Of a stretch of 64,000 nucleotides of DNA, positions 1 to 64,000 are shown in pieces. The position numbers were made by a program, and so were the translations under genes. The notes beneath the pieces are model-generated. The model ran no database searches. It saw nothing but the letters and a program-made list of their open reading frames with translations, and was not told the DNA's origin. Source of the stretch: Phorcus lineatus (taxonomy: Eukaryota > Mollusca > Gastropoda > Trochida > Trochidae); assembly GCA_921293015.1 (NCBI GenBank), contig OV121084.1, positions 54,423,864-54,487,863 on the forward strand, given 5' to 3'. Every line of letters starts with the position of its first letter. Positions within the stretch are counted from its first letter, which is position 1.

Positions 1-1247
1 CCTAGTTCAAAAAGGTCTAGAGAGCTGAAAAGGTGTGTGTAGACTCCTTGGCAAACGGGGATTCTAAATTGTAGGTTTGGTGACCCCACCAAATGGGGTC
101 ACAGGGGTCAAAACCTAATTTCATCTTTTTCCCTAGTTCCAAAAGGTCTAGAGAGCTGAAAAATTGTGTGAAGACTCCTTGGACACTGGGGATTCTAAAT
201 TGTAGGTTTGGTGACCACTTGACCCCAAATGGGGTCACAGGGGTCAAAACCTTAAAATCCTACTTTCATCTTCTTCTCCAGTTCCAAAAGGTCTTGATAG
301 CTTAATAGTTGTGTGTAGACTCCTTGGACAATGGGGATTCTGAATTGTAGATTTTGTGACCCCATGACCCCAAATGAGGTCAGAGGGGTCAAAACATGAA
401 AAACCTATTTTCATCGTCTTCTCCAGTTCCAAAAGGTCCAGAGAGCTGAATAGTTGTGTGTAGACTCCTTGGGCACTGGAGATTCTAAATTGTAGGTTTG
501 GTGACCCCATGACCCCAAATGGGGTCACAGGGGTCAAAACCTGAAAAACCTAATTTCATCTTTTTCCCTAGTTCCAAAAGGTTTAGAGAGCTGAAAAATT
601 GTGTGAAGACTCCTTTGACACTGGGGATTCTAAATTGTAGGTTTGGTGACCCCATGACCCCAAATGGGGTCACAGGTCAAAACCTAAAAAACCTAATTTC
701 ATCTTTTTCCCTAGTTCCAAGAGGTCTAGAGAGCTGAAAAATTGTGTGAAGACTCCTTTGACACTGGGGATTCTAAATTGTAGGTTTGGTGACCCCATGA
801 CCCCAAATGGGGTCACAGGGGTCAAAACCTAAAAAACCTAATTTCATCTTTTTCCCTAGTTCCAAAAGGTCTAGAGAGCTGAAAAATTGTGTGAAGACTC
901 CTTTGACACTGGGGATTCTAAATTGTAGGTTTGGTGACCACTTGACCCCAAATGGGGCCACAGGGGTCAAAACCTTAAAATCCTACTTTTATCTTCTTCT
1001 CCAGTTCCAAAAGGTCTTGATAGCTTAATAGTTGTGTGTAGACTCCTTGGACAATGGGGATTCTGAATTGTAGGTTCGGTGACCCCTTGACCCCAAATGG
1101 GCAATGGGCCTTTTTTATTTGATTGTGAATAACTTGGACGTTGGGACAGGCTATCTTTCTTACACTGCCCATGACCCCATGGTCTAAACCCAAACACCTA
1201 TTTCTATCAAAAGTCTGATGAGCTACAGAGCCCATGGCTCTATTTTT
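1..1247. mobile_element. Right part of a tandem-core repeat element, cut by the window edge
   Basis: About eight imperfect copies of a ~145-bp unit fill positions 1-1110. Each unit carries a GTGACCCC...GGGGTCAC inverted repeat, a pyrimidine-rich CTAGTTCCAAAAGG stretch and the phrase GGGGATTCTAAATTGTAGG. A unique tail of ~130 bp follows and ends in CTGATGAGCTACAGAGCCC then a T-run near 1247. The same tail ends the complete copy at 9689-11346, so this is the same family. The short open frames on both strands here are repeats of the unit, not genes. No transposase is visible, so it is presumably non-autonomous. Confidence 0.85.
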
Positions 1248-2349
1248 TTCTTTGAAAATTTATCTTTTACAATTAATATGGCCAAAGGGATGAATTTGCG
1301 AGTCGATAGAGAGGTTTGAGTTCATATCAACGCATGTGGTCTTTTGTCACGGGGTAAAAATTGATAAGTTTTCATGAAAACCCCTATTTGACAATTTTAG
1401 ATGAGAGTTTGAAGTATTGCGACTTTATAGCATTGCCCTCAATACTCATGTCCTCACGTCTGTCAGCAAATGGGACATATTCACCTGCTACATGGACATA
1501 TTTGAATCCACGGAGCTCCTTTAACCTAACATCTATCTGTTCAAATGCTTTGTGTCGCTATGAAGAACAAGCCAAAGAATTGTCTCTCATCCAGCAATAC
1601 ACTCATTCTCTGTGTAACGGCACTACCCGGATGACAGATCAGTTCAAATCCGAGATTTTTGCTTAAAGATTTCTTGTACAACGACATTTCATTGGCTGAA
1701 ACAACTTATTATAGACGTAAATAACCAGCTTCGGCTATCTTACAGGTATCAGGGTATTGTGGGAGCTCTGCGCATTCGAATATTTGATTTCAAAAGAATA
1801 AAGAGTAATGGCTACTGTGTTGTGTTGATCATTGCAAAAATCCCTATAAAAAGTGAACGAATAAAAATTATTTTATTTTGATATTTCTAACTTACACCTG
1901 TTGAGGATGTTATAATGAATTTCATCTTTGGAAATTTATTTTGTTGAGGGTAGTTTTAACGGATTTTTTAACAAAAACTCCGCACACAAAATGGTCCTCT
2001 GCCAGCTAACATTTCTAGAAGTGCACTTGTCTACCCTGCGCTGATGATAGGATGGAATGTCTACTCATTAGACGCCTGTCTGGATCTCACTGAAGCGGCG
2101 GGCACCTGTCAGGAGGTCACCTGGTGGTATGCAGAACGCTACCTGGCTAATCAAACACTAACTCACCTGAACACACACCTGTTCGGACACGTCAGCAAGT
2201 CCGAAATTGACGAACTGACCTTATTTCTTTATTAACCTTCAAAGACGTCATCTGCTGTTCATTATCAATATTTCGTGTAAAGAGGAATATTTTTGCATTA
2301 GTCAACCATAAGTCAATAAGTTCACATAGACGTCCCGTTGGAAGTGAGG
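1248..2349. other. Intergenic stretch, no supported gene
   Basis: Two short open frames lie here (1361-1666 and 2044-2235 on +). Neither shows a recognisable domain, a splice context or a signal peptide. I see no convincing gene or repeat boundary. Confidence 0.5.
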
Positions 2350-3830
2350 CATGTGATTTAAACATATTTTATTCATGAAAGAATACATGAACTGATTGGC
2401 CAACAAGCTCCGAAGAGCTTATTTTAAGGCCGCTCCAATACAACTTCATTTATACAGATATACAAACAGATGTTAGAGTTACGTCAAATCATATTTCAAA
2501 TTCAAAGATATATACAGTGATAATTCATGTCTACAAATTTGGCAGTCATTATACTAAAGTGTGATTAAGAAAATTTTAAATCGATCGGATTTAGTGATAT
2601 AATTATGAATAGACTTCAATAATAAAGTTTGTTCATTGATTGTGAGCGATGGACATCCTCGTCGTACCGGGTTGATAGAAAAAAATTTCGAATAGAAGAA
2701 TGATTGATTTCTTAAGTCTATGTACTTTTGGCATGTGAAAAAATATTGTACTGCATTTTCGATCGGGTGGCCGCATGAGCACGCAGGGCTGTCAATGATG
2801 TGTCTGTTAAATTTATCGGCATTCAAATCACTACAGTGGAGCCTGAGGCGAGAATGGATAATCTGACTAATTCTTATCCCAAAATTAAGATCGAAGATAA
2901 TAGTTGTATTTTTAGGTCCACTAGTCGAATATTTTAAACCGGATAATGTCTCATCTGTTTCTGATGTCGGGAGTTAAAGAATTCCATAAGTTTATTATAT
3001 CGGGTAAAAACGACCTGGATTACGTCGCCGTTCTACATTTCATAGTTCGCACGGTTGAGTTTTCTCTAAGGTTATATTCATTTGTACTAGGCGTAGTTGG
3101 TATGAGATTACACAGATATTCAGGCGCAAGATTATTCTTCATTTTATAAAAAGTAATCAGTTTAGATATTTTCCTTCGTTCTGTCAAAGATTTCATATAT
3201 GTTTCTTCGTAAAGTCCGCTAAGACTTGTTCCGCGAACTGCTCCACAAATGGATCTTAACGCATCTAGATTAAATTTTTCTAACAAAGTGCATTGGTCTT
3301 GAGTGCAGTTATCCCAAATATGGCCACACGAGTAAAAAATTTTTAAGATGAATGATTTATGTATAATTTCTAAACTTTTACGTGGCAGGCGATATTTTAG
3401 ACTTCTTCAACAATTAATCAAAGGACTAACTTTCTTGATCAAAGTGTTTATATGGTTATCCCAGTAACAGTTATTTTAGAGGGTTAAGCCTAGGTGCTTT
3501 AGGCTTTCGACTTCTTGAATTATTTCACCGTTGATAGTAAGATTAGGTTAGATGCTCCTATTTACTTTTCTGCTAAAGTGTATTGATTCAGTTTTTAAGG
3601 ATTAAATGAAACCTTCCATTTTTTGCCCAGGTTGAAATCAATGATAGGTCATTATTTAAGCAGTTTGCAAATGTATAGGAGTCCTCGATTATTACATATA
3701 AGGAAGTGTCATCTGCAAAAAGTCTGATATTACTGTCTATGTTATCTACAATTACATTCAGAGGCGTAACTATACCTTGTAGCACAAAAAGCAAGTGCTT
3801 ACACTTTGAAGTTCAATAAAAGCATTGAGA
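2350..3830 (-). pseudogene. Degenerate non-LTR retrotransposon, 3' half of reverse transcriptase (CR1/jockey-like)
   Basis: Read on the minus strand, three broken frames line up as one reverse transcriptase C-terminal half. At 3794-3588 there is a palm segment with the catalytic FADD box (RLFADDTSLY). From about 3590 to 3290 shifted frames give INGEIIQEVESLKHLG, and 3286-3020 gives the typical thumb segment (LTERRKISKLITFYKM). At 2826-2554 comes a C-terminal CSCGHPIENAVQYFFTC zinc-knuckle-like motif. Frameshifts and stops separate the blocks. The endonuclease and N-terminal RT are missing, as expected for a 5'-truncated insertion. The limits are approximate and clade assignment is by motif style only. 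Confidence 0.8.
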
Positions 3831-3959
3831 ATAATCGTCATATAGTCTAGATGTACACAGTATTTGCCGTTTCTTGAATAAATGTTTCTCTAAAATATTA
3901 CGGCTGACAGTCGTCAAAACGCACAGTATGGGAGGAGCTGTTCAGTGAGTCAGCTCATA

Positions 3960-4480
3960 TGTCAAACAAATATGACAATATTCCTTCCAAGCCCAGATGT
4001 ATGAGCCGTCAAACAATGCGCGACAATGCCCCAGCATCCACACCTTAAAATACGGAAAGAGGAATCTGTTCCACCCTTTGCTTGATCACATGGCTCAGCA
4101 ATTAGAAGACAGACTTGTCTGTCCAAATGGCTAATTCAAAGCCAAGTTTTTCTGCCTACTTTGATCCATAACATTGCAGATGAGATGGGTATTATACCAT
4201 TTAGCCTATTCGGTGAGCTTAACGAGAACCCACATTAGCAACAAGCAGTTGAGATCAGACGATGGCTTAACGTTGGCAAGATGTTCCTGAAGAGAAGAAA
4301 CCATCTGGACGTCGCAAAAGAGGATCTCTATCCTAATTTTCATGTTGCTTTAAAAAGAAATGGTAACGGAACGGCTAAATGTGCTCACACTTCTTTATGT
4401 CCACAGAGATTTTGATGTCAATTTTGATAAGGTAGTGGGTGATTTCGTAGAGGGAAAAACACGCTAAATGGCTCTTTTCT
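3960..4480 (+). pseudogene. Decayed hAT-type transposase fragment
   Basis: In shifting plus-strand frames the sequence reads MSRQTMRDNAPASTP, then KRNLFHPLLDHMAQQLEDRL, and near the end RLNVLTLLYVHRDFDVNFDK. These match the style of the C-terminal part of hAT-superfamily (ZMYM/SCAND3-like) transposases, including the end of the dimerisation domain. Stops, frameshifts and a deletion of the expected ERSFS-type block make it non-functional. Recognition is by eye; a translated search would settle the subfamily. Confidence 0.6.
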
Positions 4481-5253
4481 TCAAGTGAAGCTGATATTCA
4501 AAGAATTTCACAGTTTAATTGTCTTGTTTTTCTTCCTTTGACAACGTTCTTGTATTTCTGAGAGTTCTGGTTTATTGTTCGTCGGATCATTGGACGTTTC
4601 AATGATTAATGTTTAAAAGTAGTTACAAGTCATTGCGTTAATCTCACCATAGATAACTTTGATGGTATCTTTTCATTTGAATGGTGTGATGTTTAAGTCA
4701 GTTCGGTTTATCACATCCTTAAGCTGTGCTTACAACTGAAAATTTCCTAGTTACACCCCTGTCATTTATATATATAATGAAGAACAAAGATCCCAAAGTT
4801 AGGCTGTATCTGTATGTCTAGTATGTTAATACATGTAAATCAATAGTTTTTGGTGACTACATGCATGGATCTTAATATACACTGTCATATGTTTCATACG
4901 GAAAAAAGTTTTGAACATATACATAGGTCAAATCAAAGACGCATAGGTCTATGGTCAAATTCTTGGGTCAAATAGAATCGGCGCACAGCATAAACATGAA
5001 ATTTGATAAACTTATATATAATTTTTTTATCATTTGCAGTACATTAAAACATCTTCGCTTTGACGTTAATCTTTCCGTCAATCGTTATTGGCGATGTCAG
5101 CGAATTCGTTCCTACAGTTTGTGGCCGAAATTCAGGAAATATTCTTTATTGGCAATAATGGCGGGAATGGGGAAGAAACTTATTGCTTAATACTGCAAAA
5201 AAAACTAAAAAAACAATAAACGTTATGGTAACAGTAGTATATTGCATGCATTG
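4481..5253. other. Intergenic stretch, no supported gene
   Basis: AT-rich sequence between the hAT fragment and the inverted repeats. The short open frame at 4951-5190 has no recognisable motif. Nothing else is supported. Confidence 0.5.
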
Positions 5254-5430
5254 TACAGCTGCATGCCAAAAGTTTGTTATTTTCCAAAACAGATTCTTGG
5301 CTAAACACATGAGGACTGTTACCTGTGAAACCATTAAGAATTGAGTGTTAACCTTCGTGAGAATTTTAAATCAATATAAGAAACTCACACATGATGACTC
5401 AATACTAAATGGTCTCACAGGTAACAGCTC
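5254..5430. repeat. Partial inverted-repeat element next to a full MITE
   Basis: The phrase ACAGCTGCATGCCAAAAG occurs at about 5257 and again at 5433 in the same orientation. Between them, 5314-5335 and 5408-5428 are inverted copies of each other (CTGTTACCTGTGA...ACC). This looks like a broken or nested copy of the neighbouring foldback element. Confidence 0.55.
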
Positions 5431-5431
5431 T

Positions 5432-6064
5432 CTACAGCTGCATGCCAAAAGTTTGTTCACATACCTGAATATACAAGTGCAAATATCATGTAATTTGAGA
5501 TGCCTTTGAGGTATCGTAGCGTTGCGAAAAAGTAACGTATACTATTGGATTTTCAATACACATATGCATATCCATTCTTCTTTAAGGCAAAGGTTTATCG
5601 TACCCTACAATTACCCGGAACAGTTTTGGCAGGTCATTGAAGTGATCAGGGGTCAAAATTCCGAAAACACTAATTTTTTTTTTTCTCCATAAAATCCTTT
5701 ATAAGTTATCAACTTCTTTAAAAATTAGTCACATTTGTTTCTTAGCACAAAGTCAATGTAATTATGTTGGTTTTAATCTCAGAGAGTCGATATGGGAAAT
5801 TTTATTTGACATTTAATAAAATCGAAATTTTTAAAAATGTGACCCCTCCTGTCTCTATCAATATGCCAAAATTCGAATTTTTGCACGAGTGTCCAGACAA
5901 CGCCAGCATGAGTTCAAGAATGGCTATTTCACACATGGACAGTGGGTGATCCATTGTCAGTCTTCCTGAAGTTATTCTATTGACGTTGAAACGAAACCAA
6001 AATTACATGATATTTGCACTACGATTCAGTGGTAAGTGAACAAACTTTCGGTATGCAGCTGTAT
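5432..6064. mobile_element. MITE-like element with ~64-bp terminal inverted repeats
   Basis: Left arm 5432-5496 and right arm 6001-6064 are imperfect inverted complements. Both contain CAGCTGCAT, AAAGTTTGTTCAC and GTGCAAATATCATGTAATT. The ~500-bp interior has no transposase. Size and arm structure fit a non-autonomous DNA transposon; I cannot name the superfamily. Confidence 0.75.
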
Positions 6065-6683
6065 TGATATATCGTACTGTATTACATTTATGATTGAAAT
6101 ATACATTTTTATTATATGAATTTAATTTTGAAATTTAGTGGTTCAAGCGAGCGTTTCTAAATTACTATCTTCCGTATATCATAACTTAAATACAATTTTG
6201 ACTATAAAGTAAATAAGAAGGTATTTATTGTTTTTAGATAACGTTAAAATTGTAAAATAGTCGTGTTAGAGCAGTAAGATCAAGAAGTTTTCAGAAATGA
6301 TACCTTAGTATAAGATAAAATCTAACAAAAGGAAATAGTTCAGTATTTACCTTTAATCAGCGACAGCGTCAAAGATATAATCGCCAGTTAACAACATTGT
6401 TGTTACCCAAACGGTAACCATGTTGTTATAGAAATTTCTCACTATGTTGTTATAGGACATGACACGAAAAACTCAATTCTCAGTTTGGACTCAACCTGAA
6501 CAAAAGATCTATTTAAAAACTATATATAAATAAAACGAAATCATCAATAGCGGACATTAGTTTCTATCCATTGGGCCATTAAGGAAGAATAAATTTGTCC
6601 TAACTCATTTCCAGAATACGGCTTTAACGAACATCACAACACCATTGGTGTATCTCTGTATAGTACCTTGATAAACAGTAATA
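6065..6683. other. AT-rich upstream region of the PHD-finger gene
   Basis: No open frame of note. The promoter and 5' UTR of the gene starting at 6684 probably lie here, but no TATA box or initiator can be assigned with confidence. Confidence 0.4.
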
Positions 6684-8098
6684 ATGAAGAGTGAAGAAAG
6701 CGACAGTTGCGTGTTTTGTAAGGCCAGGTGTGGCGGGAGACAGCAAGTTCTTCAGTGTGACGTGTGTTCCAGGTGGCAGCACAGGAAATGCAATACAGGT
6801 AACGATAATTGACCTTAGAAATCTTGCATTCCATTTTGCTGTATGTGCTTAATCTGCATGTATCAAATAGTATACGCAAGTTACATAATGTTCAAGGAAT
6901 CTAATTAGTTCATAAAATCTTACGTCGTCACAAGTAAGAAGACGCGAAAGACCACTACGGAAAACCTTTAAATGCAATATAGAGGAATACACAATATGTC
7001 GACTGCTGATTGAAGGAGGTTCGTCACATGGGTCTTTTTTTTGCACAGGTTCAATCTTTCAAACAATAAATGAACGTTCAGAAAATGGTGGATCGTTCCA
7101 AGAAAGTAACATCAAAATACCACGCAGTGTCCCTCTTCTCTCATGTGATTTCCACTAATAAAATAAATTTAAAAACAATTGCAGGTATAAGCCAGACGAC
7201 CTACCGGAAAATGAAGAAGGGTTTGGCGGCATTGGATGCCTGGAGGTGCTTTGTTTGTTCCTTGATATCCTCCGCTAAGCATTCAACGGGAGGTGTACAA
7301 GATTTGAAAGCTTCATCTAAGCAATCAAAGAAAAGGGCTGTAGGTTTGAAAGATCTAGTCGACCTTGGGTCCCGACCAGCTGCTTCATCTAATCAATCAA
7401 AGAAAAGTGCTGTTGATTGGGAAGATCTAGTCGACCTTGGTTCACGACCAGCTGCTTCATCTAGCCAATCAAAGAAAGGGGCTGTAGATTGGGACGATCT
7501 AGTCGACCTTGATTCACAATTCCAACCAGCTGCTTCATCTAAGCAATCAAAGAAAAGGGCTGTTGATTGGGAAGATCTAGTCGACCTTGGGTCACGACCA
7601 GCTGCTTCATCTAAGCACTCAAAGAAAAGGGCTGTTGATTGTAGATCCAAACACTCTTCGGAGAGCGGTATAAATTTTGAAGATATAGTCGACCTTGGGT
7701 CACGACCAGCTGCTTCATCTAAGCACTCAAAGAAAAGGGCTGTTGATTGTAGATCCAAACACTCTTCGGAGAGCGGTATAAATTTTGAAGATATAGTCGA
7801 CCTTGGGTCACGACCAGCTGCTTCATCTAAGCACTCAAAGAAAAGGGCTGTTGACTGTAGATCCAAACACTCTACGGAGAGCGGTATAAATTTTGAAGAT
7901 ATAGTCGACCTTGGGTCACGACCAGCTGCTTCATCTAAGCACTCAAAGAAAAGGGCTGTTGACTGTAGATCCAAACACTCTACGGAGAGCGGTATAAATT
8001 TTGAAGATATAGTCGTAGATCAAAGCGACTGTTGTAGTTATGGAAAATGTAGAGACTGCATAGAAATCTGGCTGGATAACGTGCAATACGCTAGCTAA
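6684..8098 (+). CDS. PHD-finger protein with internal tandem repeats (two exons)
   Basis: Exons 6684-6798 and 7185-8098 join in phase (GT donor at 6799, polyA-rich tract and CAG acceptor at 7182-7184), giving 342 residues. Residues 9-63 form a C4HC3 PHD-type zinc finger: CVFC, QCDVC, H33, C36 and a closing WRCFVC. The splice joins the two halves of the finger, which strongly supports the model. From about residue 82 the protein is tandem repeats of a basic SSKxSKKRAVD segment followed by an acidic FEDIVDLGSRPAA segment: four short units (24-26 aa), then four long units (36 aa; the last diverges). The tail is Cys-rich (DCCSYGKCRDC). PHD fingers usually read histone tails. Similar fingers also occur in lineage-specific mollusc families, sometimes with transposase domains, so domestication is possible. 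Function unknown. The start is the only ATG upstream of the finger in this exon. Confidence 0.75.
7312..8010 (+). repeat. Coding minisatellite within the PHD-finger gene
   Basis: Four units of 72-78 bp are followed by 108-bp units, each starting near TCATCTAAGCA and holding GATATAGTCGACC. The 108-bp copies are nearly identical at the nucleotide level (for example TCTTCGGAG versus TCTACGGAG), which indicates recent expansion or homogenisation. Unit lengths are multiples of three, so copy-number change keeps the frame. Confidence 0.9.
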
Positions 8099-8246
8099 CG
8101 CTAACCAAAATCCTGACAACATCTGAGTGATGTGAACAACCGATAGAACTTATTAAACACATTAAATTGCGCATTGATATTATTTATACTTTATGCTACT
8201 TATGCCACTTTTATATATGTTCAACTTTATTTTAATTGATTTTCTG

Positions 8247-8252
8247 AATAAA
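8247..8252 (+). terminator. Candidate polyadenylation signal of the PHD-finger gene
   Basis: AATAAA occurs 149 nt after the stop codon, followed by a second overlapping copy and a GT-rich stretch (GGGGTTGTTTT) about 20 nt on. This is a good cleavage/polyadenylation context. Confidence 0.6.
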
Positions 8253-9688
8253 ATAAATGAAAGTTTTGGGGTTGTTTTATCTCTCAGAGTCCAATTACTA
8301 TTCTATTAGTTCAATGACCTACTAAGCTATACCAACCTGTTTCTCTCGTTTGGGCTGTTACTGTTATGCTTACAGAAGCATTGAGATGTTAATTTTCATA
8401 CCAGTACGTGTCGATGAAATAACAAAATGTTTACATATTTGACCCCAACAATATACTCCATATAGTCCATTTAACGCAGTCGAAAATAAAGTACAAGGGA
8501 GGATGTAACGTTCCATTTAACTTTTTCATAATTTATACCATCGGAAGAAACGTAATCTCAACAAAGGTTAGTCTTTGTTGGAAAGCACTTTTTTAAATGA
8601 ACTCAAGCACAAATTAAACTTCACACTTCTTAAAATTAAATATTGGAAACTAGCAAAATCGGTGATTAAGTAAAAGTGGCATCGACATAATTAGAACCTT
8701 ATCTTTTGTATATCCAATTTGCAAGTGGACCATATTCAGGGTGGAAATTAATTAAGATAGAAATCACGTAACATTGCGTTTTGACACTGGGGTTAAATAG
8801 GCCTGCTCAAAGTCATGTTAGGAATCCCGTTTACGATTAAAAAACGAAGACGTAAAAGGCTTAGCGTTTGAGTGAAATGACTCTTCATGGCTGGAGTTTG
8901 CTTGCATTAGTCTTGTATTCAGATCAGACAATGACCACTTGCTTTCGACATGCATAATTTCATATGTTATAATTTTGGGATGCGCATACCAAAGCTTGAC
9001 TTGATTGTAAACTCTTGAGGCCGGTCACCAATTGCTGAACTTATAGGACAACCATAAACACAACATCTCGAAGTCAGGTACACAGATTATAGGACAGGCA
9101 GACTTTTAGAAGCTGTGAATATTTTGAAATTCATCCAACAATGGTAATAGATTCGATCAGCATACCATCACTTGATCAAAGCCAATCAAGGATAATCCCT
9201 CTAAAGTAGCCACTTCATTATTGTCCATCTGGCTTCCTTTCTATTGTTAAAACATTGTGAACATGAGCCCATTTTCATGGGAAAAAACATGCCTTTATAC
9301 GCCTTTGTAACGTTAAGAATCATTTGCTTGATAATGGTGTTAATACCTACACTGAAACGTACGTCGCATCTCTTTGCAATAAAGAAGTTGTTTTCTGGAG
9401 TTCTTCATCATACCAGCTTTACAAAAACCACTGAAAGAACTTCTTTATATTTTATAAATCTATTTTCTAGTTTGTAAACTTTTAACTGCTGGTATATCAC
9501 AGCCAGGCATGTGATATTTTACTAACGTTTCAACATCAGCCGAAATGTTAGCACGTATTCATGAGTACGTTACGGACTAAAGGTATTCGAAACATCACAG
9601 CTAGTTTTAACTAGATTTGGAAGATACATGTTCATTTCAATTATTTTTAGTAAGTGGGATCTGAACCATTTTCGTATATGTATTAATT
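8253..9688. other. Intergenic stretch, no supported gene
   Basis: AT-rich sequence with only short open frames (for example 9244-9477). I find no splice-compatible coding blocks and no clear repeat boundaries before the element that starts at about 9689. Confidence 0.5.
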
Positions 9689-11346
9689 TTTAGCTCATCA
9701 GGTCTGAAAGACCCGATGGGCTTACGGCATGGCATGGCGTCCGGCGTCCGTCCATCCGTCCGTAAACTTTTCACTTTTTCGACTTCTTCTCCAGAACCAA
9801 TGACTCTAGAGAGCTGAAATTTTATGTGCATACTCCTTGGCAAATGGGGATTCTAAATTGTAGATTTCGTGACCCTATGACCCCAAATGGGGTCACAAGG
9901 GTCAAAACCTTAAAAATCTATTTTGATCTTCTTCTCCAGTTCCAAAAGGTCCAGAGAGCTGAAAAGTTGTGTGTAGACTTCTTGGCCAATGGGGATTCTA
10001 AATTGTAGATTTTGTGACCCCATGACCCCAAATGAGGTCAGAGGGGTCAAAACATGAAAAACCTATTTTCATCTTCTTCTCCAGTTCCAAAAGGTCCAGA
10101 GAGCTGAATAGTTGTGTGTAGACTCCTTGGCCAACGGGGATTCTAAATTGTAGGTTTGGTGACCCCATGACCCCAAATGGGTTCACAGGGGTCAAAACCT
10201 AAAAAACCTAATTTCATCTCTTTCCCCTAGTTCCAAAAGTTCTAGAGAGCTGAAAAATTGTGTGAAGACTCCTTGGACACTGATGATTCTAAATTGTAGG
10301 TTTGGTGACCCCATGACCCCAAATGAGGTCAGAGGGGTTAAAACATTAAAAAAAAACTACTTTCATCTTCTTCTCCAGTTCCAAAAGGTCCAGAGAGCTG
10401 AAAAGGTGTGTGTAGACTCCTTGGCCAACGGGGATTCTAAATTGTAGGTTTGGTGACCCCATGACCCCAAATGGGTTCACAGGGGTCAAAACCTAAAAAC
10501 CTAATTTCATATTTTTCCCTAGTTCCAAAAGGTCTGGAGAGCTGAAAAGATGTGTGTAGACTCCTTGGCCAACGGGGATTCTAAATTGTAGGTTTGGTGA
10601 CCCCATGACCCCAAATGGGGTCACAGGGGTCAAAACCTAAAAAACCTAATAATATCTTTTTCCCTAGTTCCAAAAGGTCTAGAGAGCTGAAAAATTGTGT
10701 GAAGACTCCTTGGACACTGGGGATTCTAAATTATAGGTTTGGTGACCCCATGACCCCAAATGGGGTCACAGGGGTCAAAACCTAAAAAACCTAATTTCAT
10801 CTTTTTCCCTAGTTCCAAAAGGTCTAGAGAGCTGACAAGGTGTGTGTAGACTCCTTGGCCAACGGGGATTCTAAATTGTAGGTTTGGTGACCCCATGACC
10901 CCAAATGGGTTCACAGGGGTCAAAACCTAAAAAACCTAATTTCATCTTTTTCCCTAGTTCCAAAAGGTCTAGAGAGCTGAAAAGGTGTGTGTAGACTCCT
11001 TGGCCAACGGGGATTCTAAATTGTAGGTTTGGTGACCCCATGACACCAAATGGGGTCACAGGGGTCAAAACCTAAAAAACCTAATTTCATCTTCTTCTCC
11101 AGTTCCAAAAGGTTTTGATAGCTTAATAGTTGTGTGTAGACTCCTTGGACAATGGGGATTCTGAATTGTAGGTTCGGTGACCCCTTGACCCCAAATGGGC
11201 AATGGGCCTTTTTTATTTGATTGTGAATAACTCGGACGTTGGGACAGGCTATCTTTCCTACACTGCCCATGACCTCATGGTCTAAACCCATACACCTATT
11301 TCTATCAAAAGTCTGATGAGCTACAGAGCCCACGGCTCTATTTTTA
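9689..11346. mobile_element. Complete tandem-core element with inverted ends
   Basis: The left end reads TAGCTCATCAGGTCTGAAAG and the right end contains CTGATGAGCT, so the termini carry a short inverted repeat (AGCTCATCAG). A GC-rich leader with repeated CGTCCGTCCATCCGTCC is followed by about ten ~145-bp units (9780-11200), then the same ~130-bp tail as the copy at 1-1247. T-runs flank both ends. There is no transposase frame. A DNA-transposon-like or foldback-like non-autonomous element with a minisatellite core is the best description. Confidence 0.8.
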
Positions 11347-11959
11347 ACTAAACTAATCATTGAACTTAAATGTACATTTCTCAGTGCAGACATGAGTATT
11401 GATAATGAAAGTTGTGCTATGTATATTTATTTCTAAAGAAATTTGGCATGTATGCCAGTTTACCAATACAATGATGGTTAATTATTAGATTATATAATTT
11501 AGTAAATCTTGATTATATTGATATATCTTTAAGGGAACTTTTAAGGTCAATTGAGGCAAATGCTCACCATATGTATGTCTCTGATCATTCCAAAGACCTT
11601 GGTGGAATTAAACGAGTTGGAATAAGTCCAACCTAAAAGTATCTCATTACTCATGTTCAAAGGTCGGAAAAGTCTTCTTACTCTTCTCAGTTTTAACGGG
11701 TAGTGAACATTGTCTTACCCTCAAAAGACCTGGTGGAAATCACGTCCTCAATTTGTTAAAGAATACCACTGTGAGATTCAACGATGCTGATCTACTCATG
11801 ACAGTGATCACAAATGCACAATCACGTGTCAAAATGATTATTTGATACCATAGAACTAAACGTGTTATATTGATCGTGGAACAAAGAATAAATTTACCTA
11901 GTTGGGGATTAACTTATTTTTTTAGCCCGAATTTCCCCTTGGATATTATCACAAAAGAT
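11347..11959. other. Intergenic stretch, no supported gene
   Basis: No coding block, RNA gene or repeat boundary that I can support. Confidence 0.5.
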
Positions 11960-12860
11960 CTTGTTAACATGGCATAGAAAAGAAACCTCTCGCTACGGCA
12001 TCAATCAGGCTGTTGTTATCAACAAAAACATGTCCATACAAATGGATCTTCAGATTGGGAGAGAGGAAGAAGTCCGATGGTGCCAAACCTGGGGAGTATG
12101 GTGGATGTGGAAGAATTTTAAAGTCACATTCGATCACTGCAGTAGCAGTAACATGTGCTGTTTAGACAATAGATTTATGCTGAAGGAGCGGTTCTCCTGC
12201 ACTGAGCTTCCCTCGCCCCTTGGCCTTGATGGCTGCTCTTAATTGCCCCAAATTCATTAGTATAATATGCCCCGGTGATAGTTAGGCCCTTCTCTGAGTA
12301 ATCTATCACGAAGATACCCTGGCTATCCCAAGAATCGTTTTTCCAGAAGATGGCACTTGCTTGAACTTTTGGGGGGATGGGAAATTAGCATGATTTTACT
12401 CATTGCTTTGTTTTGTTTGTTTTGGTTTCAGGGTCAAAGTTATATACCAACGTCACATCCTGGGTCACTGGGAAAAGGGGAAAGGGAAAAGTTCCTTGAA
12501 GTGTCCAGGCGTGTCTGTTGCTGGTCAGCAGTTAACATTCTTCGCACCCATCTTGCAGAGAGCTTGCTAATGTGAAGAACATCTGTCAGTATTGTCAATA
12601 CTGACAAAACTAAAGCCTAGTGTCTCAGCTATGTGTTGAATGGTCACACGCCTGTCAGCAAGCACCATGTCTTGAACAGTATCAACTTAAGCATCATAAG
12701 TGGAGGTTCTTGGCCGACCAGATATCATCTTAAACACTTTGTCAATTCAGCATTGACTTCCTGTGCAGACATTCCTTTCCTGCACAAATACTTTTCAGCA
12801 TCATTCAATTTTACAGTTTGTTTGCCCCTAAGTACTTTGGGATGTGACATCTCGAAAACT
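11960..12860 (-). pseudogene. Degenerate mariner-family transposase
   Basis: On the minus strand, shifting frames read from high to low coordinate: a helix-turn-helix part ending in DRRVTIQHIAETLG, then SARWVRRMLTADQQQTRLD, VYNFDPETK, DSQGIFVIDYSEKGLTITGAYYTN, and finally HPPYSPGLAPSDFFL followed by HLYGHVFVDNNSLIDAV. These are the standard blocks of mariner transposases. The last Asp of the catalytic triad (APSD) is present. The middle HDNA block has decayed to a QHK-type sequence, and frameshifts and stops break the frame. The copy is dead. Terminal inverted repeats were not located. Confidence 0.85.
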
Positions 12861-15068
12861 ACAAAACAATGGTTGCAATATTTTGTCACTAGTTTCAGAA
12901 AGGATTGTATTCCCGGTTTCTCGATACTTTGAAAATAGTGGATTTTTATATATCATGCTTATTCTACGAACTTATTGATTTACTTTTTTATTTACCCTCG
13001 TATGGTAATATTCTCGCTTTTTGACTTACTCTTACCTTGCCATCTTCTCGATTTAACAGAGGGGAATCACAGAAATATCAGTACTTCCAAGTGTTTTGAG
13101 TTGGAGATGAAAATCTAACTGGTAGAATCCAACCACTATCATGTAAAACGAAAAATAAGAATTTACTGTTTACAAATATGGAAAAACAAACCTGTAGTTT
13201 TAAAAAACACATTGAGTCACAGTATTTATACACAAAGGACATAATAAGCACTCCCTACTTCAAACTGAAATCTGATGCTCTGTGAATTCTATGTTTAAAT
13301 AGATTGACCACTTCAAACATAACAACTGCTTACTTACTGACCAAATCATTGAAACAAACCTCCACCATATGAAAAAGTATCAAAAATATGAGGAATATGT
13401 GATGGTACTGAAATTATGCCCAAAGTAGCTGTTGTCCTAAAGATTATACAGTACCACCCCAATTAATTCACTGTTAAAATATTTGTTTATGCCAAGTTGA
13501 CATTCACACACCAAAACATCTTCTATCTTGCATGAAAGGATGCCAGCCAGACATTAAATCTAAGTCCTTTTATCAACCATTTTTTTCTTTGTATCATATT
13601 TTCCTGAATTTTTTTTTAGCCATTTTGCTGTTAAAAATTGACAAGTGTTTAATTTAGTTCTTTGTGATTTAATTTCTCCCAATCTGGACTTTCACTTATT
13701 GTAGACTGCTGGTCATTTTTTATCTGATTCCAAGTTTCTCTGATAACCAACTTAAACAAGCTGTTTTAAGGTTAATAATGTACATACGACACCAATCATA
13801 AATACAGATCTTTCAAACAATCAGCAAGTTATGTGGCTGCCACTCCCTCTATAGCAGTCCGTTATAACTACTTAAAACTTTTATGTGGCTTGACTGTTAC
13901 CTAAAGGACACATTTTAAAGCTTAGTTTTTTTACAGTTACAATGTGAAGGTAGAACATCACAATTATGACCTATAACCGGACAGTGGCGCGTGTCAAATT
14001 GACAAACATAATTTTGGAGACTAATGTAAAACAGACAGGAGGGCAGTTAGGAGTTGATAGTGTTTGTTATATATGTTATATAACTGGTATCCATGTATAT
14101 TGGATGTGATATCTACACCTCTCTGCATTTATAAGGCTGTTTTTAGACTTTCATGGAAAAGCAGTATTTGTCATTTGGACATGAAAAGTTAATGTTTTGA
14201 TTTTATATCATCACCTATGACATTTAGGTTTGTATCAAAGGTAAATAATATGTTATGAAAATCACGGAGTGGCCCTTTAATGTTGAAACAAATTTACAGC
14301 AGACACTAAGACAAATGTGGGTTGGTAGTGTTAGATAGGTCATTAAAACATGAAGAAACTTGAGTACTTGAGTGATGCCGATGGAAGTCTAGGGAGGTGA
14401 CAGAAACCTATCTCAGGACAAATAATATTTTAACTCTTACTTCAGCAACATAAAAATATATCTAAAAAATATCAAATTATAAATAATGTTAAAGAGTTTT
14501 TTTTCTATCAAAAAAACATCTTTCATAAAGTTTGACATTTTTACTCACACAACTAACTTTGTGACTTTAAATCAAATGTATAGCGGAAGAATGTTGTCAT
14601 TCTTCATCTGGCTATTTATTAGTTGCAAGGCTTCACAATCCCTGATCTTCTAGCCACTATTTGCCTCCTGTCTATTCTAAATAATTGGCCAATGAAATAA
14701 ATTTAAACCAAACAATAATGACAATTCCCAGATAAGAAGACTGATAAGCTTCTCCATACCATACATAGCTCAGAGCTCCCAGTTGTCAGCCAGCATATGC
14801 TGAGGAAACAATCAGTGATTAAAGAGTATTGTGGATACAAACACATTAAGAACGGGAAACTTCAAACATCAAAGAATGAAAATCTGATTTCATCATCAGG
14901 AAGAACTTCCATAATAGCTAATATGTTCATTAAATCATCTTGCCTGGCCATCTGTGAAAACAGTTCATTCAAACACTCAAAGTATAAGATAGTTCTCACA
15001 TCCATGAATATCTAATTTAAAAAAAAAAGAACATAACGCTTCAGTATAAAAGTGTACATACATGGAGA
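12861..15068. other. Intergenic stretch with one dispersed repeat
   Basis: AT-rich and without supported coding sequence. About 14285-14345 (AAATTTACAGCAGACACTAAG, then GTGGGTTGGTAGTGT and TAGGTCATT) closely matches 22800-22865 below NAA30/COA6, so a short dispersed repeat is present here. Confidence 0.5.
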
Positions 15069-15074
15069 TTTATT
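15069..15074 (-). terminator. Candidate polyadenylation signal of NAA30
   Basis: AATAAA on the minus strand, about 74 nt beyond the NAA30 stop codon at 15148. Confidence 0.5.
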
Positions 15075-15147
15075 TCTCTGAAAGCTCCACAACAATGTGT
15101 CACAAATAATTTACACATCATTCAAAAATAGGTTAGTTCTGGCGGTC

Positions 15148-18100
15148 CTATCTAAGCCAGAGTTTCAATCGGAGGGCGTCCACACCATTCAAGTAATAAC
15201 GGAACAGTCGCTTGTCTCTAACAAAACCAAGGTTCTCGTACAGTCGCAATGCTGCCTTGTTTGTGATCTCTGTCTCCAGGACAACCTGCAATAAAAATAA
15301 TAATATCAATAGTCTTTATCTTACTTTATATCATAGTTAAAATAGACAAATTATATTATGTAATAATTGAAATTTGAAATAATTTGTCTCTTTTGACAAC
15401 AAAATTTTCAAATTGACTTTAACATCACATGAATACATGAAGTCCGTAAATTTTTTAACTCCTATTTTGAAATATCTTATGTTGGTACGGTAATGATTGA
15501 TTAAAACAAAGCTAACCACATTGAAGATGTATTAACAAGATTTCAACACAATGTTCTTGAGTAAAGTCAATCATGTTCCAAGGTATTAGTCACAATATAT
15601 CACATCTACTAAGTACTAACTTGTTACATGCTTTCTCCCTACTGGATCTGACAACACTTCAAATAGTTGGTAATATTCCGACGCTAGTTGCAGACAAAAA
15701 GCCAGGCTCTGTTCTAAAGTTAAATCATTCTACTCCTTTGATTTGACTACAAACAAGTTTGATTGCTGTCAGACTAAATAGTTTATGATTTTGAAATGCA
15801 ATAATGCTAGTGATAGTGAAAGTTGAAATTTAACTTTAACTGAAATATGGATATATATAGATACAAGTCTTGACTTCTGTTATTTCAATGATTGTCACAT
15901 AAACAGATGTTCAATGAAGAAATACATCACATTTTCATTTATATATCGTTAAGAAGTGTTGTCAATAGGGTTGTCATGATTATTCCAATCAAAACACGAC
16001 TAACCTCATCACAGTCATCTGCTATCATGGCTCTGATTGCCTTTGTCACTAAATTGGATCCTGAAAAATACATAGATGCAATCTCATTAATGTACATTGC
16101 ATTTATTATGAGATTAGAGAAGATGTGAAAGTAACGTTATTGATAAAAAATATCCTGTAGCACATGCATTGCAGTGAATAAAGCCCCGGTCAGAAGGCAG
16201 CTTCAAATCATGAAGATATTGCAGCCTGTTTACAAGGATGAAGCTACATGATGAAAGGTTGAGTGCTACATCTATGTCAGATGATCATGACACTTAAAAC
16301 ATACAAGTGTTCCCATCATGTTTTCCCTCTTCAGTTGCCAGCAATATTTTTAATAATATGTTCATTTTATGTTGAAATTATAAAGCATATTTATCTACCC
16401 TGCATAATGATAATGCTAAAGCACTGAAAGGTGAAAAATTTTAAGGAGTGAACAACAAAACTGACATCATAAAATCACTCACCTATTCTTCTTCTTCTAT
16501 AGTCAGAGTCAATTGCTAACATAGCGATGTAACCTCTCCGGACCATTTTCTTATGCATGTCCAGCTTGCACACAATGGCTCCCACACAGTCTTCTTGATC
16601 CATCGCCTGAAGTTAAAAAAACATCCTCTCAAAGGATTTGCAAATGCTAAAGATCTCAAAATGCTAATCATCCTACACCATCTGCAAAGCCCCTTAAAAC
16701 CCATGAAACCATTGACAGCATTTTTTGTATTGCTGATAGCTTTTCATTTATGCACTATATCAAATAAAACATTTATCCAAGGAGTCAGAATCAAATAATT
16801 TGCATAATTGGCTATTTATGGTTATTTTCAAAAAAGAATTTTTCAGAAAATAAAACATTGAAATGGAAGAAGATTAAGTATATTTCCCTAAATCAACTGT
16901 CTTATCATCCGAGACATGTTGCTATTGCTAGATGAATTCATTTCAGTGGCTAGTTACAGATATAGCGATATGAGGTATTTGCTGATGAAGCAGTAGGAAA
17001 ACTGGATTCAATTCTGTTTCATATAAATCCCCATTTCACTCAAATAAATCAGTCTTACATATATATAGCTTCTACAGTGACAGGCTTCTATTCACATTAA
17101 ATGCAAAACTGTCAGTATTGTCTATTAGTAAAATTCATGTCCAAAGATGATTTCTTTTGTTATAGTTCGAAGAATGAAGCTCTTATTGATTTAGTAGGTA
17201 AAAGGTAATATCGACATATCAGTTGGTTTGAATTAAGTAGTATTCCTAAAGGGCAAAAGAAACTGAAAAACCATTCTCTCCCAACAGAGGTAGCTCTGTC
17301 ATAAATTCCTATACAACCTCTGTCTTAATTTCTAGGTTTCTTGGTCACGAAATGTAGAACGCTGATTGGATGCAATCAAAGTTAGTTGTGCAATCAGCGA
17401 CGCCGCTTCTAAATTTATCATTCAAATTGCCTAAGTTATTTCCGTAAGCTTTCCCAAAGCTAAACTTTCATTGGCTGAAATATAGCCAGGTAGTTTAAGT
17501 TACAATATTGTCCCGCAAGGGGAAACTGCCGGTAGCCCGAGAAACCTTCGTATTAAGACAGAGGTTGTATAGGAAATTATGACAAAGCTACCTCTGTCGG
17601 AAGAGAATGCTTAAAAACATGCTTGGCGTGTTATATGACAGATTTTTAACAAATCAATTATAATAATCAACATCAGTATACTACATCCTCTCATTTGTAG
17701 TGAGTATTGGTCCTGATAATGCTATTGTGACAGTTCGTTGCAGCCTACTATATCATAGGATAGACTATCATCTAATGGTGCATCATTCTAAACCATACTT
17801 AAAAAAATAAATTGAATTCGAAACTAAATCCAATATACTTGAATGAAATAAATTCTATCAGATTTTCTTAACTTCAATTTATTTCATCAGGATGTCTACA
17901 TTACAGTTTCTATCTGAACTGCTAATAGTAACACCTCCTTGGTCAAACATTTGATTAATGACAACTTTCTACATATAAATGAATGCAATATTCATTTAAT
18001 GATAGTTGACATTGATCAAATGTTTGATCTAGGACATAATATTATCAGAGCTACAAAACCTTGTGAACATTTCTATACAGAGTAAAATAACAGTATTCAA

Positions 18101-18631
18101 GAGCCCACAACTCACCAGGAAACAGAGTTTTGGCCAATTATGAATGAAGTATCTGTAAGTGTATATGGAGTATGGTTCTGATAAGTCCTTGGTTATCAGC
18201 CGCATTATATCTGGCATTTGTTTTTCGGATTCATACACAACATATTCAATGCCTTCTCTAATGTCTCTGTGAGATACTGGTAAGTCTTGAGCAGGTTGGG
18301 ACTGATTCGAGACTGACAATGACGCTAAATCTACAGCAACTGCAGCAACGTCTGTTTCGGGATGACCGTGATCACAATCCTGGCAACTACTTCCCTGACC
18401 AGAGTCGCCACTTTCTGCTTGTTCATATTCATCAGGTGCTTTGAGAATGTGATTTATTAACCCGTTGGTTTCCTTCCTATGTTTGATTTTACTGTTCAGG
18501 AAGAGTCCATCTGCTGGGTTTTTCACAAAATCGATCTTCTGTTCCTTAGTTTCACTTCGTGTTTCCACGCTCGTGTCTGTCTTTACTACACTTTCTGAGG
18601 TCGATCTACTATCAATATTATTATCAGCCAT
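15148..18631 (-). CDS. NAA30: N-alpha-acetyltransferase 30, catalytic subunit of NatC
   Basis: Four exons on the minus strand: 18631-18116, 16606-16483, 16060-16005 and 15285-15148. All have GT-AG borders and consistent phase, giving 277 residues. NatC acetylates N-terminal Met before hydrophobic residues on nascent chains in the cytosol. Residues 1-125 are a low-complexity tail, as in animal orthologues. The GNAT core starts at about residue 130 ([21 protein letters not shown]), includes [18 protein letters not shown] across exons 2-3 and [18 protein letters not shown] in exon 4, and ends LRLKLWLR as in human. One oddity: the acetyl-CoA loop Q/RxxGxG reads RRRRIG, with Arg in place of the first Gly. 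The auxiliary subunits NAA35 and NAA38 are not in this window. Confidence 0.95.
17272..17609. mobile_element. 338-bp MITE in NAA30 intron 1
   Basis: The ends are ~58-bp inverted repeats. Left starts CATTCTCTCCCAACAGAGG and right ends CCTCTGTCGGAAGAGAATG; both also carry CCTATACAACCTCTGTCTTAA. The interior has no open frame. Target duplication is unclear (the right flank CTTAAAA has no clean partner on the left). Confidence 0.85.
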
Positions 18632-18776
18632 TCTTAATTGGAATCTTTGATTAATATGGCATGGTTATCACTTATACACATTTCACTAGATATTCTGTTT
18701 GTTGGTGTAAAGGAATAATACTAATGCGACTTAAATTTTCTTCCATGTTGTTGTCCACCATTACAAAACTCTGAAC

Positions 18777-18786
18777 TGCGCATGCG
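18777..18786. promoter_or_regulatory. NRF-1-like palindrome upstream of NAA30
   Basis: TGCGCATGCG, a near-complete match to the NRF-1 consensus (TGCGCATGCGCA), lies 146 bp upstream of the NAA30 start codon. Matching motifs sit at similar distances from BRMS1 and ALKBH6 in this window. Confidence 0.55.
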
Positions 18787-19534
18787 TTTATATGTTACCA
18801 TCACTTCCTCTTTTGAATTCTGTCGCCATACCCAAGAAAAAGAAAACAGCTGCCGAATTATTCTCAAGATAATTAAAATAAATAACATTTAGAAACGAAT
18901 AAATCAATAATCTTAAGCAAATGGGCATTCTAATTGTAAAATCACATATCAAGCCAGGGTTTCATTTTAGGCGGAGATAGTTCCTAAACTGTTGTTAGGC
19001 TACTTCCGGAATTAAAAGCAAGGTCACTTTATGAATGTAAGATGTAAACTGTAGATGCCCAATGAACGTCAAACTTGGTTTCCCCAATAGTTTTATTTGT
19101 GCTGCTAACCTATGGGAATTCATTGCTAACATGATTCGAAAAGTATTTAGTGGATTCTATTTTATATTTAGATAAATTTTCTGAAAAGCAAAATTGCATC
19201 ACTTTATAGCTGGTGTGCTGAGCTGTTTTCGGAATGCAAACAACGAAAGACTTAAATATTATGAAAATAACTTAATGGTTTATTTTGGAGATTTGTTTTC
19301 TCAGGAGTCAGTTTCCTCTTTAGATATTGCTTATCTATGAAAAAAATGTCAATGCAGAGTTGTGGAAAATCGCCATTGGTTGTACAATGAATAATTCTAA
19401 ATGCTTCTAGAATTTAATGAGATTTTTTGTCACCATAGTTAGCAACTATCTTTTTACACGATTAGCTGATTTACTGGCATGAATATTTAAGAAATAACAC
19501 CTTATTCTTAAACTCATTTACCAGAAGTGGAAAA
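18787..19534. other. Divergent spacer between NAA30 and COA6
   Basis: The two genes are head to head, with start codons 903 bp apart. The spacer should hold both promoters and 5' UTRs. Apart from the NRF-1-like palindrome on the NAA30 side I see no TATA box or other clear element. Confidence 0.5.
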
Positions 19535-20082
19535 ATGTCCGCTCCAAATGCTGGTGAGAGGAAAAAGTGTTGGGCTGCAAGAGATGAATACTGGGAATGC
19601 CTTGAAAAATCAAAAGACAGCAAAGAAAGCTGTTTAAAGAGTCGGAAGCTTTTTGAGGCTAATTGTACAAAGGCTTGGGTAATAAGTTATAATATTTTTA
19701 ATATAAATACAAATCAAAGATATAGAGTTGGAAAAGTAACTTTTTTTTAGTTTTTAGCATATGCATGAAAAGGCTATAAGGAACTATACCATAACATTGA
19801 AATTCTTTGAATGAAGAACTTGGGTTTTTATCAAATCCATTACTTTATAACCTTAACAAGTGCTAGAATGCCACTCAAAAGTTGTAGGACATTAACATGA
19901 ATTTTTTTATTGTGTTTTGTAAAATGAAATAAGTGTCTAGATTTTGAAACTTATTTTATGTGATGAATATGTTTTTATATTTTCAGGTGAAATATTTTGA
20001 CAGGCGTCGAGACTATTTGAAATATAAAGAAAAAATTGAAAAGGAAGGTTATGATCCAATTGATGACAAGAAGGCAATGTGA
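19535..20082 (+). CDS. COA6: Cytochrome c oxidase assembly factor 6
   Basis: Exons 19535-19678 and 19987-20082 join in phase 0 (TGG|GTAATA donor, TTTTCAG acceptor), giving 79 residues, the usual size. The twin-Cys pattern of the CHCH fold is intact: Cys12 and Cys22 (CX9C), Cys33 and Cys44 (CX10C), the spacing typical of COA6. Conserved blocks ARDEYWECL and KAWVKYFDRRRDYLKYK flank the splice site. The protein acts in the mitochondrial intermembrane space, where it helps deliver copper to the CuA site of COX2 with SCO1/SCO2. The longer unspliced frame running to about 19750 is intron read-through. Confidence 0.95.
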
Positions 20083-20577
20083 CATTGAAAACTATGAACA
20101 AAAAAGACGTTTTGTGTGTGAATGTTGGATCTCAAGACTGCTTGCATGGATGGATGCTGAACTTAAGAATGTTGTTATCAAATTCTAAAGACTTTGTGTC
20201 ATGTGATAACCTCATCAGGATATACAGCCGATCCGATAATCTTAAATGCAATTCTTTTTGGATGAGATTACAAATTTAAAGTCTTTTTTTTTCTCAAATT
20301 AAAGTATTTATGTTGAGAAAATATATTATACATGTTGAACTGCTGACCCAAAAAATGTTTGAACAGAACGTTTCTCTTTGGAAAAAACATATTACCACTT
20401 TGCTGTGTGAAGTTTGTGATGAATCATCTTGTGTTGTATGTTCATCGTTGTGCGAAGAGATTGAGCTTGTGGATGCAGTCCTTGCATTCTTTTCTTTTTT
20501 TGTTTCATAGCTGACTAAATTACAAGAATATCATGTACACTGAATATTATAAAACCGAAATTTTTCCAAGCTGTTGT

Positions 20578-20583
20578 AATAAA
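20578..20583 (+). terminator. Candidate polyadenylation signal of COA6
   Basis: AATAAA about 500 nt after the COA6 stop codon. I saw no closer canonical hexamer, so the 3' UTR would be about 0.5 kb. Confidence 0.4.
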
Positions 20584-20865
20584 TATATTGAGACCATTTA
20601 ATTCAAAGTTGTTCATCTTCTCCATGCTACCAATAGCTGTAATATTGTCAAAGCTGTACTAAACAAAAACTCACACTTCCTGCACAGAGCATAACTCTGG
20701 CAAGTCTCAATCACTGGCTTCTATAGCCTTTATGATCAACTTTTGTTTTGACTGCTGCTATTTGCTCTATAAACAAATAAGGTTTGACTGCAGCGCCCTC
20801 ACCAACAATTGAACAAATCGTTACCTAAGGTTACGTAGTGAGTAAGGTACCATTTTCAAATTGGC

Positions 20866-21170
20866 GAGGGGGGCGGGATAGCGCAGTGGTGTTCAGCTTC
20901 GGATCAAGAGGCCCATGGTTCGAATCCTGCCAGGGGCTCGGCAACTTTGTCTGCAGTAGAAAACTGTTCTACACGCAGATAGGTTTGGGTGCAATGCTAC
21001 ACTGAATTTCAGTGTAGTACCACCCATGGTTTGCTAGTTCCAGCCGATTCTTGCAGGTTTCACCACAATGCATAGCCACAATGGTGTTGCGGACTTTCTC
21101 CCTGCAATAATACTAGCAGCCGTGATATAAGTGAAATAATCTTGAAAGAGGCGTTAAATACCAACTCACC
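20866..21170 (+). mobile_element. tRNA-derived SINE with perfect target-site duplication
   Basis: The head carries a split RNA polymerase III promoter: A box TAGCGCAGTGG (about 20879) and B box GGTTCGAATCC (about 20915), as in a tRNA. The ~200-bp body ends in a conserved-looking tail (GCCGTGATATAAGTGAAATA...GGCGTTAAATACC). The 10-mer TCAAATTGGC occurs at 20856-20865 and exactly again at 21171-21180, bracketing the element as a target-site duplication. There is no poly(A) tail. Confidence 0.9.
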
Positions 21171-21180
21171 TCAAATTGGC

Positions 21181-22915
21181 CAGTGGTTGAGACTAGGGCA
21201 GGTTACACCTTGTGGGGGAAGTTGCATAATCATTACTTTGTATGGAAAATTATTATTACAAAGTGTGAGAATTAATGGTTTCCTTCAGTCCTTTCATGAC
21301 CTAAGTAATAACTTATGTCAAGTTGTGTAAATGAATGTGAAAGATAAAACAAACGAAACTGATATTTGGAAGTTTTATTTGTTTTGGTATTTCTCAAATG
21401 TCGTATATTTACATAACAATGCACAACAGGTAAAATTACGTTCAGTAAGACATTTATGGCAGTAGCTACATGATTGATTAATGATTGTTATTTATGCTTT
21501 CTTTAAAATGAAACAAGCAGTAACCAATAGGACAATTATAACAGATGCCATGGGGAGAGATTGCACTCATGTCCATTCACTAACATCAATGAAATGTGAC
21601 TTAATTTGGTATTTTAAGTCTTTAAAAACTAGTTCTCTTTGCATTTTGCTTTTCCAGGCATGTAATATAAAGAAAGATATCCCCTTATACTTAAAGTCTC
21701 CTCTTATTTTTAATTTGATTCATAGTCATTAAGATTATAATTTCTGATAAACACTACGTGAATAATATGTACAAATATACAGCAATGGCAAGTGATCAGT
21801 ATGTAGACAAGAGATTCATGATTTGAATTTCTGAAAATTTTAAAATTCAGACAGTTCCTGAACAACAGCTTTAACAATTACTGTCAATCAGTACAGATAA
21901 TATTGTCATGTAAATGACATGTAAATTTTAGAAAGAGAAATAAGAATGGATCTCTTTGCAAAGAACATTACTTCTTAAATTAGAATAGCTCTTACTTTCT
22001 AATTTCTGACCAAAAGACTCCTGTAGCTTGCTGTTGCTCTTTAAGTATACAGTGAAAAAATACTGACACTTCGTTGAAACCTCTTGAAATATTCTTCTAC
22101 CTTCTAAGAAAGTGAGTTTTTATCTTGACACACGACTGAGACCACACTTTCCTTATTCAAGTCGTTCTGTAGTCAGACCATGATTCTTGTATAATGATTT
22201 GAAGTTAGTTATAGCTTTTACTCATGAGTCATTTGTTTGTTTGTCTCGGTCAATGCGTCCCTGTTCAATTCTTGCCATGAGAGACATTGCTATTCATGAG
22301 CAATTGATTCAACTCCGACATTCTGTAGCTAGAATTTTTAAGTTCATCGATGATTTGTCAAATGTGATGTAAATTCACAGCAAATCTCATCAACAAAACA
22401 AGAGAATATATCTCAGCACTTGTATTCAGTCCTCCATGACGAACGTTCAACTTCAACAGTGAATGTAACTGAAGAGAAGGTCAAGCCTGAGCATGGTTAG
22501 ATACTTGATTTGTTCTGCTTGACCGGGGCCGCATGTCATACTGGAATAAACAAGTGTTGATGTCTTGAAATTGTGCACATGAAACACAGTATCAAATGAA
22601 TGAAGTTAAGGGGCACAGAGTACGTTGTTAGAGTCAAATAGGTCAAATTTCATAAATGGTATTATTTAACCGAGAAGTAGTGGTTGTTTCTGAAATACAT
22701 CATCTTAATGCTTATCAGTTCAGTATAATGACATGTTTTAGTTGTGATTTGTGATTGATAACTGGAAAATGACAAGAGCTAATAACTCATTGCAATTTTG
22801 GAAATTTGTTTACAGCACACACAGACAAAGACAAATATGGGTTGGTAGTGTGTAGTAGGTCATTTAACTAACATAGATCTAAATGGGACGCAGAATTTTT
22901 GTTTTACATTTTCAT
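21181..22915. other. Intergenic stretch between COA6 and BRMS1
   Basis: No supported gene. About 22800-22865 matches 14285-14345 (dispersed repeat sharing GACAAATATGGGTTGGTAGTGT-type sequence). Short open frames have no recognisable content. Confidence 0.5.
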
Positions 22916-22921
22916 TTTATT
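22916..22921 (-). terminator. Candidate polyadenylation signal of BRMS1
   Basis: AATAAA on the minus strand, about 105 nt after the BRMS1 stop codon at 23027-23029. Confidence 0.45.
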
Positions 22922-23026
22922 ATCATCAACAACAAGAAAATATCATAAGTTTGGTATTTCAGGGATGAAGATGCAAGTTAAGAGAAGCAATTTGAAGTAA
23001 TGCAATAAATGGTAACATGATACTTA

Positions 23027-26000
23027 TCACTTACATTCTGGTTTGCGCTTGTGACTTTGTTGTTTGAGGGCCTGTAAAACAATTTATATTAATACAAATG
23101 TTCAAAAGAAAATTACCCTTTTCATATTCATTTATTAGGTGACAAACCATACTGACTTGGGCAATTATAACTTCTCAAATAATCTGGCATTGATATCAAT
23201 GAATATTCTGCAGGTAAATGGTCAAACAGGAGTCATATAGACAACTCATTAAGAAGTAAAAGTATAAATGAGAAAGATTAACACCAGATGCCAAAATGAC
23301 ACAATTAAAACATCATTTGGAAGGATAAAGATAATAAAATGTTAAGTATCTTAAAAAAATATTTCTCAAAAACAAAATAACATTTGCTACCTTGGAAGAG
23401 TATCACATTGGTTTTCTTTTATCAAGAAAATGTAATGATATGGCTTCAGACTAAATATTCATTATTAATGAAAACTTCACCTTCTTGATAGCTGTCCAGT
23501 CGTCTATCACTTCCACGTCTTTCAGCATATACACAATATAGGGACGTACCGAAGTTAAGGTAAAAATAAAAATAATACTTCAGGTTCTTTTTAATTGGAT
23601 AATATTTTCGTTCATTTTCACAGCTAGCACCATGTAAAAGATTATAATTTTCAGCAACCAATATACATATACTTGTAAACTTGACTTTGTTTATCTGTAA
23701 TGTTGATTGTAATCTGTAATGTTGATCTGTAATTTCCAGCAACCAATATACATATATTTGTAAACTTGACAATGTTTATCTGTAATGTTGATTGAAAATG
23801 TACTGTTTGATATATTGTTCAAGATACAAGAAATACAATGATGAGTTTAACCTATAGTTTGGACATGTAAACTTTGCTACACTATAAAGGATATCAGAAA
23901 CAGTGACTGGTTTTCTCCGCCTATCCGGGTTGAAAGGATCCGTAGTTTTCTTCTTTTTCTTCTGTGTAAGAGATTCATTCCATAAATCTGAAACGAGGTC
24001 AGAACACACATATAACTTTTTCTCAGTGGAGATTTCAGGGAAAATTGTACAAAAAAACTTAGAAATACCTATGATGATGAAAAAACAGTATCGCATTTAT
24101 GATTTTTAGGAGGTATCGTCCTTAACTGTTGGGAAAAGGCAGGACTCAACACTTAGCTTAGGATTTGAAATCAATCTTAATAATTTAAGATATTATTCTA
24201 CGCTGCGTAGATTATAGATATCATCAGACTCGATTACTAAAGCTGTCAAGTTAACCTCTCACGTGGTGCAAGTCAGCCAATCAGCGACTTTGCCCTACAT
24301 GCTTTGGGTAGTGGTTTGCGAAGACGTGTGCAAATTTTTCGACTGTTGTTAAGTAGTCAATAACAAGTATATGTATCCCCATGTTCCTATGACTTATACA
24401 AACGATGCATTAAATTGCCTTAAGTTCCACCTGTTAGTTTAAATCGAATCCCATAATGTTATCTTTAGCAAAGTAATACCCGCAAGCCATAATGTTATGC
24501 TAGAGTGGTGTAAAAGGAGAGGTAACCAACACAACCAGAGACATACATTCTGCAGAATTTTATACATGAATTTACATATTTCGACCCTTGAGAGGGCCTT
24601 CATCATATGAATAAAATTCTTTGGTTGTGGTGGTTACCTCTTCATACACTGTTTACCAACCCTCGGGTTGGTCCACCACGGCATCTTTCAGTGGATCCTG
24701 GAGAATTTGAGCCCTAAGAAAACTAATGTTGGACGTCAGGTAGACAGCTGATCTCTAATGCTAGAGTTGTTCATTTCAAATAGCTATAGTTGCCATTTTT
24801 TGCAGCGGCAACGTTTAACTAACGTCTTGTATTTTTATATGTAATATTCCAAGTATACACTGTGAATTGGCCAAAATATGTAGGCATAACCATGTTGACA
24901 GATGAGAAAGACCAAACATGAAGAAAAAAAAGAGAAAAGTTTTCTTGTTGATACTGGGTTGCACATATTTGAAGTACATATTATGCAAATTAGAAATATC
25001 CTCTTACCGTCAAATACTGATGTGTTAAAAATGAATTTGTCATTGGCTATTTATGGTAAGATATTAAGCAAATTTCTTCACCTCGCTCTTTGGGGAATCA
25101 TAAGCGAATACGTTATCACTAACCATAGCCATCTTGATATGTGCATTGCGACTGGTCGAGGTAATTTTCTTCAGATCAACTTACTGCTTGATTAATGGGG
25201 TCTTGTGAGATCTTTAATCTATGTCACATAGTGAAGCAAAAATATTATTTTACTTTAATGAGATTGAATACCCAAGATAGATATTGACTTCAACAGTATT
25301 TACTTCCATGTATTGCTTATGCAGTAATATATATATAAAAGTTTGATGGAAAAATTCATTCCTTCGCACTATACTTTTTCATTTAATGTAAGTATTTGGA
25401 ATAAATATCTGACCACCAGAGTCAATTGCTGATTAGTTAGAATGAGGCCTAATGCAATAATGGTCTGAAGTGTCTTTAAATTGGGCTGCTTGTAAATCAA
25501 TATGGGTATAATGCTTCTTAAGCCCTGCTAACTTTGGAGACTATTGAATGTTTGAGTCTTGTCAGAGCCTTTCCAACAGAAATATCCTTTTAATTCATCT
25601 GTCACAGTTTGATAAGCCATACCTGATGAGATATCAATATTATTTCTGTCCTCTTCTAGTCTTCGGATTTTCTCTTCAAGTTCTTGTTTTACAGTATCAT
25701 ACAAAATGATCTTTTCACTCTGTAAGAGAAAAGAAAAACAAAGCATGAATTTAGTTCTCCTGTCTTCATTCAACAGTAGAAGTCATTTATAAATTTATAT
25801 AAGCAGTCCTTTCAATGGTTAAACATAGGTAACCTAACCCTGACAATGAAAAATCAAAGTTACTGTAGCAATTAACTCACTAATACAAATATTCATTATT
25901 GTGAAATGACCTGTAGTTGAGTTTGTTATTACAAATGGAATCTCACTCACAAAAAAAACCCTTTTAAGATAGAAGTTTGTTTATTCAAGCAACGAAATGG

Positions 26001-27679
26001 AAAAGAAAAGTTTGTTACCTCCATATTCTGATAAGATGAGAGTTCTTCACTTTCAAACCTGCTTTTAATGCAAGCAATTCTGAGTTCTCGAAAAATACCT
26101 AGAAATCATAAGTGAAAATTTAGGCAAGAAAGATTTTGGATTTTATCTGACATATAAAACATTCTATTGTGCTTTTAGTCATCAATAACATAATTTTCAA
26201 GAAATAAATTGCCGGTTTGATGTGTACCCTAAAGATTATCATGACTTTACTATTGTATGGTAAGTCACAGCTCTCAGCTCTAAGTAGGATTCTAACCCAG
26301 GGTGAGAAAGTGGAGCAGCAGTTTATAAGCTTTATCCAGAGACAGGATTGGCACTTTGATAATATATGCATTTGAAAAGGTGAGACGATTTGGAATTCAT
26401 GAAATATTTAATATTTCTATCATAATTAGTTTCCGGGAGAATGTCAAATGTAACAAAGTTTAAAAATAAACTTCATGATATCATTGTGGCAATGCATAGC
26501 AAACTATCGGTTTTGTTGCAGAAAATTCAATCACAAAATACAATTATTCGAAAATCCTTTAAAAACAGATATAAAAATTTAGAATCTTACCTGCTACTTG
26601 TGTGCGAATGCGCATGTTGTCCTGAAGTTGAGCCAGGGGATTGAGATATTCTATAGCTTTACCAGCTTTCACCTCTTCCAACTTAGCTATAACCTGAGCA
26701 TTTCTCTCTCGATACAATCTGGAAAATTATTAAACAATAAATATCATAGGTTGAAGTATATTTGCAGTATTTCATCCTTGAGTATATCATGCAAGTTTGT
26801 TCTTTTTTGGTTACTAATTTGTTGCCTTGAATCTGATTTTACTGAATAATTTTTAATATATATACATAGATAGAAATATTATTGATCACAGTATTTTCAA
26901 GTTTAAAGTCTAATGTAAGTAAATTAAGCCATCTGTGTTTATAGTAATTATCAAACAGTTTTTATTGACAAGAGTCAATTACAAATTGAACATAATTTAA
27001 GAAAAATCAATCACTTACTGTTCTTTGAGTTCACTGAACTGTCTTTCAAGTTCTGTCATATCATCAAGACATTCATTTCTTCGGCGTTCACTTTCTTCTT
27101 CATCAAGTTCTATCAAAACAATGTCTTTTTATTTACAATCATCATCTATATCGTTCAAACGATCTTTAAACTAAGATTAAAGATTAAAGCCAGATTACTT
27201 TAAAAAGCATAAAATTCCTGTCAAGATCGACTTTTAATTTCATTTTTACATTTCAAATGGATTGATTATGAGTATTATAAACTTCATTTATTGTTTTTAT
27301 ATTTATGGTATCTTAAAAATATGATTATTTTAGAATTGGGATGAAAATATATTGCTTTTGATGAGAAACAGGTCAAAGCAAAAAATTTAAGGTTGGTTTT
27401 TTTTTATGTGAAGCAACAATCATTAATAATTAAATCACTACGTTGACTATGACTAAAATATTTATTTACTAATAATGAGTGAATATTTTACCACATTTCC
27501 AAGGAAATCAGAATGAAAACTTTATAAGCATTTCAGGAAATAGTACCTGAAGTATCCTCGTCTTCGCCTTCAGATGATGCCGAGCCAGTTTCGTCGTCGG
27601 AACTTTTGTCGCTATCGCCTTGATCTTGTTCCATTTCTTCTTCCTCCGTCTCTCCCCGGTCATTCTCTATTAATGGCAT
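23027..27679 (-). CDS. BRMS1: BRMS1/BRMS1L family subunit of the Sin3-HDAC complex
   Basis: Eight exons on the minus strand: 27679-27547, 27109-27019, 26718-26591, 26098-26019, 25719-25623, 23987-23895, 23545-23481 and 23071-23027. Phases agree throughout and the product is 243 residues (human BRMS1 is 246). Residues 1-50 are acidic. The Sds3-like coiled-coil region follows: [39 protein letters not shown], then [19 protein letters not shown]. Next come a Lys-rich run with [11 protein letters not shown], then [22 protein letters not shown] and a short basic tail, as in BRMS1 rather than the longer BRMS1L. The family acts in nuclear Sin3/HDAC1-2 corepressors. The intron between exons 6 and 7 is U12-type AT-AC. 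The stop codon TGA lies inside a GTAAGTGA string that could serve as a donor for a longer isoform. Confidence 0.92.
23546..23894 (-). other. U12-type AT-AC intron of the BRMS1 homologue
   Basis: On the minus strand the intron begins ATATCCTTT (23894-23886), the U12 donor consensus, and ends TAC. A branch-point match CCTTAAC lies at 23560-23554, with the branch adenosine (about 23555) roughly 10 nt from the 3' end, the U12 spacing. No GT-AG pair restores the conserved VSGPYIVYML join, whereas these AT-AC borders restore it exactly (g|gt gives Gly). Confidence 0.9.
23651..23795. repeat. Two-copy 85-bp tandem duplication inside the U12 intron
   Basis: CAGCAACCAATATACATATA occurs at 23652 and again at 23737. 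Each is followed by TTTGTAAACTTGAC-like sequence and TTTATCTGTAATGTTGATTG. Confidence 0.8.
24504..24652. mobile_element. Small MITE in BRMS1 intron 5
   Basis: AGAGGTAACCAACACAACCA at 24518 is mirrored by TGGTTGTGGTGGTTACCTCT ending at 24641. Weaker complementarity continues outward to about 24504 and 24652. The interior (CCCTTGAGAGGGCCTTCATC) has no open frame. Confidence 0.75.
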
Positions 27680-27829
27680 GGTAATGATGCTATCTTAATG
27701 CAAAATAAATACCTACTTTGACGTACTTGACTTTAACATGCACTAAAATTCAAAAGTAAACAGTAAACAAGCGCCCAAGCAGGTGCTCGTTTGTATTTCG
27801 GACAAGACACACAGACGGAAGCACATATA

Positions 27830-27839
27830 CGCATGCGCA
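27830..27839. promoter_or_regulatory. NRF-1-like palindrome upstream of BRMS1
   Basis: CGCATGCGCA lies 151 bp upstream of the BRMS1 start codon. It is the same core as upstream of NAA30 and ALKBH6. Confidence 0.55.
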
Positions 27840-30109
27840 CAAGGGGATTCCACGGGGAAGCCCATTAGTGCTATTTTTAGAAAAAGGCTGGTTCCTCTAG
27901 TGCAATGTATATATATGTATATATAGATATTATATCCCTTGTAAGTTTGAGTAAACAAAGAGTTTTATTAGTTGTCAGTCTCTTAAGCGTAGCCAATGAA
28001 TGAATTATGAGCGATCCATTATTCAAGCAGATAAAACCATCGGTTCAATCAAAGACGTACATACGTCTTTGGTTCATTATATATACACACATTATATATT
28101 TCTGACATCTGAGCGTTCTAAATCGTCATGAGGAATATTTATATAGTGGAAAGAAAATTTAAAAAACTAAATCCTCGTAAAGAAGATTAAACCAATTAAA
28201 TCACATACATAATCATACGAATATAATAATCAGGAAACAATATTTAGAGCATAATCTGCAAAATTATTCATAACAATAACGTTTACTGGTTTTTTAAATA
28301 TTTCTAATTATCTATTTTTGTGGTAAATGCACTTTAACACGACAGTATTATCTGTTTGGTTTAAGGTTTGTTTTGAATGTGTTGCCGGTATTTTTTAAAT
28401 TATCATTTTCAGTGCTCTGTTTCTGTATCCAGGGTATCCAAAACAAAATTTAATAATTCTTATCGAAAAGCTTATATTTGCTTGAAAACGTGATATTATC
28501 CAGTTCATAACGTTACTCCATATATTTTTGACAATCGAAAAAAAAGAAGACTTTTTGTTCCTTTCTCTACCTCACTAAAGCATTTATTTTCTTTTTTAAA
28601 TTTCATCTTCATCAAAAGATCATTTGTCGGAAGAATTTTTTGTAAAATGGATGGTTGAAACCGTTTTTTAAAAAGAATTAGATATGACATAAAGGATATT
28701 TCATTTATGATACTCCATTCACTTTCCTCGACTGAACATTCAAGATCTATTTCCCATTTCCCCTGCAGGCCTGTGCTTGTACACAGACATTGTGTTTGCT
28801 GACTCTTGTAGTATATCGTGAAACTTTCAGCATCCAGTTTTCTTTGTGGCTATCTTTTCAATAAATATAGTATAATTGGCATAACTAATTTTTCTTCATT
28901 TCAATTTTTAATTAGACTAATCAAATTACACTTTTTGATGCTCTCGCGAATATCTATGAATTCATATTGCGACGAAAACGAAAATTTCTTTCTTTAAAGT
29001 GATAAACATTATGGTTACTTTTATCGAGGGGGCGCCTCAAATGAGTTTCCTTTTTTAATCTGAACTGTCAAATTTTGAAAAGGGATGGTCTTTATGGTAC
29101 AGAATAACAAATTCAGAATGTAATGCATCATGTATTATTACCAGAGAACATTCTAATGAGGAACAGTTAACGCTCTAAGCATAATCAAGATATGTGCACA
29201 CCTTTTCATCAAAAACTCTACGTAAATTAAGCAATGTTACCAGATTTCTACGATGCTTGGAATAGTTCATCTGAAAAGCAGTAATTTTAATGATAGACAA
29301 ACAATAAGTTCGTCGTACGATTTATAATACTCACCGGCACCCTCCTCCATTTAAGAATATCCGAATGTTCCTTTCTCAATAAGAATAGTTATGAACAGAG
29401 TCCCATTTCATTATAACGCAGTGAGTACGATAACATCGGTAATATGGATGGGGTGAGCGATACTTGAAAACATCTACAATCCCGCTCTGCCTTGAAATAT
29501 TACTGTTTCCAGAAGACATATGTAGGCCTATCACTGTGACAGAGCACCAATATGTTTGAAAACTCAATGGTCAAACACATGCTTTCACATTTGAGATAGA
29601 TTTGCACTTAATGCCCTTTTGATATCCACAGATTTAACAAATCATCAGGAAATGTCTTGTTCAAATCAAACATTATTGTAATGCATTCTCAAGGCATTGC
29701 TTACTACAGCAAAAAAGCTTGGCAATAGGAAAGGTAAGTTCCGTCATCCATAATTGAACAGCCAATCGATACCGCAGTACAGGTATCGATTTGCCAGTAG
29801 ACACCGCAAGTGAACAGTGTCTGGTGGCCTACCCTGACAAGCTGTGCCCCGGATCAATGGGGGTATTGAAGGAAACACTCGGCAAAAATGACGTAGACGC
29901 GACGTCATTAAGAATTATGGATAGCGTTTTCCTCGCCACGTTGAAGAATGTTGCTATATATAGTGGATGGATATATTTCACGTGTGATAAATGATTAAAG
30001 TCGAGAGCATTTGAGTGGAGCCGGTTGAGATAAGAACGAACTTCCCCGCTTAAATATACTGGCTGATATTGTAGATTGATTTACCTGATTTTGATACAAT
30101 ATATACACA
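27840..30109. other. Intergenic stretch between BRMS1 and the fibrinogen-domain gene
   Basis: AT-rich with no supported gene. It contains a near-perfect palindrome at 28050-28071 (CAAAGACGTA-CA-TACGTCTTTG). The upstream region and promoter of the gene beginning at 30110 lie at its right end. Confidence 0.5.
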
Positions 30110-33100
30110 ATGATTCGATATCTACCTGTGCACGTGGCTTCATGGCTTCTGATTGTTGTTTTTACCCGCGAAGTTTACAGGTATGTCTTTCATTTTTGAT
30201 TATTCTGTGTTGAGATATTCGTCCTTGCATGATGTGACTTATGATAAATTTTAGTCCACGCTATGTCTAACTAAAATTCAATAAACGTCGAATAACAATT
30301 TACTTGATCTTTACGTTAAAATTATTCCCAATCAAACATATTCATTATTTATTACCAAATTGTACAGTTTATCAACATTCCATATCATCAACCCATAACA
30401 AGAGATCGTCAGCCGAGCTTGCAAGGGTTGTTACTAATAGCCCTGAACTTGCAACGGTGTCTCACTATTGGAAATCAGATAATACATCTATCGTTACCGG
30501 TTCACTCTATAGAAAGGTAGATTAGTTTTTGTTTGAAATAGTGGCACGCCATGTCAGTTAGTACAACCCTAGTCACGAATGATCTATGGGGTATAAGCTA
30601 AGGAAGTCGAATACACATATTTGTCTATGTGGAGGGTCAATAATCTTTGACACGTGCTTTGGGCTGGGTTGGCAGTTGTGTTTTGAGTATTTGGGTATTA
30701 TATATGTATTCTTTTCTTCTTCAGCTCAGCTACTTATGGGACACCCCTTGTTAATGATGAATTACATTTTCGTTTAACAACTGTTTCAATGAACGATATA
30801 TCTTTCCTTGGGTAAAAGTGCTCTATACGATAACTTTTCAAGACGTATTTTAAACATTGCTTCAACAATGGTTTGATATTGTAAATAAAATACCTTGATT
30901 GGTGTCCGGGCCAACGGTTGAAAAACGTCCGGTGTAGTATGCAAGGTGAATATCGACATGATTGTGTGACATATGGCATCCGTGTGATAAGAAAAATAAT
31001 CCATTATGTGCTCATCATATATGAAATGAAACGAGAATATGCTGAAAACACTGTTGATACTTCAAATATTTCACATTATAAGTATATAATTAAAATATTC
31101 ACAAATGATATATGTGATATTAAGGATTTACTTTTATGAACTTGTTAAAACCAATACATAAATCCAGGAATTAGACCGAAATTTCACATTAGTGAATATA
31201 AAACGTTCTTATTTATGCTATTTTAATTTTCACCGACTTTGGTAATGCTCTGTAGTCATATTTTTTCATCTTCTTCTTTACAGTTTCATTTAAACAAATA
31301 GAAAAAATATTGAAAAATTTAAACGTGTTAATTGCAACAAATTTTCAGAATATCAAATTTCTATTTGTGTATGAAATTCATTTCAAATAAAACTTACACA
31401 GTGTTAATAAGTGTACATTTTAAATGTATATTGCTCACAATGTCAAATCTTTTTCGGGTGTCAAACATTATTTTCAGTTCGAGTTTTGATACAAAATTAA
31501 ACATCTTATTTATTTTTTCCAGCCAAGAGAAGGCAGGGAAATGTAACGTGAAGATGTGGTACCTAGACCTGGTAACAGAGGGCGCTCTCAGCCGGGACCT
31601 CTCAGATCAACAACTTATTCTTAAAGCAAAGATTGAAAAAATGGTAGACAAATACAAAAAGCTTGGAAGAGCTGATGGAATGGTGGACTGCAGTATTTTA
31701 CAAATGTACGAGGAACTCCTAGGAGAGGAACCAACAGGCGGACAGGAAACACAAGTCTCAAGTGACGAGAAATCAAATGGGGACAAAACTGATAAGGAGG
31801 CTGCGTCTGAACCTGATGGTGCAAATGGGAAAGATGATGAATCTGATAAGATCAGCGAGAAAAATGATAATTATGAGGATGAAAAAAAAACATATGCTGA
31901 TATAAAAGAAGATAAACAAAGTGAATCTGATGATATAAAAGATGATGAACAAAAGAAAGCTGATGTAAAAGATGATACGCAAGATAATTCTGATGGTGAA
32001 AACAAAGATGAACAAAAGGAATCCGACGATGTTAAAGAAGGGGAACAAAAAGAATCTGATTATAAGGCAAATGGTAAAGACAACGAATCTGATGATGAAG
32101 TTGATGACAAAGCAGAATCTAATGACAAAGGCAATGACATTACGAAAGACGATGATGAAGGAACTGACAATCGAGAGGGAAATGGAGACGAGGAAGGTGG
32201 TGACAAAACAGGAGACGATTTTGTTGATGACACAGATCTTGATGACACCGATTTCGGGGATGATGATGACGAAAAAGAAGATGACATGGATAATGACCAA
32301 GCTGAGGCAGAGTCACTGGAGGAATCGTATGTAAGCAAGGACTCAGAATCATCAGACAAAGGCTCAGAATCAATAGACAAGGACTCCGAATCAACGGGCA
32401 AAGGTTCAGAATCTTCAGACAAAGGCTCAGAAGCATCAGACAAAGGCTCAGAAGCATCAGACAAAGGCTCAGAAGCATCAGACAAAGGCTCAGAATCAAC
32501 AGATAAAGGCTCAGAATCATCTGACGAAAACGATTCAGAATCATCAGAAAACAAAGGAAAAGGATCATCTGACGGAAAGGATTCTGGTCCATCTGAAATA
32601 AAAGATTCAGAATCACCAGTCAAGGATTCATCAGATGAAAAAAAGGCACCAGAAGATAAACAATCATCTGAGAGTGCTGATGATAAAGATTCTAAATCTG
32701 TAAGCAAAGAATCTGATTCTGCAGGTGAAGACAGGAAAATAGACGCTGAAGATACTCAAGTTCGTAAGAGAAAAACCAAATTAGTTGAAGAAACAGTTTT
32801 CGACCCCAAAAGAGGATATGTTAAAGTTGTGAAAGAAGTTGAAGTGGATGATGATGAGGAAGAAGAAGAGGAGGGAGTGGGAGAAAAGGCAAGAAAGGAC
32901 ATACAAGAGAAAACAGGGGAAAACGAAAAATTAGAAAAAGACAATGAAAAGATAAAGAGAGAAAAAGAAGAAGAAGAAGGGGTGAATGGCGGAAATTGGG
33001 AAGACAATCAGAAAGAAAAGCAGAAGCAGAAAGAAATAGAAGAGGAAGACAAGAGGCGGGAAGAGGAGAAGGAAAGGGCAAGGAAAGAAAAAGAGGATGA

Positions 33101-36100
33101 AGAAAAGAGGAAAGAGAAAGAAATGGAACTAGCAAAGAAAGAAGAAGAGAAGAAAGAAAAGGAAAAGGCCAAACAAGAAGAAGAGGATGATGGAGAAAGT
33201 AGAAAGAAGAAACCTTGGGAGAAACCAAAAAACAAAGAGAGGAAACCTTGGGAAAATGCAAAAAGCAGAGAGGAAAGTTATGATGGAAGATGCTCTGGTG
33301 ATGCCTGCAAAGAGCAAAACTCAAACGATTCTGAAAAAGAGGACAGCGTTTACAAATACACAGCTCAAGCAAAGCACCACAGGAGTTCCGAAGATGAGGA
33401 ACCAATGTGGAGAAAAAGTGAGAAACCAAACAACGAAGCAGAGGACAAGAAAGAAGCAAGACCAGTTGACTCCCGGGATTTCACAGCAGATCTGCATAGA
33501 TTTGAAATGCTGTTCCAGCAACGCGCATCTGAATATGCAAGCAAGATACAAAATCTAGAAATTATGATCATACGTCTTGAAAACCAACTGCTGGGTGAAC
33601 GCCTGAATAAGCAGAACAGTACCAGTTCATTCTCAAAACTGGAAAACCAGATCCTCAGGCTTGAGAACGAGCTGCTGAAATTGAACCAGAGTTATGCTGA
33701 CCTGAAGGAAGAGAACGTGATGCTGAAGTATCGTCAGAGGAAGTACCTCGAGTTGGGCACTGATAAAAGTAAAGATCAGTCCTCAATGGGGAACAGCACA
33801 AAGCATTTTGAACTTATCAACAAACAGCAGAACAGGATATCAGAGCTCTCAGCGTTACTTATGAACCACTCGGCGCTTTTTGATAAACTCCAGAGTAAGT
33901 CTCACGTCTTGGAAGAACAAAACCAAGCTCTTTATCAGATTGTTATGAACCAAACAGCCCTCATCTCGAATATCATGAAGAAGATGCAAGAGCTCTCAGA
34001 GGAAAACATGAAACATCGGAAGGAAACACAAGACCTGAAAACACAGATGGAATTTAAAACGAATTCAGATCGTTTACTGGAAAAGTTGAGCACTTTAGTT
34101 TCGGTTCAAATACCCTCCGCTGATATCAGTGCACAGAGAGAAGAGAAACAGAAGTCTTCAAGTAGAGTATTTAGAATGCACAACCTCTTTCCAAAGTCCC
34201 CAGATGCTGATGTGAGACCTTGGAGATGTAATGGCAATAATTCTTCAAGATTCTGTGTTTTCTATTCATTAATTCTATCACCATGTCCCCCGTTTTCAAC
34301 TGTGTACTGGCATAAGTGTCCATATTACTATAAAGACATTTCTCAGGAAGATGAAATACATCAAGAATCTAGCCAGACCTCGAAACCAAGGACGAACCAC
34401 GCTGAAGGTTCAGCTGAAGAAAGTGAAACCGTCGACAACGTTCCAAGTGCAACTAGTACAAACAGCTTTGTAAATGTCAATGACGGGGCGTCTAAAGAAG
34501 CTTCACCGTCAATAAGTTCAGAGGATGGAAAAGTACTTGAGGAAATTCTTAAACAAGAGAGAGATTCACAAAGCGTAGAAGGAAAGACGAAAGCAGATAC
34601 TTCTGAGGAAAAATCAGAAAAAGTTGAAGTAAAATCTGAAACACTAACATCAAAGTCAGAGGAACTTTCCAAGAGTAATTTAAATGAGAAGGAACCAAAA
34701 GGAAGCAAAGATTCAGAGGACAAGGCTCGTCTGCCTACTGTTGAGGAGGTCAAGGTCGCTCCTCCAAAGCCGATTGAACCAAAGCACGAAGACAGGAAAA
34801 TCCTTTACACTACAGACAAGAAGTTACCAAAACCAAGAGGTATTGCTTTTTGCTCTTCTATATCGCTTATGCTTCATATCATTGTCAACAAAATTCATCG
34901 ATATATGTTATAAAAGTATTCTTATTTTAAAGATCATCCTGCGCCATCAGACCGTTTTTTATCCCAAGATTATACGAGTACCCTCAGAAGAAACATACTT
35001 GAATTTCCCCCCAATATTGAAAGTAATTGTATTTGTTGTCCTCAGATTGCTACGAGTACATGGAGAACGGGTACGAGAGGAACGGGATGTACAAGATCTA
35101 CGTGGTGGGACAGGAGAAGCACCTGCCAGTGTACTGTGACATGAACGGGGGGTGGACGGTCATCATGAAGAGATCTTCAGGGGCGCTCGACTTCTACAGG
35201 AACTGGAACGAATACAAGAAGGGTTTTGGAGGTGAGTTGTTTCTGCTTCCTGACAACTTCTCTTGCAGGGCATAACTCACGCAACTCTCCGTCTCTGGTT
35301 ACCGTCCGCCTTCACTGGCCATAAGTAGAGTGCACTCCCTCTAAACCTTTATCCCACTTATCCAACATTCTCTCTAAACCGACACTTTCTATACCGACAT
35401 ATTCATTTGGTCATCTCTTTGACCCTTTACATATCATATATGGAACTCCCTCTTATGCGATATCCCACTATTCAGAATTCTGACACACATTTCCGGAACA
35501 AAGGTATGGTTTAATGAGGGAGCGTAAGGGAATTGGGATGAACTGTTAATTATCTGATATAAGCTTGATTCGAATCACAAATTTATGTCTACACAAGTCA
35601 GTAGCTGAACTTCATTGTTTGTATTTTAATGAGTAATGTTCCAATTGATGGAAATGCATAACTGGAGAATATCTTCACGCATCCTCATAGTTAGGAGATA
35701 TTTTTTCTGGCCCCAAGTGATGTCGGTTTAGAGGATTTGCACTGTGGTAGCCTAACCTCAAGGAGATTCCAGGTTGGAATTTCAAGTTCAGGCACAAAAG
35801 ACTTACGAGCTTGCACAAATAATTGACAAAGTCCTGCAAGGCTGACCTTAGCCTGTGATTGACACTGGTGTGAGCTGTGACTTGCGGGGGTTAGTTGGAT
35901 CAGGGACTGTCGCATGTCTTTAGAGGTTAAATTGTGTTCATTAATTTTTGACAAATTTTGAAATATATTTGGAGATATGTTAATCCTATGCCATATTTGT
36001 GTATCGAGATCTATAGAAAACAATTACAAAGATAAATTCAAGAAATTTAAGTTAGATATTTAAAAAGTGATGAGACATTATTGAGATAATAATATTTTCA

Positions 36101-37429
36101 GGTAATGAAGCGGTGCATAAAACAGCAATTATGTAACCAAAACTTTTTTTTATCAGAAATGATAGATTTATTGATCTGCAAAAGAGTATATAAAATGCCC
36201 TGACAAATCCGTTTATTCCAATCAAGGAGACGGAAGGTTACAATCAATACATATGGAAAAGTTCCATATCAGAAGTCACTGAATATTAGAACGCTAACTT
36301 ATAGTCGCTTTGATGTCAAGATGTAAATAATATTGGTAGAAGAGCTTTTTGAACGTTGATGTGAAAATTGAATAACATTCAAGTAGGGATCGATTTATTT
36401 TGATATGGTATATAACTTGGCTTTGTCTTCCTATGACTGTAGTTTTCTCTTTAACGATTTCTAAAGAAAAGTTATTCCTGAGATTTGTGGGATATATGTA
36501 TATACGTTTATAGATGTCTGACATTGAGGACGATGAATTTAGACCCTTATATAAAAGGTTCCGGGGATATGTATTAATGAGTGACGATTTAATTAATTAA
36601 TGATCACACTTTACATAGCTTCGAAGGATTTTAAAGATAAATTGATTAAATTATGAGACCAGAAATTGCGTTGAACGGTTGCATTTTGAATATAAGTACA
36701 GGGAAAATTGACGCTTGGTGTCGAAGGCGGTTTCCATTTTGGATTTCGCATACTGTGTCATCGTTGGTTTTTTTCGCAAAATATGTCATGCGTTTTCGTA
36801 ATTGTTTTTATATATAAGCCCTGTTCATAATTATTTTCAGAAATCCGTTAAGAATAATAAATTCGAGTAGAGCATGTTTGTATTAGGCAAAGCGTCATTT
36901 GATTTAAAATAACAATTGACAGTAAGTCATTTAATGAAAATTGACTATGATTTCAGGTTTCTACTCAGAGCACTGGATAGGAAACGACAACCTGCACTAT
37001 TTGACCAATCAAAAGCATTACAGCCTTAAAGTAGTTCTTGAAGACTTCTCATTCAACAGTACGTTCGCCGTGTACGACCATTTCTGGATTGACAATGAAG
37101 ACGAGGGATATCGGCTCCACATCAGCGGGTACAGTGGGACAGCGGGGGATGGTTTCGCTAAACATAATAAGATGAAGTTCAGTACTAAAGACGCCGACAA
37201 CGATCTTATTACTAAGGAACTGGAGGAATACGACCACAGTTGCGCCAAGAGGTTTACCGGAGCGTGGTGGTACTACAAATGTTACATGTCAAATTTGACA
37301 GGACATTATTTTAAAAATGGCCATGTTCCAAATAAAAAGTTTAATGGAATTTCCTGGAAACCATGGAAGAAGCCACACATATCACTCAAAGGTGCAGTAA
37401 TGATGATACGTCCTTTCAACGCTGATTGA
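30110..37429 (+). CDS. Secreted fibrinogen-related protein with acidic repeat and coiled-coil region
   Basis: Exons 30110-30180, 31523-34839, 35046-35231 and 36957-37429 join in phase and encode about 1,348 residues. Exon 1 is a signal peptide (hydrophobic WLLIVVF; cleavage expected near residue 24). Exon 2 encodes a short two-Cys segment (KCNVKMWYLDL), an Asp/Glu/Lys/Ser-rich region (about 100-460) with seven-residue GSE(S/A)SDK repeats at about 295-360, a Glu/Lys-rich charged helix (460-600), a predicted coiled coil (about 676-886, with many N-glycosylation sequons) and a Ser/Glu/Lys linker. Exons 3-4 encode a full fibrinogen C-terminal domain (about 1130-1346): four Cys, GFGGFYSEHWIGNDN, SGYSGTAGD, Ca-site DADND and FTGAWWYYKCYMSN. 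Such domains bind acetylated sugars or receptors in ficolins, FREPs and angiopoietins. The acidic N-terminus is unlike these. Roles in immunity or in mineral or matrix binding are both inference. Confidence 0.85.
32338..32530 (+). repeat. 21-bp coding tandem repeat (GSE-S/A-SDK)
   Basis: About nine copies of a 21-bp unit (GGCTCAGAATCATCAGACAAA and variants), three of them identical at protein level (GSEASDK). The unit is a multiple of three, so length variation stays in frame. Confidence 0.9.
34212..34346 (+). other. Candidate in-frame intron (exitron) inside exon 2 of the fibrinogen-domain gene
   Basis: GAT|GTGAGA at 34212 and TTTCTCAG|GAA at 34346 enclose 135 nt (45 codons, no stop), starting and ending in phase 0. 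The encoded segment is Cys-, aromatic- and Pro-rich (CVFYSLILSPCPPF), unlike the charged sequence on either side. Removing it joins SPDAD to EDEIHQ smoothly and gives a protein of about 1,303 residues. Confidence 0.65.
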
Positions 37430-40400
37430 GAAAACATTCATGAAAAGTGCAATTAAATTCATCTCACCAAATCTGGTCTTCCATGAAGTGCCTAATTAAC
37501 TGAAGGGACGTTAGAAGGTGTGTTTTGTGGAAGGAAAAAATTAAGGACATTCCTAATTGTGCATCTATAATTCAAATTCAGGGTTATACATTCCGTTTCA
37601 AACATTGCTTAGGCGAACAGAATGAAAAAATTGACAGCAAAAGTGCACAAAAAGGAAATTACCCCTCGATTTTTTTTTCACAAAAACTTTCTACCAAGCA
37701 TCTATCATGTGACATGTGAGGTGAATGTTGTCTCCGTCAAAGCTCAATCCATTGTTTTCCTACGGACATCACTGCAATGCTGCTTACCCAAATAATTTCC
37801 ACCTGACATTGTGAACCCTACTTAAACTGACTTATCCTTTATTTGTTTATGTACCTATTGACTTATTGCAACACCAAATGAGTTATAAATTTTCTAAAAG
37901 CAATATTAACACATAATGAATTTCCAGTTACGTTTCTTAGATTAGAGGTCTTCTGCATAACAAAAACGTTATTCCTCACAGAAAGTTCAAGCATCTTGAG
38001 CAGTCAACGAAGAGACATTTTGCGACGTTCGTGTTCAATGGGCGTTACACAAAGTACTTAAAATGCTTTCTTGTTTTTGTGTGCGTGTGTCTTCAGTTAT
38101 GGGTTTAGGATTAACTATCGACATACACCTCTAATTAGTGAATCTATTGTTTCCGACCATCAAATCTTAATTGTTTTACAAGAGCTACTTCGATGACTGC
38201 TTTTTAAATGATAAATGATAACTACTGAAGAGTTTGGTGGTTTTCTCATCTTTCCCAGTGCATCAACCAAAGACAGACACGTTATTATGGATAGGTTACT
38301 TGTATCATCAAAGAAAAAGAAAAATCATTTAAAATACAGGTGTTACAATATTTTTCTTGATGTATATAGTCTTGTTAACGTTGGTTGTTTGTTAATTATG
38401 TGTCTCAACGACTGAACTAAGTCAAAATTATCATTGATCTGTCAAGCAATTGTCAATAGTGTTCTCAATTATTTATGTATTTTATATTGCTTTCTGGTTC
38501 CATAATCTGTCTCTCAACCAATGAAACAGATGGAAGCCTAAACACTGATCTGTGACCGAACATAATGTTTGAGTTCTCTGTTTTCTCTTGAACCTCAGAT
38601 TTGCTTGTAGGTTTCCTGGTGTGTCTTGACTGTGATAGATATTCTTGTTTAAATGGCCAAACTGATCAACACAATTTGAAAACTTTGTTTAACTGTTTGC
38701 CATAAGTTGTCTTTAAACCACAAAAAAGAAATCAAACAATCTTGCTTTTCATTTGTTTGTTTTCACTAATGACATTAAATCTCAGAGGTTTAATTAGGAA
38801 AGAGAAATTACATGACCTCATTTATTTACCTTTGAGGTACAAAAATAGAGCTATGGTCTATTTAGTTCATCAAGCTTTGTTAAGTTTAAGTTAAAGCCCT
38901 ATATATCAACAAAATCTGTAAATGGTTCACCAGATATCAAAATTCCTTTTTAAAATATACCTTAAGTACACCAGAAAAGTCATCATATGGTCGTAACTGA
39001 TATTACCTTGAAAAAAAGTCCTAAAGGTTACCAAAGTTATCATAAGAAATAATCTAATCTTACTTCTATGTCATTTCAATCTATCCTATATGAAATTTTA
39101 TCCTATTGAAAATCAAGTCTTGAGTACTACATTTCCAGTCCCTAATATAAAGTATATATTTATTGACATTCTGTTGATGGCATTGTGCCTTATCTATTGT
39201 TGGCCTTATTTCATTACATCATAGTAACTTATATTAATCATCTATCAATCATCTTCAATGTCGTCACTTTCATTCAGTCAAAAGAAAAACAGCTGACCTT
39301 ATAAAAAGATAATTGTTTTACAATTATTAAATCCATTTCATATTAATGTAATAAAATCTTTCATAAGGGGTCATGTACTTACCTGATGTACTTAATTATG
39401 AATCATAAATATTGCCATTGCTTCTGATTTATTGATTGATTGATTGATAACATGAAATTCAAGTGATGCATCAACAGTGTTTGTGACAGTTGAAAGTGAA
39501 TTGGGATATAAACCAGCCTTGCAGTATCTATGTTCACACATGTATATGGTTGAAACTATTTGTCAAATACTTCAGCACAGGCGTTTCTGCAAATATTTAT
39601 AAAATTAAACATGACTATTTCACAAATATATCTTAATGACTTTAAAAAATGAAGAATTTAACACTTTTTGCTTTCACCAATGAGGCCAAAATAAAGGTAA
39701 AGACAAATCAATAGGAATTGCAGTACATAGTTATTCTTTGTGGAAATTGAAATATTGTTGTCAAATTGCATTTATTTAACCATTACTTAACTTTTTGTAT
39801 TTGAATTTGAAATGTTGCTTATTCATTACCTTTAATTTGTCAATAACAGTATGAAATATCATCTTTTTCGCCATCACATGTGAAAAGGAAATAATTCAAA
39901 ATAAAAATTTGAAATAAAATGATCTGTTATTACAATACCATGTAATGCCATATTTTATTTTTATAATCATTAATACTGACCAAGAACTATTCAAAAGATG
40001 TACTGTATATGGCTGTACACACATGAAGCAAAATACTTTTGTTGGACATTGTACTTAACTTTATTATTAATAATAATTTGTGATTTGCAACATATACTTA
40101 TCTCATTTTCTGTATTGATTATGTTTTCAATGATCTATGAAGCTTATAATGTATTATATGTGTATTTGTGACAAATGGACAAAAATGTAATCATGAATGA
40201 ATAAACATAATGAATTATATGTTTACCTCCTGTTAATGTGAAAAATATTAATAAAATTATTAAAAACTATATGAATGTTTCACATTCTTATACGGGCAGT
40301 TAATTTTTTCAGTCAAACTACAAGAAACACACCAAGACACCTCTTCTTAATAACAAGTACCAGTACTTTGTATTTTTTATTATAAAATTAAATCTCCTTA

Positions 40401-40837
40401 TGAAAAACTGTGATCAATTACATCAATCACAAAGATTCATACCAATATCAAGACAAAAGTAATTAACGAGTGCAAAAGCATTGCTAAATGACTTGAAAGA
40501 TCAGTGTCTTTAGAAAATAGAGCCATTGGCTCTGTTATACCAACCAGTCTATGTATGAGTTTAAGATTAAGTTTGAAAATTACATAGGAAATGTTAGCTT
40601 TTAAATATGCAAATAATAGTAACCTAACAAATTCATAATGTGCTGATTAGGGTTGGTTATTTCAAAATTGCTTTTCTTTATAACAAAAAGTAATGACTCT
40701 TCAGTGGAGGTCTGATGAGCAGGAAATATGATACTTAAATATGCTGAACACTTGATCTTGACACTCAAGATATCAATATCTACATTGCTTCAAGATTATC
40801 AATATTGTCAGATTACATTAACAAAAGACATTTTCAT
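37430..40837. other. 3' flank of the fibrinogen-domain gene and intergenic sequence
   Basis: AT-rich with no supported gene. About 38841-38880 (AAAAATAGAGCTATGGTC...TTCATCAAGC) looks like an old, inverted copy of the right end of the tandem-core element. A second trace lies at about 40515-40535 (AATAGAGCCATTGGCTCTGT). Several AATAAA strings occur but none can be assigned. Confidence 0.4.
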
Positions 40838-40940
40838 ACCCTTAACATATTAATAATTATTACCTTAACATATTATCAATTATTACCTGAACATAATATC
40901 AATTATTACCTTAACATATTATCAATTATTACCTTAACTT
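40838..40940. repeat. 23-bp AT-rich tandem repeat
   Basis: About 4.5 copies of ACCTTAACATATTATCAATT plus ATT, in the 3' spacer between two convergent genes. Confidence 0.85.
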
Positions 40941-41368
40941 ATTTTCTAAAACATTCTTTAAACCTTATATATGCTCTAGAAACTTTAAGTTTGCAATAAA
41001 ATATCTAAATGAATGTGTCAATCTTAATAAAAGTATTTAAGTTTCCCATAGATTAAAGTCAACTTTTTGTACAGATATTGAAATAAGACAAGAAAAGGAA
41101 TAAACAGGCTTAATATGCAAAAGCACCAAATTCAAATGTACTGCTGGGAATATTTTGAAGGTTTTGCTTTAATTTTACGCTATGAAAATGTACACAATTA
41201 AATCACAGTATTTTGAAATAATCCATATATTCTTACCAAACCAATAAATTCAATTGACATTCATCCATTCTATATTCATTTTCACACATTTGAAATAAGA
41301 ATTGCACAAAACATAATTTTCATCTTCAAATTGAGGGCTATTCTGTTCATACAGACAAAATCAGCTAG

Positions 41369-43961
<2,593 letters not shown>

Positions 43962-44682
43962 TTAACTACAATCTACATCATGTGGCATGTAAACAATTGA
44001 ACATTTTCCGTCTGCTTCTCATTCACTCAGAATGAAACTTACTTCCGGGTATTAGCTCATCCGAAAATTTATGATACGCCGCATTTGATTGGTTAAAAGG
44101 CTTTCAGGAAGAACTTTTAACCAATGGCTTAACCCATAATCAATTTCGGCTTCACTTCCGCTGAAGCGCATGCGTTTTGGCGTCTGCATTTACAAAATCC
44201 TAGGTTTCGATTGAATAATAACGTAAATCTTTGCTTTTGGAAAGAAAGAATAAGACTTTACTTAAAAATGACACAATAGGGACTGTTTGGGTTTAAGAAA
44301 ATTCTAATCTAGCTAGCTCACTCGAAGCTTTTTCCATCTCTTACCGTCTAATCTTGATGTCACCGTTCGAGGGTAGAGTAGATCAAGTTTTATATTTTAT
44401 AAAAGTATTTTGATTGTTGTTTGTTGACGTGTGATTCGTACTTTTAGAATTAATTCTTAATTTATCACTATGCTAAAACTACAGTCGTTTCATTCTACAA
44501 ACGTGAGACAATAAATTTCAAGAAGATTTTGTACTAAATAGTAACTTTTGGCAATCTAATTCTTATGCAGAATCACTAATCACTTGTTGAAATAAAATGT
44601 TATATTTCATGCAGGTCTGCGTATACACAGAAAATTATTATGTTATCATTATTATTATGTTATTGTAATTGCTACAATTCAG
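43962..44682. promoter_or_regulatory. Bidirectional promoter region, ALKBH6 / Dicer
   Basis: The start codons of ALKBH6 (-) and Dicer (+) are 721 bp apart. The spacer holds ETS-type ACTTCCGG (44041) and CACTTCCGC (about 44154), an inverted pair of CCAAT boxes (ATTGGTTAAAAG at 44088-44099 and CTTTTAACCAAT at 44114-44125) and an NRF-1-like AGCGCATGCG at 44165-44174. This is the usual kit of a TATA-less divergent housekeeping promoter. The Dicer ATG is preceded by TTCAG, so a 5' UTR exon and intron probably lie within this spacer. Confidence 0.6.
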
Positions 44683-47600
44683 ATGGTGAAGGGTGGACCA
44701 GAGTTTATTAAGAGACTGCCAAGATTTCTGCGCCATGAAGACATACCGACAGATACCTTTACACCTAGGACATACCAGGTATGCATTTTACATTTCTGAC
44801 TAAACGTTTTATTTCAATGTAGCTGATACATACCTTTGCTCAAAAAGTAAACTGATCAGCCTTGAATATGCATTGATTGAAAGTCAAAGTCTTCTATAGA
44901 CCGATCCAGTCTGTCAATCAAACCTCGCGCATGCGTAATTTCAGCCAATCAGAGCGGCGATAGCGCCACGCTAATTTGTCAACTTTACTTCCGGGGACAA
45001 ACAATGGCGATATGTTTCGGTGGTTGCACGTATTATTAACAGTAAATTTCTGTGATTCTACACACTTTTTATTCATCGATGTCACGGCATATGTATTTCT
45101 TGAGGTGTTAGGTAACTAGGATTATCGTTTTTAATCGACGAATTTGTGAAAAATTGGCAACAATTAGGAAAAACCAATCGCGAGTCGGATGAGTGCTCGG
45201 AGGTGAGAAATTGCAAGAATTGTACACTTTTCAAAGTGCTCTAAGATAATTCTAACAAGGTGACAGCTCTAAAAAGCTTTTCACAATGTCACTTTATGAC
45301 CTCAAGGTTTTAAATCAAGAACCCTTTTAATTTGGTTAAGATTAATTTTTTGCGATTTTACCTGATATAACATTTGGGTAAGTTTCCTGTCAAGTTTTGT
45401 CATATTGTAAACAAACAGTGTTGTGCAAAATATCTCATTAAACTATGATTTGAAAATAAAAATATAAACCAACTCAGTCACGGGATATGATTCTATATGA
45501 TACTTTATCACATATTATCTTTCCAAGAATCATGCTCCAGGTGGTAATTAATAAATGTATGTAATAATCAAGCAAACTGTCTCATGAGTTTTCATGAATA
45601 TAAAACTAGATAAATCAAAACTAAAAAAATAATAATTCCTTTCAGAGTTTTACTGAAAATGACATGATGCATTTGAATCAACTTTAATCATGAAGGATTT
45701 GTATGTAACAAGGGATATATTTACACAAATAATAATATAATAAATGAATAAGTTTAATCTTGAAATAATATATAATAATATAATTTCACAAAAGAAACTT
45801 GTTGCAGCTAAAACATCCATTGACTGATAAATATTATTTTCCCAATCCAGTTACTATCTTTGTCATTTTGAAACCTGGAAAAAATAAACAACCATTATTT
45901 CATGAAGATTGATTAATTTCAGTAGATTCATCAAAAAAGGAAAATTAAACACAACAGCATATATATGTTATGTGAAGTGTGATTTCCTCTTTCTTGATAT
46001 ATCGCCTCACTTAACTTATGTACCACTTATTCAGTTTTGTAATCTGTTAACAATTTTTATTAAAAATTCCAAATACATTTCAATGAGAGGCTGTATCTTT
46101 TAAAATTAAAAAGTATGCTATTTTCATCTTTTCTCTTTGGCCTATAAAATAATTTAATTGGATATCTAAAATATCAGTTGGATATGTTTTTTCATAATTT
46201 CTTATATTCATTTACTGTTTATATTTTGATGACTACTTTTTGTTTAAGACTATTTCAAATATTTGGCTCTCAACCTCAACCTCAATTACTTATAGTTATT
46301 TCTGTTTGTGATTTCAACATAAACATTGAGGAATAAATAGACAAGTTTATACACAGCCTGTTGTATATATTTGTGAACTTTGACTAACTGCAACCCTTTA
46401 ATTTCCTCAAAAAAAAAGCTAATGAAACGTTGATGCAACTTTGATTGATATTTTATCGATATATTTCTTATGAATTAATAATATTTTTGCACAATAAAAT
46501 CTTTGGTCAACGTTCATAATCAACGCATAGACAGTAAAACAAATCAAGTTTTGACAATGCATTTTTGAATATTTTTGTCAAAGGAATGTTGACTAGCCCT
46601 GAGACCAATGAGCGTAACACTGACAGTGTCAACAAGCTTGAGACCTTGACCTATACAACTACGTACAAAAAACAATATTCAATTAATTATCATACGAAGC
46701 TTTTTCAATATAAAATGACCTACACGTATTAAGTATAAGTGAGATACAACAATTTACTAGTAATAGTATGTTTTCTAACTTTACAATCATGTAGATTGTA
46801 GAATCACTTTCAGTGAAGGTGTTTGTTTACAAAGTGGCCGAGCTTGATCAATCGCTCTGTGATTTCATGAAATTACTTCATGAATATTTAAGAATAAAGA
46901 ATTATGAATGTTATATGGGTTTTACAAATACAAAGTAGGAAAATGAGCGTGTAGAACGACGTCGGTGAAAACGAAAGCCAAATGTTTTGGTTAGTAACAT
47001 TGTTGAGTTACGCGGTCCAGCTCGCCTGAGCTTGAAACTTGTCCCCCCAAATATTTCAGCCAATCACGTTTTAGGGGGCGGGGCCTAATGGCTCTCGACT
47101 GGATCGGTCTATTATGGCTAAAACACCATGTTATGATTCTGGGGATTTGTGAAATTACATCAAAAATAAAAAGTTGATTTTTTGAAAGTTTTTGTCCCAA
47201 TATGTGTGCAATGAATTGGAACATGTGTGGAAGTAAGATTGCTATGAAAACTCAAGAAAAAAAGAACATTACAATCACTTAGCATTTAGATGAAAGCATT
47301 AAAACGTTTGATGTCAATTATTTGCATCTCATGATGTTTTAACTTTTCATCTTCATGTACCATTAGTTGTCTCCATATACTTACACTGTTACCATGGTAT
47401 TACTGTAAAGAAAGCCTACATATAGCTATGGAAAGTTAAATCCAAATTTTGACAAACTTCAAAATGGCTTCTCTGAATACCATCCATAACCAAAAAACCT
47501 GTCAATTGTCAAAAGTAGAAATATCATATCAAGAAGTGTTGTGTCCATAGAATGAGTCATTCTTAGTAACTCACAAGAACTCTATTATCATATTTCTGAC

Positions 47601-50600
47601 TTTTTGAAAGCCTTGTTTGATGCTGGAAAGCTTGATTTGTAGGTTTCTTACAAATACTCAGGGATTGACCATGGTAAAGTTTTAGGCATAACTGATGTGT
47701 AAGATTCAGATAGTGTTTCCCCTAGGTTGGAAAAAGGGCAGGGCAAATTGATTTAGAAAAGGGCACCACTCCTTACAAAAGGGCACTTAAATACAAATTC
47801 ATTTGAAGGTATGTTTCATTGTTAAATGAAACTGGGTCTAAAATATATTTGATAAATCTTACGAATAAATTCAGAAAAAAACATCACATTTATTCTTTCC
47901 AATTTTAAATGAGTTACGGATATCAAACATGTGCATTTCATTCATTACATCAAGTGAGATCATTCGGCTGTGTCCGCCCGTAATCTCCCTATTGTTCCTG
48001 TATCTAGCTAAACATGTGGTTAGCAGCTGTGTCCCAGTGACACAAAGGATGGATCGTTAGTTTAATCATTCCCTTCTTTTGTTTCTTTGTCTTGTAGATC
48101 CTTATATCATAGCAAAATTGAGCTCTTCATCCGTAGGTATCTTAAGTAAAATACAATTGCGACATTGTAAATGATTACATTGTACATGATATATTCTGCA
48201 ATAGGGCAACAGGAAAATTTGGACTAGCAACTGGGAAAAGGGCAGGGCGGGACAGAAAAAGGGCAGGGCGCATATTCAAAAGGGCAGGGCGTTGCGCCCT
48301 GCTAAAACTGACTAGGGGAAACACTATCAGATGTCAAGGCTATTAATAACAATGACTATTTGTTATGTTTCTGGACTCGAGTTTAATTGCTCTACATCAA
48401 TGTCATAATATCCTTATCAGAACAAGCATGAAGGCCTTTATTGATAGAATTATTTTGGTCCTAGGTGGAGCTGCTTGATGCAGCGCTGCACAGAAACACT
48501 CTCATCTGCCTGGGCAGCAGTTCTAGCAAAGCCTTCATCTCCCTCATGGTCATCAAAGAACTTTCCCATAAAATCAGGATGGCATTCGACGAGGGCGGAA
48601 AGAGGACCATATACCTTGTGGTATCAGGTAAGTGGCTACAGCTACTACTACATAATCAATTATTTATAAATTTGAATATTTATGCCCTAGATGTACTAAC
48701 CAAATGAAAGTATAACAACACTTTCTATTTTGTAAAAACTTTACCTTGATAAAAAGCAAACATACAAAGTTTTAAACTTACTGGTTACAATGTGCCTTAC
48801 TTAGTCCCTGCAAATAAGATGTATTTCTTATTTTTTTGCGGAATGAATGTTTTAAGAATTATATAAACATGATAATGTGTATGTTATGAACGTTTAAAGA
48901 AGTAGAGAATTGTTATCTTATTTCGAAAATACTGAGACTTTTTTTTTCTGCAGATCTTGCGGCTGATGTTGAATGGCAGATTCTACAACACCACACAGAC
49001 CTGAGAGTAGGAAAATATTCTTCAGATACTGGAACAGAGGACTGGAACAAACAGAAATGGTTGGAGGAGCTGAAAGAACAACAGATCCTAGTCATGGTTG
49101 CCGATGTTTTCCGCATTGCTATAGAAAATCAGTTCTTGCCTGTGGAAACTTTGAACCTGGTAGTGTTTGATGACTGTCACTTAGCTGTAGGAGATAATGA
49201 CTATGTTCATATCATGAAACACCTCAGCCCTGGAGAAGATCAACCCCGACCTCAGATTCTAGGCCTTACTGCTTCCGTTTTGAGTAGTCGATGTAACGAC
49301 CCTCAACAACTCCGCGAAGTGATCACATCCTTAGAAACTATGTTACATTCCAGAGCAGAAACTTCCATGCTAGTGATCTCAGAAAGATATGGGTCCCGTC
49401 CAAAGGAGATTTTGTATGAATGTGAAACTAAAGAACCTTTGGAGGTTACTCTTAAATTAAAGGCAATTCTAGAAAGTGCTCTTTTGTTTTTGTATGAAAT
49501 TCAAATCAGTGAAGAGGAATGTGGAAAGAAAGATCCAAGGCAAATTCCAAAAAATGCATTGTCAGAATGTCACAATATACTTCTGAGGCTGGGGCCTTGG
49601 TGTGCTGCTAGAATAGCAGACATGTTAGTCAATCAAATTGATAAATCTGAAAAAGCCGAGACCAACCCTCTTCCCAAAAGACTTCTTCGATTCACGTCTA
49701 CCCAGTTGAGATATATAAACAAAGTCTTTGACAAAGCCTTCACTCCGGACTATATTGTTGATGAGTTTCTTGAATACACCACTCCCAAGGTAGTGCAACT
49801 TGTGGATATTCTTAGAAAATACAAGCCGGATTTAGATTTCATGATCATTAGTAACGAGGACAATAGTATGTCTGACGAGTCGGATATGTCAGATGATTCG
49901 ATGGATCTCTCAGACTCTGATGAAGAAGAGGGAAGTCCAGGATCAAAGTCTCACAAACAAATTCACATTGCCGTTAAAAGAAGCATGGATGGATTTGACG
50001 AACAACCTGCAACAAGTATCCTCGGACCCGATGAAAAGAAGTTGGTCGGAATTGTGTTTGTAGAGCAGAGGTACGTTGCTTTTGCTCTCAATAAACTCAT
50101 TGAGGAGGTTTGTGGTTGGGATGAAAATTTGTGCTTTATCAAGAGTAACCATTTAACAGGGCTGGGATGGAAGAGTGGAAAAATGAAGAAGGATTCAAGA
50201 TCGTTTCGGAAACAGGAAGAAACGTTACGGAAGTTTCGAATGCAGGAGTTGAATCTGCTTGTATCAACTAGTGTTCTCGAAGAGGGAGTCGATATACCCA
50301 AGTGTAATTTGGTTGTCAGATTCGATTCTCCGAAAGACTATAGATCATATACGCTGTCTAAGGTAAGACTGTGATTAAGAATTAATGACGTTGATATAGG
50401 ATAGGAATATTTTTTTATGTATAAAGATTAAACAAGACATCAAGCTTCAATCTAGCCTTTTAATTTTCCCAATTTTTAAACTTCTCTTTAAAAAATGGTC
50501 TTAGTGATCTGCAATCTTGTGAATAGATGGCTTAGCTGCATCTTAGCCAAAAGAGTTTATTACTTTCAGATTTTGTTATGTTTTGTCTCTTAAAGGGCCA

Positions 50601-53600
50601 CTAGAAGAACTGCCCAAGGTTTTGTTTTTTTAATTCTCAAGAGGAAATTATGCAATTTAGATTTGCCAATAATATGATTGAAGCCCTAGATAAGCTATTA
50701 TTCCTTGGCAGATTGGGATAATCAAATGTAGACTTAGTGACACTCTGATGATTTTTAAGTCTGGAATAATTCTGTTATGTTTCAATTCTTTTCCAACATT
50801 TATCTTCTTGTGTTATCAAAATCAAATATATTTACTCAAAAATTCTTCATGTTTACAGGGCAGAGCACGAGCAAGGGATGCTGAGTACATAATACTTGTT
50901 GAAAAAAACAAGAAAGACACCTTCGTTGAAGAGTTGCAGATTTTCAAAGGCATTGAAGAGGTAATTGATGGGAATTTCATAGAATATCAAAAATACCAAT
51001 GACGTAATTAGAAGTTTGTGTTCCTCGGTCTATTGATCAAGAACAGTGAGTATTCATCAACTGTCTAAAATCGGTGTCATGTGTTCATTATTGATGTAAA
51101 AAGAAATTAGCACTAGATTGTTGTTAAACAGTGGGCCAGGTAACTCTTTAATGTTTAAGTTCTAAGGGAATTATTTTTATTGAAAGTGACTCCTTATTGT
51201 CAGCAATTTTATCCAAGGTTTTGATCGGTGACGGAAGAGGTCGGAAAGACCTAGCTGAAGAAGATGACCTTGACCCCAGTGTTGTGGTTGACATGCTTCC
51301 TGCATACAGTCCGTCAGACAACCCTCTTGCTCTCAAGGTCACCATGCAGACTGCTATAGCTTTGGTCAACAGGTAAATATGACTGGCATGTGATACCAAT
51401 ACTTTAGCTAACTCTTAACTTTCTACAGGTGTTTGTTGGCTCCATTTATAGGTTACGTTTATTTTCTATGTTTCTTCCTTATTGTTGACTACCAAAGGCA
51501 GGGAATAACTCTTGACTACCTGAGGTCATTTGTTCTCACTACCGGTAACTGTCTTACAGGGTTTCCTGTCTTGAACGTACCGGGATAGCTCTCTATTATT
51601 TTAGAATTTGTCCAAATAAAATGTTATTGGCATGATGAGTGAGAGCATTACAGGCTATCCATAAGGCCTGAGTTTGAGAAACTACCTTATAAAGTGCCAT
51701 GTTTCAAAAACAACTGAGAATCATTAATTTAATCTCAATTAAAATAATATCTATTTTATCAATTTAACATTAGGCAAATTAATATCAGTATTATAATTGG
51801 TGGGTTGACTTGTCTATGTCTTCTTTAGCCAGTGGTCAGTCCTTGCTAATATGTTGTCATTACTGTAAACTGGTCACTCAGAATATTTAAGCACTGATCG
51901 GAATCATAGTGAAAGGTTGTTGGGTTATTTTGGTGGAAGCAATTTTTTTAAAAATGGCAACTCCTTTAAAAGTCTTCTACTTTTCCAGATATTGTGCAAA
52001 GCTGCCCAGTGATGCGTTCACTCACCTAACGCCCCACTGTTCCGTGAAGGAAGTGACCGACACTCAACCCCAGCAGTTTGTTGCTTCTCTTCGCCTTCCG
52101 GTCAACTCCTCCATCAAAGAGGAAATAGCTGTAAGATTTGTAGATTTTCAGTTTATTCATTAAGTTTTTTTTGTGGACTTTCGTTTCCCTACATCAGACC
52201 ATCTTGCTTTGCCTGATGCTTACTGTTAACCTGGACTGCTTATCAAATGATAATGTGACATAGTTGAAATAAACAAATTTCCTAACTCTTTTCCCAGGGT
52301 GTGCCCATGCCTTCCAAGAAGCTTGCTAAGATGGCTGTCGCTTTGAAGATGTGTGAAATGTTGCACAAAGCAGGTAAATTTTGATAAATGATAAAAAGAT
52401 ATGAAAAAAATAATAAAAGATTATTGTTGCACAAAAAAACCCATTTAGGCCAGGGTCATACACATAACTCTTCAACATAACAAACATTTATTACTCTCCC
52501 CTGTAAGATACTGCAGTGTAATATTTATACGGTGATATCAGACTAGTGTAATACCGCTGCACGTATGACGTCATTATATTGTGTGGTTATGACGTCACAA
52601 TGTTGGCACCGCCGTCACAATGGCGGCCAAGTCGCGGAAATGTTTAGTTCAGTACACTTTCGGCATTCATGCTTGATTACTAAGTAATAAACAGAATACT
52701 AAAATCACTAATGATTTGGTATCAAACTCACTTTCGCTCGTTTTATAGGGTATCATTAACTCGTTTAATAAAAATAGTATTAAATGGAAGGTAGTTTAGT
52801 ATCCTCTATATCCTACACTAAGCCAAATGGACAATACGTATATGAGTGTATGACATGGTTAATTTATGTGTTTATGACAGTGTCAGTTTATGTATATGAC
52901 ATCACCCGTATACATGTAAGACATCACAAGTATACATTCATGACATAATCAGTTTATGTGTATGACATCATCAGTTTATGTGTATGCCCACAGGGGAGTT
53001 GGATGACAACCTGATGCCGGTGGGGAAGGAGATGTTTGTGTACGAGGAGGAAGAGGAGTGGGAGGAGGAGGATGTGACGGGACAAGCGCGACCCGGGACC
53101 ACCAAGAGGAAGCAGTACTACTACAAGAAGGTTCTTGTCTCTCTTTTGCCTTTGTCAAATGCTCACAGAATGTTATAAGTAATATGTAACTTTACTCAAG
53201 TTTTTTAAGGGATTAAAGAAGCGGAATATTTGGGAAAATCAAGATTCCTTGATAGCAAATTTTGAACATGAACATTCTTCTGTTTTAATTTTGCAGTTGT
53301 ATCTTTGGATAAAATGCATGTAATTCAATCCTGGGGGTAATATGTTCCTGTTTCCATATACAGAAGTCCTCTCACCATTTGACATCAAGTAGCTTAAGGT
53401 GTATAGCCATAGTAATAGTCTTCGTTCTTCATCACTTATCCTTCTGCCAATAAACAATATCAAGTTAGGAATTTTTTTATTAATGACTTTACAGGCAGAT
53501 TTGATGTATTAAAGAGATAATTTTACTTAGGTTATTGGTATCTGTTTTTAATCCTTTTTGTCTTGTTTTAGGCAGCAGATGCATTTGTAAAAAGCCACGT

Positions 53601-56600
53601 GACTGCAGATCGACCATGTTTCCTCTACTTTATCAACCTCAAGCTGACTGGACCAATCACTGACGAGCAGAACACTCGTGGGAGACGCATCTACGCGCCT
53701 GAAGACACAGGACAGTCACTCGGAATATTATCTTCTAAAGAAATTCCTCTGGTATTGTGTTTTATCATTAGATCAAATAGTTTTAATCAGGAGTCAGAAC
53801 TAACTTTACTTCATTCTTGCTGCAGTGTGTCACGAGTAGCTCATTCATTTCTAATACCCGTTCGTCTTGTGACAGGCAGCAGGTTTAGATAATATAGCTT
53901 CAATCAGGAGTCACATCTAACTTTACTTCATTCTTGCTGCAGTGTGTCACGAGTAGCTCATTCAATTCTAATACCCGTTCGTCTTGTGACAGGCAGCAGG
54001 TATAGATAATATAGCTTCAATCAGGAGTCACATCTAACTTTACTTCATTCTTGCTGCAGTGTGTCACGAGTAGCTCATTCAATTCTAATACCCGTTCGTC
54101 TTGTGACAGGCAGCAGGTTTAGATAATATAGCTTCAATCAGGAGTCACATCTAACTTTACTTCATTCTTGCTGCAGTGTGTCACGAGTAGCTCATTCAAT
54201 TCTAATACCCGTTCGTCTTGTGACAGGCAGCAGGTTTAGATAATATAGCTTCAATCAGGAGTCACATCTAACTTTACTTCATTCTTGCTGCAGTGTGTCA
54301 CGAGTAGCTCATTCAATTCTAATACCCGTTCGTCTTGTGACAGGCAGCAGGTATAGATAATATAGCTTCAATCAGGAGTCACATCTAACTTTACTTCATT
54401 CTTGCTGCAGTGTGTCACGAGTAGCTCATTCAATTCTAATACCCGTTCGTCTTGTGACAAGCAGCAGGTATAGATAATATAGCTTCAATTAGGAGTCCGA
54501 CCTATCTTTACTTCATTCTTGCTGCAGTGTGTTCCGCTCTCTGCGCCAGCTCTTCAACAAGCTGTGCCCTAACTTGATAATCAAGTTCGAAAGGTTACTC
54601 ACAATTGCCATTAAAGTTGCTGCTGTCAAACTAGCAATTGTTGCATACTACAGCAAGGCTTAGATTAAGCAATGATTGAGTCTAGCGAAACTTATGCCTT
54701 ACCTGGGAATAAACATATGTGGTAATATATTCACTGTCATTATTAAGAGCACTATACATCAATCAATCATGTTTAACCAATGCTTTGTATGGCAGGTGCC
54801 CTGTTTCCCAGTGTACACAAGATCAGGGGAGGTAACTGTGTCAGTTGACTTGTTAGAGGCGGGGCTCACATTCAGCAGCGAGAAACTGACTCAGCTTGAA
54901 AAGTTTCATCAGTTTGTGTTCACCAGCGTACTTCATCTCGAGAAAGATCCTATGGAGTTCTTCAAAACCAATGCAGAAGTGGGTTATCTCATCGTTCCTC
55001 TTGATAAAAGTGAGTTAAACTGCTAGATATTAATTTGTTGCCATGGCTCAATGTTCTGGGATTGCTTATCTTTAGCCAGTGGTAAAAGTTTGATAAGACC
55101 CTTTGTAAACAATATGTGATTCCTGTAGATTGGCTCCTCAGAATGGCTTCTCAGAATGTTTGGCACTACTTCATTCAGCAGCTGTAGTGTTATTCATTGA
55201 GTATCAATAACAGTTTTCATTATGGAGGTCAGAGTGATAGGATGTTAAGGGTAAAGTTATATTAATTTGTTAAATGATGTAATTTAAATCTTCTTAATGT
55301 TATCCTGTATGCTTCGTTTTATTGAATAAAGTTCTTTGTGAAATGATCTTTCTCAAATAACAATTACTGGAAAGTATTTTACTCATAAAATTCAATTTAT
55401 TCATTCTGTCAGAGATACTGAATCACTTCACAGAGTAATTTTAGTCCTGTTTGATATCTATCATAAATTTTTAATCTGTTGCCAAGTGTTTGTTGTGATT
55501 GTGATGTTTAAGTAAAAAGTATATATTTGACAGAAACATCTGCTGAAAGTGGTCATGGAATTCAGTGGGACTTTGTGGAATTGGTGGAAAGGTCAGCAAA
55601 ACCAGAGAAGAAAAATGTGTTTGACAAGAAGAGAGACATATTTGAGTTTCGCAAAGAAGACTTTGCCGACGCTGTTGTAATGCCTTCATATCGTAACATA
55701 GATCAGCCACAACATTTCTATGTTGCTGAAATCCGTTTTGATCTAAATCCTTTGAGTCCCTTTCCATCTCCAGAGTTGTATAAGACATTCAATGAGTACT
55801 ACACCACAAAGTATGGCCTCATCATCACAAACCCTGACCAGCCACTTTTGGATGTGGATCACACATCTGCTCGCCTCAATCTTCTCACTCCACGTTATAT
55901 GAACCAGAAGGGCGTTGCTTTGCCGACTAGCAGCGCAGAAACAAAGAGAGCTCGACGAGAAAATCTTCAGCAGAAGCAGATTTTGGTTCCAGAGTTGTGC
56001 GACATTCATGTTTTCCCAGCCTCTCTCTGGCGCAAAGCTGTCTGCCTCCCAGCTGTCCTGTACAGGATGAACTACCTCCTCCTCGCGGAAGAAATCAGGA
56101 AAAGGATTGCTCAGGAAACTGGCATTGGTGTCATGGAATTACCTCAGGATTTTAGATTCCCTCAGTTAGATTTTGGATTTGAAACCAATCCAGAAAAGCT
56201 GAAATGTGAGTCAGAAGAAAATCAAGCTGATCAGGAAGACAAGGATGAAAGTACAGAAGATGGAAGTTCTCGTAAATCTAGTCAACAGTCCACAGTGAAA
56301 GACAGTCCAGCAGAGGCTTCCAATGATTCTAATCTCAAATCAGGGGAGGATAAAGGCGAGATGTCGTCTGACAGTGATTCAGGAATAGCTTCAGCAGGTT
56401 CTGAAGTCAGTGTGGCAGATATAAGTGCTCAGTCCAAGTCTGATGTCAGTGGAGACACTCCTGTAGGCACAGACGGTGTCACAGTTGACAGAAAACAATC
56501 TGAGTCTAGCACTATTAGTATATCAAGTATAGAAAATAGCTCTGATTCTAGATCTCACATGCTGGATATTAGTTCTGAAGAACCCTCTGACATTGTCATG

Positions 56601-59600
56601 GAAACCGTTTGTGAATCTGAAGACCTTGAATCAAACTCTATGCAGATCAGTAAAAGCCAAAACAGTGAAGATTCACAAGCATCTGGTGCTGAATCCGACC
56701 TCAACTCCAAGAAGAAAGATACCCAGTGGTGCTCAAGAAGTGCTAGCAATGCAACAGTCTCATCCGACGCACACATCTCCCTAGTGCCAGAGTCTCATCC
56801 TTCAAGTCAAACCAGCTCTGTGCTCAAAACATTGCCTAGTCTTCATTCATCTTCCTCACTCAGTGATGGAAAAATCATAATACATGATCAAAATGTAGAA
56901 TCAAATGAACGGTGCTCATCATTATCACATGCTCATTCCATAATGGAAACATCTGATGCTCCAAAACAAGTTGCCAAACCTGAAGTGTCAGTCAGTGCAA
57001 GCTCAGAAGCTGTTTCAGAGAAGCAGACGGATAGTAAATCTCATTCTATTATTTCAAAGACTTGTTGCCATGGTCACTCTGCTCTTGAAGACAAGAACCC
57101 TGAGATCTCAGAAATGCAAAAATCTATTCCAAGTTCCTCACTGGAAATGAGTCCAAGTGAGACATCCAAACCAACCCTTGACTCATCCAGCAAGTGTCCA
57201 TCTGCTCCTAAGGACACTGCTCAATCCTCAGATGCAATCCAGTCCACTACAACTCAAAGTGACCTTGTTAGCAAATCAGTACAAACCACACAAGGGATAT
57301 GTGCAAATCCTTCTCAAACCTCTCCAGAGCAAACAGAACCAAAAGTCAAATCTGGATGGGATGGAGAATCTTCCAGAGAGAATCTCCCAGATAGGCAGCA
57401 AAGCAAAGTACCTGGATCAAACCCCAGCTGTGATAATCCTTCTCTAGGGTCTTTTGGGAACAATTGTAGCAATTCTGACACTGTCACTGGCAGCAAAAAG
57501 GACTGTGTTGTTAGTAGTGTCAGTGATGCCAAAGGAGATAATACCAGTGATGTCAATGAGGTCACTGATGGCATCAATGCTGTCAAAGGTGACATTTCTG
57601 TAGATGTCAAAGTCGGTGACGTCAATGACAGTGTCCAGGGTGATGTAACCGACGCTGACTTTGGTGTTTGGGGAGCCGCGGATGGTTCCGGTGAGGACAG
57701 TGATACTTCCTCGGCAACTGATGAAGAGGAAGTGGATGTGACCTCGCTACATCCGAACATCAGCCTGGATGAGGACCGGGACCTCAACACCTTCGTGGGA
57801 CCAAGCCCTTGTCTCATCCTTCAGGCTCTCACCATGTCCAATGCAAACGACTTCTTCAGCTTGGAGCGACTTGAGACCATTGGTGACTCCTTCCTCAAGT
57901 ATGCCATCACTGTGTACCTGTACTGCTCTTATCCCGGTATCCACGAAGGCAAGCTGAGTTACCTGAGGAGCAAACAGGTCAGCAACTATAATCTCTACCG
58001 TCTCGGCAGGAAGAAGCGCCTAGCTGAATGCATGGTATCCGCCAAGTTTGAGCCTTACGAGAACTGGCTACCTCCTGGTTACATCATCAACGAGAACAAA
58101 CGAAGAGGTCCGGTACCCAAAGTCATCATCGCTAACACTGGGAGGAAGGTAGGGGGTGTTGCAAGGAAATTAGTTGATAATCAAGTATCAAAGTCAGAGA
58201 CAAAATCTCAAAGTGCCATGTTAGACACAGTGGAAGTATGTACAAGACTCAATGGCATTCATAAAACTGAAAAAAGTGAAATGTCAGACAACGTTTCTCA
58301 AAATGTAAGTGACAGGCCCGTCGATGAAATATCTTCACCTAGCAAGAAACGTGTTAGCTCAGATAAAGAAAGGGCAGAAGGGGACCAGGAAGATATGGAT
58401 AACTCATTGTGTGTCACAGAAGAAGGTACATGTGCTGTCAAAACTGATGTAGAGAGACTGAAGTTTGATCAAGAACTGGAAGAGATTGATCTGATCCAGG
58501 AAATCGATAAGATTGAGGACCTGACGGATGTAAGTCAAGCCCTTGTGCCCTACAGTCTGCAGACTCAACACGGCATCCCGGACAAGAGCGTGGCTGACTG
58601 CGTGGAGGCTCTGATTGGCTGCTACCTCACTACGTGCGGCAAGAAGGGGGCGCTGATGTTCATGTCCTGGCTGGGACTCAAGGTGCTGCCTCGGAAGGAC
58701 AAACTGGAGGGAGTCCCAAGGAAGGAGGGACAACAGGTGGGCTTTTAGTTTCATTCTCAGTTTTAATTGAACCTATTGATGGTTGTACTGTAAGACCCTC
58801 TAGTGAAATGCTGCTGTTGGTGATTGTATGTAGTTACCAAGCTCGACTTGCTTGGATTCTTTAGTTTTATTGAAATGCTTACTGTTATGATAACAGTGTT
58901 ATCCCTTGCCCTGGTATCAGTTTAAGGACCTGCAGTCATTGGTCAATCTATTTTCTATAAATCTGAATATCCTCTATGTTCAGATAATGAGTTGACTCAT
59001 ATGATTGTGTTTGATATTATAATCTATCAATAAAAAGATTGCTTTGTCAGTAACTAGACATATGGAAAAACTTTTTAATATCTTTCAGTCACTACTCAAT
59101 GGTATAAACATTGAATTTGCTGAGAAAAGACTGATATCTAAATATTACTACTTTCACCTTAAAGGTGAGTGAATACGAGTTTGCAGAGCTGCAGTGTCCG
59201 CCCTCACCGCTGCTGCTGACAGGAGACGCGCGCCCCGCCCACATGTTGGAGCACCTGCTGGATGGGTACTGTGTGTTTGAGGAGAAGATCGGATACTCCT
59301 TCCAGGACCGCTCCTACCTTCTACAGGCCTTCACACACGCCTCCTACCACTACAACACCATCACCGACTGCTACCAGAGGTACGTCTTGTAAACAACGTC
59401 ATGCAGCAATGGTGTCTCATGTAATGTTGATGTTTGATATGAAATATCTTGACAAGGATTGGCCTCTCATTATTTTAAACACCATCACCAACTGCTATTA
59501 TTTTTGTAATTGTAGAAGAAGTACAGGTGTTTGGTTTTGGATAAATAGAAAGTACAACTTATTTAAATAACCCCTTTTATGCCACTCGTGTCCCTCACCA

Positions 59601-61069
59601 ATCATGTGTTAATAATAATGTTAAGTCTTTACTCAATATCATTGCAGACTGGAGTTTCTTGGAGATGCCATCTTGGATTACGTGATCACCCGTCACCTGT
59701 ACGAGGACTCCCAGAAGTATTCGCCAGGCATCCTGACAGACTTGCGTTCAGCACTGGTCAACAACAACATCTTCGCTGCTCTTGCAGTCAAGTGGGACTT
59801 CCATAAGTACTTCAAATCTATCTCACCTGCACTCTTTCACGTCATCGAGAAGTTTGTGGCTAGACAGAAGGAGAAGGAGGATGAAATTGATGTAGAGGAT
59901 GAGGTAAGCAAATAGTTATCTGCAAACAATTGTTATAGAAGTTGTTCATCCATTATTGTTGAATTGTTGATGATGTCATAAAAAAACCCCCAAAAAAACG
60001 TGATAGATTTGTCCCTTTAGCCAGACTGGTGAGATTACTAAAAGTCTTTCGTCTGACAGTTCCAGGATCTGGAGGAGGAGGACGATGACGGAGATGCGGA
60101 GGAGGAGGTGGAGCTAGAGATTCCCAAAGCCCTCGGAGACATCTTTGAGTCAGTTGCTGGTGCCATCTACCTTGACAGTGGGATGTCCCTTGACACTGTC
60201 TGGCGCGTCTACTACCGCATCATGAGGCCACAGATTGGTGAGTTTATCTTCCGTTACATTTTCTCACTACGGGGCTACTCAAGTCATTTCTTCCCAGTTG
60301 AGATGGAGCATTTTGTGGACTAGAGCAACAGAATCCTGATTTGTTGCTTTCACAGTTAATGGACTAGAAATACAGAATACTGATGGCTTGCAACGCAGTT
60401 AGTAAAGCGAACAGTAAGGTTGTTTCAGTTTGTGTATCATCAACTTCCTGCAAAAATCAAACTGACAGACCACCTTTAAAGTTGATCAACAATTGGCGAC
60501 TATTTTAGGCAATGTTTAAGACATTGCAAACCAGATGGTTTGTCTTCAAGTGACTAAATTTGCTCAATGCATGTTGCTACAGGTTATTTATGTTACTACT
60601 TTCTATATCTTGCTCATGTGAATTATTTTTCCTCCCTTTCAGAGAAGTATCTAAAGAGTATACCAAAATCACCTGTCAGGGAGCTTTTGGAGCTTGAACC
60701 AGAGACCGCCAAATTTGAGTAAGTATTATTTGTTAAATGTTTGCCTTATTATAAAATCTTAAGATATCATACAAACTTCAATCTAACTTCAAAGTTTTGC
60801 TACAAAAGTAGAGGGAATGATTTTTTTTATTTTAGAATTATTGAATTTGGCGTTCCTAAACATATCTCACCTTATCATAATGTAAACATACCTGTGTTAT
60901 CCTCAGGAAACCAGAGCGTACGATGGACGGAAAGATCCGAGTGACGGTGAATGTTGTGGGGAAGGGTGTCTTCAGCGGTGTTGGCCGCAACTACAGAATT
61001 GCTAAAAGTGCTGCAGCTAAGAAAGCCTTGCGAATCATCCGCTCTATGCAAGTGGGAAGTCTTGAGTAG
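44683..61069 (+). CDS. DICER1: Dicer ribonuclease, 16 exons, with degraded helicase ATP-binding motifs
   Basis: Exons: 44683-44778, 48465-48627, 48954-50362, 50859-50960, 51218-51372, 51989-52130, 52298-52373, 52994-53130, 53572-53751, 54796-55009, 55534-58736, 59165-59379, 59648-59903, 60060-60237, 60643-60718 and 60907-61069. All are GT-AG and phase-consistent, giving 2,254 residues. Order: helicase (about 30-600), DUF283/dimerisation (642-740), platform-PAZ (760-1040), Ser-rich insert (about 1110-1630), RNase IIIa (1640-1930, interrupted by an acidic loop), RNase IIIb (2000-2170) and dsRBD (2180-2250). RNase III acidic residues are present in both domains (RLETIGDSF and [17 protein letters not shown] and GDIFESVAG). 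Walker A reads [10 protein letters not shown] (Lys54 kept, Gly and Thr lost) and motif II is DDCH (159-162). Motif III LGLTAS and SKGRARAR remain. It cuts pre-miRNA or dsRNA into ~22-nt duplexes. Exon 14 could start at 60066 instead. Confidence 0.96.
44897..47111. mobile_element. 2.2-kb non-autonomous DNA transposon in Dicer intron 1
   Basis: TAGACCGATCCAGTC at 44897-44911 is matched exactly, inverted, by GACTGGATCGGTCTA at 47097-47111. Both ends also carry TTTCAGCCAATCA in the same direction (about 44939 and 47056). No transposase frame is visible. The target duplication is not clear; a TA or longer AT motif is possible. Confidence 0.8.
47711..48326. mobile_element. 616-bp hAT-like MITE in Dicer intron 1
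   Basis: The ends are perfect inverted repeats TAGTGTTTCCCCTAG / CTAGGGGAAACACTA, the style of hAT termini. TCAGA flanks both sides (47706-47710 and 48327-48331) as a 5-bp target duplication. Subterminal copies of AAAGGGCAGGGC occur once intact near the left end (plus shorter AAAGGGCAC variants) and three more times near the right, as expected for transposase-binding repeats. Confidence 0.85.
52852..52985. repeat. Degenerate TTATGTGTATGACATCA tandem repeat in Dicer intron 7
   Basis: Several imperfect units of (CAGT)TTATGTGTATGACATCA run right up to the acceptor of exon 8 at 52994. The array lacks a long pyrimidine tract, so exon 8 has a weak-looking acceptor context. Confidence 0.65.
53780..54540 (+). 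repeat. 117-bp minisatellite in Dicer intron 9
   Basis: Six nearly identical 117-bp units plus a diverged last half. Each unit has CTTCATTCTTGCTGCAG (acceptor-like), 57 nt without a stop in phase 0, then GCAGCAG|GTATAG or GTTTAG (donor-like). Pseudo-exons fall at 53826-53882, 53943-53999, 54060-54116, 54177-54233, 54294-54350 and 54411-54467. The array lies between exons 9 and 10, both bordered in phase 0. Confidence 0.9.
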
Positions 61070-63192
61070 TCATCATTCTTTTCCTGTCTCGCGGATACTC
61101 CAATTTCCATACCTCACCTGAGTCTAGTCCCGTAGTCATCCGCATGTCATGCCTTAACCATCCCCTGGCCTCATTTCACAAAACAACATAAATGTTTCTT
61201 ATCCCTCATTAAGCTAATTTTACTCTACAGATTGTATACATCTTAAATTGAAAAATATTCAGTCCAAAGTGTTATTTTCTTTGTTAAATGAAGGCCTTTA
61301 CCTTAGTACCTTAGCTACAAATGTTGTAATTTTGAACTTTGTGACAGCAGGCCAATATATACCTCTCTAGGTTAATAGCTTGAGTGTATGAAGCATCCAG
61401 AAAATCATAAAATTTCATTTTTTTAATTCAAATTAGCTGGTAATAAACAATTACTTTTTTGGGGTATAATTTTGAAACATTATAATGTCACAGGTTTCAG
61501 GCTCTACTAAATTCTGTTTAATCTTAATGTTCTTTTGAAACAATTTAGGAAATGAAAGGTGTAATGCAAGAATGGTAATGAGACAAAAAAGCATTGAATC
61601 TTTATGATTTAATTAAACTACTTATAGTTGAATGGGTAAAATTGAAAGAGATTTATTCAGTGTGTTCTATGATTAATGATAGGGTGCTTCATACAATTTT
61701 GTCTTACCGATTTGAACAGAGGGAGTTAAACAAAATATTAAAACTATTTTTTGTTGTGTTGTTAATGTGTCCAAATTGTTCACCTATTTGTGAAAAACAC
61801 AACACCCTAACTCATTGTTTTTATCACAGAAGAAAGCCAAAAACATTGGGTTGTTTTTAAAAAAATTATACCTTTATGAAATGGATCAAATAGTGCTATT
61901 TTTGATCACTATGAAACAAAAACATTATTTCTCTTCATATTTTTGTGCTATGATTTTTTAGTTATATATATCTACATGTTTGTGTTTTAGCATATTTACT
62001 CTATACAAGAATTGACCACAATTTAGACTGTGTTTGCTTTGCAACAGGAAGTGTGGACTCTCAACTAGCTAGTATTAATCACTGAACACACTGGGTTTGT
62101 ACATAAAGGGTCAGGTCCAATAGAGAAACGCACAATGTGCAGGAATAAAATAGGTGAAAATATTTGAGCAAAACTCAAACATGTTATCCATCTTGTTTTC
62201 AAAACTTTTCAAATTTTGTTTGGTAATCCTTAAGGTGCCCTTTTTAGAAAACTTATCAATCATTTTGATAAGTCATATGGCACACTTGTTCGTATTAATT
62301 TTTGTATCATACTTTTGCTTAAGTATCATTCTTAAAAGATGAAAAAATGTCATGAAGTAGTGTAAAATAACTTATTTGAATTCCATATAATTTCTTGAGT
62401 GAATAAATGGAAAAGGGCTTATTTTCGGTGCTGAATGCCCCCTAATTTGCCTTTCAGATAGCTAAATCATCCCCTTGTTTAAACTCTTGAAATAAATGTT
62501 ATTTTTTTCAACTATTGACAATACCAATTCAAATACCACTCCAATTGGTTGCCCTGTGTACTATTTCTTCTGTGGAGCTGCTCTTGTTTGTAAATGTCAT
62601 ATCAGTTTGTCATTCCAGTCCATTAATTAATTAAAGTGTTGTGATTAATAGATAAATTGTGTGAAAGTTACTTATGTTTTATATTTGCCATATTACATTC
62701 CTAATGAATAATTGTAATATATAAATCATTATGGAAAATATAGTTGCTTTTACTATTGTTGGAATGGCATGTAGAAAAGATCTTAATTTAAACATATTGG
62801 AAAATGTTTGGTGCTTTGAATCTATTATTGTCATCATTATTACATACAAGACACTGTATCGCTTTTCTTTTGGAGAAAAATAGTCTCATGAAAATGAAAA
62901 GAAAAGTAACCAATTACAAGACAATCCTTTGTAATCAACAAAAGGAGATTATTTGTAAACATAAGGAAGTCAGGACATTGTACTCAAATCTATTCTCCTG
63001 ACTCAAATGATTTAGAGGTGCTCACGTTAAATTGATAATAAATAACGTTTTCACTTGATAGGTGACGCCTTACTTTACAACCCTGGATATTCGGGTCCAT
63101 AATGATCTTAAGATGATATATTTTGAATGAACTAATGTTAAATGGAAAATATTTAAACAAATAAAAAATGCAAAATGTGATACAGTGTCTTT
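61070..63192. other. 3' UTR and flank of Dicer
   Basis: AT-rich with no supported gene; the short open frames have no recognisable content. AATAAA at 61442-61447 is the first good polyadenylation hexamer after the Dicer stop codon, and several more follow. A long 3' UTR is possible. Confidence 0.45.
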
Positions 63193-63331
63193 AACCCTTT
63201 ACCTGCTAGTGTAGTTATATGCTCATGGTTAACCCTTTGATAAACCCAGAATATTGTCTGTAGAGGAGCCCCGATCCCTCTATATCGGCAACCAAGGAAT
63301 AGATAAAATCTTATTCAGCAGGTAAATGGTT
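63193..63331. mobile_element. 139-bp palindromic MITE
   Basis: AACCCTTTACCTGCT at 63193-63207 is mirrored by AGCAGGTAAATGGTT at 63317-63331 (one mismatch in 15). The interior is short and non-coding. Confidence 0.65.
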
Positions 63332-64000
63332 CATACTTGCTTGAAATTTTAGGCCATGACATGTCAAGACTGGTTGATTGATAAGTGCGTAGGAAATACA
63401 TTCTCGCTGTAGAGATTACTCAAGGAATTTCTTCCAATGTTACAAAAAATTACTTGGATAAGCTCTGTGGTTGAGAATTCGGACAATATTAATCACATTA
63501 TTCTCTGTACTAAATCTGCATGAAACATTTTCATCAGAGGTATTTAAAAATGTCAAGATCACTTCATTTGTTACAGTTCAACTTATAAAGGAGATATTTC
63601 AGTCTTTGACAAAGTGCTGCTATTTTTTTGATGTAGGCAAAAAAAGGCATCAAATTTCAGCAGGGGAGTATGTCAAGCGTGTAGCTCAATGAGTTCAGTT
63701 TTGCCTACCATGGCTGTTTTCTTTTGACATCACTCTTTGAATAATATCAAACTTGATGAGATTAATAATGAACAGATTAAGCACATATCATCCAGTACTT
63801 TTATTGTTGACAATAATGACAAGTGCTCTGTACTTTGTATACGGGCAAAGTTGTTATTTTTGTTTGTGTGTTTGTTGATTGTTCGAGGTAAAAAAAATGA
63901 AATATGGAAAATGTTGGAAATTATGTAAAAACTATTTGTGTTTGTAATGGAAAATGTGAGATACTGTTGTTTGTAGTAGAGAATCTGTAGAATAAGGCCA
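63332..64000. other. Intergenic end of the window, nothing recognised
   Basis: AT-rich sequence with short open frames only (63471-63692 and 63737-63928), none with a recognisable motif. Confidence 0.5.

Follow-up and report, generated by a model that had tools for sequence, protein, structure and literature searches.

A Dicer-1-type Dicer of Phorcus lineatus, likely the only one of its genome, with altered ATP-site motifs in the helicase

A single complete Dicer gene was found in the 64,000-nt window of the Phorcus lineatus genome analysed here (the window being the whole of this stretch of DNA), and all three motifs of the helicase ATP site (I, II and VI) were altered in it. On the sequence evidence the product is very probably a Dicer-1-type enzyme and the only Dicer of the animal, with a helicase that serves as an ATP-independent scaffold instead of a motor, and without an efficient siRNA route.

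Gene structure and helicase motifs

Open frames, splice signals and alignment were used to model the gene as 16 exons on the forward strand (44683-61069; Table 1), with the stop codon at 61069. The start lies at least at 44683, the N-terminus beyond the first ATG being uncertain in this model, and the acceptor of exon 11 is ambiguous (55513 or 55534). The reading frame ran through 2262 codons, stop included, without interruption, and 15 of the 15 modelled introns were GT/AG. According to Pfam, the domain order was helicase, partner-binding domain (111 bits), Dicer_dimer (92 bits), platform (189 bits), PAZ (63 bits), two RNase III domains (64 and 86 bits) and Dicer dsRBD (165 bits); the DEAD match of the helicase was marginal (26.7 bits for a cut-off of 26). 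Catalytic blocks were present in both RNase III domains, with residues that we take to be the catalytic acids, and RNase IIIb could be aligned to human Dicer. With an open frame and strong domains the gene does not look like a pseudogene, as the initial annotation had already held. Its further statement that the remainder of the protein was intact held for the partner-binding, platform, PAZ, RNase III and dsRNA-binding domains, but not for the helicase, where motif VI was altered and motifs Ia and Ib were weakly kept.

The linker between the PAZ motif YRN and the RNase IIIa motif LERLE comprised 724 residues, while that of human Dicer has about 376, and the added length is Ser-rich and acidic. 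A tandem repeat occupied part of the intron between exons 9 and 10, and three further features of the window are also included in Table 1; the COX6B-family exon among them is presumably COA6-like.

Table 1. Exons of the P. lineatus Dicer gene and other features of the window
Feature	Position	Strand	Content
Dicer exon 1	44683-44778	+	First ATG, Q-motif FTPRTYQ; open frame, GT donor, human Dicer alignment from query residue 18
Dicer exon 2	48465-48627	+	Motif I region; LGSSSSKAF (48510-48536) replaces the GSGKT-type P-loop
Dicer exon 3	48954-50362	+	Motifs Ia, Ib, II (DDCH, 49169-49180) and III (LTAS, 49265-49276), partner-binding domain, motifs IV and V (50267-50326)
Dicer exon 3 (continued)	within 48954-50362	+	Beginning of motif VI, Leu for Gln
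Dicer exon 4	50859-50960	+	Remainder of motif VI (GRARARD)
Dicer exons 5-7	51218-51372, 51989-52130, 52298-52373	+	Dicer_dimer (DUF283); genome match to PF03368
Dicer exons 8-10	52994-53130, 53572-53751, 54796-55009	+	Platform domain
Dicer exon 11	55513-58736	+	PAZ and RNase IIIa (catalytic blocks 57861-57899, 58581-58619), joined by a long linker rich in acidic residues and Ser
Dicer exons 12-14	59165-59379, 59648-59903, 60060-60237	+	RNase IIIb including catalytic blocks
Dicer exons 15-16	60643-60718, 60907-61069	+	dsRNA-binding domain, stop codon
Tandem repeat	53768-54532		117-bp unit, 6.5 copies, 97% matches
342-aa open frame	7070-8098		Largely repeated 108- and 72-bp units; only two Pfam matches, both below cut-off; opposite strand also open over 208 aa
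COX6B-family exon	19466-19750		56 bits
Fibrinogen_C domain exon	36938-37429		141 bits

The phmmer alignment with human Dicer (415 bits) placed LGSSSSKAF on LNTGSGKTF and DDCH on DECH. The P-loop is therefore at this site and not in another part of the protein. The loss of the GSGKT-type P-loop proposed initially was thus borne out, as both glycines and the Thr of GSGKT were absent and the Lys (Lys 54) was retained, and so was the replacement of DECH by DDCH; the remark that the glycines do not survive is correct for the two of GSGKT, although one Gly is present where human Dicer has Asn (LG vs. LN). Both motifs lie inside the region 48465-49200 to which they had been assigned, but an intron (48628-48953) is contained in it. 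Motif VI read LSKGRARA vs. QSKGRARA in human Dicer, with loss of the Gln. Identities to human Dicer amounted to 5/7 in motif Q, 4/9 in I, 2/12 in Ia, 3/9 in Ib, 7/8 in II, 7/7 in III, 7/9 in IV, 18/20 in V and 8/10 in VI. The greatest change therefore occurred in motifs I, Ia and Ib, with motif III (including LTAS) wholly and motif V nearly unchanged. The signature of ATP-dependent Dicers (the type of fly Dcr-2 and C. elegans DCR-1), with GSGKT and DECH both intact, was absent in the comparison with human Dicer and fly Dcr-2.

No uninterrupted GxGK[ST] motif appeared in the six frames of positions 20000-64000, a scan that an intron-split motif would escape. When the 54 residues encoded by the P-loop exon were searched against the genome, their single match at E 1 or better was the exon itself; a close second copy was therefore not seen, and a strongly diverged one could escape this query.

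Comparison with named Dicers

Bit scores placed the P. lineatus protein with the Dicer-1 type, nearer to Dicer-1 and vertebrate Dicer than to arthropod Dicer-2. The helicase scored 415 bits with human Dicer, 203 with fly Dcr-1 and 139 with Dcr-2; the PAZ region 266, 274 and 53 bits, and the C-terminal region 404, 363 and 161 bits, respectively. Human/mouse Dicer was the top PDB scorer for both the helicase and the RNase IIIb/dsRBD region. These scores, together with the degraded ATPase motifs and the intact cutting domains, support the miRNA-type assignment first made for this gene.

The parallel drawn with Drosophila Dicer-1 was also confirmed. The sequence of PDB 8dfv presents CLGHRSSKEF and EDCH, that is, a motif I likewise degraded with a surviving Lys, and both proteins have CLG..SSK.F and an Asp for Glu at the second position of motif II. 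They differ in motif III, which is changed in fly Dcr-1 (LGLAGP) and kept in P. lineatus (LGLTAS). Drosophila Dicer-1 is described as the miRNA type with a degenerated helicase in the part of PMC9645528 drawn on here, and the fly additionally has a Dicer-2 with YLPTGSGKTF and DECH (PDB 6bu9). Human Dicer, unlike that of P. lineatus, retains GSGKT and DECH; human/mouse Dicer is described as ATP-independent in the relevant section of PMC10159624. Over the motif stretch, identity was 65/152 to human Dicer, 47/142 to Dcr-1 and 42/152 to Dcr-2. Since identity was higher to the human protein than to Dcr-1, the motif letters common to P. lineatus Dicer and Dcr-1 are not due to overall closeness and may represent convergence.

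Searches of the genome for a second Dicer and for other dsRNA helicases

One consequence first suggested for the altered motifs was a second Dicer whose P-loop is intact. None was found in the whole genome (957.8 Mb in 74 contigs), either with the RNase III, Dicer_dimer, helicase, PAZ and platform queries or with the P-loop exon; searches were made exon by exon and the best candidates alone were scored. The RNase III query gave three matches (four candidates scored), two in Dicer and one on contig C39 that we take to be Drosha. The Dicer_dimer query (PF03368) matched the Dicer gene once. With PAZ, six matches were obtained at E 0.1 or better, four of them above the cut-off, corresponding to Dicer and to others near Piwi matches on C2 and C15. 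The platform query yielded four matches at E 1 or better, two above the cut-off, both in Dicer; those on C12 (E 0.047, with one stop) and C25 (E 0.82) fell below the curated cut-off and were rejected. At E 1 or better the helicase exon retrieved itself and 12 weak matches, 13 in all. Seven of the weak ones were no more than 1.5 kb away from a RIG-I_C-RD match, two belonged to a zinc-finger helicase on C37 and one was at C13:14697703; of the remainder, that on C5 was by its look a DEAD-box protein and that on C19, with four stops, had nothing telling. The exon-wise approach has known misses, as Drosha gave one partial RNase III match and the AGO-like gene on C1, found with the Piwi query, was missed with PAZ; for this reason the P. 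lineatus gene is likely, but not proven, to be the sole Dicer of the genome. An intron-rich, fast-evolving second Dicer escaping all five markers is unlikely.

The Piwi query produced 18 exon matches in four places, read by eye as four genes, one AGO-like (C1) and three PIWI-like. The RIG-I C-terminal domain (RIG-I_C-RD) was matched nine times, five on C13 and four on C15, some of them clustered; loci such as L017, L018, L022, L032 and L033 indicated the presence of several RIG-I-like receptors.

Exons that look like a single gene for a stand-alone zinc-finger helicase were observed on C37 at about 41.042-41.051 Mb (L030:6329-10000; L020:1-285, from about 499, and 3773-5125). A 1224-aa open frame carries at least eight zf-met-type fingers (eight scored), which also match the dsRNA-binding JAZ model, and is followed by a helicase in which the ATPase motifs are intact, namely PTGTGKT, split by an intron, and DEAH. 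In the PDB this helicase scored best against AncD1D2, a reconstructed Dicer helicase (108 bits). RNase III, Dicer_dimer and PAZ gave no match on C37. One narrow literature search retrieved no zinc-finger Dicer-like helicase in print.

Use of ATP, alternative readings and published context

ATP-driven threading of dsRNA depends on the ATP site formed by motifs I, II and VI of SF2 helicases, and the residues lost here from these motifs contact ATP, Mg or water in such enzymes. Motifs II and VI are treated as parts of the Dicer ATP site in the relevant section of PMC10159624. With all three motifs altered, the P. lineatus Dicer would not use ATP, as judged from its sequence. The ends of pre-miRNAs would be anchored in PAZ and platform, the helicase fold would hold a TARBP2/Loqs-type partner and check the pre-miRNA, and cutting would proceed without ATP. 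Long dsRNA would not be diced processively, so that an efficient siRNA route would be missing, dsRNA sensing being probably left to RIG-I-like helicases.

A helicase that still binds or slowly hydrolyses ATP through a non-canonical P-loop seems quite improbable, although residual binding is conceivable because Lys 54 survives, DDCH has two acids, and LTAS of motif III and motif V are conserved. A 2024 paper (PMC11658451, in the part consulted) considers the human Dicer helicase domain capable of ATP hydrolysis, so that this ability is disputed even for intact motifs. Against residual activity stands the loss of the GSGKT glycines and Thr, of the Glu of motif II and of the Gln of motif VI. By analogy, the ATP-driven work on long dsRNA might be supplied in trans, by a RIG-I-like receptor or the C37 helicase cooperating with Dicer, as DRH-1 does in C. 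elegans according to the portion of PMC11095941 used here. The nine RIG-I_C-RD matches and the AncD1D2 match, intact motifs and zinc fingers of the C37 gene favour such cooperation, but the role of these helicases may be confined to innate sensing; overall we regard cooperation in trans as very unlikely. An artefact, be it an assembly error, a pseudogene or a mis-aligned exon, is extremely improbable in view of the open frame over 16 GT/AG-spliced exons, the high domain scores and the lack of a close second copy of the P-loop exon in the assembly; moreover, the same DDCH is published for other species in the motif II data of PMC11114477.

A different question is whether the ATPase was lost here and in arthropod Dicer-1 by a single event, before the arthropod/lophotrochozoan split. 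In favour of such an event, motif I has CLGxxSSKxF and motif II an Asp instead of Glu in both proteins. An intact DECH is, however, recorded for brachiopods, phoronids and nematodes in the cited part of PMC11114477, which argues against a single event, and it appears unlikely. If it were true, the intact DECH of these three groups would reflect a different history of those genes.

An ATP-independent Dicer-1 in P. lineatus would be a further case of a type already described, since the same kind of loss is published for molluscs, annelids and fly Dicer-1. The sections of PMC11114477 consulted report DDCH in motif II of most Annelida and Gastropoda and of Mercenaria mercenaria, and other changes in oysters, scallops, Biomphalaria and cephalopods. 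There, helicase and PAZ of DICER1 are annotated in all Mollusca species surveyed, the helicase is called 'likely inactive' in Mollusca and Annelida, and DICER2 was not detected in Trochozoa, both phyla included; P. lineatus resembles the species with DDCH in this motif and in a DICER1 probably unaccompanied by DICER2. According to a passage of PMC10159624, 'degenerate ATPase motifs' occur in some mollusc Dicers. A single Dicer-1-like transcript in the dog whelk and in earthworms is reported in part of PMC6085071, and the mussel Dicer is given as a single gene in an extract of PMC4793324.

Loss or bypass of the siRNA route is the reading that we favour from these sequences, and it fits the single AGO-like gene and the published surveys, as far as the portions consulted go (PMC11114477, PMC6085071). 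A mollusc without Dicer-2 may still have antiviral small RNAs, because virus-derived RNAs of 26-30 nt, not of the Dicer type, are abundant in the dog whelk; the authors interpreted this pattern as divergent but active antiviral RNAi (PMC6085071, same portion). The words 'Walker' and 'P-loop' do not occur in the main text of PMC11114477, and narrow literature searches for the Dicer P-loop in bivalves and for the Dicer ATPase in Lottia or annelids retrieved nothing. What is added here is the spelling of the P-loop and its likeness to that of fly Dcr-1, together with a stand-alone zinc-finger helicase whose ATPase motifs are intact and nine C-terminal domains of the RIG-I-like kind.

With motif I spelled out, the P. 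lineatus gene adds a complete genomic example to the published idea that trochozoans keep a single Dicer whose helicase is non-catalytic and may depend on other dsRNA sensors. The motif letters given here also offer a concrete test of whether the motor of protostome Dicer-1 was lost once or many times.
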